Of a stretch of DNA of 51,971 nt, positions 1 to 51,971 are shown in pieces. The notes below the pieces were generated by a model that saw nothing but the letters and a program-made list of their open reading frames with translations, was not told the DNA's origin and searched no databases. Source of the stretch: Longimicrobium sp. Its GTDB lineage: Bacteria; Gemmatimonadota; Gemmatimonadetes; Longimicrobiales; Longimicrobiaceae. The DNA is taken from contig DASVWD010000228.1 of assembly GCA_036389795.1 (NCBI GenBank), positions 1 to 51,971 of the forward strand. Direction: 5' to 3'. Made by a program: the position numbers and the translations under genes. Position 1 is the first letter of the stretch; each line of letters starts with the position of its first letter.

Positions 1-2681
1 ACGGCCTCGGCAACGGGCGTGGGCTCCGCGCCGTTGCCGCGTCCCCGGCGCCCGCGCCCGCGGCGGCTCCGCTTGCGGCGGTGCGCCTCGCCGGCGGGGA
101 GCTCCGCCTGCGCGGCCAGCGTCGGGTCCGTGTCCACCGGCTCCGTCTGGGCCTCGACGACGGGCGCGGCCTCGGCCTCGGCGGCCGGCAGCATCGCCGG
201 CTCCAGCAGCGTGGGATCGGTGTCGCCGCCCGGGGCCTCCGCGCGCGCGGCCTCCTCGGGCGACGGGGCGGCGGCCTGCGCTTCGCCCCTCTCGCGTCCA
301 CGGCCCCGGCCTCGACGGCCACGGCGCCGGCGGCCGCGCTCTTCACGATCCTCGCGCTCCGCACGCTCCTCCGCCGTCTCAGCGCCGGCGGCCGGCTCCG
401 GCGCCTCGGCCGAGGCGGCCTCCGCGAACGCCCCGGCTTCGGGCGCGGGCTCCGCGGCGGGAGCTTCCACGGCGGGAGCTTCTACGGCGGGAGCTTCCAC
501 GGCGGGTGCCTCCGCCGCGGGCGCGGGCTCCGGGCGCTCGGCGCGGCGGCGGTCGCGGTCGGCGCCCCACTGCTCCAGCAGCGGGGTCGCGCGGCGGTCG
601 CCCAGCAGCTCGCGCACCGCGTCCCGCGTCTCCTCCAGCGCGTGGAAGACGCGGTCGCCGAACGCGTTCACCAGCGCCTCGACCGTCTTCTTCCCCACGC
701 CCTTGTACGTCCCCAGGTACGCCTCGACCTCCGCGCGTCCGGCCGGCAGCCCCAGCGCCTCGGGATCGAACCCGGCGGGCGCCGGCGCGGCTTCCGCGCG
801 CGTCTCCACAGCGGGCGCCGGGGTCTCGGCCCGCGTCTCGGCGGCGGGCTCGGGCGACGGCTCGCGCCGGGGCTCCTCGCGGCGCACGGCGCCGGGGACG
901 TGGATCACCTGCCCGGGGAGCAGCGGCGGCGGACCGGCCGGCGGGGCCCACCCGCGGCGTCCGCCGTGGCGGTGCCTGAGGCCGCGCGGACCCGCCTCCG
1001 CCGGGCCCTCGCGCGAGGCGGAGCTGGGCGGCGCCGTCCGCTCCTCCTCGCGCCGGGGCTCCTCCGCCCGCGCCGGCTCCGTCCGCGGCTCTTCGCGGCG
1101 GGGCTCCTCGCGGCGAGGCTCTTCGACGCGCGGCTCCTCGCGGCGGGGCTCCTCGGCGCGGGGCGCGGGCGCCTCCTCGCGCGCGGCGAGCTGGCCGGGG
1201 AGCAGCGGCGGCGGCGCCTCGCCCCCGGGGCGGCGGTCGCGACCCCGGCCGCGGTCGCGGCGCCCGCGGTCACGCTCGCGCTCCGGCGGCGCGGCCGTGT
1301 CGGCGGCCACGCGCGGCTCCTCGTCCAGGTGGATCGGCTCGGGGCGGGGCGCGCCGCGCAACTCCGGCAGCGGCAGCTTGGTGCCGCTGGCGGGGAGCGC
1401 CACCTCGTAGCGCCCCTCGCCCAGGCGGCGCAGGTCGATCACCTCCTGGTCGTGCGCCTGGCGCAGGAAGCGGCTGAACTTGCTGAAGCCCAGCGCGTGC
1501 TCGTCGAAGCCCGGCTGCAGCTCCAGCATGCGGCGCTTCACGTCGCCGTCGCGCACCGTCTGCTGCTGGCGGCTCACCATGGCGCGCACCGCGTGCTGCA
1601 GCAGCGCGTAGGCGTCCTGCAGCGCGTCCGACGACTCGACCGGCGCTTCCCGCGCGCCGGCGGGCGCCTCCCGCTCTTCGGCCGCGGCAGGAGCCGCCGC
1701 CGCGGGCTCCGGCTCCTCCTCCACCCGCGCGGGCGCCACCGTCTCCAGCCGCGGCCCCCGGTCCCGCTCGCGGTCCCGGTCGCGGTCCCGGTCACGATCG
1801 CGCCCCCGCCCGCGATCACGGTCGCGCCCCCGGCCCCGGTCGCGCTCGCGGCGCGACTCCTCGCTGCGATCGCGGCGGGTGGGGAGCGAGGCGAGGGGGA
1901 CCTCCTCCTCGTCGGCGATCGGCTCCACCTCGTACTGGCCGTTCTCCACCCTGTGCAGGCGGATCAGCCCCTTCTCGGCGGCCACCTGCGCGAACTTGGA
2001 GAACTTCGAGTAGCCCTCGTCCTTCTCGTCGAAGCCGGGGTCCAGCTCGATCATCACCTGCTTGAGGCGGTCGGTGCGCATCGAGTCGCCCGCGGCGGCC
2101 ATCTTCTGCGCCGCCTCGCGCACCAGCAGCCAGGGGTCCCTGCGGCGCACCGCCTGCTCGCCCTCGCGCACCAGGCCGGTGAGCGCGTGGTACGAGTAGT
2201 ACTCGTCGCAGTTCTGGATCAGCAGGTCGCTCGAGGAGTCGCGCATCCCCACGCCGATGACGTACTTGCCGTACTCCTTGAGCTTGATCACGCAGCTCGA
2301 GAAGTCGCTGTCGCCGGTCAGCAGGATGTAGGTGCCGATCTCGGGGCGCATGAACGCGAGCTCGATGGCGTCCACCGCCATCCTCAGGTCCGTCGCGTTC
2401 TTCTTGGAGGTGCCGTAGGCGGGGGCGAAGATGAGGTCGATGGAGGCCTCGGTGAGCGGCACCACGTAGTTGGGGTAGCGCCGCCAGTCGGCGTAGGCGC
2501 GGCGGACCGCCACCTTGCCGCGGAAGATCTCGGTGTTGAGCAGCGTCCGGAGCTCCTTCCCCAGGTCGCTCCTCACCCCCAGCGTGATGTTGTCGAAGTC
2601 GATCAGCAGCGCGGCGCTGCGCGTGTCCTGCGTCGCGAGGTGCCCCCCCTGGGGGCTTCGCGGAGTCTGGCTGTTCATCAT
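1..2681 (-). CDS. NYN-domain protein with two OST-HTH (LOTUS) domains and a helix-hairpin-helix, C-terminus beyond window
   Basis: Probable RNA-directed nuclease or RNA-binding protein. Residues about 20-165 are a NYN (LabA/DUF88, PIN-like) domain with ALLIDFDNITLG and LLTGDSDFSS acidic motifs. Two OST-HTH/LOTUS domains follow, at about 196-250 (VMIELDPGFDEKDEGYSKFS) and 369-428 (MLELQPGFDEHALGFSKFSR), separated by an Arg/Asp/Gly-rich stretch. Then comes a long low-complexity region of RREEPR repeats and two copies of PPLLPGQ, then a helix-hairpin-helix near 650-690 (YKGVGKKTVEALVNAFGDRV), a triple VEAPA repeat and an RRRRGRRGRG basic tail. The frame is still open at base 1, so the protein exceeds 890 residues. 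ATG at 2681 or 2678 follows GGACGAGAG. NYN plus OST-HTH is known in bacterial RNA-metabolism proteins; the HhH and long tail are unusual. Its RNA target cannot be inferred. Confidence 0.85.
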   Translation of the reverse strand, partial: MMNSQTPRSPQGGHLATQDTRSAALLIDFDNITLGVRSDLGKELRTLLNTEIFRGKVAVRRAYADWRRYPNYVVPLTEASIDLIFAPAYGTSKKNATDLRMAVDAIELAFMRPEIGTYILLTGDSDFSSCVIKLKEYGKYVIGVGMRDSSSDLLIQNCDEYYSYHALTGLVREGEQAVRRRDPWLLVREAAQKMAAAGDSMRTDRLKQVMIELDPGFDEKDEGYSKFSKFAQVAAEKGLIRLHRVENGQYEVEPIADEEEVPLASLPTRRDRSEESRRERDRGRGRDRDRGRGRDRDRDRDRDRERDRGPRLETVAPARVEEEPEPAAAAPAAAEEREAPAGAREAPVESSDALQDAYALLQHAVRAMVSRQQQTVRDGDVKRRMLELQPGFDEHALGFSKFSRFLRQAHDQEVIDLRRLGEGRYEVALPASGTKLPLPELRGAPRPEPIHLDEEPRVAADTAAPPERERDRGRRDRGRGRDRRPGGEAPPPLLPGQLAAREEAPAPRAEEPRREEPRVEEPRREEPRREEPRTEPARAEEPRREEERTAPPSSASREGPAEAGPRGLRHRHGGRRGWAPPAGPPPLLPGQVIHVPGAVRREEPRREPSPEPAAETRAETPAPAVETRAEAAPAPAGFDPEALGLPAGRAEVEAYLGTYKGVGKKTVEALVNAFGDRVFHALEETRDAVRELLGDRRATPLLEQWGADRDRRRAERPEPAPAAEAPAVEAPAVEAPAVEAPAAEPAPEAGAFAEAASAEAPEPAAGAETAEERAEREDREERGRRRRGRRGRGRGRERGEAQAAAPSPEEAARAEAPGGDTDPTLLEPAMLPAAEAEAAPVVEAQTEPVDTDPTLAAQAELPAGEAHRRKRSRRGRGRRGRGNGAEPTPVAEA

Positions 2682-2731
2682 CTCTCGTCCACGTCCGTTT
2701 CATGTACGGCGGGACCCCTCCGCCTCGACGG

Positions 2732-2769
2732 GAAAGTGCGAAAGTGCGAAGTGCGAAAGTGCGAAAGTA
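2732..2769. repeat. GTGCGAAA tandem repeat tract (family A, copy 1)
   Basis: Five imperfect GAAAGTGC units lie between the NYN gene start and the acyl-CoA ligase stop. This is a single-arm copy; a lone TTTCGCACTC about 50 bases further on may be what remains of an inverted arm. Confidence 0.8.
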
Positions 2770-2892
2770 AAACGGCGGGACCGCGCGTCCCGGGGTCAGT
2801 TTCGCACTCGGGCACCATCCACTCTCGCCTACCCGCGACGGCCCGGAGGAGCCGCGCCAGGTTCGAAGTCACGACGGGGGCTCACGCGGCGC

Positions 2893-4488
2893 TCACCGGC
2901 GGCTCGACTCTTCCGCGCTGATCATGCGGGCGAGCTCCACGCGGCGCACCTTGCCGCTCCCCGTCATGGGGAAGCTGTCGAGGAAGCGGACCAGGTCGGG
3001 GACCTTGTAGTCCGCCAGCACCTCACGGCAGAAGTCCTTGATCTCCTCGCCCGTGACGATCGCCCCCTCGACCGGGACGATGCAGGCGCAACTCATCTCT
3101 CCCAGGATCTCGTCCGGGAGCCCCACCACCGCCACGTCCAGCACCGCCGGGTGCGCGTGCAGCCGGTCCTCCACCTCGCGCGGGTACACGTTGAACCCGC
3201 CGCGGATGATCATCTCCTTGCGGCGCCCCAGGATGTGGAGGTACCCCTCCTCGTCCACCATCCCCAGGTCGCCGGTGAGGAAGAACCCGTCGGCGGTGAA
3301 GGCGCCCGCCGTCTCGCTGGGCTGGCGGTAGTAGCCCTGCATCACGCCCGGGCCCCGCACCGCGATCTCGCCCACCGACTCCTCCGGCAGCACCGTGCCG
3401 TCCACGTCGATGATGCGGATCTCCACCTCCGGCAGCGGCTGCCCCACGGTGGCCAGGCGCTTCCCCGGCGGGTCTTCGGCGCGGGTGACGGCCACGGTCT
3501 CCGAGGTCTCCGTCATCCCGTAGCCGATGCGGATCCCCGGGAGCAGCCCGCGCTGCACGCGCGCCACCAGCTCCTCCGGCGCCGGCGCGCCGGCCACGAT
3601 CCCCGTCCTCAGGCTCGACAGGTCGCGCCCCTCCAGCGTGGGCTCCTCCAGCGCCAGCGCGAAGTTGGTGGGCACGCCGTGGTAGACGCTCACCCGCTCG
3701 CGCTCGACGGTCTCCAGCGCGTACGCCGGGTCGTCGCGCTCCTGCAGCACCAGGGTGCCGCCCGCGGCCAGCGTCCCCAGCACCCCCGTCCCCAGCCCGA
3801 ACACGTTGAAGAGCGTGTTGAGGCCGAACACCACGTCGCCCGCCTGGAGCCCCACCGCGTCGGCCGTGGCCGCGGCGGTGGAGAGCAGGTTGGCGTGGCT
3901 GAGCGCCACCCCCTTGGGCTTGCCCATGGTGCCCGAGGTGTAGAGGATGGCGAACAGCTCCCCGGGCGAGCCCGGGCGGCGCGGGTACGGCCGCCCCTCG
4001 CCGCTGGAGACCAGGTCCTCGAACTGGTGGATGCGGTCGTCGTACCAGAGGTCCTCCTCGCCCACGCTCACCACGTACTGCAGGTCGGGGAGCGTGGCCA
4101 GGAAGCTCTCGTAGCGCGCCAGGTAGTCCACCCCCTCCCAGTTCTCGGCGGTCACCACCACGGCCGTCTCCGAGTGGCGCAGCATGTACTGCAGCTCGGG
4201 GGTGGTGAAGCGGGGGTTGAGCGGGACGATTGTTGCCCCCAGCTTGGCGCCGGCGAAGGCGGCCACCACGAACTCCGGCCAGTTGGGGAGCGTGAGCGCC
4301 ATGCGGTCGCCCGCCTCGATCCCCAGCTCGTGCAGCGCCGCCGCCAGCGCGTCGGCCTGCGCGTCCACCTGCCCGTACGTGAGCCGCCGGTCCCCGTACA
4401 CGACGAACGGCCGCCGCGGGTCCTCTTGCGCGCGGAGAGACAGGGCCTCCGCAACCGAGAGCCCGTGGAAGCGGTCCCGAAGCGTCAT
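2893..4488 (-). CDS. AMP-dependent acyl-CoA ligase (fatty-acyl-CoA synthetase type)
   Basis: Activates a carboxylic acid with ATP and CoA by way of an acyl-adenylate, in the cytoplasm. The 531-residue protein has the full ANL signature set: LYTSGTMGKPKG near residue 180 (P-loop-like), GYGMTETSE near 320, FLTGDLG near 400, GRRKEMIIRGGFNVYPREVE near 420-440 (hinge and CoA binding), and GSGKVRR near 508 with the adenylation lysine. The ATG is preceded by GGAGGA at ideal spacing. A TTGACG-17-TATGTT promoter lies just upstream, back-to-back with that of the helicase gene. The substrate cannot be named; overall similarity is to medium/long-chain fatty-acid or aromatic acid ligases. Confidence 0.93.
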   Translation of the reverse strand: MTLRDRFHGLSVAEALSLRAQEDPRRPFVVYGDRRLTYGQVDAQADALAAALHELGIEAGDRMALTLPNWPEFVVAAFAGAKLGATIVPLNPRFTTPELQYMLRHSETAVVVTAENWEGVDYLARYESFLATLPDLQYVVSVGEEDLWYDDRIHQFEDLVSSGEGRPYPRRPGSPGELFAILYTSGTMGKPKGVALSHANLLSTAAATADAVGLQAGDVVFGLNTLFNVFGLGTGVLGTLAAGGTLVLQERDDPAYALETVERERVSVYHGVPTNFALALEEPTLEGRDLSSLRTGIVAGAPAPEELVARVQRGLLPGIRIGYGMTETSETVAVTRAEDPPGKRLATVGQPLPEVEIRIIDVDGTVLPEESVGEIAVRGPGVMQGYYRQPSETAGAFTADGFFLTGDLGMVDEEGYLHILGRRKEMIIRGGFNVYPREVEDRLHAHPAVLDVAVVGLPDEILGEMSCACIVPVEGAIVTGEEIKDFCREVLADYKVPDLVRFLDSFPMTGSGKVRRVELARMISAEESSRR

Positions 4489-4530
4489 GTATCCTCCGAA
4501 AGGGTGGCCGAGCCGGGCGCGAGACGGGAA

Positions 4531-4559
4531 AACATAGCGGACGCGCGCGGAGCCGTCAA
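4531..4559 (-). promoter_or_regulatory. Sigma70-type promoter of the acyl-CoA ligase gene
   Basis: On the minus strand, TTGACG (4554-4559) and TATGTT (4531-4536) are separated by exactly 17 bases. The -35 box sits 3 bases from the -35 box of the divergent helicase promoter, so polymerase binding at the two sites is probably mutually exclusive. Confidence 0.75.
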
Positions 4560-4562
4560 ACT

Positions 4563-4591
4563 TTGACCCGGCGCGGGTTTTCGGCTATCTT
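4563..4591 (+). promoter_or_regulatory. Sigma70-type promoter of the uvrD/pcrA gene
   Basis: TTGACC (4563-4568), a 17-base spacer and TATCTT (4586-4591). Transcription would start near 4598, so the hairpin repeat at 4608-4736 would form most of the mRNA leader. This also argues against extending the helicase reading frame upstream to 4563. Confidence 0.75.
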
Positions 4592-4607
4592 CCGCCCTCC
4601 CGCCGAC

Positions 4608-4736
4608 AGTACGAAAGTACGGAGTACGAGAGTACGAAAGTACGTGGGTCCGGCGCGGGTCCCTGCCGCGGCGCCCACCCCTCGCACCCGCCCACTGCCG
4701 TACTTTCGTACTTCCGTACTTTCGTACTTTCGTACT
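4608..4736. repeat. Inverted pair of GTACGAAA tandem arrays (family A, copy 2)
   Basis: The left arm (4608-4644) is a tandem array of AGTACGAAAGTACG-type units. The right arm (4699-4736) is the same array in reverse orientation. The arms are about 37 bases long, nearly perfectly complementary, and enclose a GC-rich 54-base loop. The right arm is followed by CTGCCG and then immediately by the TTG start codon of the helicase. Confidence 0.9.
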
Positions 4737-4742
4737 CTGCCG

Positions 4743-6989
4743 TTGAACGTCCCCCACTACCTCCGCGAGCTGAACCCCGAGCAGTGCGAGGCCGCCCTCG
4801 CCACCGAGGGGCCGGTGCTGGTGCTGGCCGGCGCCGGCTCGGGGAAGACGCGCACCCTGGTCTACCGCATCGCCCACCTGGTGCGCGGGCGCGGCGTGGA
4901 CCCGCGCCGCATCCTGGCCGTCACCTTCACCAACAAGGCGGCCGCCGAGATGCGCGAGCGCGTGGCCCGCATCGTGGGGCGCGACGCGAAGGGCGTCCTC
5001 CTCTCCACCTTCCACTCGCTCGGCGCCCGCATCCTGCGCGAGCACGCCGAAAAGGTGGGCCTTCCCCGCGGCTTCTCCATCTACGCCACCGGCGACCAGC
5101 TCTCCATCGTCAAGCGCATCGTGGCCGACGAGGTGCACGTGGCCGCCACCGCGGGCGACGACGCCTACGACGCCAGGCGCGTCCTCTACCAGATCTCCGA
5201 CTGGAAGAACCGCCTGGTGGCGCCGGCCGAGGCCGCGCGCGAGGTGGCCGAGGGGCGCGTCAAAGGGAACCGGAGCGACGACTACGCCGTGCTGGCGGCC
5301 GACGTCTACCCCCGCTACGAGCAGGCGCTGCGCGCGGCCGGGGCGTGCGACTTCGACGACCTGCTGCTCCTGCCCGTCCGCCTGCTGCAGGGCGACATGG
5401 GCGCGCGCGAGGGGTTCTGGCGGAGGTGGCGGTACCTGATGATCGACGAGTACCAGGACACCAACGGCGCCCAGCTCGAGATGGCGCGCCTGCTGGCCGG
5501 CCCCGCCAAGAACCTCTGCGTGGTGGGCGACGACGACCAGTCGATCTACGCCTGGCGCGGCGCCGACGTGCGCAACATCCTCGACTTCGAGCGCCACTTC
5601 CCCGGCGCGCGAGTCGTCGTCCTGGAAGAGAACTACCGCTCCACGCAGCGCATCCTCGACGCGGCCAACGGGCTCATCCTCCACAACACCGCGCGCAAGG
5701 AGAAGCGGCTCCGCACGGCCAACGGCCCCGGGCCCAAGCTCGACTACTGGGAGTTCGTGGGCGAGGGGGCGAAGCCGGCCGAGGTGCTCGAGGCCGAGAT
5801 GGTGGCCCGCGAGATCTCCGTGCGGCGGCTCACGGAGAAGCTGCAGTGGAGCGACTTCGCCGTCCTCTACCGCACCAACCTGCAGGCGCGCCCGCTGGAG
5901 GAGGCGCTGCGCGAGGCCAACCTCCCCTACCGCGTGGTGGGCGGCACCAGCTACTTCGACCGCAAGGAGGTCGCCGACTGCGTGGCCTACCTGCGCCTGG
6001 TGATGAACCCGCACGACGAGGTGGCGCTCCGGCGCGTGATCAACTACCCCACGCGCGGGATCGGGCGGACCACGCTGCTCAGGCTGGTGGAGGCGGCGCG
6101 CGCGTCGGGGGCGCGGCTGTGGGAGACGCTCGGGCGCGTGGAGACGGTCGACGGGATCAGCCGCGCGCAGGCCGAGCCGGTGCGCGCCTTCGTGGCGCTG
6201 GTCGAGGAGCTGCGCGCCGGGTACCGCGCCGCCGAGGCCGCCGTCCGCTCGGGGGCGGCGGACGGGCGCTCGCTGCACGCCTTCGCCAGGGACCTGGTGG
6301 CGCGCGTGCGGCTGGAGGAGGCGGTGCGGGCCGACAACGCGAAGAGCGAGCGCGCCGCCGAGGTGCGCGTCGACATCCTGCGCGACTTCGTGGCCTCGAT
6401 CGCGGGCTACGAGGAGCGCGCCTGGGCCGCCCAGCCGCTCCCCGACGAGGAGGACGACTGGGAGCCGCCCTCCCTGCGCGCGTTCCTGGAGAAGATCTCG
6501 CTGGTGGACGAGGGCGACGACAGGAAGGACGAGGACGACGAGCCCAACCGCGTGACGCTGATGACGCTGCACAGCGCCAAGGGGCTGGAGTTCACGCACG
6601 TCTTCATCGTGGGGCTGGAGGAGGACATCCTCCCCCACACCCGCAGCGTCGAGTCGGTCTCCGAGGGCGGGCTGGACCCGATCGCCGAGGAGCGGCGCCT
6701 CTTCTACGTGGGGATCACGCGCGCCCGGCACCGGCTGACGCTCTCCGGGTGCGCCACGCGGGGGGCGTGGGTCTCGCAGAAGGAAAAGGAGAAGGACAAG
6801 GACGGCGGGGGCGGCCGCGCGCGCGTCCGCGAGGCGAAGCCGCGCCAGCCCTCGCGCTTCCTCAAGGAGATCCCCGCCGACCTGCTGGAGTACCGCACGG
6901 GCCGGCGCAGCTCGCTCTCCGAGGAGGACAGCCAGGAGCTCAAGGCCAGCTTCTTCGCGAAGATGCGCGAGATGCTGCAGGCCGGCTGA
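4743..6989 (+). CDS. pcrA: ATP-dependent DNA helicase, UvrD/PcrA family
   Basis: Superfamily 1A 3'-5' helicase for repair and replication-conflict processing. All motifs are visible: GAGSGKTRTL (Walker A, about residue 30), VTFTNKAAAEMRERV (Ia), DEYQDTN (II, about 235), VVGDDDQSIYAWRGA (III), LEENYRST (IV), TLMTLHSAKGLEFTHVF (V) and ERRLFYVGITRAR (VI, about 650). About 748 residues, normal for PcrA; the C-terminal tail ends in a short helical segment (FFAKMREML). I place the start at TTG 4743 because homology begins there (LNVPHYLRELNPEQ), and the upstream in-frame codons only translate the repeat and lie over the promoter. No Shine-Dalgarno sequence is present; the hairpin repeat ends 6 bases before the start. 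Confidence 0.93.
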   Translation: MNVPHYLRELNPEQCEAALATEGPVLVLAGAGSGKTRTLVYRIAHLVRGRGVDPRRILAVTFTNKAAAEMRERVARIVGRDAKGVLLSTFHSLGARILREHAEKVGLPRGFSIYATGDQLSIVKRIVADEVHVAATAGDDAYDARRVLYQISDWKNRLVAPAEAAREVAEGRVKGNRSDDYAVLAADVYPRYEQALRAAGACDFDDLLLLPVRLLQGDMGAREGFWRRWRYLMIDEYQDTNGAQLEMARLLAGPAKNLCVVGDDDQSIYAWRGADVRNILDFERHFPGARVVVLEENYRSTQRILDAANGLILHNTARKEKRLRTANGPGPKLDYWEFVGEGAKPAEVLEAEMVAREISVRRLTEKLQWSDFAVLYRTNLQARPLEEALREANLPYRVVGGTSYFDRKEVADCVAYLRLVMNPHDEVALRRVINYPTRGIGRTTLLRLVEAARASGARLWETLGRVETVDGISRAQAEPVRAFVALVEELRAGYRAAEAAVRSGAADGRSLHAFARDLVARVRLEEAVRADNAKSERAAEVRVDILRDFVASIAGYEERAWAAQPLPDEEDDWEPPSLRAFLEKISLVDEGDDRKDEDDEPNRVTLMTLHSAKGLEFTHVFIVGLEEDILPHTRSVESVSEGGLDPIAEERRLFYVGITRARHRLTLSGCATRGAWVSQKEKEKDKDGGGGRARVREAKPRQPSRFLKEIPADLLEYRTGRRSSLSEEDSQELKASFFAKMREMLQAG

Positions 6990-7093
6990 CCGGGGCCGCC
7001 CGAGAACGCCGGACTGGTGCGCGGCGCGGCGCCGCATCAGATTGGGGAGTGGGCCAGCGCGCCGCTGGCGTCACCCGTTCCTTGGGAGGAGTC

Positions 7094-7645
7094 ATGCGTT
7101 GCCCGCCGCTCCTGGCAGTCGTGGCGCTCGCCGGCTGCAGCGCCGCTCCCCGCACCGAGGTCCTGCCTCCGATGGAGACCACGCGCTCGGTGGTGCAGAT
7201 CAGCACCCGGCGCGGCACCTCGGAGTACGAGCTGATCAACCACAAGAACACCCGGGCGTACCCGGTCGCGACCGACGCGGAGCGGGCGTGGTCGGGGCTG
7301 CCGGCGATCTACGCGTCGCTCGACATCAGGGACAGCGGGGTCCTGAACCCCGACGACCGCCTGTACGGGCGGCAGAACCTGCGGCTGTACCGCCGGCTGG
7401 GCGAGCGCCGGCTCTCGCACCTGGTGAACTGCGGCAGCACGCTGGCCGGCGACGCCGACAGCTACGAGGTGACGATGAGCGTGCTGACGATGGTGACGCC
7501 CGCCGGCGCCGGGAGCGTGGTGCGCAGCTGGGTGCAGGCCTCGGGGCGGCCGCAGGGGATGAGCAGCACCCCGGTCAACTGCGTGAGCACCGGCCGGCTC
7601 GAGCGCGAGATCGCGCAGCTGCTCAACGAGCAGGCGGCCCAGTAG
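7094..7645 (+). CDS. Small lipoprotein of unknown function
   Basis: 183 residues beginning with a short signal peptide and a lipobox (ALAGC, lipidated Cys15), so probably anchored in a membrane of the envelope. GGAGGA ends 3 bases before the ATG. The mature part has no motif I recognise. It is rich in charged and beta-forming segments, with two cysteines (in VNCGS and VNCVS contexts) that could form a disulfide. It lies 104 bases after the helicase gene and is probably separate from it functionally. A strong hairpin follows the stop. Confidence 0.75.
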   Translation: MRCPPLLAVVALAGCSAAPRTEVLPPMETTRSVVQISTRRGTSEYELINHKNTRAYPVATDAERAWSGLPAIYASLDIRDSGVLNPDDRLYGRQNLRLYRRLGERRLSHLVNCGSTLAGDADSYEVTMSVLTMVTPAGAGSVVRSWVQASGRPQGMSSTPVNCVSTGRLEREIAQLLNEQAAQ

Positions 7646-7675
7646 CCGGGGAGCCGCGAGCGGTCCCGGGAAAGG

Positions 7676-7740
7676 TCTCACACCGAGACACGGAGGAACG
7701 GAGGACTTCGGTTCTCCGTTCCTCCGTTTCTCCGTCCGAG
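7676..7740. terminator. Hairpin with tandem-repeat arms after the lipoprotein gene (family B)
   Basis: The arms contain repeated CGGAGGA/TCCTCCG units: CACGGAGGAACGGAGGA, then CTTCGG, then TTCTCCGTTCCTCCG and a further TTCTCCGT. It would fold into a long stem and lies between convergent genes, so it probably terminates both. The architecture resembles the hairpins at 11153-11209 and 26058-26128. Confidence 0.6.
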
Positions 7741-7798
7741 TCCAATCGAAACCCCGTGCAGTTCCGCCGGCTGTCCCCTGTCCCCTGTCCCCCGCCGT

Positions 7799-8179
7799 TC
7801 ACCACGTCGGCCTGAGCGAGTACTGCGCGTACTGCTCCGGCGTCTCCCACACCCGCACGTAGACCAGGTTCTCCGCCCGCTCGCCCAGCAGCGCGCGCAG
7901 CTCCTCGAAGATCCAGCGCGCCTGGTTCTCCGCGCTCGTCTCCAGCTCCGTGAACGGCTCCAGCTCGTTCAGGTTCTCGTGGTCCAGCCGGGCGGCCACG
8001 GCGCGCAGGTGGCGCTTCGCCTCGCCGAAGTCGTAGGCCATGCCGCCCTCCCCCACGTCGTCGAAGGCGAGCCCCGCCTCCACCACGTAGCGGTGGCCGT
8101 GCAGCTTCTCGCACTTGCCGTGGTAGTTGCGCAGGAAGTGCGCGGCGTCGTAGTGCGCCCTGACGTTCAGCAGGAACAT
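7799..8179 (-). CDS. 6-pyruvoyl-tetrahydropterin synthase / QueD-like protein
   Basis: Tunnelling-fold pterin enzyme of 126 residues. The zinc ligands are His14 (AAHFLR), His27 and His29 (KLHGHRY), with the catalytic Cys23 in a CxxxHGH arrangement typical of QueD (6-carboxytetrahydropterin synthase, queuosine pathway). It starts 7 bases after the SDR gene and is the last gene of a leftward cluster that also contains a second PTPS-type gene and folE. QueD function would need QueE and QueC elsewhere in the genome. Family assignment is firm; the exact product is not. Confidence 0.88.
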   Translation of the reverse strand: MFLLNVRAHYDAAHFLRNYHGKCEKLHGHRYVVEAGLAFDDVGEGGMAYDFGEAKRHLRAVAARLDHENLNELEPFTELETSAENQARWIFEELRALLGERAENLVYVRVWETPEQYAQYSLRPTW

Positions 8180-8186
8180 GGAGCCG

Positions 8187-8903
8187 TCAGCCCGCGGCCT
8201 CTACCGCGATGGTGGGGATCTGCACGTGCCGCGGCTGGGCCGCGGCGAAGAGCACCACGCGCGCCACGTCCTCCGGGCGGAGCATCGCGGCGCGCGCGGG
8301 GAAGCCGGGGCGGCTGTCGGGGTCGATCGGGTCCCAGAGCGGCGTGTCCGTCGCCGCCGGCTCCACCAGCGTCGCCCGCACGCCCGTGCCGCGGATCTCC
8401 TGCAGCAGCACCTCGTGCATCCCCCGCAGCCCGAACTTCGAGGCGCTGTACGCCCCGTTCTCGGGGAAGGCCGCGCGTCCCGCCACCGACCCCACGTGGA
8501 CCAGGTGCCCCGAGGCGCGGCGCAGCATCAGCGGCAGGAAGGCGCGGACCAGCAGGAACGGCCCGCGCAGGTTCACGGCGAGCGCGCGGTCGAACTCCGC
8601 CGGATCGGTGGCGGCCAGCGGCGCCAGCGAGAACGCCCCCGCGCAGCTCACCAGCAGGTCCGGCGCGTCGCCCAGCAGCTCGGTGACGTAGGTGGCCACC
8701 GCGTGCGCCCCCGCGGCGGTCGAGACGTCGCCGGGGATCGCGTGCCCGCCCACCTCCTCGGCCGCCCGGGCCAGCTCGTCGCGGGTGCGCGCCACCATCC
8801 CCACCCACGCGCCGGCGCGCACCAGCTCGCGCGCCACCTCCCGCCCGATGCCGCGCGAGGCCCCCGTCACCAGCGCCGTCTTCCCCGCCAGCTCCTCCGC
8901 CAC
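8187..8903 (-). CDS. Short-chain dehydrogenase/reductase, candidate sepiapterin reductase
   Basis: Classical SDR of 238 residues: cofactor motif TGASRGIG near residue 13, NAG-type motif SCAGAF, catalytic Ser (GSVAG) and YSASK. The arginines after the glycine motif and in MVARTRDE suggest NADPH. GTG start at 8903, preceded by GAGGAGG at 5 bases. The gene sits between folE/PTPS and the QueD-like gene. Because GTP cyclohydrolase I, PTPS and an SDR are the three steps to tetrahydrobiopterin, I infer a sepiapterin-reductase-like role. The sequence alone would also fit a generic 3-oxoacyl or alcohol reductase. Confidence 0.85.
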   Translation of the reverse strand: MAEELAGKTALVTGASRGIGREVARELVRAGAWVGMVARTRDELARAAEEVGGHAIPGDVSTAAGAHAVATYVTELLGDAPDLLVSCAGAFSLAPLAATDPAEFDRALAVNLRGPFLLVRAFLPLMLRRASGHLVHVGSVAGRAAFPENGAYSASKFGLRGMHEVLLQEIRGTGVRATLVEPAATDTPLWDPIDPDSRPGFPARAAMLRPEDVARVVLFAAAQPRHVQIPTIAVEAAG

Positions 8904-8947
8904 TGAAGCCTCCTCACCCACCGCGAAACCGATTGGACCACCGATTC

Positions 8948-9183
8948 GGGCGTGTCCCTCCGCTGCGCTCCGGGCCGGGCTGCGCGCGCGGTAGGGCAGC
9001 AAACAACGCTGCCCAACCGCGCCGGGCCGCCGCCGCCACGATACCCCTGTGGCGGCGCCGTCCCGGCCCTCCGGGCGCGCATCCCTCACGCGAACGGCAG
9101 GGGACAGGGAATAGCCCCGTCGAGTCCACCCTCTCCCGAACTCGGGAGAGGGTTGCCGCTCCAGGGCGGCGGGTGAGGGCCCC
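8948..9183. repeat. Modular interspersed repeat (family C, copy 1)
   Basis: Two modules. Module A begins GTGTCCCTCCGCTGCGCTCC and ends GGGCGCGCATCCCTCACG, with internal inverted repeats around TAGGGCAGC/GCTGCCCAA. Module B is CCACCCTCTCCC, a 4-5 base loop and GGGAGAGGGTTGCCGCTCC, ending GGGTGAGGGCCCCCGC. It is inserted between folE and the SDR gene. Other copies are at 14497-14786, 34501-34574, 41253-41386 and 50698-50893. Confidence 0.85.
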
Positions 9184-9229
9184 CGCCGCACCGAAGCCAG
9201 CCTCCCACCGCGAAAGCGGGACGATTCCT

Positions 9230-9841
9230 TTACCCGATGATGTGCCCCGGCGAGGCCACCAGGCGCAGGAACTCCTCGCGCGTGCGGATGTCCTCCAGGA
9301 ACACGCCGCGCATGGCGCTGGTGATGGTCTTGGAGTTCTGCTTCTCCACCCCGCGCATCATCATGCACAGGTGCGCCGCCTCGATCACCACCGCCACGCC
9401 CTCGGGCTGCAGCACCTCCTGGATGGCGTGGGCGATCTGCTCGGTGAGCCGCTCCTGCACCTGCAGCCGCCGCGCGAACACCTCCACCACCCGCGGCAGC
9501 TTGGAGAGCCCCACGATGCGCCCGTTGGGGATGTAGGCGATGTGCACCTTGCCGAAGAACGGGAGCAGGTGGTGCTCGCACAGCGAGTACATCTCGATGT
9601 CCTTGACGATCACCATGTTGTGGTGCGGCTCGTCGAACACCGCCCCGCGGATCACGTCCTCCACCTGCATCTGGTAGCCGCGCGTCAGCCAGCGCAGGCT
9701 CTTCTCCACCCGCACCGGCGTGCGGACCAGCCCCTGGCGCTCCGGGTCCTCGCCCAGCTCGTCCAGCATCTCGCGCACGAGCCGCTGGAAGGGCGAGTCG
9801 TCGTCCTCGCGGCCGTGGGGCCGCAGCTTCAGCTCTCCCAT
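9230..9841 (-). CDS. folE: GTP cyclohydrolase I
   Basis: Converts GTP to 7,8-dihydroneopterin triphosphate, the entry point for folate, queuosine and biopterin. 203 residues, normal for the family. Zinc ligands Cys88 and His91 ([10 protein letters not shown]) and Cys159 (HLCMMMRGV) are all present, as is the SMRGVF-type C-terminal region ([20 protein letters not shown]). The start is 4 bases after the stop of the PTPS gene, so the two are translationally close and co-transcribed. The family C repeat separates it from the SDR gene downstream. Confidence 0.96.
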
Positions 9842-9845
9842 CCCC

Positions 9846-10262
9846 TTACTCCCCCTCTCCCGCGTACTCGGCCCAGTTGCGCGGCGTCTCGTACAGCACC
9901 AGCCGCGCCAGCCGGCCGCGCGGCATCCGGGGCGCCAGCTGCCGCCAGAGCGCCACCACCAGGTTCTCCGTCGAGGGGATCACCCCCTGCATCCAGGGCA
10001 CGTCCAGGTTCAGGTTGCGGTGGTCCACGTCGCGCAGCACCTCCTCGGCCACGTCCCTCACCTGCCCCAGGTCCACCAGGTACCCCGTCTCCGGGTCCGG
10101 CTCGCCCTCCACCGTGATCTCGAGCTCGTAGTTATGCCCGTGCCAGTTGGGGCTGTTGCAGAGCCCGAAGATACGGCGGTTCTCCTCGTCGGAGAAGGCG
10201 GGGTTGTGCAGGCGGTGCGCGGCGCTGAAGTGCACGCGCCGGGTGACGCGGACGATCGGCAC
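9846..10262 (-). CDS. 6-pyruvoyl-tetrahydropterin synthase, animal-like (PTPS-II type)
   Basis: 138 residues starting at GTG 10262, which has GGGAG upstream; earlier in-frame codons fall in the candidate RNA and its terminator. Zinc ligands His16, His41 and His43 and catalytic Cys35 lie in [13 protein letters not shown], which closely matches the CNNPNGHGHNY motif of mammalian PTPS rather than Que[12 protein letters not shown] and PSTENLV are the other family blocks. It converts dihydroneopterin triphosphate, supplied by the adjacent folE product, to 6-pyruvoyl-tetrahydropterin. There is no room for a promoter between the upstream terminator and the GTG, so expression may depend on read-through from the upstream RNA. 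Confidence 0.92.
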
Positions 10263-10286
10263 GGCTGGTCTCCCGTCGATGGATGT

Positions 10287-10325
10287 GAGAAAGGGCCGAC
10301 CTCGCGGACGACGCGAGACCGGCCC
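10287..10325 (-). terminator. Rho-independent terminator of the candidate RNA
   Basis: GGGCCG (10293-10298) pairs with CGGCCC (10320-10325), and internally CTCGCG pairs with CGCGAG. On the minus strand the stem is followed by TTTCTC. It lies about 25 bases before the GTG of the PTPS gene, so partial read-through would control the pterin operon. Confidence 0.65.
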
Positions 10326-10486
10326 GGGCGGACGCAGCGGGGAGGATTTTTGAAGCCTCGTGCGAACACGGTGGGTGACCCCTCCGCGGCCTTCCGCCTT
10401 CCCGTACGGGCGTGACGTCGGCCGCAAAAGCAGGCCCCGGCTTCAATGGCGTTGGCTCAAAAATGGGGCTCCCCGCCACTTCCTGG
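10290..10486 (-). ncRNA. Candidate structured RNA, possibly 6S RNA
   Basis: A roughly 195-base transcript is bounded by a good promoter (10493-10521) and a terminator (10287-10325). It can fold as a long rod: GCGGGGAG (10469-10476) pairs with CTCCCCGC (10337-10344), and AUUUUUGAGCC (10454-10464) pairs with GGCUUCAAAAAU (10346-10357). UUGAAGCC (10439-10446) can alternatively pair with the same 3' strand. A CGUG-UUCG-CACG hairpin (10359-10370) lies on the 3' side, and an apical GCGGCC/GGCCGC stem closes the rod. A rod with an open centre and a small 3'-side hairpin is the 6S RNA layout. The size fits, and in E. coli 6S is co-transcribed with a folate gene (ygfA), as here with pterin genes. A long attenuating leader is the alternative. 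Confidence 0.5.
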
Positions 10487-10492
10487 GCCCCG

Positions 10493-10521
10493 AATATAGG
10501 CGCCGCCTCGCGCCAGGTCAA
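10493..10521 (-). promoter_or_regulatory. Sigma70-type promoter for the candidate RNA and pterin operon
   Basis: On the minus strand, TTGACC (10516-10521), 17 bases, TATATT (10493-10498). Close to consensus for such a GC-rich genome, as expected for an abundant small RNA. Confidence 0.75.
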
Positions 10522-10571
10522 ATCCACGCGCGTCTCGGAGCCGATCCCGTCGTTCCCCGCGCGGAAGACCC

Positions 10572-10601
10572 TTGGCATCGGGAGCCGTCTGCACTTATAT
10601 T
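10572..10601 (+). promoter_or_regulatory. Sigma70-type promoter of the Fur-family gene
   Basis: TTGGCA (10572-10577), an 18-base spacer and TATATT (10596-10601). Transcription would begin near 10608, about 60 bases before the ATG. It diverges from the promoter of the candidate RNA. Confidence 0.65.
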
Positions 10602-10666
10602 GTCCTTCCGGTGACGGTACGAAAGTAGTTTTTCTCTCGTCGACCACCCTTCGCCGGCAGGCATCC

Positions 10667-11128
10667 ATGTGCCCCACGCCCCCAGAAGTCTTCGAGCTGC
10701 TCGCGCGCCGCGGGCACCGGCTCACGCGGCCGCGCCGCGCGGTGGTCGAGGCGCTGGCGGCGGCCGGCGGCCCGGTGAGCGCGCAGGCGCTGCACTCGTT
10801 GCCCGGCCTGGCGCACGTGGACCTGGTGACCGTCTACCGCACGCTGCACTGGCTGGCCGAGCTGGGCCTGGCGCGCACGGCCCCCGGCGCGGGGCTGGCC
10901 GAGCTGTACGAGCTCGCCGCGCACGACGACCACAGCCACCACCTGCTCTGCGACGGGTGCGGCCTGGTGCTCACCGTCGCCATCTGCGGGCTCGACGAGG
11001 CGGTCGCGGAGCGCATCGCCCGCGAGCACGGCTTCATCGTCTCCCACCACCGCCTCACCTTCCACGGCAGCTGCGCCGGCTGCGCCGCGCAAGGGAACGG
11101 GTCTGCCCCCAGCTCCATCGCCTCCTGA
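10667..11128 (+). CDS. Fur-family metalloregulator (Fur/Zur/PerR type)
   Basis: Dimeric metal-dependent repressor of 153 residues. The winged helix (residues about 8-75) contains RLTRPRRAVVEAL and DLVTVYRTLHWLAELGL. The dimerisation and metal domain carries HDDHSHHLLCDGCG, with Cys95 and Cys98, and SCAGCA with Cys136 and Cys139, the two CxxC pairs of the structural zinc site. The ATG at 10667 fits where homology begins. The nearby leftward zinc-type ABC importer makes a Zur role plausible, but sequence alone does not separate Zur from Fur or PerR. No clear Fur/Zur box was found by eye. Confidence 0.9.
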   Translation: MCPTPPEVFELLARRGHRLTRPRRAVVEALAAAGGPVSAQALHSLPGLAHVDLVTVYRTLHWLAELGLARTAPGAGLAELYELAAHDDHSHHLLCDGCGLVLTVAICGLDEAVAERIAREHGFIVSHHRLTFHGSCAGCAAQGNGSAPSSIAS

Positions 11129-11152
11129 TTTCCAAGTTCGGAAAACAACTAG

Positions 11153-11209
11153 CCTCACGCAGAGTCAGCAGAGGGGTTTCTCTGCTGACTCCGCTGACTC
11201 TGCGTGAGG
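11153..11209. terminator. Long hairpin with CACGCAGAGTCAGC repeat arms (family B)
   Basis: CCTCACGCAGAGTCAGCAGAG pairs with CTCTGCTGACT..CTGACTCTGCGTGAGG. The right arm has one extra CCGCTGACT unit, so the arms grew or shrank by whole units. It lies between the convergent Fur-family and lipoprotein genes and could terminate both. A half copy (CCGCTGACTCCGCTGCTCTGCGTGAGG) is at 23937-23963. Confidence 0.7.
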
Positions 11210-11307
11210 AAAGTCTTTTGCCGAGCTCTGTATCGCGTGGAGCCGATCGAGCGAGCCGATCGAGCGAGCCGAGAACCCGCGTCGTCCTCCGTCGACTCGG
11301 GTGAGCC

Positions 11308-11757
11308 TCAGCCGACGGTGATCGGGATCGACGCCGAGTTGAACTCCGCGACGCCGCCGCGCAGGAGCTGAACGCTCAGGCTGGTGCTGCCGGACGAGCC
11401 GCCGTGGAGCACTCCGGTCACCGCCGAGCCCGCCTCGCCCGTCACCGTGAAGCTGGCGACCACCGTGTTGGTGACGATGACCCGAACCCGGTCGCCCGCG
11501 CCGATCGTGACGGGGCCGCCGCCGCGGTCCAGCACGGTCACGGTGATCTGCCGGGAGCCGCCGGCGGGAACGGTGAGGGAGCCGCTCACCAGCCCGCCGG
11601 TGCTCACGGTGGCCAGCGTGCCCCCGGTGGCCCCGGTCACCACCACCTGGAACTCGCCGGTCCCGGTGGAGATGCCGAGGTCCTCGCACCCCGCGAAGAG
11701 CATCGCCGCCCCGGCGACGGCCAGCAGGGAGAAGCGGTTTCGCAGCGTCTTGAACAT
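11308..11757 (-). CDS. Small lipoprotein, probable Ig-like or beta-sandwich fold, unknown function
   Basis: 149 residues starting at ATG 11757. Signal peptide FSLLAVAGAAMLFAGC with lipidated Cys24. The mature part is Thr/Val/Gly-rich with alternating strands, resembling a bacterial Ig-like or fibronectin-type sandwich (for example SRQITVTVLDRGGG and VRVIVTNTVVASFTV). No catalytic motif is visible. An inverted repeat, GTTCTTCGCAGCAAAGAAC (11797-11815), overlaps a possible -10 (TATGTT, 11813-11818) upstream and may be an operator. Confidence 0.7.
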   Translation of the reverse strand: MFKTLRNRFSLLAVAGAAMLFAGCEDLGISTGTGEFQVVVTGATGGTLATVSTGGLVSGSLTVPAGGSRQITVTVLDRGGGPVTIGAGDRVRVIVTNTVVASFTVTGEAGSAVTGVLHGGSSGSTSLSVQLLRGGVAEFNSASIPITVG

Positions 11758-11796
11758 CGTCACGACTCGATCAGAGACCCTGGACGGTGGACGCAG

Positions 11797-11818
11797 GTTC
11801 TTCGCAGCAAAGAACATA
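11797..11818 (-). promoter_or_regulatory. Possible operator and -10 upstream of the lipoprotein gene
   Basis: GTTCTTCGCAGCAAAGAAC is a 19-base near-perfect inverted repeat. The minus-strand TATGTT overlaps its end. No convincing -35 box was seen. Confidence 0.35.
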
Positions 11819-11845
11819 CGCGAGCCTCGCGCGGGCGGCGGCACA

Positions 11846-11883
11846 CACTTACGCACTCACGCACTTTCGCACTTTCGCACTCA
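11846..11883. repeat. GCACTTTC/GCACTCAC tandem tract (family A, copy 3)
   Basis: Reverse-orientation GTGCGAAA and GTGCGTGA units. The tract runs into the TGA stop codon of the ABC permease (11881-11883), which is itself part of a GTGAGTGCG unit. Confidence 0.85.
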
Positions 11884-12708
11884 CCTCCGCGCCACCTTCG
11901 CCACCGCCCACGCCAGCAGCATCAGCGCGCCGGAGACGCAGATGATGGTGGGGCTGGTGGGGAGGTCGAAGGGCACCGACAGCGTGAAGCCCACCACCGC
12001 CGCCACCAGAGCCGAAGCCGCCGACCAGGCGAACACCCCCGCCATCCCCCGCGCCAGCAGCAGCCCCGTCACCGCCGGCAGCACCAGGAAGTTGAACACC
12101 AGGATCACCCCCGCGAACTGCATGGCGAAGGCGATCACCAGCCCCAGCGTCAGGTACAGCAGCAGGTTCCAGGCGCCCACCCGGTAGCCCAGCGTGCGGG
12201 CCGTCTCGCGGTCGAACGAGACGAAGAGGAACTCCTTGTAGAGCGCCAGGTGCACCAGCAGCACCGGCACCGACACCGCCAGCAGCACCACCGTGTCGCG
12301 CCGGGTGATCCCCAGGATGTTGCCCTGCAGGAAGATGTCGTGCGCCTCGCCGGTGGCGGCCTTGGCCACCAGCACGATCCCCGCGGCCGCCGCCACCGCG
12401 TACGCCACCCCGATCCCCGCGTCGGGCGGCACCCGGCCGCGGCCCGCGCCGCCCATGCTGAAGAAGAGCGCCCCGGCCAGCGTCACCACCAGCGAGAGCG
12501 TCACCGGGTGCGCCCCCAGCCCGCTGGCGATGCCGAAGCCCGAGATGAAGAGCGCCAGCGCGATCCCCGCCGAGGAGAGCTGCGCCAGCGCCGCGCCCAC
12601 GAACACGATGCGCCGGAGCACCACGTACACGCCCAGCACCGAGCACGCCAGCGCGATCACCAGCGCCCCGTACAGCGCCTCGCGGAAGAGGAGGACGGCG
12701 TCAAGCAC
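11881..12708 (-). CDS. znuB: Metal ABC transporter permease (ZnuB/MntB family)
   Basis: Inner-membrane permease of 275 residues with about eight hydrophobic helices (for example LYGALVIALACSVLGVYVVL and LLLYLTLGLVIAFAMQFAGV), characteristic of the ABC-3 family for Zn, Mn or Fe. GTG start at 12708 with GGAGG upstream, overlapping the ATPase gene by 8 bases, so the two are translationally coupled. It is the last gene of the binding protein-ATPase-permease operon. Zinc is the most likely substrate, from the binding-protein type and the nearby Fur-family gene; manganese cannot be excluded. Confidence 0.9.
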   Translation of the reverse strand: MLDAVLLFREALYGALVIALACSVLGVYVVLRRIVFVGAALAQLSSAGIALALFISGFGIASGLGAHPVTLSLVVTLAGALFFSMGGAGRGRVPPDAGIGVAYAVAAAAGIVLVAKAATGEAHDIFLQGNILGITRRDTVVLLAVSVPVLLVHLALYKEFLFVSFDRETARTLGYRVGAWNLLLYLTLGLVIAFAMQFAGVILVFNFLVLPAVTGLLLARGMAGVFAWSAASALVAAVVGFTLSVPFDLPTSPTIICVSGALMLLAWAVAKVARR

Positions 12709-13474
12709 GGCGCGCCTCCTCTCCCGGCCGGAAGCGCCGCGCCAGCACGATGCGGTGCCCCTCGCGCGAGTCGACCTCCACCGGGATCCCGTAGATGCCG
12801 GAGAGGACCGACTCGTTCATGATCTCGTCCACCGCGCCGATGCGGAAGGCGCCCTCCACCACCAGCGCGATGCGCTCCACGTAGTTGGCCACCTCGTTGA
12901 GCGCGTGGCTCACCATGATCACCGTGATCCCGTCGCGCTCGTGCAGCTCGCGCACCAGCCCCAGGATCTGCGTGGTGGACACCAGGTCCATCCCGTTGGT
13001 GGGCTCGTCGAGCACCAGGATGTTGGGCTCGCCCACCAGCGCCCGCGCGATCAGCGTGCGCTGCTTCTGCCCGCCGGAGAGGTCCTTGAGCGGGCGGGCG
13101 GCCAGGTCGGCGATCCCCACGTGCTCCAGCGCGCGGAGCGCCCGCTCGCGGTCGGCCGCGCCGGGGCGCCGCCCCAGGCCGATGCGGTCGTAGCGCCCCA
13201 TCATCACCACGTCCAGCACCCGCAGCGGGAAGTTGTAGTCCACCTGGTCGCGCTGCGGCACGTAGCCGAAGCGCAGGGCCGGCGCGCGGGTGACCGTCCC
13301 CCGCAGCGGCGGCAGCGTGCCCAGGATGGCGCGCAGCACGGTGGTCTTCCCCGCCCCGTTGGGCCCCACCAGCCCCAGGAAGTCGCCCTCGGAGATGCGG
13401 AAGTCGAGCCCCGAGAGGATCACGCGGCGCCCGTACCCCAGCGTCACGCCGGCGAAGGTGACCAGGTCGCTCAT
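12701..13474 (-). CDS. znuC: Metal ABC transporter ATP-binding protein (ZnuC/MntA family)
   Basis: 257-residue cytoplasmic ATPase that powers the adjacent permease. Walker A GPNGAGKTT near residue 38, Q-loop VPQRDQVDYNFP, signature LSGGQKQR, Walker B NILVLDEPTNGMD and the switch His in VSHALNEV are all present. The YNFPLRVLDVVMMGRY block is typical of the Zn/Mn family. The ATG overlaps the stop of the binding-protein gene as ATGA, indicating coupled translation. Confidence 0.94.
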   Translation of the reverse strand: MSDLVTFAGVTLGYGRRVILSGLDFRISEGDFLGLVGPNGAGKTTVLRAILGTLPPLRGTVTRAPALRFGYVPQRDQVDYNFPLRVLDVVMMGRYDRIGLGRRPGAADRERALRALEHVGIADLAARPLKDLSGGQKQRTLIARALVGEPNILVLDEPTNGMDLVSTTQILGLVRELHERDGITVIMVSHALNEVANYVERIALVVEGAFRIGAVDEIMNESVLSGIYGIPVEVDSREGHRIVLARRFRPGEEARRA

Positions 13475-14394
13475 CGGAGTGCTTCGGCCAGCTGCGACAC
13501 GTCGTACTGCATGAGCTGGATGTAGTCGGTGATACTGCGCACCCCGCCCACCGAGGGCGGCAGCACCAGCACCCGGGCGCCCGTGCGCTGGGCCACGAAG
13601 TCGGCCGTGCGGCGGTCGTAGAACGGCTCCATCACGATCACCTTCGCCCCCGTGCGCCGCACCGTGGCGATCACCCCCGCCAGGTGCGAGGGCGAGGGCG
13701 GCACCCCCGGCTTGGGCTCCATGAACGCCACGATGTTCATCCCGTTGTACTCGGCGAAGTAGCGCCAACTGGTGTGCCACGCCACCACCGGCTTGCCGCG
13801 GATCTGGGCCAGCTGCGGCTGCCAGGCGCGCTCGGCGGCGTTCAGGCGCGCCTCGAACGCCTGCAGGTTGCGGTTGTAGACCGCGGCGCCCTCGCCGTCG
13901 AGCTGCACGAACTTGTCGCGGAAGAGCCGGGCGATGCGCCGGCCGTTCTCGGGGTCCAGCCAGTAGTGCGGGTTCCCGGCCGCGTGCACGTCGCCCTGGC
14001 TGCGGTCCACGCTGCCGCGGGCGCGGTCCAGCACCGGGATCACCCGCGAGACGTCCACGTAGCCGGTGCCGCCGGGGCGGATCCTGGGGTTGCGCGCGCC
14101 GTTGATCAGCAGCGGCATCCACCCCACCTCCAGGTCCAGCCCCACGAAGGCGAACACGTCGGCGTTCCTGAGCTGGAGGATGAAGCTGGGCTTGGCCTCC
14201 ACGAAGTGCGGGTCCTGGTACCCCTCGCTGATGTGCACCACCTGGCAGCGGGCGCCGCACACCTCCCGGGCCAGGTCCGCCAGGTCCGTGGTGCTGGTCA
14301 CCACCTTGAGCTGCCGCTGCTGCGCCGCCGCGGGGCCGGCCAGGAGCCCCAGCGCGGCCGCGAGCAGCACGGCGGTCTTCCTCGATGCGTGCAT
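13471..14394 (-). CDS. znuA: Metal ABC transporter substrate-binding protein (ZnuA/TroA family)
   Basis: Exported 307-residue binding protein. The cleavable signal peptide ends near GLLAGPAAAQQ. TroA-fold metal ligands are visible: His in YQDPHFVEAKPS, His in GNPHYWLDP, His in VAWHTSWRYFAEY, and an acid in EPFYDRRTADF. No His-rich loop is present. ATG 14394 has GAGGAGAAGG at 4 bases, so I prefer it to the upstream in-frame codon. It heads the coupled importer genes. The family C repeat lies upstream, between this gene and the outer-membrane protein gene. Confidence 0.93.
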   Translation of the reverse strand: MHASRKTAVLLAAALGLLAGPAAAQQRQLKVVTSTTDLADLAREVCGARCQVVHISEGYQDPHFVEAKPSFILQLRNADVFAFVGLDLEVGWMPLLINGARNPRIRPGGTGYVDVSRVIPVLDRARGSVDRSQGDVHAAGNPHYWLDPENGRRIARLFRDKFVQLDGEGAAVYNRNLQAFEARLNAAERAWQPQLAQIRGKPVVAWHTSWRYFAEYNGMNIVAFMEPKPGVPPSPSHLAGVIATVRRTGAKVIVMEPFYDRRTADFVAQRTGARVLVLPPSVGGVRSITDYIQLMQYDVSQLAEALR

Positions 14395-14496
14395 CGGTCC
14401 TTCTCCTCGCACGGGTTCCCTCGTTTCCGTCTCTATCGATCGGGCCTCATCGCTTCCGAGGCCTTGAGCGAACTGCGAACTTCAACTGCTGGTTCG

Positions 14497-14786
14497 GCGT
14501 GTCCCTCCGCTGCGCTCCGGGCCGGGCTGCGCGCGCCGTAGGGCACGATACAGCTGTGCCCAACGGCGCCGGGCCCCCGGCGCGCCCACCATCTTCCCGC
14601 TCCCCCGGCTTCCGCTCCCGCGCGCCGGTGTCCCGGCCCTCCGGGCGCGCATCCCTCACGCAACTGCAGGGACAGGAAGCGGGCTACGGGGAACAGCCGG
14701 CACAACCCCGCACCGGCCCGTAAAGTCCACCCTCTCCCGAAGTTGGGAGAGGGTTGCCGCTCCAAGGCGGCGGGTGAGGGCCCCCG
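14497..14786. repeat. Modular interspersed repeat (family C, copy 2)
   Basis: The longest copy. Module A starts CGTGTCCCTCCGCTGCGCTC, contains TAGGGCACGATACAGCTGTG and ends GGGCGCGCATCCCTCACGC. Module B at 14727-14786 has the CTCTCCCGAAGTTGGGAGAG hairpin and GCGGCGGGTGAGGGC. It occupies most of the 445-base gap between znuA and the outer-membrane protein gene; I see no gene in that gap. Confidence 0.85.
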
Positions 14787-14839
14787 CGGCGGCACCGGAG
14801 CCGCTTCCCGCGCGACCCTCTCCCCACGGGCATCCCGCC

Positions 14840-16099
14840 TCAGAACGGGTGCGGCTTGTGCGGCCCCAGCGCGAACGTCGCCTGCAGGATGATGCGGTTC
14901 ACCGCGTCGCCGCCGCCGGGCGAGAGGCGCTCGAACGCCGCCACCAGCTTGCTGAACTCGCTGGGGAAGAACTCCAGGTAGCCCGAGCCCGCCGTGAGCG
15001 CCTCGCCGTCGGCCTCGGGGTCCTGCACCCAGTCGAAGCGCGCGCCCAGGAAGGTGCGCTGCGAGACCTGGTAGCGCGCGAAGCCGTACGCGCCGGTGAA
15101 GTCGCGGCGCGGGCCCAGGAAGTCCACCGTCCCGTCGGGCAGCTCCACCGCCTCGCCCGGGTCGTGGTTGATCTGGTGCATCACCTCGCCCTGCACGATC
15201 AGCGAGCGGTAGAGCCCCTGCTGCAGCGGCCGCCAGCGGAAGGTGAAGTCGGCCCCCAGCGTGGTCTGCCGCTGGGCGAAGGCGTTGACCTCGTCCGTCT
15301 CCGGCACGTCGACCGGCTGGGCGCGCTTGCCCGTCATGGCGCTGAAGGAGAGCTCCATGTTGCTGGCCTGCGACAGGTCCACGTAGTTGCGCAGCCGCGC
15401 CAGGTAGCCCAGCCCGCCCAGCTTCTTGTTCGTCGGCTCCGCCGTCGCCAGCCCCTCCACCGGCTCGCCCAGCCGGTCCACCGCGTTCACCAGCAGCTCC
15501 TGGTAGAAGCCGAAGGGCGCGAAGACGCGGCTGGCCCACACGCCGGTGCCCTTGAGCCCCTCCTCGCCCAGGAAGCGCTGGATCACCCACGGGTACTCGA
15601 CCGTGTGCAGGTCGTGCCGGTGCGTGGTGTTCTGCTTCCCGAACGGCATCAGGAAGCGCCCCAGCCGCGCCTCCAGCCCCCAGGGGAGGCTGGTGGCGGT
15701 GAGGTACGCCTGCTCGACGGCCACGCCCTCCGCGTCGGAGAAGCCCAGGAACACGTCGCCGCGGAAGTACGGGTCCACCGCGGCCTGGAACGCCACCTCG
15801 ATCTCGCGGACGGCGAAGCGGTCGCCGGTCTCCTGCGTGCTCCCCTCGGGCGAGAGGTCGGCCGCCAGGTCGCCCACCACGCTGATGTCCGGCAGCAGCC
15901 GGGCGGCGGGCCCGCCGCCCACCACGGCGCCGGGGATGGTGTCGCGCCGCTGCATCCCCTCCAGCTCGCGGACGATGGCCGCCGAGTCGGCGGCGGCCGA
16001 GTCCGCGGGGGTGGGGCGCGCGGGTATGGTGTCGCGCTGGGCGGCCGCCGCGGTGGCGCCGGCCGCCAGGAGCGCGATCATGCAGATCGGTATTCGCAT
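14840..16099 (-). CDS. Outer-membrane beta-barrel protein, probable porin associated with metal uptake
   Basis: 419 residues from ATG 16099 (GAGG upstream; earlier codons lack a signal). Signal peptide IALLAAGATAAAAQ. The mature protein has alternating amphipathic strands, aromatic girdles and a C-terminal strand ending in HPF, a canonical outer-membrane signature. The pattern resembles phosphate-selective or zinc-regulated porin-like barrels, for example FLGARFDWVQDPEADG strands. It lies upstream of the zinc-type importer in the same direction, so a role in letting metal or a metal complex across the outer membrane is inferred. No TonB box or plug domain was recognised. Confidence 0.75.
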   Translation of the reverse strand: MRIPICMIALLAAGATAAAAQRDTIPARPTPADSAAADSAAIVRELEGMQRRDTIPGAVVGGGPAARLLPDISVVGDLAADLSPEGSTQETGDRFAVREIEVAFQAAVDPYFRGDVFLGFSDAEGVAVEQAYLTATSLPWGLEARLGRFLMPFGKQNTTHRHDLHTVEYPWVIQRFLGEEGLKGTGVWASRVFAPFGFYQELLVNAVDRLGEPVEGLATAEPTNKKLGGLGYLARLRNYVDLSQASNMELSFSAMTGKRAQPVDVPETDEVNAFAQRQTTLGADFTFRWRPLQQGLYRSLIVQGEVMHQINHDPGEAVELPDGTVDFLGPRRDFTGAYGFARYQVSQRTFLGARFDWVQDPEADGEALTAGSGYLEFFPSEFSKLVAAFERLSPGGGDAVNRIILQATFALGPHKPHPF

Positions 16100-16259
16100 G
16101 TCGATGCGCCTCGTCTGTCTCGCGCGCCGCCGGAGTGGGGCGCGCGTCCTCGGTTGCGCCACGCATGGAGCCCCGCGCCCCCGCGAAACTGCGGACGCGG
16201 GAGAACGGCGGAGGCGCGGCGTGCCCTGCGGACCCGGTCAGGGGGCCGCGGGCGCTGGG

Positions 16260-16610
16260 TCAGACGAGGGAGACGGGCGGGGCGCGCGCCTGCGTCCGGG
16301 CCAGGCCCGGCGTGGCGCGGAGGGGAGCGGAAGCGGGAACGGGCGCGGTGTGAGGCGCCTCGCGCACGAAGGGAACGTCGGCCGGCGCGGGGAGCGCCGG
16401 GCCGCTGCCGGCCTGGCAGATGACGCACGTGAGCTCGTCGTGCGCGGCCAGCGGCGCGTCTTCGCGGTCCGACGACCACCCGGGCAGGTGGGGGTCGGGC
16501 CGCGTCCACCCGTGCAGCGCCGGCCCCGCCGCCACACCGAGCAGGTGCAGCAGCGCCGCCAGCAGCAGGGCGACGCGGCGCGGGACCGGGAAAACGGACG
16601 GGGTTCGCAT
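16260..16610 (-). CDS. Small DUF2946-like membrane protein with a CxxC motif
   Basis: 116 residues. An N-terminal hydrophobic helix (RRVALLLAALLHLLGVAAG) is followed by a His-containing loop, then HDELTCVICQAG, which places CVIC after a His-rich stretch in the manner of DUF2946 proteins. Those are often found beside metal-dependent outer-membrane receptors. The C-terminus is Ala/Pro-rich. It precedes the outer-membrane protein gene by 160 bases. There is no obvious ribosome binding site at ATG 16610, so both start and family are tentative. Confidence 0.55.
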   Translation of the reverse strand: MRTPSVFPVPRRVALLLAALLHLLGVAAGPALHGWTRPDPHLPGWSSDREDAPLAAHDELTCVICQAGSGPALPAPADVPFVREAPHTAPVPASAPLRATPGLARTQARAPPVSLV

Positions 16611-16653
16611 GGCGGGACGGCGTACCCTCTCCGGGGACGGTGGTTCCGACTTC

Positions 16654-16698
16654 AGTACGCAGTACGAAAGTACGGGAGTACGAAAGTACGAGAGTACG
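16654..16698. repeat. GTACGAAA tandem tract (family A, copy 4)
   Basis: Units AGTACGAAAGTACGGG and AGTACGAGAGTACG in one orientation, between divergent genes. The opposite-orientation tract at 17141-17180 flanks the other side of the Cys-rich peptide gene, so the gene sits between two inverted copies. Confidence 0.85.
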
Positions 16699-16848
16699 CC
16701 CGGCGGGGCCAGACCGACGTCGAACCGGTCACCCCGACGCGTACTCCACGGCTTGTCCTCGGGCGCGACTGTTGCGCCGGGCTCCCCGCCCGGCCGCGCG
16801 CAGTGCGCCGCCGGGGCGGTGAACGCGGAATTCGGAGGAGGTGGCGGG

Positions 16849-17064
16849 ATGAAGCGCTTCGGAACGACCTGGAGGAAGCTGGCGCTCGGCCTGGCGGTGG
16901 CCGGCGGCCTGGGCTTCGGCGCGGCGCAGGCGCTGGCGGCGCCGGGAGAAGACGCCGCCGCCGCTCCCCGCTGCGACGACCGGATCTGCACCTTCCAGTG
17001 CGGCGCCGCGGGCGGGCAGGAAATCCACCGCGGGATCTGCATCTGCTGCCTGCCGAGCCGCTGA
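16849..17064 (+). CDS. Small Cys-rich exported peptide
   Basis: 71 residues. A basic N-terminus and hydrophobic helix (LALGLAVAGGLGFGAAQA) form a signal peptide with likely cleavage at ALA-AP. The mature part of about 40 residues has six cysteines (Cys42, 47, 51, 64, 66, 67) ending CICCLPSR. It could be a disulfide-rich or metal-binding peptide. GGAGGAGG lies 8 bases before the ATG, one of the best ribosome binding sites in the window. No known family is recognised. It is bracketed by inverted family A repeats. Confidence 0.75.
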   Translation: MKRFGTTWRKLALGLAVAGGLGFGAAQALAAPGEDAAAAPRCDDRICTFQCGAAGGQEIHRGICICCLPSR

Positions 17065-17140
17065 GCGGAGCTTCCGCCCGACGCATGGAATCGAGCGCGC
17101 CGGCGTCACTTCCGACACCGGCGCGCCCGCTTCCGCCCTT

Positions 17141-17180
17141 CGTACTCCCGTACTCCCGTACTTTCGTACTCCCGTACTCA
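17141..17180. repeat. GTACTTTC/GTACTCCC tandem tract (family A, copy 5)
   Basis: Reverse-orientation tract that reaches exactly to the TGA stop of endonuclease IV (17178-17180), which lies inside a TGAGTACGGG unit. It is inverted relative to copy 4. Confidence 0.85.
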
Positions 17181-18035
17181 CCCGACGAACGACCGCAGCT
17201 TCGCCAGGTTGCGCCGGTCGAGGGTGACCAGGTCCTTGGGGTCGTCGCCCTCCTTGGGCGTCTCGATGACCTTAGGCGTCGCGGCGAAGCGCTCGTCGGT
17301 CATCAGCCGGCGGAAGGGCTCCTCGCCCAGCGTCCCCTCGCCGATCGCCGCGTGGCGGTCGCGACGGCTGGCGAAGGGCGCCACCGAGTCGTTCAGGTGG
17401 AAGAGCTTCAGCCGGTCGAGCCCGATCACGTCGCCCAGCCGCGCGAAGACGCCCTCGTAGTCGCCCACCAGGTCGTAGCCCGCCGCCCAGACGTGGCAGG
17501 TGTCCAGGCAGACGCCGACCCGGTGGCGGTTCGCGGGCGAGACGCGCTCGATCATCTCCGCCAGCTCCTCGAAGCGCGCGCCGATCACCTTCCCCGAGCC
17601 GGCGGTGGTCTCCAGCAGCACCATCACCGTCCCCCCGACCTCCTCCAGCGCCTGCTCGACGAGCGCCGCGTTCTGCGCCAGGCCGCGCGCCAGGTCGCCG
17701 TCGGTGGCGTTGCCGGGGTGCGTGACCAGCGCGTCCAGTCCCAGCCGCTCGGCGCGGAGCAGCTCGGCCCGGAACGCGGCCAGCGAGCGGTCGCGCAGCA
17801 CGGGGTCGGGCGAGGCCAGGTTGATCAGGTAGCTGTCGTGCGCGTTGGCGTACGAGACGCCGTGCGTGTGCAGCCCGCCGCGGTACAGGTCGCACTCCTC
17901 GTCGGAGAGCGTCACCTCGGCCCAGCGGTTGGGCTGCTTGGTGAAGATCTGGATGGCGGTGGCGCCGATCTCGGCGGCGCGCGCCGGGGCGTTGCGGCAG
18001 CCGCCGGCGGTGGAGACGTGGGCTCCCAGCAGCAC
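17178..18035 (-). CDS. nfo: Endonuclease IV (AP endonuclease)
   Basis: Cleaves DNA 5' of abasic sites in base excision repair using a trinuclear zinc centre. The sequence begins VLLGAHVSTAGG with the first ligand His. NAHDSYLINLASPD, THPGNAT, LLETTAGSG (Glu), CLDTCHVWAAGYDL, FHLNDS and GEGTLG follow in family order, ending with KVIETPKEGDDPKDL. The length of 285 residues equals that of E. coli Nfo when GTG 18035 is used. Upstream in-frame codons only translate the family A repeat (THSRTHALTHS) and cover the promoter, so I exclude them. Confidence 0.95.
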   Translation of the reverse strand: MLLGAHVSTAGGCRNAPARAAEIGATAIQIFTKQPNRWAEVTLSDEECDLYRGGLHTHGVSYANAHDSYLINLASPDPVLRDRSLAAFRAELLRAERLGLDALVTHPGNATDGDLARGLAQNAALVEQALEEVGGTVMVLLETTAGSGKVIGARFEELAEMIERVSPANRHRVGVCLDTCHVWAAGYDLVGDYEGVFARLGDVIGLDRLKLFHLNDSVAPFASRRDRHAAIGEGTLGEEPFRRLMTDERFAATPKVIETPKEGDDPKDLVTLDRRNLAKLRSFVG

Positions 18036-18077
18036 GTCGGTTTCCCGGTGACGAGGTGGGCGGCGGGGGAAGTGAGT

Positions 18078-18106
18078 AGAGTAGACGGAGCGGACGGGGG
18101 TGTCAA
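18078..18106 (-). promoter_or_regulatory. Sigma70-type promoter of nfo
   Basis: On the minus strand, TTGACA (18101-18106), 17 bases, TACTCT (18078-18083). The perfect -35 box lies just inside the edge of family A copy 6. Confidence 0.75.
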
Positions 18107-18111
18107 CGGGG

Positions 18112-18165
18112 GAGTGCGTGAGTGCGTGAGTGCGTGAGTGCGTGAGTGCGAAAGTGCGAAAGTGG
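18112..18165. repeat. GTGCGTGA tandem tract (family A, copy 6)
   Basis: Five GAGTGCGT units followed by GTGCGAAAGTGCGAAAGTG, about 54 bases in one orientation, immediately upstream of the nfo -35 box. The inverted partner may be copy 7, about 300 bases away. Confidence 0.9.
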
Positions 18166-18166
18166 A

Positions 18167-18196
18167 GCGGGCCGAGGGGTGATCCCCCCGGCCCGC
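18167..18196. terminator. Strong symmetrical GC hairpin
   Basis: GCGGGCCGAGGGG pairs with CCCCCCGGCCCGC around a short loop. It is followed by TTCTCATCT on the plus strand and TCCACTTTCGC on the minus strand. No plus-strand gene ends here, so it more likely ends a leftward transcript coming from degP or from the structured region 18197-18456. Confidence 0.6.
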
Positions 18197-18456
18197 TTCT
18201 CATCTATCCCGCAGCGATGCGCCTGGCGCACCGCACCGATAAGGAGGTTGGGTCTTCCTGTACCTTGGACGTCCGAACGGGCTCCGAGGTTGCATCGGCT
18301 GCCCACCTCATCCCTCGGGAGACGGACCCGGTGCGGGCGTCTCTGCGGAAGGCCCGGCGAGCGGAGGCTCAGCCCCGCTCGCCAGGATGGTTCCGCGTGG
18401 TGCGGAAGGCGTGAGTGTTTCGTACATCCTTCCCCCTCACCAAAAGAAGTTTGTAG
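18197..18456. other. Non-coding, structured 260-base region, function unknown
   Basis: No convincing gene. Several strong hairpins are present: GGCGAGCGG/CCGCTCGCC (18356-18383), TTCCGC/GCGGAA (18391-18407), and CTCCGAGG paired with CCTCGGGAG. TAAGGAGGT (18240-18248) occurs without a suitable start codon; its minus-strand complement, ACCTCCTTA, equals the 16S anti-Shine-Dalgarno core. Together with the terminator at 18167-18196 it could be a leftward small RNA or the 3' UTR of degP. I could not match it to tmRNA, SRP RNA or RNase P RNA. Confidence 0.4.
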
Positions 18457-18492
18457 TTACGCACTCACGCACTTCCGCACTCACGCACTTCA
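18457..18492. repeat. GCACTCAC/GCACTTCC tandem tract (family A, copy 7)
   Basis: Reverse-orientation units that end on the TGA stop codon of degP (18490-18492), as TGAAGTGCG. Confidence 0.85.
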
Positions 18493-19962
18493 GTTCCGGG
18501 CCCGGAAGTTCACGATCGTCTGCGAGCCGTCGGGGCGGCGCGCCAGGATCGAGACCACCTGGCCGGGGCGGAGCTCGTCCACGGCCCGGCGCAGGTCGGC
18601 CACGCTCCCGATCTCGCGGCCGTTGAAGCGCTCAATCACCAGCCCCACGGCCAGCTGCCCGGCGGCCGGGCCCGAGGGGTCCACCCCGTCCACCACCACG
18701 CCGTCGGCGCGGGTCGAGCGGATCTCCCGCGCGATCTGCGGCGTCATCTCCGTGGCGCTGAAGCCCACGCGGCCCTCGGCAGACTCGGCGGGCTCGGCCC
18801 GGCCCCGCTCCTCCACCGCCGCCGAGCGGGTGTCCATCTCCGTCAGGCGCACGGTGGCCTGGCGCCGGTCGCCGTAGCGCACGTAGTCCACCGCCACCCG
18901 GTCGCCCGGGGTCTTGCGCATCACCATCTCCATCAGCTCGCCCTGGTCGCGCACCGGCTGGCCGTCGATGGCCACGATCACGTCGCCCAGCTTGAGCCCC
19001 GCCTCGCGAGCGGCGCCCCTGGGCTCGCCCGCCACCACCACGCCCGTGGGCGAGGGAAGGCGGAAGACCTCGGCGTCGGCGGTGCCCACGTCGCGGATCT
19101 CGATCCCCATCATCGGGCGGTGCACCACGCCGTCCTTCACCAGGTCGTCCACCACGCGCCTGGCCAGGTTGATCGGCACGGCGAACCCGTACCCCGAGTA
19201 GAAGCCGGTGGGCGAGGCGATGGCGCTGTTGACGCCCACCACGCGCCCCTGCAGGTCCACCAGCGGCCCGCCCGAGTTGCCGGGGTTGATGGCCGCGTCG
19301 GTCTGGATGTAGTGCTCCAGCGGCGCGGTGGCGCTGGCGTTGCGCTCCATGATCCCGATGCTGCGCCCCTTGGCGCTCACGATCCCCGCCGTGGTGGTCT
19401 GCCCCAGCTGCAGCGGGTAGCCCAGCGCCAGCACCCAGTCGCCCGTCTCCAGCGCGTCGCTGTCGCCCAGCGGGAGGGTGGGAAGGTCGCGCGCGTCGAT
19501 CTTGAGCACCGCGATGTCGGTGTTGGGGTCGCGCCCCACCACGCGCGCCTCGAACTCGCGCTTGTCCGAGAGCACCACCTTCACCTCGCTGGCACCCTCG
19601 ACCACGTGGTTGTTGGTGACCACGTAGCCGTCGGGGCGGATGACGAACCCCGAGCCCGAGCCCTGGCGCGGCGGCACGCGCCCGCCGCGGCCGCCGAAGA
19701 GCTCGTCGAACGGGGTGCCGCCGACGTTGCGGCCGGCGGCCTGCACCTGGATGAACACCACGCCGGGCAGCGCCGAGCGGCTGGCCTGGCGGAACGCCGA
19801 GGAGAGCGCCTGGGCCGACGCCGGCGCCTGCACCGCCGCGCCGCCCTGCTGCGCCGCCGCGTCGGCGATCGGGTCGCGCGCCGCCTCGGCCAGGGTGAGG
19901 CCCGCGCCCAGCCCCAGGGTGAGCACGCCCGGGAGCGCGAGCTTGCGAAGAGTCTGCTTCAT
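18490..19962 (-). CDS. degP: DegP/HtrA-type periplasmic serine protease
   Basis: Trypsin-like protease and chaperone with two PDZ domains for envelope protein quality control. Signal peptide (GVLTLGLGAGLTLAEAA) at the N-terminus. The catalytic triad is His119 (TNNHVV), Asp149 (NTDIAVLK) and Ser230 (PGNSGGPL). An LA-loop-like region (FDELFGGRGG) is present. PDZ1 lies at about 280-370 and PDZ2 at about 395-485. 490 residues, typical. It is transcribed away from a two-component system, with three OmpR-type direct repeats in the shared intergenic region, which suggests envelope-stress control like Cpx-DegP in enterobacteria. Confidence 0.95.
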   Translation of the reverse strand: MKQTLRKLALPGVLTLGLGAGLTLAEAARDPIADAAAQQGGAAVQAPASAQALSSAFRQASRSALPGVVFIQVQAAGRNVGGTPFDELFGGRGGRVPPRQGSGSGFVIRPDGYVVTNNHVVEGASEVKVVLSDKREFEARVVGRDPNTDIAVLKIDARDLPTLPLGDSDALETGDWVLALGYPLQLGQTTTAGIVSAKGRSIGIMERNASATAPLEHYIQTDAAINPGNSGGPLVDLQGRVVGVNSAIASPTGFYSGYGFAVPINLARRVVDDLVKDGVVHRPMMGIEIRDVGTADAEVFRLPSPTGVVVAGEPRGAAREAGLKLGDVIVAIDGQPVRDQGELMEMVMRKTPGDRVAVDYVRYGDRRQATVRLTEMDTRSAAVEERGRAEPAESAEGRVGFSATEMTPQIAREIRSTRADGVVVDGVDPSGPAAGQLAVGLVIERFNGREIGSVADLRRAVDELRPGQVVSILARRPDGSQTIVNFRARN

Positions 19963-20045
19963 GATCAGTTATGTCGTTCGGGTGAACGTCTGCGCGTGTT
20001 GCGGCACCTCACTACACGGTTGGGCGCCGCGGCGTTCTGGACTGT

Positions 20046-20085
20046 GATTAAGGCCCGATTAGGCGGCGGTTAGCCCCCCTTAATC
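20046..20085. promoter_or_regulatory. OmpR-family operator: three direct repeats with 11-base period
   Basis: GATTA at 20046, GATTA at 20057 and GGTTA at 20068 recur exactly every 11 bases; on the other strand they read CTTAATC, CTAATC and CTAACC. The first and last elements also form an inverted pair, GATTAAGG/CCTTAATC (20078-20085). Eleven-base direct repeats are the usual site for OmpR/PhoB/PmrA-type regulators. The site lies between degP and its probable regulator gene. Confidence 0.6.
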
Positions 20086-20141
20086 TTCGGGCGGACCGGC
20101 GCCGCGACCCCGATTCTGGTGTATCCGACGTCGCGCCGGAA

Positions 20142-20179
20142 CGCACTCACGCACTTTCGCACTCTCGCACTTTCTGCCG
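20142..20179. repeat. GCACTTTC tandem tract directly before the response regulator start (family A, copy 8)
   Basis: ACGCACTCACGCACTTTCGC-type units end with CTGCCG (20174-20179), immediately followed by the ATG at 20180. There is no Shine-Dalgarno sequence. The same CTGCCG-start arrangement occurs at the helicase gene. Confidence 0.9.
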
Positions 20180-20863
20180 ATGCGCATCCTGATCGTGGAA
20201 GACAACCTCCGCATCGCCGGCTTCCTGCAGAAGGGGCTGCGCGAGGAGGGGTACGTGGTGGAGACCGCCGCCGACGGCGACCAGGCGTTCCAGAAGGCCA
20301 GCACGCAGGGCTTCGACGCCGCCGTGGTGGACGTGATGATCCCCGGCCGGAGCGGGCTGGAGCTGGTGCGCGACCTGCGCGCGGCGGGCGTGGCGCTCCC
20401 GGTGCTCCTGCTCACCGCGCGCGACCGCACCGAGGACAAGGTGGAGGGGCTGGACTCGGGGGCCGACGACTACCTGACCAAGCCGTTCGAGTTCTCGGAG
20501 CTCACCGCCCGCCTGCGCGCCCTGCTGCGCCGCTCCGGCGGCCCCGGCGCGCCGGCCTTGCTCCGGGCGGGCGACCTGGAGATGGACCCCGCCACGCGCG
20601 AGGTGCGCCGCGGCGCCGAGGCGGTGGAGCTCACCCCCAAGGAGTTCGCGCTGCTGGAGTTCCTCCTGCGCAACGTCGACCGCCCCCTCTCGCGCGCCAC
20701 GCTGATGGAGCACGTGTGGGGGATCCGCTTCGACCCCGGCACCAACATCGTGGACGTGTGCATCAACTCGCTGCGCAACAAGCTGCAGGACCGCGACCGC
20801 GAGCTGATCCAGACGGTGCGCGGCGTGGGCTACGTGGTGCGCCAGCCGGAGCCGGCCCCGTGA
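20180..20863 (+). CDS. OmpR-family response regulator
   Basis: 227 residues. Receiver domain with acidic pocket VEDN, phospho-acceptor Asp51 (VVDVMIPG), Thr79 (LLLTARD) and Lys101 (YLTKPFEF). The C-terminal winged helix (about 130-222) contains ELTPKEFALLEFLLRN, VDVCINSLRNKL and IQTVRGVGYVVR. It most resembles the CusR/CopR/QseB branch. It overlaps the kinase gene by GTGA, so both are co-translated. The intergenic 11-base direct repeats are its likely binding site, implying autoregulation and control of degP. Confidence 0.94.
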   Translation: MRILIVEDNLRIAGFLQKGLREEGYVVETAADGDQAFQKASTQGFDAAVVDVMIPGRSGLELVRDLRAAGVALPVLLLTARDRTEDKVEGLDSGADDYLTKPFEFSELTARLRALLRRSGGPGAPALLRAGDLEMDPATREVRRGAEAVELTPKEFALLEFLLRNVDRPLSRATLMEHVWGIRFDPGTNIVDVCINSLRNKLQDRDRELIQTVRGVGYVVRQPEPAP

Positions 20864-22131
20864 CGCGCGCGCGGCCGTGGTCGCTCCGCCGCGAGATCGT
20901 GGTGGGCTACTCGGCGATCCTGCTGGTGGCGCTCACCCTGTTCGCGGCGGCCACCTACCTGATCCTGGAGCGCGCGCTGGCCCGCACCCGCACGCAGTCG
21001 CTCCGGCAGTCGGCGCTGGCGGCCGAGCAGATCGCCATCCCCCCCGGCATCCCCCGCGTGGCCGTGCTGGAGGAGCGGGTGAAGCCGGGGCCGGGCGACG
21101 TGGAGGCCGTGCGCCGCCGCACCCGCCTGGCCACGGGCGAGATCGTGGAGATCTTCGTCCCCAGCACGGGCGAGGTGGAGAAGGCGGCGCTGCGCTCCTT
21201 CGCGGTGATCGCGCTGCTCCTGATCCCGGTGACCGCGCTCTCGGCCGCCGCGGTGGGCTTCTCGGTGGCCAACCGGCTCCTGCAGCCCCTCGACCGCCTG
21301 GTGGCCGCCCTGCGCGAGATCGGCATCGCCGGGCTCTCGCGGCGGGTGGACGTCCCCGAGCACCCCGCCGAGCTGCGCGAGCTGTCGCAGTCGTTCAACG
21401 GCATGCTGCAGCGCCTGGAGCGGGCGGTGGAGGCGCTCAAGGCCTTCACCGCCGACGCCAGCCACGAGCTGCGCACGCCGCTCACCGCCATCCGCGGCAC
21501 GGCCGAGGTGGCGCTCGCCCGCCCGCGCGGCGCGCCCGAGCTGCGCCAGACGCTGGAGGAGGTGCTGGAGGAGACGGGGACGATGCTGCACCTGGTGGAG
21601 GACCTGCTGACGCTGGCGCGCGGCGACCAGGCCATCGGCCCGGTGATGGAGCGGGTGGACCTGGCCAGCGTGCTGCGCGACGTGCAGGACATCGGCGCGG
21701 CGCTGGCGATGGGCAAGCCGGTGGAGGTGCGGCTGGACGCCCCCGAGTCGCTCCCGGCGACGGGCGCCGCGGGGCCGCTCCGGCGCCTGTTCCTGAACCT
21801 GGTCTCCAACGCCGTGAAGTTCACCGAGCGCGGCGCCGTCACCATCACCGCGCGCGAGGTCTCGCCGCCCTTCGCCGACGGCGCCGGGGAGGCGCGCTCG
21901 CGCTGGGTGGAGGTCTCGGTCGCCGACACCGGCTGCGGCATCGCCCCCGAGGCGCTGCCGCGCGTCTTCGACCGCTTCTACCGCGCCGACGCCGCCCGCG
22001 AGAAGAGCGGCGGCACGGGCCTGGGCCTGGCCATCGCCCGCATGATCGTGGACCAGCACGGCGGCCAGATCACCGCCCGCAGCCAGCCCGGCGCGGGGAG
22101 CACGTTCACGGTGCGGCTGCCGGCGCACTGA
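20860..22131 (+). CDS. Sensor histidine kinase partner of the upstream response regulator
   Basis: 423 residues from GTG 20860, which overlaps the regulator stop. Two membrane helices (about 15-37 and 112-136) flank a short periplasmic region of about 75 residues. HAMP domain at about 138-192. DHp with His202 (FTADASHELRTPLTA). ATPase domain with N-box NLVSNAVKF, DTGCGIAP, FDRFYR and GTGLGLAIA. The small sensor region has no recognisable ligand fold. The stop codon (22129-22131) is joined directly to a GTGCGAAA repeat. Confidence 0.94.
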   Translation: MTRARPWSLRREIVVGYSAILLVALTLFAAATYLILERALARTRTQSLRQSALAAEQIAIPPGIPRVAVLEERVKPGPGDVEAVRRRTRLATGEIVEIFVPSTGEVEKAALRSFAVIALLLIPVTALSAAAVGFSVANRLLQPLDRLVAALREIGIAGLSRRVDVPEHPAELRELSQSFNGMLQRLERAVEALKAFTADASHELRTPLTAIRGTAEVALARPRGAPELRQTLEEVLEETGTMLHLVEDLLTLARGDQAIGPVMERVDLASVLRDVQDIGAALAMGKPVEVRLDAPESLPATGAAGPLRRLFLNLVSNAVKFTERGAVTITAREVSPPFADGAGEARSRWVEVSVADTGCGIAPEALPRVFDRFYRADAAREKSGGTGLGLAIARMIVDQHGGQITARSQPGAGSTFTVRLPAH

Positions 22132-22152
22132 AGTGCGAAAGTGCGGAACTGC
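22129..22152. repeat. Short GTGCGAAA tract at the kinase stop codon (family A, copy 9)
   Basis: TGAAGTGCGAAAGTGCGG: the TGA stop is the first part of the tract. Confidence 0.7.
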
Positions 22153-22585
22153 GTGCACCGTCGCTCGCTGGAGGAAGCGCAGACTGCGGGCAAGTTCGTG
22201 CCGCGGCTCAAGACGCGGACCTGCGCATGGCTCCTGATCGTGGACGAGATCCGAAATCCTTGCCGATCAGCCGCTCCGGCGCCATGCTCTTCTTCCAGTT
22301 GATCAGCCGCTGGTACGGACCAGCCTCAGACGGTGCTGACCAGCAACAACGGCTTCGAGAGCGGGGGCGAGATCGTGCAACAATGAGGTGACGGCGACGG
22401 CACCGATCGACCGGCTGCTCCACTAGATCCACATCGTCAACATCCAGCAAAACCACCGATGGCGCCCCCTCCACGCCGGCCAGACGGCCGAACGCGGCGG
22501 AGGGTCGGGGTCGGCGCCCATCTCCAGCCCGGCGCGCCGCGAGAGCGCCGCTCATTCCGGTCGTTCTCCCCGATAGGAGAAGCTG
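22153..22585. other. Intergenic stretch without a recognisable gene, possibly decayed sequence
   Basis: About 430 bases of less GC-rich sequence than the flanks. Minus-strand fragments such as LINWKKSMAPERLIGKDFG and VVLLDVDDVDLVEQPVDR look protein-like, but no start, ribosome binding site or family is evident. It may be the remnant of a gene that arrived with the downstream hydrolase. The last bases hold the hydrolase ribosome binding site (AGGAGAA). Confidence 0.35.
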
Positions 22586-23818
22586 ATGGACACAGCCGTG
22601 ACGCTCGTCCACGGAACCTTCGCGCGAGGCGCGCCGTGGACGCAGCCAGGGTCCAGCGTGCGCGCGTACCTCGGCGACGCACTCGGAGCGGACACGCAAT
22701 TCGAAGCCTTCGAGTGGAGCGGGCTGAACACGCACGAGGCGCGCCTTGCGGGCGGCCGTGATCTCGCCCGCCGGCTGCGGGAAAAAATCGCCGCGAATCC
22801 CGCGCTCGTCCACTTCATCGTGGCTCACAGCCACGGCGGAAACGTCGCCGTGTACGCGCTGCGTGAACTGTCGGAAGCGGAGCATCACGCGATCGCCGGC
22901 GTGGTCTGTTTCGCCACCCCCTTTCTCCGCTACGAAACACGTGCACTCGAGCGCACCCTGGTGTTCCTGCAGTGGCCCATCCCGATCGCACTCGCGTGGC
23001 TGGCGATCTCGGTGTTCTGGTTTCCGTTGACCCTGATACTGGAAAACGAATCGCTCTCCGCACACCCGGCCGTTCAACCCGTATCCTGGCTCCTCGGGAT
23101 ACTGGGAGTGCTGGCGATGATCTATGTTTGGCGCGCCTCGCGCAGGTTCTTCATAAAGACTCTCCCCGAACGAGTTCGGCAATTGCACGCACGGGTGAAA
23201 GACGAACTCACGTGCCCCGTTCTCCGCGGAATTCCGTTCTACTGCGTGAAGCTCTCCGGGGATGAAGCAAAGCTGGCACTCGGCGTCGGGAGTGGTGTGT
23301 CGGAGGTTCCGAGCAAAGCATGGGGTGCGGTCCACGACAGCTGGGAGCCGCTCGGCGTGGGGCTCGGCATGGTCTTCGTGCTCGGCTTGCTCGCCGCCGT
23401 CCTCGGGTTCGACACGGCATATCACATCCTGATCATAGGCTGGGCCCTTCTCGGCTTCGCGCTGGTCGCCATCTGGCTGGCGCTGGCCTTCGCGCTTCCG
23501 GTGATCGGCGGGCTCACGCAGCTGCGCAACCTCGCCTTCGGTCGGGGCGAAATCAGCGCGAATCCGTGGTTGGGAATCATACAGTACGACGTCCCGCTCA
23601 CCGACCCCAAGACCGTCCCCGTCCGTCCCTCGGCACGCGATCTCGGGCTCACGCTCCGGGAGCGTATTTTCCGAACGCGGGGGATATTGCACAGTGTCCC
23701 TTACGAGAGTTCCGTCGTGCTGCGTAACATCAGCCAGTGGATGTCGCAGCGCCTGGAATCACGCAAGGCCCAACAGCAGCAGGATCGAGCCATCGCAGGA
23801 GACATTCGCGTGCCCTGA
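22586..23818 (+). CDS. Membrane-anchored alpha/beta-hydrolase, atypical composition
   Basis: 410 residues. The N-terminal lipase-like segment has an oxyanion-type VTLVHGTF and a nucleophile elbow IVAHSHGGNVAVYALRE with Ser82. Two hydrophobic segments follow at about 127-152 and 165-184, a soluble stretch, then two more at about 256-275 and 278-310, and a charged tail. The catalytic Asp and His cannot be located with confidence, though H-rich SEAEHHAIAGV and DELTCP segments are nearby. AGGAGAA precedes the ATG. GC content and codon use are clearly lower than in neighbours, suggesting horizontal acquisition. Substrate unknown. Confidence 0.75.
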   Translation: MDTAVTLVHGTFARGAPWTQPGSSVRAYLGDALGADTQFEAFEWSGLNTHEARLAGGRDLARRLREKIAANPALVHFIVAHSHGGNVAVYALRELSEAEHHAIAGVVCFATPFLRYETRALERTLVFLQWPIPIALAWLAISVFWFPLTLILENESLSAHPAVQPVSWLLGILGVLAMIYVWRASRRFFIKTLPERVRQLHARVKDELTCPVLRGIPFYCVKLSGDEAKLALGVGSGVSEVPSKAWGAVHDSWEPLGVGLGMVFVLGLLAAVLGFDTAYHILIIGWALLGFALVAIWLALAFALPVIGGLTQLRNLAFGRGEISANPWLGIIQYDVPLTDPKTVPVRPSARDLGLTLRERIFRTRGILHSVPYESSVVLRNISQWMSQRLESRKAQQQQDRAIAGDIRVP

Positions 23819-23824
23819 GGCGCC

Positions 23825-23851
23825 TGTACGAAAGTACGAAGGTACGAAGTC
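23825..23851. repeat. GTACGAAA tract after the hydrolase gene (family A, copy 10)
   Basis: TGTACGAAAGTACGAAGGTACGAAG, three units in one orientation, 7 bases after the stop codon. Confidence 0.75.
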
Positions 23852-23859
23852 CGGAACGA

Positions 23860-23885
23860 CGGATGATCCGGGCGTGGATCATCCG
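23860..23885. terminator. CGGATGATCC hairpin
   Basis: CGGATGATCC (23860-23869), a 6-base loop and GGATCATCCG (23876-23885) form a perfect 10-bp stem after the hydrolase gene. The core GGATGATCC recurs in the hairpins at 45805-45833 and 45885-45909. Confidence 0.6.
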
Positions 23886-24028
23886 CCGGTCTGCATCACC
23901 GTCCTCCACCAATCAGGATTAAACCTGCGCTGTTCTCCGCTGACTCCGCTGCTCTGCGTGAGGCATTCCGAATCTAGATCCTGAGCGAAAGCCGATGCAA
24001 AAAAGCGCGAGACCGCACCCGCGCGATC

Positions 24029-24062
24029 TCGCACTTCGCACCTCGCACTTCGCACTTGCCGT
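24029..24062. repeat. GCACTTC tandem tract (family A, copy 11)
   Basis: CGCACTTCGCACCTCGCACT-type units end in TTGCCG, one base before the TGA stop of the Nudix gene (24063-24065). Confidence 0.8.
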
Positions 24063-24530
24063 TCACGCCGCCGGCACCTCCGCGCGCTTCGCCAGGAACG
24101 CCTCCGCGCGCTCCAGCACCGCGCGCTTGCCGGGGAAGCGCAGCAGCCGCAGGGCCTCGTCGAAGGTGGCCCAGCGGAAGTCCTCGGCCTCGTGGCTGAT
24201 GGTGACGGCGTCGGTGAAGGCCTCGGCGACGAAGTAGACCACGCGCTTGACGATGAGGGTGCGCGCCTCGGCCCGCCCCTGGGTGAAGACGTAGCGCTCC
24301 TCGTCGCGGAAGCCTTCGAGCACGCGGTAGTCCCCGACCCTGAGCCCCGCCTCCTCGCGCAGCTCGCGCTCGGCCGCGACCTCGTCGGTCTCCCCCGCTT
24401 CCACCCCGCCCTTCGGAAACTCCCAGATCGGCCGCCGCGTGAGCGCCGAGCGGACGAGCAGGTACCGCCGCTCGCCGTCGCGGGCGTGGTACAGCACGAT
24501 CCCCGCGGCTGTCTGTGAAACCCTCCTCAT
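24063..24530 (-). CDS. Nudix hydrolase
   Basis: 155 residues. A complete Nudix box, GVEAGETDEVAAERELREEA followed by GL, lies at about 43-64, matching GX5EX7REUXEEXGU with the metal-binding glutamates. It cleaves nucleoside diphosphate-linked compounds; the WEFPKG context resembles NUDT2/Ap4A or dinucleoside polyphosphate hydrolases of the bis(5'-nucleosyl)-tetraphosphatase group. GGAGGG precedes the ATG. Substrate is inferred only at family level. Confidence 0.92.
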   Translation of the reverse strand: MRRVSQTAAGIVLYHARDGERRYLLVRSALTRRPIWEFPKGGVEAGETDEVAAERELREEAGLRVGDYRVLEGFRDEERYVFTQGRAEARTLIVKRVVYFVAEAFTDAVTISHEAEDFRWATFDEALRLLRFPGKRAVLERAEAFLAKRAEVPAA

Positions 24531-24669
24531 CCACCCTCCGGCGGCAGGCGAGCGGAAACGGCTTGCGCGGCAAATCTGCTACGCGAATCGCTGGCAGGCA
24601 ACGGGCATCCAACTTGCCCCGCGCCTCTCAGGCCGTGAAGCACGTCCGTCCACCCTCTCGCCCGCATCC

Positions 24670-26037
24670 ATGGAGCCGGAGACCCGCCTCGACCCGCGCG
24701 GCGGCGGGGACGAGCGCCCGCTCGGCGAGCTGCTCCGCTCGCTCGGCGCCGACGCGGCCGCGCTGGTGCGCCAGGAGATCGCGCTGGCCCGCGCCGAGGT
24801 GGGCCGCGGCGCCCGCGCGCTGGCCGGGAGCGCGGGGAAGATCGCCGCCGGGGCCGTCGCCGGCTCCGTCGGCGCGCTGGTGCTGGTGGCGGCGCTGGTC
24901 GCCGGCCTGGGCGAGCTGATGGGAGGGCGCTACTGGCTCGCGGCGCTCCTGGTCGGCGCCGCGCTCCTGGCGGCCGGCGGCCTCCTGGTCGTGGGCGGCG
25001 CCAGGAGCGCCCGCCGGGCCTCGCTCGCGCCCGGGGAGACGCTGGAGACGCTGCGCGAGACGGGCGACTGGGCCCGGGGCGAGGCCTCCGGCCTGCGCGC
25101 CGCGCTCGCCGCCGGGGGAGCGCGGGGCGGCGGGAACGGCGGCGTCCGGCGCCTGGCGCCTGGCATCCGCCGGGAGCGTGCCGATCACACGCCTCGAACG
25201 GCCCCTGAGCGCGACGACGGATCGCCCCCGCTCTCGCTGCCGCTGTGGAAGCGGGTGTGGACGGAGCTCAAGCGCGACGACATCCCCGGCCAAGCCGCGA
25301 AGGTGGCCTACTACTTCTTCCTCTCCCTCCCGCCGCTGCTGATGGCCGCGTTCGGGTTGGCGGGGATGTTCGGCGGCGACGCCACGGCCGACTGGCTCAC
25401 CCGGCAACTCCGCGGCAACCTCCCCGGCGAGGCGAGCGGCCTGGTGCAGGGCTTCGTGGACGAGGTGGTGCGCAGCGAGCACCCGGGCCTCTTCTCGCTG
25501 GGCCTGCTGCTGGCGCTCTGGTCGGGCTCCAGCGTGTTCGCCGCGTTGGAAGACGCGCTGAACGCCGCCTACGGGATCACGGAGAAGCGCGGCTTCGCGC
25601 AGAAGCGGCTGGTGACGCTGGGGACGCTGCTCGCCGTGGGCGTCCTCTTCACCGCCGGCAGCGCCGCGCTCCTGGCCGGGCCCGCCCTCTCCCGCGCGCT
25701 GGGGCTCGGCGCCGCCGGCGAGCTGGCGTGGAGCGTCGCGCAGTGGCCGCTGGCGTTCGCGCTGGTGGTGGGCGCGTTCTGGGTGATCTACTACGTGCTC
25801 CCCAACCGCGACCAGCGCCGCTGCAAGGGCGTGCTGCTGAAGAGCGCGGCCGTGGCCGCGGGGCTCTGGGTGCTGGCCACGCTCGCCTTCCGGCTCTACG
25901 TCGGCAACTTCGGCTCGTACAGCAAGACGTACGGCCTGCTGGGCGCCGTCATCGTGCTCCTGCTGTGGATGTACTACACCTCGCTGGTGATCCTCCTGGG
26001 CGGCGAGATCAGCTCCGAGATGGAGCGCACGGCGTGA
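24670..26037 (+). CDS. Fusion of holin-like (Phage_holin_3_6) and YihY/BrkB membrane domains
   Basis: 455 residues. The N-terminal part (about 15-115) resembles the Phage_holin_3_6 family: amphipathic LLRSLGADAAALVRQEIALA, then two glycine-rich membrane helices. A charged disordered linker covers about 115-190. The C-terminal part (about 192-452) is a YihY/UPF0761 domain with six membrane helices, including AKVAYYFFLSLPPLLMAAFG, YYVLPNRDQRRCKG and GSYSKTYGLLGAVIVLLLWM. The two families usually occur as separate, sometimes neighbouring, genes. The fusion was read without a break in frame. Transport or envelope function is unknown; older RNase BN naming for YihY is not supported. Confidence 0.82.
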   Translation: MEPETRLDPRGGGDERPLGELLRSLGADAAALVRQEIALARAEVGRGARALAGSAGKIAAGAVAGSVGALVLVAALVAGLGELMGGRYWLAALLVGAALLAAGGLLVVGGARSARRASLAPGETLETLRETGDWARGEASGLRAALAAGGARGGGNGGVRRLAPGIRRERADHTPRTAPERDDGSPPLSLPLWKRVWTELKRDDIPGQAAKVAYYFFLSLPPLLMAAFGLAGMFGGDATADWLTRQLRGNLPGEASGLVQGFVDEVVRSEHPGLFSLGLLLALWSGSSVFAALEDALNAAYGITEKRGFAQKRLVTLGTLLAVGVLFTAGSAALLAGPALSRALGLGAAGELAWSVAQWPLAFALVVGAFWVIYYVLPNRDQRRCKGVLLKSAAVAAGLWVLATLAFRLYVGNFGSYSKTYGLLGAVIVLLLWMYYTSLVILLGGEISSEMERTA

Positions 26038-26057
26038 CATCACGTCCGTAAGTGACG

Positions 26058-26128
26058 TTCTCACGCAGAGTGGGGCGGGATCAGCGGAGAATCCTCTCCG
26101 TCACCTCCGTCGACTCCGTGCGAGGCCA
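26058..26128. repeat. Hairpin-like CACGCAGAGT...CTCCGTGCGAGG element (family B)
   Basis: TCTCACGCAGAGTGGGGCGG and TCAGCGGAGAATCCTCTCCGTCAC-type arms are a diverged relative of the hairpin at 11153-11209. It follows the YihY-fusion stop and may serve as its terminator. Confidence 0.5.
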
Positions 26129-26171
26129 GCCGTGTTTCGGACCCGGCAGACGCCGCTCTCGTGGGCGGAGG

Positions 26172-26200
26172 TTGCGGTAGCGCGGCGGATCCAGTATTTT
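26172..26200 (+). promoter_or_regulatory. Sigma70-type promoter of the hybrid kinase gene
   Basis: TTGCGG (26172-26177), 17 bases, TATTTT (26195-26200), about 47 bases before the GTG start. Confidence 0.6.
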
Positions 26201-26246
26201 CGCCTTCCACTCTCCCCTCTCGTTTCCTCCCGGCTTTTTCTCTCCC

Positions 26247-29060
<2,814 letters not shown>

Positions 29061-29066
29061 TCCCGC

Positions 29067-29489
29067 TCACCCCGCGGCCGCCGGCGCGCCGGACAGGAAC
29101 GCCTCGGGCTCGACCGCCGTGCCCGGGAAGGCGGCCAGCAGCGCCGGCAGCGTGGTGACCAGCGGCACGTCGAGGGCCCGCGCCAGCCAGACGAACTCGC
29201 ACAGCTCGGCCGGGCACCCCGACTCGACCACCAGCCGGAGCACCACCTTCCCCGACGACTCCACGTCGCTCGTGTGCAGGGCCGAGGCGGCGATCCCCTC
29301 CAGCTTCACCGCCTCGTCCAGCGGCAGCCGGCCGGCGCGCACCAGCGCGGCCACGACGTCGCGGAAGCGCGCCCGCCACACGCGCGGCATGGCCCAGCGG
29401 GGCTCGCGGGCGCGCAGGCGCCGCGCGAGCGCGGGGTCCAGCCCCGGGACGCAGAGCCCCGCCATCAGGTCGGAGTCGACGACGATCAC
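29067..29489 (-). CDS. Degenerate PIN-domain (VapC-like) protein
   Basis: 140 residues with the overall VapC pattern (MIVVDSDL, a W-R-x-x-F-R-x-V block, an SGC-A---CEFV block, PLVTT and a final AFP). Only Asp5 of the four acidic catalytic residues is clear. WRARFRDV has Arg where Glu is usual, CPAELCEFV lacks the usual Asp, and VPLVTTLPALL has Leu in place of Asp. It is therefore probably inactive as an RNase, though still paired with an antitoxin gene that overlaps it by ATGA. It could bind RNA or act as a corepressor. Confidence 0.7.
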   Translation of the reverse strand: MIVVDSDLMAGLCVPGLDPALARRLRAREPRWAMPRVWRARFRDVVAALVRAGRLPLDEAVKLEGIAASALHTSDVESSGKVVLRLVVESGCPAELCEFVWLARALDVPLVTTLPALLAAFPGTAVEPEAFLSGAPAAAG

Positions 29490-29674
29490 GCGTCCTCCGC
29501 CAGGACGAGCGCGGCGCCCGGGTCGGCGATCCCCCTGAGCCTTCCGCGCGAGCTGGTGAGGCCGTTCAGCAGGAGCAGCACCGCCGCGGTGCGCAGGCTG
29601 GTGCGGCTGACGCTGGCGAACTCCTCGAGCTCTTCGAGCAGGTCTTCGGGGACGTCGGGGACGGTCAGGGTCAT
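29486..29674 (-). CDS. Small antitoxin, ribbon-helix-helix-like
   Basis: 62 residues starting at ATG 29674. An MTLTVPDVPEDL strand is followed by two helices (EELEEFASVSRTSLRTAAVL), the layout of FitA/CopG-type antitoxins. It overlaps the PIN gene by 4 bases. A strong promoter and an inverted repeat precede it, consistent with autorepression. Confidence 0.7.
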   Translation of the reverse strand: MTLTVPDVPEDLLEELEEFASVSRTSLRTAAVLLLLNGLTSSRGRLRGIADPGAALVLAEDA

Positions 29675-29694
29675 GGCTCGGCTCCGTGTGCAGG

Positions 29695-29748
29695 GTACAC
29701 CGAACAGAATTCGAAGAATAGTGTACGCTGTGGACGAACCGAAGTCAA
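29695..29748 (-). promoter_or_regulatory. Promoter and operator of the antitoxin-PIN pair
   Basis: On the minus strand, TTGACT (29743-29748), 17 bases, TACACT (29720-29725). GTACAC (29695-29700) and GTGTAC (29721-29726) form an inverted repeat that overlaps the -10 box, with GAATTC at its centre. This is a typical antitoxin operator position. Confidence 0.65.
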
Positions 29749-29812
29749 GACTCCAGGCAGGGCCGCTAAGGAGCGGCACGAAGAGAGGGCGAGGCCGAGC
29801 CCGCGGGGAGCT

Positions 29813-30487
29813 TCAGCCCGGGGCGGCGTAGCCGAAGGTGCGCTCCATGGCGCGCACGACGGCGTCTTCCACCTCGCGCATGGGGACGGGGCGGCCGAGC
29901 TCTTCCGCGATCGAGCCCACGCCGTGGTCGCGGATGCCGCAGGGGACGATGGCGCCGAAGAAGGAGAGGTCGGTTTCGACGTTCAGCGCGAAGCCGTGGC
30001 TGGTGATCCACCCCGACGAGACGCGCACCCCGATGGCGGCGAGCTTGCGGTCGGCCACCCACACGCCGGTGAGCCCCTCCTTGCGCCCGCCCTCCAGCCC
30101 GTACTCGGCCAGGACGGCGATGAGCACCTCCTCCAGGTCGCGCAGGTAGCGGTGCAGGTCGCAGCGGTCGGGCTTGAGGTCGAGGATCGGGTAGCCGACG
30201 AGCTGGCCGGGGCCGTGGTAGGTGACGTCGCCGCCGCGCCCGGTCTCGAACAGCTCGATCCCGCGCCGGGCGCGCTGCTCGGGGGTAACCAGCACGTTCT
30301 CGGCGTGGGCGCCGCTGCCCAGCGTGATCACGTGCGGGTGCTGCTGCAGCAGCAGCGTGTCGGGCGCCTCGCCCGCGCGCCGGCGCCGCACCAGGTCTTC
30401 CTGGACGGCCAGCGCCTCGCCGTAGGGGACGAGCCCCAGGCGGCGGACTTCGAGGGGGCGGCGGTCGGTGACGGTCTCGATCGACAT
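29813..30487 (-). CDS. lipB: Octanoyl-[acyl-carrier-protein]:protein octanoyltransferase
   Basis: Transfers octanoate from ACP to the lipoyl domains of oxoacid dehydrogenases, the first step of lipoate synthesis. 224 residues with GRGGDVTYHGPGQLVGYPI near 83-101, catalytic Lys148 (DRKLAAIG) and Cys183 (VPCGI), all typical. It lies downstream of the E2 gene, whose lipoyl domain is its substrate, with a GC hairpin between (30560-30593). ATG 30487 is the start best supported by homology; an in-frame codon further upstream is possible. Confidence 0.95.
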   Translation of the reverse strand: MSIETVTDRRPLEVRRLGLVPYGEALAVQEDLVRRRRAGEAPDTLLLQQHPHVITLGSGAHAENVLVTPEQRARRGIELFETGRGGDVTYHGPGQLVGYPILDLKPDRCDLHRYLRDLEEVLIAVLAEYGLEGGRKEGLTGVWVADRKLAAIGVRVSSGWITSHGFALNVETDLSFFGAIVPCGIRDHGVGSIAEELGRPVPMREVEDAVVRAMERTFGYAAPG

Positions 30488-30559
30488 GCTCCACGCCTTC
30501 GCGTTTCCCTGCACCGGCTCGTCGCGCATCTCGCTTACACCCGATCCGCGACGTGGCTC

Positions 30560-30593
30560 CGGGAGGCCGGCGGTCGATGCCGGGCCTCCCGGA
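30560..30593. terminator. GC hairpin between the E2 gene and lipB
   Basis: CCGGGAGGCC pairs with GGCCTCCCGG around a 13-14 base loop. There is no T-run, so it may be an mRNA-stabilising or partial terminator rather than a full stop. Confidence 0.45.
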
Positions 30594-30614
30594 TTCCTGT
30601 CGGACGATCCCGCG

Positions 30615-32081
30615 TCAGGCCTGCTCGGGGAAGGTCTCCAGGAGCTGCTTGACGCGCGCCAGGAACTGGTCGCCGTCGGCGCCGTTGACCAGGCGGTGGT
30701 CGTAGCCGAGCGAGAGGTAGCCCCGCTTGCGCGGCACAATGGCGTGGCTGCCGTACTCGTCGGTGACCACGGCGGGGCGCATCTCCACGCCGCCCACGCC
30801 CAGGATGGCCACCTGCGGCTGGCTGATGATCGGGAAGCCGATGGTGGTGCCGAAGATCCCCGGGTTGGTGATGGTGAAGGTGCCGCCCTGCACCTCTTCG
30901 GGCTTGAGCTGCTTGTTGCGCGCGCGGGTGGCGATGTCGTTCACCCGCTTGGCGAGGCCCACCAGCGACAGCTCGTCGGCGTTCCTGACGACGGGGACGA
31001 TGAGGCCGTTCTCCAGCGCCACCGCGATCCCCAGGTTCACGTCGGCGCGGTAGATGATCTCGTTCGTCGAGAGCGAGGCGTTGAGCTTCGGGTGCTCGCG
31101 CAGCGCCCGCGCCACCGCCCAGGCGATGAAGTGGGTGTAGGTGATCTTGACGCCCTGCTCCTCCCACACGCGCCGGTTCTTGGCGCGCACCTGGTCGACG
31201 CGGGAGTAGTCGACCTCGAAGTACGAGTGCACGTGCGCGGAGATGCGCCGCGACAGCACCATGTTCTGCGCGATGAGCTGCGTCATGCGGCTCATCGGCT
31301 CCACGCGGTCGTTGGGCCCCGCGGCCACCGCCGGGTGCTCGGCGTGGGTGTGGAACTCCTCCCACGGGAAGCCCTCGCCCTCGTACGCGGGGCGCGCGGG
31401 GGCGGCGGGGCGCCCGGCGGGCGGCGGCGCGGCCGTGGTCCCCGCGCCGGCGGCGGCCGGGGCGGCCTTCCGCTCCTCGACGTAGCGGAGGATGTCTTCC
31501 TTGGTGACGCGGCCCGCGCGGCCGGTCCCCTGCACCGCCGAGATCTCGACGCCGTGCTCCGCGGCGATCTTGCGCACCAGCGGCGTGGAGCGGGTGCGCA
31601 GCCGCTCCTCGGCCGTCTGCGGCCCGCCGTTGGGCGACGCGTCGGACGAGGAGGCGCCGGCGCCGACGGTGGCCGGCGCGGGCGGGGCCGATGCGGTCGA
31701 CGCGGCGGCCGTGGCCGGGGCGGACGCGGCGGTGGGCGCGGGGGCCTCGGCCTGGCCGACGGCGGCCTCGGGGACCTGCGTCTGCTTCTCGCCGGGGACG
31801 CCGGACGACGGCGCGGCCCCGGCGGTCGCCGCGGCGCCGGCCTCGGTCTCGATGCGGGCGACGATGGTGCCCACCTCGACCGTGGTGCCCTCCTGCACCA
31901 GGATCTCGGCCAGGACGCCGCCCACGGGCGAGGGGATCTCGGCGTCGACCTTGTCGGTGGAGATCTCCAGGATCGGCTCGTCGCGCTGGACGGCGTCTCC
32001 GACCTTCTTGATCCACCGGGAGACGGTGCCCTCGGCGATCGACTCGCCCATCTGCGGCATCGGTACGTCTACACGGGCCAT
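30615..32081 (-). CDS. Dihydrolipoamide acyltransferase (E2) of a branched-chain-type 2-oxoacid dehydrogenase
   Basis: 488 residues. N-terminal lipoyl domain with Lys44 in STDKVDAE, a long Ala/Pro linker, a peripheral subunit-binding domain (TPLVRKIAAEHGVEISAVQG, about 173-205) and the catalytic acyltransferase domain. The active-site block reads YDHRLVNGADGDQF: the usual HxxxDG is HxxxNG, with Asn replacing the catalytic-site Asp. It follows the E1-beta gene after a 114-base gap filled by a hairpin repeat. It transfers acyl groups to CoA; branched-chain substrates are inferred from the E1 subunits. Confidence 0.93.
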   Translation of the reverse strand: MARVDVPMPQMGESIAEGTVSRWIKKVGDAVQRDEPILEISTDKVDAEIPSPVGGVLAEILVQEGTTVEVGTIVARIETEAGAAATAGAAPSSGVPGEKQTQVPEAAVGQAEAPAPTAASAPATAAASTASAPPAPATVGAGASSSDASPNGGPQTAEERLRTRSTPLVRKIAAEHGVEISAVQGTGRAGRVTKEDILRYVEERKAAPAAAGAGTTAAPPPAGRPAAPARPAYEGEGFPWEEFHTHAEHPAVAAGPNDRVEPMSRMTQLIAQNMVLSRRISAHVHSYFEVDYSRVDQVRAKNRRVWEEQGVKITYTHFIAWAVARALREHPKLNASLSTNEIIYRADVNLGIAVALENGLIVPVVRNADELSLVGLAKRVNDIATRARNKQLKPEEVQGGTFTITNPGIFGTTIGFPIISQPQVAILGVGGVEMRPAVVTDEYGSHAIVPRKRGYLSLGYDHRLVNGADGDQFLARVKQLLETFPEQA

Positions 32082-32109
32082 GATCGTAAGTCCGGGTTCC
32101 GGGAAAGTC

Positions 32110-32197
32110 CCAAGTGCTTAGTCCTTAGTGTTTTAGTGCTTAGTCCTTAGTGCGCTCCCGATCACTAACACACCAAGGACTAAGCACTAAATCACTA
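32110..32197. repeat. Inverted AGTGCTTAGTCCTT repeat between E1-beta and E2 genes (family A relative, copy 12)
   Basis: AAGTGCTTAGTCCTTAGTG occurs nearly twice in tandem (32110-32151). The inverse, CCAAGGACTAAGCACTAAAT, follows (32173-32192) and runs into the TAG stop of the E1-beta gene (32195-32197). It would form a long intercistronic hairpin. The sequence differs from the other tracts but the layout and stop-codon junction are the same. Confidence 0.85.
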
Positions 32198-33235
32198 GTA
32201 GTTCGCCAGGTGCCGCGCGGCCTTCACCACGTCCTCGGTCTGCGGCAGGAAGTAGTCCTCCAGCGGCGGCGAGTAGGGGATCGGGGCGTCGATGGCGGTC
32301 ACCCGCAGCACCGGCGCGTCGAGCCACTCGAACGCCTTCTCGTTCACCCGCATGGCGATCTCGCCCGCGATCCCGCCGGTGCGGGTGTCCTCGTGCACGA
32401 CCAGCAGGCGGTTGGTCTTCTTCACGCTCGCGACGATGGCGTCCTCGTCGAGCGGGAGGATCGTGCGCAGGTCGATGATCTCCACGTCCAGGCCGTCTTC
32501 CTTCTCCAGCACCTCGGCGGCCTCCTGGCTCTTGTGCACCATCGCCGCGTAGGTGACGATGGTGAGGTCCTTCCCCTCGCGGTGCGTGCGCGCCTTGCCG
32601 ATGGGGACCGTGTAGTCCTCGCTGGGGAGCACCTCGCGCAGCTGCGGGCGGCGGTAGAGCCACTTGTGCTCGAAGAAGAGCACCGGGTCGTCGTCGCGCA
32701 CGGCGGCCTTGATGAGACCCTTGGCGTCGCGCGCGGTGGAGGGGTAGACGATCTTGAGGCCCGGGGTGTGGAAGAAGGCCGCCTCGGGGTTCTGCGAGTG
32801 GAACGGCCCGCCCCGCACGAAGCCGCCCGAGGGGCCGCGGATCACCATGGGGCACGCGCCGGAGCCGCGGTAGCGCGAGGTCGCCACGTAGTTGGTGATC
32901 ATGTCGTAGGCGCAGGAGATGAAGTCGATGAACTGCATCTCCACCACCGGGCGCATCCCCATGTGCGCGGCCCCCGCGGCGGCGCCGGTGAAGCCGATCT
33001 CGCTGATGGGGGTGTCGACCACGCGCAGCTCGCCGAAGCGGTCCAGGAACCCCTCGGTGACCTTGAAGGCGCCGCCGTAGACGCCGATGTCCTCGCCCAT
33101 CAGGAACACGCGCTCGTCGCGCTCCATCTCTTCCCACAGCCCCTCGCGGATCGCCTCCAGCAGGGTGACGGGCTTCCCCTGCTCGGTGAGGCGCACGTGC
33201 TCGGGCTTCTCGGTGCTCAGCGTCGCGGTCGCCAT
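32195..33235 (-). CDS. 2-oxoacid dehydrogenase E1 component, beta subunit (branched-chain type)
   Basis: 346-residue transketolase-like beta subunit that pairs with the adjacent E1-alpha. Family blocks are VFLMGEDIGVYGGAFKVTEG, VVDTPISEIGFTGAAAGAA, MQFIDFISCAYDMITN, RGPSGGFVRGGPFHSQ, FEHKWLYRR and VHEDTRTGGIAGEIA. The start is ATG 33235, 8 bases after the E1-alpha stop. The stop codon TAG is joined to an inverted repeat. Substrate class is inferred from overall resemblance to BCKDH-beta rather than pyruvate dehydrogenase. Confidence 0.95.
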   Translation of the reverse strand: MATATLSTEKPEHVRLTEQGKPVTLLEAIREGLWEEMERDERVFLMGEDIGVYGGAFKVTEGFLDRFGELRVVDTPISEIGFTGAAAGAAHMGMRPVVEMQFIDFISCAYDMITNYVATSRYRGSGACPMVIRGPSGGFVRGGPFHSQNPEAAFFHTPGLKIVYPSTARDAKGLIKAAVRDDDPVLFFEHKWLYRRPQLREVLPSEDYTVPIGKARTHREGKDLTIVTYAAMVHKSQEAAEVLEKEDGLDVEIIDLRTILPLDEDAIVASVKKTNRLLVVHEDTRTGGIAGEIAMRVNEKAFEWLDAPVLRVTAIDAPIPYSPPLEDYFLPQTEDVVKAARHLANY

Positions 33236-33243
33236 CGGTTGAA

Positions 33244-34323
33244 TCAGGCCTTCGTGGGGTCGGGGGGGTCGTGGCGGAACCACGGCGCGCTCACGGGGCC
33301 GTCGCCGGTGACCTCGGTGCGCGCCTCGTCGGGCTCGGGGAGCGGCGACTTCTCCGCCTCGGCGATCACGGCGTCCAGCTCGCGGTCGATCTCGGCGTCG
33401 ATCGCGGCCAGCTCGGCGGTGCTCGCCCAGCGGTTCTGGGTGAGCGCGGCCACGTAGCGGTCGACGGGGTCGTTGGTGGTGGCCCAGTGCTCGACCTCGG
33501 AGGGGTCGACGTAGCTCTGCGAGTCGTGCTGCGCGTGGCCCTTGCGGCGGTACGTCATCACCTCCAGCAGGGTGACGCCGCCGCCGGAGCGGGCCCGGTC
33601 CACCGCGCGCTTCGCGGCTCCGTAGACGGCCAGCATGTCGTTGCCGTCCACCTGCTCGCCGGCGATGCCGTAGCCGGCCGCCTTGTCCACGAACGCCTTC
33701 GCGGCCGTCTGCAGCCGCGTGGGCGTCGAGTACGCCCAGCCGTTGTTCTCGACGACGACGACGAGGGGGCAGCGCTGCACGGCGGCGAAGTTGACGCCTT
33801 CGTGGAAGGCGCCGGTGGAGGTGGCGCCGTCGCCGATGTAGACCATGCCGACGCGGTCTTCCCCGCGCTGCTTGAAGGTGAGCGTGACGCCCGCCATCAC
33901 CGGCACCAGGTCGCCCAGCGGCGAGATCTGGCCGATGAAGCCGCGCTCGAAGTCGGTGAAGTGGATGTTGAGCTCCTTGCCGCGCGCGGGACTGTCGCCC
34001 TTGGCCATGTACTGGCGCACCACCTCGCCCGGCGTGGCCCCGATGGTGAGCATGGAGCCCAGGTTGCGGATGAGGGGGCTCAGCACGTCGCCGGTGCCGT
34101 CGGCGCGGCGGCGGAGCGCGTAGGCGCTGGCCACCGACTCGCCCTCCTGCCCCAGCGAGCGGAAGAGGCCGCCCACGACCTTGCTCTGGCGGAAGAGCGT
34201 CTCGAGCTTCTCCTCCAGCGCGCGGGTGAGCCGCACCAGGCGGTACATCTCCAGCAGCTGCTCGCGCGTGAGCCCGTGGGGGATCGCGGCGGCGGCGCGC
34301 TTCGTCGTGGTTCGGTTCGCCAT
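33244..34323 (-). CDS. 2-oxoacid dehydrogenase E1 component, alpha subunit (branched-chain type)
   Basis: 359 residues, thiamine diphosphate-dependent decarboxylase subunit. The ThDP motif runs from GDG (about 164-166, GDGATSTGAFHEGVNFA) to NN (193-194, VVVVENNGWAYSTP). The phosphorylation-loop-like YRRKGHAQHD block and LGQEGESVA are typical of BCKDH-alpha. First gene of the leftward set E1-alpha, E1-beta, E2, lipB, with a promoter about 60 bases upstream. No strong Shine-Dalgarno sequence. Product acyl groups go to E2; E3 is not in the window. Confidence 0.95.
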   Translation of the reverse strand: MANRTTTKRAAAAIPHGLTREQLLEMYRLVRLTRALEEKLETLFRQSKVVGGLFRSLGQEGESVASAYALRRRADGTGDVLSPLIRNLGSMLTIGATPGEVVRQYMAKGDSPARGKELNIHFTDFERGFIGQISPLGDLVPVMAGVTLTFKQRGEDRVGMVYIGDGATSTGAFHEGVNFAAVQRCPLVVVVENNGWAYSTPTRLQTAAKAFVDKAAGYGIAGEQVDGNDMLAVYGAAKRAVDRARSGGGVTLLEVMTYRRKGHAQHDSQSYVDPSEVEHWATTNDPVDRYVAALTQNRWASTAELAAIDAEIDRELDAVIAEAEKSPLPEPDEARTEVTGDGPVSAPWFRHDPPDPTKA

Positions 34324-34382
34324 GCGTGGGGTGGCGGATGCGTCGGGCTCCCGCGCGGGGACGGCCCGCGGGGAAGCGCGAC

Positions 34383-34411
34383 AACTTGGCTGCCGCGCCG
34401 GCCCCAGTCAA
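34383..34411 (-). promoter_or_regulatory. Probable promoter of the oxoacid dehydrogenase operon
   Basis: On the minus strand, TTGACT (34406-34411), 17 bases, CAAGTT (34383-34388). The -10 is weaker than at other promoters in the window. Confidence 0.5.
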
Positions 34412-34500
34412 CCCGGCGCGCGGCGAAACCCCGCCCCCGCAGTCGCTTGCGGGAGCGGAACCGTCGGCCGGGACGATTCGACTGCACGGACTGCACCGCG

Positions 34501-34574
34501 GGCCCTCACCCGGCGGGGCCCTCACCCGGCGCCGCTACCGCGTCGCCACCCTCTCCCAACTTCGGGAGAGGGTA
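34501..34574. repeat. Module B only of the family C repeat (copy 5)
   Basis: GGCCCTCACCCGGCG occurs twice, followed by CCACCCTCTCCCAACTTCGGGAGAGGGT, the hairpin of module B, without module A. Shows that the modules occur independently. Confidence 0.75.
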
Positions 34575-34620
34575 CTTTGCGGGGATTGGTGCCAGGGGCC
34601 AGGATCGGCGCGGGGAAAGG

Positions 34621-35118
34621 CTACTCCAGGACGATAAGGGGGGCGCCTTTCTCGACGGTCTGGCGCTCCTGGACCAGGATCTTCGCGACGACGCCGTCGG
34701 CGGGGGCCTTCAGCTCGTTCTCCATCTTCATCGCCTCGACCACGATCACGCCCTGGCCGGCCTTCACCTGCTGGCCCACCTCGACCTCGATCTTCACCAC
34801 CAGCCCGGGCATCGGCGCGGCGACGGTCCTGTCGGCCTCCGTGTCGGCGCCGCCGGTCATCTCGCGGATGGCGCGGGTGCGCTCGTCCACCGCCTCCACG
34901 CGGAAGCGGTCGCCGCCCAGCGCCAGCTCCCAGCGGCCGCGCCGGTCGCCGGGGCGGGCGGAGAGCGTGTAGGAGCGCCCGTCCACCAGCAGGGTGCGCA
35001 CGGGCGTGCCCGGCAGGAGCTGCATCTGCGCCTCGACGGGGGTGCCGTCCACCACGGGCTGGTGCCCGGTGAGGTCCACCTCCACGGTGCGGTCGCCGAT
35101 CGTCACGTAGTAGCGCAT
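34621..35118 (-). CDS. Biotin carboxyl carrier protein of an acyl-CoA carboxylase
   Basis: 165 residues from ATG 35118. The C-terminal biotinyl domain (about 98-165) has the biotin-accepting Lys131 in VVEAMKMENELKAPADG. The N-terminal half (about 1-85) is a small beta-rich module like that preceding the biotinyl domain in propionyl- and methylcrotonyl-CoA carboxylase alpha chains. Biotin carboxylase is encoded separately at 37045-38553, so the alpha chain is split here. Carries carboxyl groups to the carboxyltransferase encoded at 44170-45720. CAGGG upstream is a weak ribosome binding site. Confidence 0.92.
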   Translation of the reverse strand: MRYYVTIGDRTVEVDLTGHQPVVDGTPVEAQMQLLPGTPVRTLLVDGRSYTLSARPGDRRGRWELALGGDRFRVEAVDERTRAIREMTGGADTEADRTVAAPMPGLVVKIEVEVGQQVKAGQGVIVVEAMKMENELKAPADGVVAKILVQERQTVEKGAPLIVLE

Positions 35119-35316
35119 GCAGCCCTGGTTCACGGTAACGGGAGAGCCGTCCACGAAAACGGGTCAACCTGCGCGTGCCGCCGCGCGCCCGCAATCCCAC
35201 CGTTCGTTTCCAGACTTATTGGGAACGGATTCTGCGCCATACGTTCACGAGTGCTCCACGTCGAACGTGAGCCCTGGGAGCCGCGCTCCGCATTTCACCC
35301 CACAATGGAGAGACCG

Positions 35317-35571
35317 ATGAAAAAGCTGAAACTGGAGCTCGACGCGCTGCAGGTGGAGTCGTTCGAGGCGGCGACGCCGGCGGCGCGGCTCGGAACGGTC
35401 AGGGGACGGGAAGACAGTTCGGGTGGTGGGTGGGAATGCGGGAATGCGTGCTACAGCTTCGACACGTGCTACACCTTAGACGGCGGGCAGACGTGTCCCG
35501 CCACGTGCGAGTACTCGTGCCTGTGCGAGAGCGACGTAGTCGACTGCATTCCGGACACGACCCACTGCTGA
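35317..35571 (+). CDS. Lanthipeptide-like (pinensin-type leader) precursor peptide
   Basis: 84 residues. The leader MKKLKLELDALQVESFEA matches the conserved leader style of the pinensin/Bacteroidota-Gemmatimonadota lanthipeptide precursors. After residue 33 comes a core rich in Cys (41, 45, 51, 60, 64, 68, 70, 77, 84), Ser and Thr, able to form several lanthionine or disulfide bridges. GGAGAG lies 3 bases before the ATG. No LanB, LanC, LanM, protease or transporter gene is within the window, so it is an orphan precursor that may be modified in trans, or a secreted Cys-rich peptide. It is on the opposite strand to both neighbours. Confidence 0.8.
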   Translation: MKKLKLELDALQVESFEAATPAARLGTVRGREDSSGGGWECGNACYSFDTCYTLDGGQTCPATCEYSCLCESDVVDCIPDTTHC

Positions 35572-35674
35572 CCGTCGGTGCTCAACTACGCGGAACGGCC
35601 GCCGGAGCGAAGCGCATTCCCGGCGGCCGGTCCGCGTCCGCGCTTCCGGAGATTGTCGGACCCGCGGGCCTCGC

Positions 35675-37048
35675 TCAGCCCGCGTGCTCCAGCAACGCCA
35701 CGGTCTCCACGTGCGCCGTCTGGGGGAAGAGGTCGAAGGAGCGGACGGACTCGAGCCGGTACGCGGGCGCCAGCCGCTTCAGGTCGCGCGCCAGCGTGGC
35801 CGGGTTGCAGGAGACGTAGATGAGGCGCCGCGCGGGGGCGGCCACGAGCGCGTCCGCCACGTCCGCGTGCACGCCGGCGCGCGGGGGGTTGAGGACCACC
35901 AGGTCCGCCGGGAGGTGCGCGCGGATCAGCTCCTCGACCGCGCCCTCGACGAACGCCGCCCCCTCGGGCGCGGCGCGGCTCGCCTCGTCGACGGCCAGCG
36001 GGTCCAGCTCGATCCCCACCACCCGCGCCCCCGCGCGCGCCAGCCGCCGCGCGTGCAGCCCCACGCCGCAGTAGGCGTCGACCACCGCGAGCCCGGCGAC
36101 GTCGCCCGCCAGCGCGGCGACGTGCGCCTCCAGCAGCGCCGCGGCGCCGCGGTTCACCTGCAGGAAGGCGGCGCCGGAGAGCTCCACCGTCTCGTCGCCC
36201 CACGTCTCCGGCAGCCCCGGCGCCCCGGCCACCAGCTCCGCGGCGGCGTGCGCGGGGCGGTGCCAGACGGCCACCAGCCCCTCCACCCGCTCCACCAGCT
36301 CCTCGGGCCGCCCGGGCGAGAAGCCGCCCTCCACCAGCAGCGACACCTGCCCGGCGGCGTTCGTCCGCAGCGTCAGCCGCAGCCGCTGCCCCGAGGGGAG
36401 GCGGCGCGCGTCGGGGCCCCACTCGCGGCGCAGCGCGTCCCACACGCGCGAGATCGGCTCCTCCGGCAGCAGGCAGCTCCCGTCCAGGTCCACGATCTCG
36501 TCCGGGCTGCCGAGCGCGTGGAAGCCCGCCACCACCTCGCCGTGCTCGCCGCGGCGCAGCGCGAAGGAGACGCGGTTGCGGTAGCGGAACTCGCTCGGCG
36601 ACGGGACGACCTCCGGCGGCTCGACGGCCACGCCGCCGATGCGGGTGAGCGCGTCGGCCACGATGCGCGCCTTGGCGCGGAGCTGCGCCTCGTACGGCAG
36701 GTGCTCCAGCGTGCAGCCGCCGCAGCGGTCGTAGAAGCGGCAGGGGGCCTCGCGCCGCTCGGGCGAGGGCTCCAGCACGCGCAGCAGCCGCCCGCGCGTC
36801 CAGCGGTCGTGCTTCTCGGTGAGGGCGACCTCCGCCAGGTCGGCCGGCGCGGTGCGGTGCACGAAGGTCACCCGCCCGTCCGGGAGCCGCCCCACGCCCT
36901 CGCCCCCGGCCGCGATGGAGTCGATCCGCACGGCTACGGGCGCCGGAGGCCGGCGGGGGCCGCGCGGGTCGGGCCCGCGGCCGTGGCCGGGCCGGTGCGG
37001 CCCACGCGGGTGCCGGTCCGGCCCGCGCGGGCGGCGGCGCTCGCTCAC
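35675..37048 (-). CDS. Class I SAM-dependent RNA uracil-C5 methyltransferase (RlmD/RumA/TrmA family)
   Basis: 457 residues from GTG 37048, which overlaps the biotin carboxylase stop as GTGA. A Pro/Arg-rich 39-residue tail precedes a TRAM-like segment (about 40-98). Fe4S4 ligands are Cys103, Cys109 and Cys112 (CRFYDRCGGC) plus Cys192 (DGSCLLP). The methyltransferase domain has VDAYCGVGLHARRLA for SAM, VLNPPRAG and the nucleophilic Cys in YVSCNPATLARDL. It makes 5-methyluridine in rRNA or tRNA; which one cannot be told by eye. The start was chosen for the coupled overlap; a later GTG at 36931 would give the core alone. Confidence 0.92.
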   Translation of the reverse strand: MSERRRPRGPDRHPRGPHRPGHGRGPDPRGPRRPPAPVAVRIDSIAAGGEGVGRLPDGRVTFVHRTAPADLAEVALTEKHDRWTRGRLLRVLEPSPERREAPCRFYDRCGGCTLEHLPYEAQLRAKARIVADALTRIGGVAVEPPEVVPSPSEFRYRNRVSFALRRGEHGEVVAGFHALGSPDEIVDLDGSCLLPEEPISRVWDALRREWGPDARRLPSGQRLRLTLRTNAAGQVSLLVEGGFSPGRPEELVERVEGLVAVWHRPAHAAAELVAGAPGLPETWGDETVELSGAAFLQVNRGAAALLEAHVAALAGDVAGLAVVDAYCGVGLHARRLARAGARVVGIELDPLAVDEASRAAPEGAAFVEGAVEELIRAHLPADLVVLNPPRAGVHADVADALVAAPARRLIYVSCNPATLARDLKRLAPAYRLESVRSFDLFPQTAHVETVALLEHAG

Positions 37049-38553
37049 CGCCCTCTCCAGCCGCCGCGCCCGCGCCACGCGCTCCCGCCGCCGTCGGACC
37101 CCGCGCCCGACGCGGCGGGACGGGCGATGGAGCGCGTCGCGCGGCGCTCCTCCTCCAGCAGCGCGGCGGCCAGCGCGGCCACCCGCACCGCCTCGTCCGC
37201 CGGCGCGGCCTCGAGGAGGTGCTCGTGCTTCTCCAGGTACTTGATGTCGATGTTTCCGGCGCGGAAGTCGGGCTCGTCCATCACCCGCAAGTGGAAGGGG
37301 ACGCTGGTGTCGACGCCCTCGATGCGCAGCTCCAGCAGCGCGCGCTTCATCCGCTCCACCGCCTGGATGCGCGTGGGCGCGTGCACGATCAGCTTGGCCA
37401 GCATCGGGTCGTACGAGAGCCCCACCTCCACGCCGGTGGCGATCCCGCCGTCCCAGCGCACGCCGGGCCCGCTCGGCAGCGTCAGCTCGCCGATGCGGCC
37501 GGTGGACGGGAGGAAGGAGTTGAAGGGGTCCTCGGAGGTGATGCGGCACTCGATGGCGTGCCCCTGGAAGCGCACGTCGTCCTGCGTGAACGGGATCGGC
37601 TCGCCCGCGGCGACGCGGATCTGCCACTGCACCAGGTCCACCCCCGTCACCAGCTCGGTGACCGGGTGCTCCACCTGGATGCGGGTGTTCATCTCCAGGA
37701 AGTAGAAGGCGCCGTCCTGGTACAGGCACTCCACCGTCCCCGCGCCCTCGTAGCCGACGGCCTTCGCCGCCGCCACCGCCATGGCGCCCATCGCCGCGCG
37801 CTCGTCGGGGGTGAGCACGGCGGAGGGGGCCTCCTCGATCAGCTTCTGGTGGCGGCGCTGGATGGAGCACTCGCGCTCGCCCAGGTGCAGCGTGTTGCCG
37901 TGCCGGTCGGCCAGGAGCTGGATCTCGATGTGGCGCGGCCCCTCCAGGAACTTCTCCACGTAGACGGAGCGGTCGCCGAACGCCGCCTGCGCCTCGTTGC
38001 CGGCCGACTCGAAGGCGCGCTCGATCTCGTCTTCGGAGCGGACGATGCGCATCCCCTTGCCGCCGCCGCCGGCCGCGGCCTTGAGCAGCACGGGGTAGCC
38101 GATCTCGGCGGCCACGCGGCGGGCCTCGGCGGCGTCGGCCAGCGGGTCCTGCGTGCCGGGGACCACGGGGACGCCGGCGGCGGTGGCGCGCTTGCGGGCC
38201 TCCGTCTTGTCGCCCATGGCCGTGACCGCCTCGGGCGAGGGGCCGATGAAGACGAGCCCCGCGTCGCGCACGGCCTGGATGAACGGCGCGCGCTCGGAGA
38301 GGAACCCGTAGCCGGGGTGGATGGCCTCAGCGCCGGACTTCTTCGCCACCTCGATCAGCACGTCGCCGCGCAGGTAGCTCTGCGCGCTCGGCGCGGGGCC
38401 GATCAGGTACGCCTCGTCGGCGGCCAGCACGTGCGGCGCCAGCCGGTCGGGCTCGGAGTAGACGGCCACGGCCTCGACGCCCAGCTCGTGCGCCGCGCGG
38501 ATCACGCGCAGGGCGATCTCGCCGCGGTTGGCCACCAGGATCTTCTTGAACAC
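37045..38553 (-). CDS. Biotin carboxylase subunit of an acyl-CoA carboxylase
   Basis: 502 residues, GTG start. ATP-grasp enzyme that carboxylates biotin on the carrier protein. Visible: N-terminal KILVANRGEIALRVIRAA, HPGYGFLSE, glycine-rich loop AAAGGGGKGMRIV, HIEIQLLADRHGN, ECSIQRRHQKLIEEAPS, FLEMNTRIQVEHPVTE and GHAIECRI. About 55 C-terminal residues beyond the core are Ala/Arg/Gly-rich and lack a biotinyl domain. The core resembles propionyl- or methylcrotonyl-CoA carboxylase alpha chains as much as AccC, so I leave the symbol empty. The next gene overlaps its stop by 4 bases. Confidence 0.94.
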   Translation of the reverse strand: MFKKILVANRGEIALRVIRAAHELGVEAVAVYSEPDRLAPHVLAADEAYLIGPAPSAQSYLRGDVLIEVAKKSGAEAIHPGYGFLSERAPFIQAVRDAGLVFIGPSPEAVTAMGDKTEARKRATAAGVPVVPGTQDPLADAAEARRVAAEIGYPVLLKAAAGGGGKGMRIVRSEDEIERAFESAGNEAQAAFGDRSVYVEKFLEGPRHIEIQLLADRHGNTLHLGERECSIQRRHQKLIEEAPSAVLTPDERAAMGAMAVAAAKAVGYEGAGTVECLYQDGAFYFLEMNTRIQVEHPVTELVTGVDLVQWQIRVAAGEPIPFTQDDVRFQGHAIECRITSEDPFNSFLPSTGRIGELTLPSGPGVRWDGGIATGVEVGLSYDPMLAKLIVHAPTRIQAVERMKRALLELRIEGVDTSVPFHLRVMDEPDFRAGNIDIKYLEKHEHLLEAAPADEAVRVAALAAALLEEERRATRSIARPAASGAGSDGGGSAWRGRGGWRGR

Positions 38554-38615
38554 GCGCTCGGGTCCACGCTCGGGTTGCGACGCGCCGGGTCTCGCGAAAG
38601 GCTCCCAAAGTACAA

Positions 38616-38640
38616 CCGGCCCGCCGTTCTGGCGAGCCGG
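38616..38640 (-). terminator. Hairpin terminator after the VapC gene
   Basis: CCGGCTCGCC and GGCGGGCCGG on the minus strand form a stem followed by TTGTACTTT. It lies between the VapC stop and the biotin carboxylase start. Confidence 0.55.
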
Positions 38641-38651
38641 TGCATGAGCAT

Positions 38652-39119
38652 TCAGGATGTTCCCTGGAGACCTTGGAGGTGCTCGTTGAAAAGCCAGACT
38701 CGAATCCCCTCCGACGCGACTCGTCTCAGCGAATAGTCATTGGTGACAATCCAATCCACCTCTCGTGAAAGGCCAGTCGCCACGTGAACGGCGTCAGGAA
38801 TGCGAAGGTTGTGCTTCGCCCGAATCCGTGACGCTTCGTCCGCGATGTCGGCATCTACATCGACCATCGTGAGATTCGGAAACCTCTCGAGCCCGATTCG
38901 TAGAGTGTGCGCTACCTGCGGCTGGTTCTGCCGATAGGGAAAAACCAGAAGTTCCGCGAGCGCGATGGACGAAACGATCGCCTCCAACCTTCCATCCTGC
39001 ACTCGTTCCATAATGCTGCGAGCAACAGGCCCATATTCTGGATGCTGCTCAACGAAGTAGACGAGCGCCACTGTGTCGAGCACAATACGCTCACCGTCGC
39101 TGAGGGCGGGTGTACTCAC
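38652..39119 (-). CDS. vapC: VapC-type PIN-domain toxin
   Basis: 155 residues, putative Mg-dependent RNase toxin. All four acidic positions are present: Asp15 (VLDTVALVYF), Glu in SIALAELLVF, Asp in IPDAVHVATG and Asp in VTNDYSL. I use GTG 39119, which overlaps the antitoxin stop as GTGA. GC content is well below the neighbours, suggesting acquisition. It pairs with the AbrB-type antitoxin just upstream. Confidence 0.88.
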   Translation of the reverse strand: MSTPALSDGERIVLDTVALVYFVEQHPEYGPVARSIMERVQDGRLEAIVSSIALAELLVFPYRQNQPQVAHTLRIGLERFPNLTMVDVDADIADEASRIRAKHNLRIPDAVHVATGLSREVDWIVTNDYSLRRVASEGIRVWLFNEHLQGLQGTS

Positions 39120-39346
39120 CGCTCCCACTCGTCGCGCATCCGCTGAATTTCTTCGGCCGCGTTCTTCCAGATCTCCTTCGGCAGCGACTCGAGCAGTTCC
39201 AAGGCTGATTGCGTAGACTTTCGGATGACGATGCGATCGTCCTCTGTCTCTAGCAGCAACTCGTCCCCGGGCTCGATGCCCAGCTTACGGCGAATCTCCA
39301 CTGGAATTACAATCTGGGATTTACTGCTCAGGCGAGCGGTTGGCAT
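39116..39346 (-). CDS. vapB: AbrB/MazE-type antitoxin (VapB)
   Basis: 76 residues. N-terminal swapped-hairpin DNA-binding domain (LSSKSQIVIPVEIRRKLGIE, about 5-45) and a C-terminal toxin-neutralising helix (about 50-76). ATG 39346 has AAGGAGG at 5 bases, so it is preferred over the GTG at 39352. Autoregulation is likely through the inverted repeat directly upstream. Confidence 0.88.
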   Translation of the reverse strand: MPTARLSSKSQIVIPVEIRRKLGIEPGDELLLETEDDRIVIRKSTQSALELLESLPKEIWKNAAEEIQRMRDEWER

Positions 39347-39358
39347 CTCCACCTCCTT

Positions 39359-39399
39359 GCTTTACTTGAAGGTAAAGCGCCAAACCATGAACGTAAAGG
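39359..39399 (-). promoter_or_regulatory. Operator of the vapBC pair
   Basis: GCTTTAC (39359-39365) and GTAAAGC (39372-39378) form a perfect inverted repeat with a 6-base spacer; a third half-site, ACGTAAAGG, lies at 39391-39399. It sits just upstream of the ribosome binding site, where an AbrB-type antitoxin would bind. Confidence 0.6.
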
Positions 39400-39415
39400 T
39401 CCGCGCTGAACCAGA

Positions 39416-39952
39416 TCAACGTCCATCTGCTTCCAGATACCGCTCCCGCAGGATGTGCAGGTGGTGGTCGGTGTGGCCGACGGTGATGAAGGCCAGCGCG
39501 CGGACGCTCACCTCGTTGTCGTTGGCGGTGCCGCGGCGCGCGAACGCCTCCGCGTCGAGGTTGCGGAAGAGCGACACGGTGGCCCGGCGCACGTCCGCCC
39601 ACTCGCCGGCGAGCGACTCCAGCGTGCGCGCGCCGAAGTTCCCGGTGGGCACGTACAGACTCTCGTCCCACCCGGGGAGCGGCGTCCGGTCGCCGCGGGC
39701 GATGCGCAGCGCGCGGTAGGCGAAGATGCGCTCGGCGTCGTTCATGTGGCCGACCACCTCCTTCACGCTCCACTTTCCCGGCGCGTAGCGGTGCTCGTGC
39801 AATTCGGCCGGGATGCCGCGCAGGAACTCCGCGACCTCGCCCGCCTGCCGCTCCATCCGCTCCACCACGTCTCCGTCCGGCACGCGGGCGACGTAGGCCT
39901 GGTAGAACTCCGCGTACTCGTCCGTCCCCGGCCGCTGCGTCGTCGCACCCAT
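39416..39952 (-). CDS. DinB-like four-helix metal-binding protein
   Basis: 178 residues of the DinB/YfiT superfamily. GKWSVKEVVGHMNDAERIFA carries the first His and the final helix carries VGHTDHHLHILRER, giving the three-His metal site. Some members are thiol transferases (bacillithiol or mycothiol), others are unassigned. No operon partner is obvious. Start ATG 39952. Confidence 0.85.
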   Translation of the reverse strand: MGATTQRPGTDEYAEFYQAYVARVPDGDVVERMERQAGEVAEFLRGIPAELHEHRYAPGKWSVKEVVGHMNDAERIFAYRALRIARGDRTPLPGWDESLYVPTGNFGARTLESLAGEWADVRRATVSLFRNLDAEAFARRGTANDNEVSVRALAFITVGHTDHHLHILRERYLEADGR

Positions 39953-40039
39953 CGTCTCCGTCCTCCGGTCCTGGTCCGTTGTCCGCCGCCGATCCCGACG
40001 GTCACCAACCTACGCCGAAGCGCGGCCGGCGGCGAGCCG

Positions 40040-41143
40040 TCAGCGGAGCACCAGGCCCGGGGCGCGGTCCCGGAGCAGGGGCGCGCCGGCGAGGGCCGCC
40101 TCGATCACCCAGCGCGCGCGGCGCTCCCGCTGGAGGGCGCGCAGGCGGGCGGCGAGCTGCACGTAGGCCACGTCTTCGGCGGTGGCGGTGGGGGCGCGCT
40201 GGCCGGGGCAGCGGCGCACGTCGGCCAGCACGGAGCGCCAGGCGCAGGTGTGGCCGAAGCCCAGCGTGTGCATCAGCTCGTGCGGCACCAGCCCCTCCGC
40301 GGCGTCGGGCGACGACAGCGAGCCGCGCCCCAGCCGCAGGTCGCCGTACTCGATCTCGCCGCCGAAGGCGATGGCGCTCCCCAGGCCGCTCTCCCGGTGC
40401 ATCTCGGGGTCGATCCACACCAGGATCACGTCGTGCGGCCCGCCGTCGTCGCCCGGGAGCGCGTCGCCGTACACGGCCGGGCGGAAGACGTCGGCCCCGA
40501 ACACCTCCTCCAGCTCCTCGGCGTGGCGCCAGAAGGCGGCCGAGTCGCGCGCGCTCACCCGCTCGCCCGACCACTCGCGGTCGAAGGCCACGCGCAGCGG
40601 GAAGCGCTCCTCGGGCCACGCCTGGAGCGAGGTGCGCCCCGGCTCGGCGGCGCGCTCGGTGGCGCGGCGGTAGAAGCTGCTGCACCGCTCGCACGCCCGC
40701 TCGAACGCGCGCGCCAGCCGGACCTCGACCTCCTGGCCCGCGTAGCGCCCGCCGCGCACCTTCCAGCGCAGCGGCAGCAGCACGATCTCGTGCTCGGCCT
40801 CCACCTGGTACCGCCCGAGACGCACCACGGCCGGGTGGAAGGCGCGCGCCGCCGGGTCCGCCGCGTCCACGGCCAGCTCCACGGTGTCGCCCGCGAGCTC
40901 CGCCGGCAGCGGCACGGCGAAGCGACCGAGCGAGTCCACCCCGGCCGAGTCGGCGAACGCGCCGGCGCGCGCGAACACGCGCAGTCCCCGCGGGTCGCCG
41001 TCGTCCGCCGGGATGACGCGCCCGGCCAGCACCGCCGCCGGCGCCCGCGCCGCCGCCGAGTCCGCCTGCGCCGCCGCCCCTGCCAACGGCCCGGCTGGGG
41101 CGAGCAGGGCGAGGAGCGGGAGGATCCGCCTGATCGAAGACAT
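40040..41143 (-). CDS. Secreted zinc metalloprotease-like protein (metzincin motif)
   Basis: 367 residues. Signal peptide ILPLLALLAPAGPLAGAAAQA. Residues 287-297 read HELMHTLGFGH, a full HExxHxxGxxH metzincin zinc site with Glu288 as the general base. The preceding part contains a carboxypeptidase-regulatory-like beta segment (VLAGRVIPADDGDPRG). Four Cys residues (150, 153, 299 and one in VRRCPG) may form disulfides. Family otherwise unrecognised. Likely an exported peptidase. Confidence 0.75.
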   Translation of the reverse strand: MSSIRRILPLLALLAPAGPLAGAAAQADSAAARAPAAVLAGRVIPADDGDPRGLRVFARAGAFADSAGVDSLGRFAVPLPAELAGDTVELAVDAADPAARAFHPAVVRLGRYQVEAEHEIVLLPLRWKVRGGRYAGQEVEVRLARAFERACERCSSFYRRATERAAEPGRTSLQAWPEERFPLRVAFDREWSGERVSARDSAAFWRHAEELEEVFGADVFRPAVYGDALPGDDGGPHDVILVWIDPEMHRESGLGSAIAFGGEIEYGDLRLGRGSLSSPDAAEGLVPHELMHTLGFGHTCAWRSVLADVRRCPGQRAPTATAEDVAYVQLAARLRALQRERRARWVIEAALAGAPLLRDRAPGLVLR

Positions 41144-41252
41144 GCGCGATCTTACTGCTTGATTGCGAAAGACATACGGCCGTCCTGCTACCCCGCTGCG
41201 CGTCGTAGGGTCGCGCAGGGAGGGCCCGAATCGCGCCCGTTGCAGCCTGCCC

Positions 41253-41386
41253 CGTCGTGCCGCGTGAGGGATGCGCGCCCGGAGGGCCGGGACGCCGCCG
41301 CCACAGGGGGTATCGTGGCGGCGGTGGCCCGGCGCCGTTGGGCACAGTCGTATCGTGCCCTACGGCGCGCGCAGACACGCCCAAAC
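41253..41386. repeat. Module A of the family C repeat, reverse orientation (copy 3)
   Basis: Starts at CGTGAGGGATGCGCGCCCGG and runs through GGGCACAGTCGTATCGTGCC to GCGCGCAGACACGCC, the reverse complement of the module at 14497. No module B follows. It fills the 282-base gap between the dCMP deaminase and metalloprotease genes. Confidence 0.8.
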
Positions 41387-41425
41387 CCTGCAGTTCTTCT
41401 GGACTTCGAGGTAGCTCCAGATTTC

Positions 41426-41998
41426 TCAGAACGAGCCGTGGCCGGTCTCGTCGGCGCGGGGGGCGGCGGCGGGGCGGCGCGAGGTGACGGCCCAGTCGGC
41501 CTCGGGGTCGTCCATCTCCAGGCGCCGGATGCCGCCGGGGAAGCGGCCCTGCAGGCGCTCGTACTCGGCCTGGTGCCGCGGGTCGGGGTGCACCCAGTCG
41601 TGCAGGTAGTACACGGCGTCCACGTGGGCCTGGAGCAGCTCCTTGGTGCAGCCGAAGCACGGGCGCATGGTGGTGTAGACGGTGCTCCCCTCCACCGCGA
41701 TGCCGAAGCGCGCCGCCGCCAGCAGCGCGTTCTGCTCGGCGTGCACGCAGATGCACAGGTCGTAGCCGGTGCCCGACGGGTACTGCTCGCGGTGGGCGCA
41801 GCGGTGGCAGCCGCCCTCGGAGCAGTTGGGCATGTGCTCGGGCGTGCCGTTGTAGCCGGTGGAGACGATGCGCCGGTCCTTCACGATCACCGCGCCCACG
41901 CGGTTGCCCGTGCAGTCGGCGCGGCGCCGCACCGCCACGGCGATGCCCATGAAGTACTCTTCGGAGCCCGGCCGCCTGTGCTCGCGCGTGTCCGGCAT
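41426..41998 (-). CDS. Deoxycytidylate deaminase family protein (dCMP deaminase/ComEB)
   Basis: 190 residues. Zinc-dependent deaminase with His86-Ala-Glu88 (CVHAEQNALL) and Cys114/Cys117 (RPCFGCTKEL). NCSEGGCHRCAHRE upstream resembles the second zinc site of phage T4-like dCMP deaminases. Makes dUMP from dCMP for thymidylate synthesis. The tail beyond about residue 150 is variable. Single gene, no partner. Confidence 0.92.
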   Translation of the reverse strand: MPDTREHRRPGSEEYFMGIAVAVRRRADCTGNRVGAVIVKDRRIVSTGYNGTPEHMPNCSEGGCHRCAHREQYPSGTGYDLCICVHAEQNALLAAARFGIAVEGSTVYTTMRPCFGCTKELLQAHVDAVYYLHDWVHPDPRHQAEYERLQGRFPGGIRRLEMDDPEADWAVTSRRPAAAPRADETGHGSF

Positions 41999-42089
41999 CG
42001 GAGGGGGAGGTCGGGAGGATGGAGATTCGGGAAACGGTCCGGCCGGGAGGGAGAATGACGCCGGGCGCGGCGGCGTGCAAGCCGGGCGG

Positions 42090-42752
42090 TCAGACGATGG
42101 CGAAGGCGCGCACCGGGAAGGTGCCGAACGCCTTCACCTTCACCGGGACGGCGAAGAAGCGGAAGCCCGCGTCCGGCACCTGCTCCAGCCCGCGCAGGTG
42201 CTCGCAGACCGGGATCTCGGCGCCGAGCAGCACGCTGTGCACGGGGCGCGCGGGGTCGTCGGTGCTGTCGATGTTGAGCGAGTCGATCCCCACCAGCCGC
42301 GCGCCCGCGTCGCGCAGGTGCTCGGCGGCCGCGCGGGTGAGGAAGGGGTGCCCGTCGAAGTACGCGTCCGTCCCCCAGTGCGCCGCGTGGCCGGTGTGCA
42401 CCAGCACCGCCTTCCCCGCCACGTCCACCCCGTCGAAGGCGCCGCGGTCGATCGCGCGCCCGGTGCGCCCCGTGGCCCGCACCACCACCGCGTCCAGGTC
42501 CGCCAGCGACTCCAGCGGCAGCTCCGAGAGGTCCTTGCCGCCCTCGTAGCGGTGGAACGGGCTGTCCACGTAGGTGCCCGTGTTGGCGATCATGTCGATG
42601 CGGCCGATGTGGAACTCGGTCCCCTCGGCGTAGACCGCGCGCGACGCCTCGCGGCTCAGGTAGTCGCAGACGACCGGCGCGGGATAGCCCTTGAGCGTCA
42701 CCATCCCGTGCTCGACCGTGTGGCTCAGGTCAATCAGCTTCCTCTCGCGCAT
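42090..42752 (-). CDS. Cyclase-family (KynB-like) hydrolase with altered zinc motif
   Basis: 220 residues of the kynurenine formamidase/cyclase fold. The usual HxGTHxDxPxH motif reads NTGTYVDSPFH at 57-67: both first histidines are replaced (Asn57, Tyr61) while Asp63 and His67 remain. Other family blocks are present: LIDLSHTVEHGM, AVLVHTGHAAHW and VGIDSLNIDS. It may bind a different metal set or be a non-formamidase subfamily. Substrate unknown. Confidence 0.82.
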   Translation of the reverse strand: MRERKLIDLSHTVEHGMVTLKGYPAPVVCDYLSREASRAVYAEGTEFHIGRIDMIANTGTYVDSPFHRYEGGKDLSELPLESLADLDAVVVRATGRTGRAIDRGAFDGVDVAGKAVLVHTGHAAHWGTDAYFDGHPFLTRAAAEHLRDAGARLVGIDSLNIDSTDDPARPVHSVLLGAEIPVCEHLRGLEQVPDAGFRFFAVPVKVKAFGTFPVRAFAIV

Positions 42753-42955
42753 GGCGAAAGGTTATCGCGCGCCGGACGTCGAAACGCAAGTGGGTGCGCC
42801 GGCTTCACGCGAGCGCACCCCTGGCTATGACTGCTCGTTTGATGAAGGTCCTGACTCTGCAATCCGAAGAGATTCACGGAGTTCGGCTATTACCTGCTCG
42901 TGCGGGATCCCTTTCCTTCGCGGGACCTCGCGACGTCCGGCTTGCGCTACACAGG
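42753..42955. other. Intergenic stretch, possible remnant
   Basis: About 200 bases of lower GC content. On the minus strand a frame encodes RRKGIPHEQVIAELRESL, which looks protein-like and antitoxin-sized, but no ribosome binding site or acceptable start supports it, and it overlaps the ParE gene. Confidence 0.3.
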
Positions 42956-43273
42956 TCAGGTCGGAACACGATACGCCCGGAGCTGGCGCAGCAGCTTGCG
43001 CGGATCCCGGCGAGTGTGCCACACGATCAGCACCACGATTTCAGTGGGATCGATGTGATAGACCACACGGACATTCTCAAAGACGACCTCTCGAAGCCGC
43101 GGGTTGTCGATACCGGCAACCGCGCGCCCGCTCTCGGGGAAGTCGCCGAGCCGCAGGACAGTATCGAACAGCTCCTGGGTCCAGTGAATCGAGGCGAGCG
43201 GCCGGTCGCGGGCAATGTACCTGGCCGCCGCCTCCGCGTGGTTGAGCGCCCGCTCGGACCAGCGGACGTTCAC
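42956..43273 (-). CDS. ParE/RelE-family toxin
   Basis: 105 residues. MNVRWSERALNHAEAAARYI, the two-helix N-terminus, then the beta-sheet core with GRAVAGIDNPRLREVVFENV, RVVYHIDPTEIVVLIVWHTR and a basic tail, as in ParE/RelE toxins. The start overlaps the antitoxin stop as ATGA. ParE members poison gyrase and RelE members cut mRNA; the sequence does not decide between them. Confidence 0.85.
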   Translation of the reverse strand: MNVRWSERALNHAEAAARYIARDRPLASIHWTQELFDTVLRLGDFPESGRAVAGIDNPRLREVVFENVRVVYHIDPTEIVVLIVWHTRRDPRKLLRQLRAYRVPT

Positions 43274-43707
43274 CCGCCGAGCCGCGAGAGCAGGTATGCC
43301 CGCGCCTCTTCATGAGAAACCGTTTTGCCCTCCGCCACCTCAAGCTGGGCCTGGTTGAGCTCCGTCAGGAACTCGATCTGGTCCAGCAGGTCCTCGTACT
43401 CCTCCACACCCAGCACCACGCTCCCAGCACGGGCCGGGGCGGCCGCGGCCACCGGCGCCTCGCGTACGATTCCCGGCGCGCGCTCCGGCGTGTCGGCGTC
43501 GTAGCGAGCCTCGCGCTGCACGGCCGCAGACGCGAAAGAGACCGCCGCGGCGACGGCTTCTTCCGTCAACTCGGGATGCCTCCGGAGCACCGCTTCGATG
43601 CCCGGCCCGCCCGCCAGCTCCCGCAGGATCTCCGCGACGGTGACTCCGGTGCCGGCGACCACCGCCTCCCCCGTTTCCGCATCCCGCACGATCGCGACGC
43701 GCTCCAT
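43270..43707 (-). CDS. Antitoxin fusing a DUF433 DNA-binding domain to a Phd/RelB-like C-terminus
   Basis: 145 residues from ATG 43707 (GGGAGGGG upstream). Residues 1-60 are a DUF433 domain (VVAGTGVTVAEILRELAGG, HPELTEEAVAAAVSFA). After a flexible Ala/Pro linker, about 97-145 resemble the toxin-binding tail of YefM/RelB-type antitoxins (VVLGVEEYEDLLDQIEFL, EGKTVSHEEARAYLLSR). It precedes and overlaps the ParE/RelE-like toxin gene. DUF433 normally pairs with DUF5615/PIN-like toxins, so this is a domain swap. Confidence 0.8.
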   Translation of the reverse strand: MERVAIVRDAETGEAVVAGTGVTVAEILRELAGGPGIEAVLRRHPELTEEAVAAAVSFASAAVQREARYDADTPERAPGIVREAPVAAAAPARAGSVVLGVEEYEDLLDQIEFLTELNQAQLEVAEGKTVSHEEARAYLLSRLGG

Positions 43708-43747
43708 GACACCCCTCCCGGAATGGTGGAATCGACCCGCTCGCGGA

Positions 43748-43776
43748 AAGGTAAGGCGTGCCCGCGGCGCCGTCAC
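43748..43776 (-). promoter_or_regulatory. Possible promoter of the DUF433-ParE operon
   Basis: On the minus strand, GTGACG (43771-43776), 17 bases, TACCTT (43748-43753), about 40 bases before the ATG. Confidence 0.4.
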
Positions 43777-43854
43777 CGGCTGACCGCGTAATCGGCAGAA
43801 AGCGGCCAGCGGACGAACACCGAGCGCGCCAGACGGGCCAGCCCGGAAACAGAT

Positions 43855-43890
43855 CGCCCGCCTGTCCCCTGGAGCCTGGACAGGCGGGCG
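43855..43890 (-). terminator. Hairpin after the DUF433 gene
   Basis: CGCCCGCCTGTCC and GGACAGGCGGGCG form a perfect 13-bp stem with a 10-base loop, 37 bases downstream of the DUF433 stop. It separates that gene from the next operon. Confidence 0.65.
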
Positions 43891-43926
43891 GAAACAGCAT
43901 CCGGGTGGGGCGAGGAAAAAGTCGCG

Positions 43927-44121
43927 CTATCGAGCCATCCCGGCTGACGCCAGCGCGGCGTGCACGGCTTCCCGGGTGAGCCGCGGGTGCGCCTGGAGCA
44001 CCTGGTCGATGCTCTCCCCGGCGGCGAGCTTCTCCAGGATCGACTCGACTGTGATCCGCGTCCCCGCGACCACCGGCTTCCCCATCATCACCGCCGGATC
44101 GGAAACGATCAGCCTGTGCAT
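43927..44121 (-). CDS. DUF433 protein, orphan antitoxin-like
   Basis: 64 residues, a minimal DUF433 domain (VVAGTRITVESILEKLAAG, HPRLTREAVHAALASA). It closely resembles the first domain of the fusion antitoxin 200 bases away, so the two probably arose by duplication. GAGGGGGAAG precedes the ATG. No PIN/DUF5615 toxin gene is adjacent. It may be a solitary antitoxin or regulator. Confidence 0.8.
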   Translation of the reverse strand: MHRLIVSDPAVMMGKPVVAGTRITVESILEKLAAGESIDQVLQAHPRLTREAVHAALASAGMAR

Positions 44122-44169
44122 CTTCCCCCTCGCTGGAGATGGTCCTCTCACAAGATAGCCCACCGCGAG

Positions 44170-45720
44170 CTACAGCGGGATGTTGCCGTGCTTCTTCGGG
44201 GGGTTGGAGTCGCGCTTGTTGCGCAGCATGCCCAGCGCGCTGATCACCCGCGCGCGCGTCTCGCGGGGATCGATCACGTCGTCCACGTAGCCGCGCGCCG
44301 CCGCCTCGAACGGGTTGGCGAAGCGCTCCTCGTAGTCGCGCTGCTTCGCCGCCGCTACCGCGCCCGGGTCCTCCGCCTGGCCGATCTCGCGGCGGTAGAG
44401 GATCTCCACCGCGCCCTTGGCCCCCATCACCGCGATCTCGGCGGTGGGCCAGGCGTAGTTCACGTCGCCGCGGATGTGCTTCGACGACATCACGTCGTAC
44501 GCCCCGCCGTACGCCTTGCGGGTGATCACCGTCACCTTGGGCACGGTGGCCTCGCAGAAGGCGTAGAGCAGCTTGGCCCCGTGGCGGATGATGCCGCCGT
44601 GCTCCTGCGCCACGCCGGGGAGGAAGCCGGGGACGTCCTCGAAGGTGAGCAGCGGCACGTTGAAGGCGTCGCAGAAGCGGACGAAGCGCGCCGCCTTCAC
44701 GCTGGCGTCGATGTCCAGCACCCCCGCCAGCACCGCCGGCTGGTTGGCCACGATCCCCACCGAGTGCCCGCCCACGTGCGCGAAGCCGCAGAGGATGTTC
44801 CCCGCGTAGTCGGCGTGCACCTCGTAGAACTCGCCCTCGTCCACCACGCGCCGGATGACGTCGTGCATGTCGTACGGCTTGTTGGGGTTGTCGGGGACGA
44901 TCTCCAGCAGCTCCTCGTCGGCCCGGTCGAAGGGGTCCTCGGTGGGCTTGAAGGGCGGGTCCTCGGCGTTGTTCTGGGGGATGAACTCGAAGAGCTGCCG
45001 GATCCGGTGCAGGCACTCCACCTCGGACTTCGCCGCGAAGTGCGCCACCCCCGACTTCGCGGCGTGCGTGGCGGCGCCGCCCAGCTCCTCCATGGTGACG
45101 TCCTCGTGCGTCACCGTCTTCACCACGTTGGGGCCGGTCACGAACATGTAGCTCGTCCCCTGCACCATGTAGATGAAGTCGGTGATGGCGGGCGAGTACA
45201 CCGCGCCGCCCGCGCACGGGCCCAGGATGGCGCTCACCTGCGGCACCACCCCCGAGGCCAGCGTGTTGCGCAGGAAGATGTCGGCGTAGCCGCCGAGCGA
45301 CACCACGCCCTCCTGGATGCGCGCGCCGCCCGAGTCGTTCAGCCCGATCACCGGCGCCCCGTTCTTGAGCGCCAGGTCCATGACCTTGACGATCTTCTCC
45401 GCGTGCGCCTCGGAGAGCGAGCCGCCGAAGACGGTGAAGTCCTGCGAGAAGACGTAGACCAGCCGGCCGTGGATGGCGCCGTAGCCGGTGACCACCCCGT
45501 CGCCCAGGTACTTCTCGTTCTCCAGCCCGAACCCGGTGGCGCGGTGCACCACGAAGCGGTCCATCTCCACGAACGAGCCCTCGTCCAGCAGCACGTCCAG
45601 CCGCTCGCGCGCGGTCAGCTTGCCGCGCTCGTGCTGCTGCTGGATGCGCTTGGCACCCCCGCCCAGCTCCGCCTTGCGGCGCAGCTCCTCCAGTTGCTCC
45701 AGCTTCTCCCGCATCGACAT
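44170..45720 (-). CDS. Acyl-CoA carboxylase carboxyltransferase (beta) subunit, propionyl/methylmalonyl-CoA type
   Basis: 516 residues, two crotonase-like halves. Family blocks include [107 protein letters not shown] and [17 protein letters not shown]. Transfers CO2 from biotin on the carrier protein to propionyl-CoA or a related acyl-CoA. The C-terminus ends in [11 protein letters not shown], typical of PccB. Biotin carboxylase and carrier are 6-10 kb away on the same strand. Start ATG 45720. Confidence 0.95.
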
Positions 45721-45767
45721 CGCGTGCCGCCCGTGCTCTGTACGTGAAAAACCTCGGAAAGGGCGGC

Positions 45768-45795
45768 AATCTACCACTCGCGCGGGTGCGCGCAA
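45768..45795 (-). promoter_or_regulatory. Sigma70-type promoter of the carboxyltransferase gene
   Basis: On the minus strand, TTGCGC (45790-45795), 16 bases, TAGATT (45768-45773), 48 bases before the ATG. Confidence 0.6.
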
Positions 45796-45804
45796 CGACA
45801 CGGC

Positions 45805-45833
45805 GGGCGGGACCGGATGATCCGGTTCCGCCC
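45805..45833. terminator. GGATGATCC-core hairpin, first of a pair
   Basis: GGGCGGGACCGG-ATGA-TCCGGTTCCGCCC forms a 12-bp stem with one mismatch. It lies between the protease stop and the carboxyltransferase promoter. Confidence 0.6.
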
Positions 45834-45884
45834 GTCCAGTCACGCCACCAGGATCACGCCCGTCAGCAGCCGTTCGGGACGGGC

Positions 45885-45909
45885 GCGGGCCGGATGATCC
45901 GGCCCCCGC
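45885..45909. terminator. GGATGATCC-core hairpin, second of a pair
   Basis: GCGGGCCGG-ATGA-TCCGGCCCCCGC, directly after the protease gene and sharing the CCGGATGATCCGG core with the hairpin at 45805. The likely terminator of the protease transcript. Confidence 0.65.
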
Positions 45910-45941
45910 CTGGTCCTCGGGTCAGCCGCTGGTGTCGCTCG

Positions 45942-47438
45942 TCAGCAGGAGCGCGAGACGGAGAACCACGCGGTGTTCCCGTTGCTGTCGGTCACGTTGC
46001 CGTAGTTGCTCAGCGTTCCGTGATAACTGCCGGAGTACTTGTAGCAGGTGACGTACGCCTTGCTGACTCCGCCCTGGTCGTAGTATTCCCCCCCGTAGGC
46101 CCAGGTGAAGCTGTATCCGGTGCCGCTGCCGCCCGTGGCCGTGGCGATGCAGTTGTACGTGGTGGATGGATAGTAGGAGTAGGGCTCGCAGTTGACGGAA
46201 ACGCTGAGCGGCGTACCCGGCGGGGGCTGGTTGCCCGGGACCAGTGAGCTCAGCAGGAGGTTGGGCGAGCCGGTACCGATGCCTGTAAGCTTGTTGGTGA
46301 AGGCCGCGCTGATGATGGCGGAGTTCACCGTGGCCGGCGTGGCGGTGGTGTTGTTCTGCAGATACAGCGCGGCCACGCCCGCCACGTGCGGCGTGGCCAT
46401 CGACGTCCCGTCGATCGTGTTCGTCGCGGTGGTGCTGGTGTACCAGGCCGAGGTGATCCCCACACCCGGGGCGAACAGGTCCAGGCAGGTGCCGATGTTG
46501 GAGAAGTCGGCCCGCGCGTCGCTGGAATTCGTCGCGCCCACCGTCAACGCCGTGCTCACCCGCGCGGGCGAGATGTTGCAGGCGTCGTAGGCGTAGTCGT
46601 TCCCAGCTGCGACGGCGTACGTCACCCCCGCCGCGATGGAATTGGCGACGGCCTGATCTGCCGCCGAGTTGACGCCTCCGCGGAGCGACATGTTCGCAAC
46701 CGCCGGCTTCACATGGTTCTGCGTCACCCAATCCACGCCCGCGATGATGTTGCTCCACAAACCGTCGCCGACGCAGTCGAGCACGCGTACCGAGATCACC
46801 GTGGCGCCCTTGGCCACGCCGTAGGTGCTCCCTGCCGCGGTGCCCGCCACGTGGGTGCCGTGCCCATAGCAGTCTTCGCCGTTGCCGCCGAACACGTCGT
46901 ACCCGGCGGCGGCGCGTCCCCCGAACTCCACGTGATCGTACCGGATCCCGGTATCCAGCACGTAGATGCGCACGCCGGAGCCGGTCGCGTTGTAGTTGTA
47001 GGTGCCGTTCAGCGGCAGGTCGGACTGGTCGATGCGGTCCAGCCCCCACGGGGGGTTGTTCTGCGTGGCGCTCGCCCTGGCGATCCCGTCCTGCTCCACG
47101 TACGCCACCTGAGGATTCCGCCGCACGGCCTCGACGGCCGCCGGCGACAGGGTGGCGGCGAAGCCGCGGAGCGCGCTCGTGTAGGTGTGATGGAGCCTGC
47201 CGCCATTCGCCGCCACCAGCCGCGCCGCGAGCCCCGCCGCGTCCCGCGTGTCGTCGCGAAAGACGACGATGTAGCGGTCGCGGATTCCCTGTCCCGGCGC
47301 CGCGGCAAGCAGCGGCGCCGAGGACTCGAGTCTCGCCCCCTCCCGTGGAACCGGGGTGATGGGTTCGTCGCCGCAGCCTGCCGCAACGGTCCCAGTTACC
47401 ACCAGGGCCACTAGCGTAGAGAAAACAGAAATCTTCAT
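45942..47438 (-). CDS. Subtilisin-like (S8) secreted serine protease with Ig-like C-terminus
   Basis: 498 residues from ATG 47438 (AGGAGG, 7 bases). Signal peptide [18 protein letters not shown], possibly lipidated at Cys22. Inhibitor I9 propeptide about 52-118 ([25 protein letters not shown]). Proteinase K-like S8 domain with Asp162 ([10 protein letters not shown]), His193 (GHGTHVAGT), Asn in VAAGNDYAY and Ser346 ([11 protein letters not shown]). The C-terminal 90 residues are an aromatic-rich Ig-like or PKD-like domain with Cys pairs. An AT-rich stretch upstream holds the probable promoter. Likely nutrient scavenging or predation. Confidence 0.93.
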
Positions 47439-47479
47439 GGGGGTGCCTCCTGCCTGTGGGGAATCAGATGAATCGGCCA

Positions 47480-47512
47480 TGTATATTAGATAAATCGTCT
47501 TAAAACATAAGT
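47480..47512 (-). promoter_or_regulatory. AT-rich promoter region of the S8 protease gene
   Basis: On the minus strand, TTATGT, about 16 bases, TAATAT lie within a 35-base AT-rich island, unlike any other promoter in the window. Exact boxes are uncertain. Confidence 0.4.
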
Positions 47513-47613
47513 ACAGGGGTACGTGAGCTGCGGCAGAGGCCGGGATCACCCCGCCTCATCACCACACGGAAGGTCCCCTATCGAATGTGCAAGGTTGCCC
47601 TGCGACATGAAGA

Positions 47614-47643
47614 AGGGCGCGGAGCCTCGCGGCCCCGCGCCCT
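47614..47643 (-). terminator. Rho-independent terminator of rpsA
   Basis: AGGGCGCGG and CCGCGCCCT form a stem around a 12-base loop, followed on the minus strand by TTCTTC, 29 bases after the rpsA stop. Confidence 0.65.
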
Positions 47644-47671
47644 CACTGCTGATCTTCCGGGGAAGACCGGC

Positions 47672-49669
47672 TTACGACTGCTGCTCCTCCTCGGGAGCGG
47701 CCTCGGAAGCCGGGGCCTCCTCCGGCGCCGCCTCGGCGGCCGGAGCCTCCTCGGGGGTGACGTCGTCGGCCAGCGCGGCCTCGGGAGCCGCCTCCGCCGC
47801 CGGCGCGGCAGCGGCCTCCGCGGCCGGAGCCTCGTCGGCCTCGGCCACCGGGGTCTCCGGCACCGCGGCGGGCGCCTCGGGCTCGGTCGCCGCTTCAGCC
47901 GTCGCCTCGGGCTCGGACGCCGCCGGCTTCGGGGTGGGCACCTCGCCCTCGAACTTGGGCACCCGCGTCACCTCCAGGACGATCCGGCGGTTGCCGGCGT
48001 CCACCTCGGTCACGCGCATCTCCAGGTCGTCGCCCTCGCCGAACACGTCGGCCGGGTTCTGCAGGCCGGTGACGCCCAGCTGCGACACGGGGACGAAGCC
48101 CTCCACGTCGTCGCCCAGGTCCACCGCCACGCCCTTGTCCTGCAGGCGCGTGATCTTCCCGCTGATCTCCTGCCCCGCGTGGAACTGCGTGGCCAGGTGG
48201 TCCCACGGGTCGTCCTGGGTCTGCTTCAGCCCCAGCGAGATGCGCTTGTTCTCGGCGTCCACGCCCAGGATCACCACCTCGACGTCGTCGCCCTTCTTCA
48301 CCACCTCGGACGGGTGCTGGATCCGCTTGGTCCAGCTCATGTCGGAGATGTGCACCAGGCCGTCGATCCCCGGCTCGATCTCCACGAAGGCGCCGAAGGA
48401 GGTCAGGTTGCGCACCTTCCCCGTCAGCCGCGTCCCCACCGGGTACTTCACCGGGAGCGCGTGCCAGGGGTCCTCCTCGATCTGCTTCATGCCGAGCGAG
48501 ATCTTCTCGCCCTCGGGATCCACCTTCAGGATCACCGCCTCGATCTCGTCGCCCAGGGAGACGATCTTCGACGGGTGCCGGACGTTGCGCGTCCAGCTCA
48601 TCTCGCTGATGTGCACCAGCCCCTCGACCCCCTTCTCCAGCTCCACGAAGGCGCCGTAGTTGGTGATCGAGACCACCCGGCCGCGCACGCGGGCGCCCAC
48701 CGGGTACTTCTTCTCGACGTCCTTCCAGGGGTACTCCTGGAGCTGCTTGAGGCCCAGCGACAGGCGCTCGCGCTCCCAGTCGATGTCCAGGACCTTGACC
48801 TCGAGCTCGGCGCCGATGGACACCACCTCGGTCGGGTGGCCGACGCGGCCCCACGACATGTCGGTGATGTGCAGCAGGCCGTCCATCCCGCCCAGGTCGA
48901 TGAAGGCGCCGAAGTCGGTGATGTTCTTGACCACGCCCTTGCGGACCTGGCCCACCTCGAGCTCCTTCTTCAGCTTCTCGCGCTTGATCTCGCGGTCGGC
49001 CTCCAGCAGCACGCGGCGGCTGACCACGATGTTGCGGCGGCGCTTGTTCAGCTTGATGATCTTGAACTCGTAGGTCTCGCCGATCAGGTCCTCGATGTTG
49101 GGGACCCGGCGCAGCGCGATCTGCGAGCCCGGCAGGAAGGCGTCGACCCCCATCAGGTCCACCGTCACGCCGCCCTTGATCTTGCGGGTGAGCGTGCCGC
49201 GCACCGGGGCGCCCGCCTCGTACGCCTCGCGGATCTTCTCCCACACGCGCAGGAAGTCCGCCTTCTTCTTGCTGAGGACGACCACGCCGTCCTCGTCCTC
49301 GAGGTTCTCGAGGAAGACCTCCACCTCGTCGCCGAGCTGCAGCGAGTCGGGGTCCTTGAACTCGTCGCGGGCGACGGCGCCCTCGCTCTTGAAGCCGAGG
49401 TCGAGGATCACCGCCTTGTCGGTGACGCGCAGCACGCGCGCCTTGACGATCTCCCCCTCCTCGATGTTGGTGAGGGTGTCGTCGTACATCTCCAGCATCG
49501 CCTCGTACTCCTCGGCGGAGTACTCCTCGTCGTCCCAGAGGTCGGCGCGGATGTTCATCGCGCGCGCCCGCTCGGCGATCTGCTGGTCGGTGAGGCTCGG
49601 CCGCTCGGCCACGGCGGCGCCGCCCCGGTTCTCGGTTTCGGGGGAAAAGTCCTCGGTGTGGTCAGCCAT
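47672..49669 (-). CDS. rpsA: 30S ribosomal protein S1
   Basis: 665 residues with six S1 RNA-binding repeats, identifiable at EGEIVKARVLRVTDKAVILD, GTLTRKIKGGVTVDLMG, RKGVVKNITDFGAFIDLGG, RGRVVSITNYGAFVELEKG, TGKVRNLTSFGAFVEIEPG and SGKITRLQDKGVAVDLGD. It delivers mRNA to the 30S subunit, especially messages lacking a good Shine-Dalgarno sequence. An acidic N-terminal extension of about 70 residues and a roughly 95-residue Ala/Glu/Pro tail (EEAPAAEAAPEEAPASEAAP) are added to the core. AGGAG precedes the ATG; a strong promoter lies about 100 bases upstream. Order aroA-cmk-rpsA is conserved in many bacteria. Confidence 0.96.
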   Translation of the reverse strand: MADHTEDFSPETENRGGAAVAERPSLTDQQIAERARAMNIRADLWDDEEYSAEEYEAMLEMYDDTLTNIEEGEIVKARVLRVTDKAVILDLGFKSEGAVARDEFKDPDSLQLGDEVEVFLENLEDEDGVVVLSKKKADFLRVWEKIREAYEAGAPVRGTLTRKIKGGVTVDLMGVDAFLPGSQIALRRVPNIEDLIGETYEFKIIKLNKRRRNIVVSRRVLLEADREIKREKLKKELEVGQVRKGVVKNITDFGAFIDLGGMDGLLHITDMSWGRVGHPTEVVSIGAELEVKVLDIDWERERLSLGLKQLQEYPWKDVEKKYPVGARVRGRVVSITNYGAFVELEKGVEGLVHISEMSWTRNVRHPSKIVSLGDEIEAVILKVDPEGEKISLGMKQIEEDPWHALPVKYPVGTRLTGKVRNLTSFGAFVEIEPGIDGLVHISDMSWTKRIQHPSEVVKKGDDVEVVILGVDAENKRISLGLKQTQDDPWDHLATQFHAGQEISGKITRLQDKGVAVDLGDDVEGFVPVSQLGVTGLQNPADVFGEGDDLEMRVTEVDAGNRRIVLEVTRVPKFEGEVPTPKPAASEPEATAEAATEPEAPAAVPETPVAEADEAPAAEAAAAPAAEAAPEAALADDVTPEEAPAAEAAPEEAPASEAAPEEEQQS

Positions 49670-49771
49670 GGGTCTCCTGAACGTCCCGCCGGAGGGTGGC
49701 CCGTGGGCGCGCTGCCGCGACGGTCGGTGAGAGGGTGGACGGAAATGGGCGTAAGCCCGGGAAAACGTAAC

Positions 49772-49800
49772 AAGTTATGGGTTTTCTTCGCCCGGGTCAA
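49772..49800 (-). promoter_or_regulatory. Sigma70-type promoter of rpsA
   Basis: On the minus strand, TTGACC (49795-49800), 17 bases, TAACTT (49772-49777). The leader contains a GGGC-TTAC-GCCC mini-hairpin. Confidence 0.75.
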
Positions 49801-49810
49801 CCCCACCCGG

Positions 49811-49850
49811 CCAGTGCGAAGTCCTGAGTGCGAAGTGCGAAGTGCGAACG
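49811..49850. repeat. GTGCGAA tandem tract between cmk and rpsA (family A, copy 13)
   Basis: CCAGTGCGAAGTCCTGAGTG followed by GTGCGAAGTGCGAAGTGCGA units, single arm, just upstream of the rpsA promoter. Confidence 0.8.
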
Positions 49851-49883
49851 GCTCGACCGGGACCCCGGCGCCTGGCACCTGCC

Positions 49884-50579
49884 TCAGCCGCCGCGCTCGC
49901 GGGCCAGGCGGACGATGCGCTCCACCTGCTCCTCGAAGGAGAGCGCCGTGGTGTCGACCACCACCGCGTCGTCGGCGCAGCGCAGCGGGGCCGCCTGGCG
50001 CGTGGAGTCGACCTCGTCGCGCCCGGTGAGCCGCGCGGCCTCGGCGCGGACGTCCTCCTCTCCGGGCTCCGCGTGCCCCTGCTCCAGGAGGCGGCGGCGG
50101 GCGCGCTCGGCGGGATCGGCCACCAGGAACGCCTTGAGCTCCGCGTCGGGGAACACCACGGTGCCGATGTCGCGGCCGTCGGCCACCAGCCCGCCGCGCG
50201 CGCCGGCCTCGCGCAGCGCGTCCAGCAGCCACTCGCGCACGGCGGGGACGGCGGCCATGCGCGAGACGTGCGCGTTCACCTCGGGCGAGCGGATGCCGGC
50301 CGTGACGTCCTCGCCGGCCACGAAGAGCGTGTAGCCGCGCGCGCCGGGGCGCCCGTGCACGTCCAGCCGGTCCAGCTCCTCGTGCGACAGGCTCTCCCAG
50401 CGCTCGGGCGGGATGCCGGCCCGGAGCGCCGCCAGGGTGAGGGCGCGGTAGAAGGCGCCCGAGTCCAGGTGCCGGTAGCCGAGCCGCTCGGCCACGGCCC
50501 GCGCGGTGGAGCTCTTCCCCGACCCCGCCGGCCCGTCGAGCGCGATGATGATCCCGTCCGGGTGCTTGGATGTTGGCAT
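49884..50579 (-). CDS. cmk: Cytidylate kinase
   Basis: Phosphorylates CMP and dCMP. 231 residues: P-loop DGPAGSGKSSTARAVAERLG near 15-34, LDSGAFYRALTL, the NMP-insert region, RDIGTVVFPDAELKAFLVAD and RLTGRDEVDSTRQAAPL. Start ATG 50579; the in-frame codons upstream only translate the family A repeat. No Shine-Dalgarno sequence is evident. It sits between aroA and rpsA as in many genomes. Confidence 0.96.
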   Translation of the reverse strand: MPTSKHPDGIIIALDGPAGSGKSSTARAVAERLGYRHLDSGAFYRALTLAALRAGIPPERWESLSHEELDRLDVHGRPGARGYTLFVAGEDVTAGIRSPEVNAHVSRMAAVPAVREWLLDALREAGARGGLVADGRDIGTVVFPDAELKAFLVADPAERARRRLLEQGHAEPGEEDVRAEAARLTGRDEVDSTRQAAPLRCADDAVVVDTTALSFEEQVERIVRLARERGG

Positions 50580-50607
50580 CTGCGAAAGAGTTGGATCGTC
50601 GACCCCG

Positions 50608-50697
50608 AGTGCGAGAGTGCGAGAGTGCGAGAGTGCGAGAGTGATCGAATCGCGGTTACTTTCGCACTTTCGCACTCAGCACTTTCGCACTGCCGTT
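50608..50697. repeat. Inverted GTGCGAGA/GCACTTTC arrays upstream of cmk (family A, copy 14)
   Basis: Four GAGTGCGA units (50608-50642) are followed, after a 20-base loop containing TCGAATCGCGG, by CTTTCGCACTTTCGCACTCA and CACTTTCGCACTGCCG. The arms are inverted and could form a long hairpin in the cmk leader. The outer end CTGCCG is the same terminus as at 4737 and 20174. It abuts the family C repeat. Confidence 0.9.
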
Positions 50698-50893
50698 CGG
50701 GCATGTCCCTCCGCTGCGCTCCGGGCCGGGCTGCGCTCCGGGCGCGCATCCCTCATGCAACCTCGTTGCGCGCAGCGCCGATGGGTTTTCCCCTCTCCCG
50801 CAGTCTGGGAGAGGGGAGCGCGGCCCCTGGTCGTGAGGAACGAACGACCGGGCCGCGCGGGGGAGAGGGCCCCCGGCGGCGCAGCCGCCCCTA
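50698..50893. repeat. Modular interspersed repeat, rearranged (family C, copy 4)
   Basis: A shortened module A (CATGTCCCTCCGCTGCGCTC joined directly to CGGGCGCGCATCCCTCATGC) and a diverged module B with CCCTCTCCCGCAGTCTGGGA and a second GCGGCCC/GGGCCGC hairpin. It lies between aroA and cmk. Confidence 0.8.
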
Positions 50894-51971
50894 CGGGTTC
50901 CGCCCCGCGACGCGCCCCAGCAGCTCCCAGAAGCCGGGGAAGCTCACCGCGGCGCACGCGCGGTCGTCCACCTCGATCTCGTTCCCCGGCAGCGCCCCCA
51001 GCACGCCGAAGGCCATGGCGATGCGGTGGTCGCCGTGCGTGACCACCCGGCCCCGCAGCGGGCGGTCGCTCCCGCGCACCACCAGCCCGTCCTCCAGCTC
51101 CTCGGCCTCCGCGCCGATCGCCCGCAGCGCCGCCACCAGCGCGGCGATGCGGTCGCTCTCCTTCACGCGCAGCTCGCCCGCGCCGGTGACGCGCGTCTCC
51201 CCGTCCGCCCGGGCCGCCAGCGCCGCCAGGACCGGCACCTCGTCGATCGCCGCGGGGATCTCCCCGGGCTGCACGTCGACGCCGGCCAGCCGCGCCGGGC
51301 GCACCACCAGGTCGGCCACCGGCTCGCCGCCCTCCACGCGCTCGTCCACGCGCTCCACCCGCGCCCCCATCCGCTCCACGATCGCCAGGAAGCCCACGCG
51401 GGTCGGGTTCACGCAGACGCGGCGGATGCGTAGCTCGCCCCCGTCCGCCAGCAGCGCGAGGGCGACGAGGAACGCGGCGGACGAGGGGTCGCCGGGGACG
51501 TCCAGGTCGAGCGGCGGCAGCGGCTCGGCCCACGCCTCCAGCAACGCGCGCACCCCCTCCGGCGTCCGCTCGCTCCGCACGGGCGCGCCCAGCGCCGCCA
51601 GCATCCGCTCCGTGTGGTCGCGCGAGAGCACCGGCTCGGTGACGGAGACGGGGACGCCGCCCCCCAGCCCCGCCAGCAGCACCGCGCTCTTCACCTGCGC
51701 GCTGGCCTTCGGCGAGGCGAAGTCGAGCGGGCGGAGCGACCCGCCGGTGACCTCGATCGGGAGGCGGCCGGGCTCGCCGGCCTCGCGGAAGCGCGCGCCC
51801 ATCGCCGCCAGCGGCCCGGTGACGCGCCGCATCGGCCGGCCGCGCAGCGAGGCGTCGCCCGTGAGCGTGGCGGCGAACGGGCGCGAGGCCAGCCAGCCCA
51901 GCATGAGCCGCGCGGTCGTCCCGCTGTTGCCGCAGTCGAGCGCGTCCGCGGGCGCGCGCCACGCCGCGAGC
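50891..51971 (-). CDS. aroA: 3-phosphoshikimate 1-carboxyvinyltransferase (EPSP synthase), N-terminus beyond window
   Basis: Shikimate pathway enzyme joining PEP and shikimate-3-phosphate. The frame is open to the right edge, where it reads ADALDCGNSGTTARLMLGWL, the family substrate-binding motif. KASAQVKSAVLLAG, LDVPGDPSSAAFLV, PAAIDEVPVLAALAA, LRVKESDRIAALVAAL and THGDHRIAMAFGVLG follow, giving about 360 residues of an expected 430. It belongs to the aroA-cmk-rpsA block. Confidence 0.95.
   Translation of the reverse strand, partial: LAAWRAPADALDCGNSGTTARLMLGWLASRPFAATLTGDASLRGRPMRRVTGPLAAMGARFREAGEPGRLPIEVTGGSLRPLDFASPKASAQVKSAVLLAGLGGGVPVSVTEPVLSRDHTERMLAALGAPVRSERTPEGVRALLEAWAEPLPPLDLDVPGDPSSAAFLVALALLADGGELRIRRVCVNPTRVGFLAIVERMGARVERVDERVEGGEPVADLVVRPARLAGVDVQPGEIPAAIDEVPVLAALAARADGETRVTGAGELRVKESDRIAALVAALRAIGAEAEELEDGLVVRGSDRPLRGRVVTHGDHRIAMAFGVLGALPGNEIEVDDRACAAVSFPGFWELLGRVAGRNP

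Follow-up and report, generated by a model that had tools for sequence, protein, structure and literature searches.

The prochlorosins posed two questions: how a single enzyme can act on so many substrates, and what use a cell has for so many products. To our knowledge, the known examples of such one-enzyme libraries are built on class II enzymes of cyanobacteria. The cyanobacterial class II libraries hold 29, 79 or at most 143 precursors per genome, the 143 being served by two synthetases (PMC10783134). A split LanB is known from the pinensin cluster, which makes a lanthipeptide (PMC7268733). An antiSMASH survey of Longimicrobium terrae recorded only three lanthipeptide regions (PMC7291104). 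Here, a 51,971-nucleotide stretch of a Longimicrobium sp. draft genome (the window) was analysed, and we give a probability of about 0.87 to the reading that a small gene within it codes for a lanthipeptide precursor of class I type, which belongs to a genome-wide set of about 150 and would be matured in trans by one synthetase, the set being a class I counterpart of the prochlorosins.

The initial annotation had described a precursor ORF with a ribosome binding site, a pinensin-like leader and a nine-cysteine core, and these elements are present in the sequence (Table 1). The gene lies in a gap of 520 bp, flanked by genes for a biotin-carrier protein and an RNA methyltransferase on the opposite strand, and the earlier remark that modification, protease and export genes are lacking nearby holds. 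No RiPP enzyme genes were evident among the window genes, and the profile search found no second leader-family member in the window. A longer mechanical ORF starting at 33271 runs antisense to pyruvate dehydrogenase-type genes. Elsewhere in the window, pairs of small neighbouring minus-strand genes (38652-39352, 42956-43776 and 29067-29779) resemble toxin-antitoxin modules in sequence (PIN-type/AbrB-type, RelE-ParE-type/DUF433-type and PIN-like).

Table 1. Features of the precursor gene and its immediate neighbours in the window.
Feature	Position	Strand	Details or basis
Precursor gene, 84 aa + stop	35317..35571	+	ATG 35317, stop 35569-35571
Ribosome binding site GGAGAG, -10 to -5	35307..35312	+	sequence
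Leader recognition segment MKKLKLELDALQVESF, aa 1-16	35317..35364	+	28-row alignment; weak NF038180 match
GTVRG motif, aa 26-30; presumed leader end / protease site (inferred)	35392..35406	+	
Core REDSSGGGWECGNACYSFDTCYTLDGGQTCPATCEYSCLCESDVVDCIPDTTHC: 54 aa, 9 Cys, 11 Ser/Thr, net charge -9	35407..35568	+	
Biotin-carrier protein gene	34621-35154	-	
RNA methyltransferase gene	35675 onward	-	

The window protein has no significant Pfam match; a trypsin-inhibitor-like (TIL) domain scored 12 bits (E 0.24), below the Pfam gathering score of 24.5, and was rejected. No Nif11 match was obtained in NCBIfam or Pfam. The sole NCBIfam match is a weak one to the pinensin leader model (NF038180, leader_pinensin), which covers aa 4-17 at 17.3 bits and so misses the curated cut-off of 24, whereas the relatives L153 (29.7 bits) and L158 (26.5 bits) pass it. 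The description of the leader as pinensin-like is therefore apt as a resemblance, but does not extend to membership by the pinensin family cut-off, nor to the leader end, where GTVRG stands in place of Gly-Gly. Bacteroidota loci recovered by the same LanB/LanC (among L168-L179) have pinensin-type leaders that end in T[VIL]xGG; since these leaders occur with the same enzymes, the two leader types appear to be homologous.

With the window protein as query, 116 matching places were found in its own genome. A leader profile was built from 28 of these matches (alignment A1) and gave at least 150 places, nearly all with E below 1e-5; the window member itself scored 54.5 bits (E 1.5e-15), which is above chance. 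Extraction of the matched stretches yielded 154 distinct precursors, 142 of them at 20 bits or more; these counts come from the leader profile and a draft genome of 98% completeness and 3.75% contamination, and the real total may be somewhat higher. The paralogous leaders that the initial annotation had suspected thus form a large family. The precursors fall in 74 loci on 67 of the 285 contigs, and the largest arrays contain 15 (C259), 13 (C206), 9 (C75) and 8 (C112) genes. Because 49 of the 74 loci are single orphan genes like that in the window, cluster-based genome mining misses most such precursors. Sister genomes are similarly endowed, with at least 150 precursor matches each in G040 and G030 and 80 in G003.

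Nine leader positions are invariant in the 28-row alignment (K3, L4, L6, L11, V13, F16, G26, T27 and V28). The family leader consensus reads MKKLxLDLDxLxVESFxT...GTVx[G/A], and a GTVx[G/A]-type motif follows the leader in 132 of the 152 members analysed. The consensus contains LxLD, replaced by LxLE in the window member; LxLD has been described as a variant of FxLD, the recognition motif of class I (PMC12710340). Upstream of 142 members, a G/A-rich peak at -10 to -6 marks the ribosome binding site, which alone stood out clearly in the search for a shared regulatory motif; the remaining enriched words (CACCTGC, CTCGTGC) resemble protein-coding sequence from adjacent tandem copies. Five tandem precursors on contig C31 (L146, 9758-11330) carry a related leader without GTV (for example SLNPEDLxVESFAT) and a common CCTGCxSGCGI core, and may constitute a separate subfamily.

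The gap between the biotin-carrier and methyltransferase genes was compared among relatives. It contains a single precursor in this genome and in G042, two in G030 and three to four in G003; it is empty in G040, G048, G021, G024 and G009. A core beginning TCGGMSCDYAC is common to the G042 and G030 genes in the gap, and is unrelated to the window core and to the G003 core. A fresh insertion at the window site is too simple an account of a gap that is filled in three of these relatives and empty in five others; judged from these comparisons, precursors seem to have been gained, lost and given new cores repeatedly at this locus. No orthologue of the window core was seen among the precursors collected from relatives.

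The genome contains one LanB, split into two ORFs on contig C225, where the genes for LanB-N, LanB-C and LanC stand in tandem. The glutamylation-domain ORF matches PF04738, and its closest PDB sequence is 6ec7 (TbtB of thiomuracin), while the elimination-domain ORF matches TIGR03891 and is MibB-like (5ehk). The LanC (679 aa, PF05147; L027, 13002-15038) carries the zinc-ligand motifs WCHG and LCHG, aligned to those of LicM2 and LanCL1. The three-enzyme set is 56-67% identical to that of G018. No leader-family precursor was found on C225, but the contig stops some 300 bp past LanC, in the region where precursors sit in several relatives. Two further sets are encoded elsewhere in the genome. Contig C28 (L028, 4450-13334) has two class II LanM enzymes with different, double-Gly-type candidate precursors that are unrelated to the leader family. 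Contig C285 (L029, 9895-13593, about 109.9-113.6 kb) has a LanC, a HopA1-family lyase and a third protein without a Pfam match, possibly a kinase, as in a class V-like lanthipeptide synthetase. In two relatives, a second PF04738 protein with a far higher score (L047, on contig C9 of G003; L048, on contig C322 of G042; E about 1e-153) is distinct from the split LanB.

In the draft assembly, the window precursor and the LanB/LanC genes lie on separate contigs, and their association is drawn from comparison between genomes. Across the order, 146 genomes were compared: 13 encode LanB (12 over the cut-off), and the 11 that carry the leader are all among these 13 (p 7e-15, with kinship ignored). In the genus itself, leader and LanB are found together in seven genomes and are both missing from three. 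Physical linkage is found in several relatives: G018 has one precursor between the eliminase and LanC genes and two after LanC, G015 has two between LanC and an ABC exporter, G040 has two after LanC, and G021 has this leader adjoining or within its LanB-LanBc-LanC set. G075 belongs to another family of the order, and its single leader match is the last gene of a LanB-LanBc-LanC-LanA operon. Of 16 loci from named public genomes, 12 have this leader no more than about 9 kb from a split LanB, and the other four are on short or truncated contigs; the linked loci belong to Acidobacteriota (including Thermoanaerobaculia), Ignavibacteriales, Melioribacteraceae and other Gemmatimonadota, and two of them have (GSTC)n cores. 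The earlier suggestion of maturation in trans, which presupposed that LanB/LanC-like enzymes would be found in the genome, is strongly supported by this co-occurrence and linkage.

Core statistics were obtained for the 132 cores that follow a GTVx[G/A]-type motif. The cores are 17-102 aa long and contain 2-24 Cys (median 7). At least nine Cys are present in 46 of them, so that the nine in the window core, rightly noted as many by comparison with characterised lanthipeptides, are ordinary for the family; the description of the product as 'linear' is not implied by the data. Net charge is negative in 115 of the 132 (median -4). Ser or Thr occupies the position directly before Cys in 51% of cases against 20% expected (z 29) and position -5 in 41% (z 20), and Cys-Cys spacing peaks at 4, giving the repeating unit [S/T]Cxx[S/T]C. 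Most of the -5 signal is accounted for by the residue at -1 of the previous Cys, since Ser/Thr is found there in 83% of cases where Cys is at -4 and in 26% elsewhere. The purest form of this grammar is seen in Acidobacteriota/Thermoanaerobaculia, where the core is almost perfect (GSTC)n (L158, 12815-13153; L160, 12924-13271). Ring closure is impossible between a Cys and the Ser or Thr immediately preceding it; the grammar therefore requires more distant partners, and part of it could have another origin.

Mean pairwise identity is 54% for leaders and 35% for cores, little above the 32% of shuffled cores. In 25 inter-species pairs with recognisable core orthologues, from a subset of loci, pN/pS was 0.58 for cores and 0.72 for leaders. 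By this measure, the cores are under purifying selection between species: they diverge among paralogues, yet once established they are maintained from species to species.

Cysteine-rich cores might instead be secreted disulfide or metal-binding miniproteins, in which the RiPP-like leader serves for export only and the Cys residues stay as thiols or disulfides. The presence of up to 24 Cys per core, the weak TIL match and the export genes that adjoin one of the arrays would be compatible with such peptides. However, odd and even Cys counts are equally common (65 and 67 cores, p 0.93), which is unlike what obligate disulfide pairing would be expected to give. Ser and Thr together equal or exceed Cys in 122 of the 132 cores, and the number of Ser/Thr follows the number of Cys when length is removed (partial rho 0.42, p 4e-7), a further argument against this alternative, as are the co-occurrence and operon linkage of the leader with LanB/LanC. 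We consider it improbable.

A second alternative accepts the LanB-type pair as the modifier and questions its chemistry: the elimination protein might perform a thiopeptide-like cycloaddition, or LanB-N a PEARL-like amino-acid addition, and the products would not be plain lanthipeptides. In its favour are the closeness of the LanB-N ORF to TbtB among PDB sequences and the match of LanB-C, besides TIGR03891, to the TbtD/PbtD pyridine synthase model, although that match is weak (67 bits against a cut-off of 325). Against it, a LanC accompanies nearly all of these LanB genes and the LanC of this genome has its zinc-ligand motifs, Cys is abundant in the cores with Ser/Thr to match, and the pinensin cluster yields a lanthipeptide with the same split LanB. 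This alternative is very unlikely. The least probable proposal, which is likewise very unlikely, assigns the modification to the class II LanMs or the class V-like set, both present in the genome, rather than to LanB. Against it stand the different double-Gly-type candidate precursors near the LanMs and the lack of co-occurrence of HopA1 with precursors across the 146 genomes (HopA1 is found in only three, including the precursor-free G024, and is missing from G030, G040 and G003, each with 80 to at least 150).

Candidate genes for leader removal and export were located by comparison with G003, in which an S8 subtilase, an HlyD protein and an ABC transporter adjoin precursor, LanC and LanB genes. 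Their counterparts in the present genome (68%, 51% and 75% identity, respectively) adjoin the 13-gene array on C206. The subtilase scores 138.7 bits against the QhpE model, below its cut-off of 165; QhpE is a subtilase that cuts the leader in the cytoplasm before ABC export (PMC7876137).

The LanC carries a C-terminal extension of about 250 aa, predicted by AlphaFold with a pLDDT of 89 and a pTM of 0.84. Structural matches of the model include TglI (Z 12.6), the RRE of TbiB1 (Z 8.7, 88 of 88 residues), which was solved with its leader, a region of TbtB (8.2) and PqqD (7.6). A Z near 8 is moderate alone; because many independent RRE proteins align to the same stretch of LanC, the modelled domain is assigned an RRE-like, leader-binding fold, and we infer that it binds the family leader. 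A similar LanC extension occurs in other phyla, including the Bacteroidota pinensin-type loci. No report of an RRE-LanC fusion was found in the openly accessible papers searched.

We propose the following scheme for the class I-type precursor. The LxLDxLxVESF leader would be captured by leader-binding (RRE) domains, one of them predicted at the LanC C-terminus. LanB would then glutamylate Ser/Thr of the core using Glu-tRNA, the separate elimination protein would produce Dha/Dhb, and Cys addition by LanC would yield (methyl)lanthionines in [S/T]Cxx[S/T]C units. Cleavage near GTVx[G/A] would fall to the QhpE-like subtilase, and export of the acidic, hydrophilic product to the ABC/HlyD pair. Cores with so negative a charge speak against a cationic pore former of the nisin type; our guess is that the mature peptides are a secreted, diversified repertoire for interaction or competition.

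More ambitiously, the system could be the largest known one-synthetase library and the first on class I enzymes, run by one Gemmatimonadota family (chiefly one genus), with about 150 precursors per genome, capture via a LanC-fused RRE, core turnover at fixed chromosomal sites, and polycyclic products bearing as many as about twenty thioether rings. We hold this fuller version tentatively, at a little under even odds. In a survey of 395 genomes of the phylum, the leader was found in 10, with 11 or more copies in one family only. The openly accessible papers searched contained neither a case of a class I one-synthetase library nor a report on this leader family in Gemmatimonadota. An independent class I case, with a separable dehydratase, eliminase, cyclase and predicted leader-binding domain, would make the promiscuity question testable with different chemistry, and some 150 leader-matched natural cores are a resource for peptide engineering.

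Compared with the known systems, the locus shares individual features with several. The subtilase is similar to that of the QhpE/QhpF system of quinohemoprotein amine dehydrogenase, although it falls below the QhpE cut-off and its substrates would be a peptide family, not QhpC. The RREs of TbiB1, TglI, PqqD and TbtB have the same fold as that predicted for the LanC C-terminal domain, here fused to the LanC cyclase. The pinensin family (class I, split LanB, Bacteroidota) is like the present one in its homologous leader (KLKLDxLxVxSF), its split LanB and the C-terminal extension of its LanC. It differs in the leader end (T[VIL]xGG, here GTVx[G/A]), in the protease (C39 is often found with GG leaders (PMC7268733), here S8 QhpE-like), and in having few, clustered precursors, where about 150 scattered ones with Cys-rich, acidic cores are found here. 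With the prochlorosins and synechococsins (Nif11-leader ProcA/SyncA, modified by the class II enzymes ProcM/SyncM), the family shares one or two synthetases serving many scattered precursors, and a constant leader joined to a variable core. In contrast to the prochlorosins, it has a class I LanB and LanC instead of LanM, an unrelated leader, a host in Gemmatimonadota, and cores of 17-102 aa with up to 24 Cys. What appears to be new here is that a probable class I lanthipeptide chemistry serves, in trans, a library of precursors spread over the whole genome.
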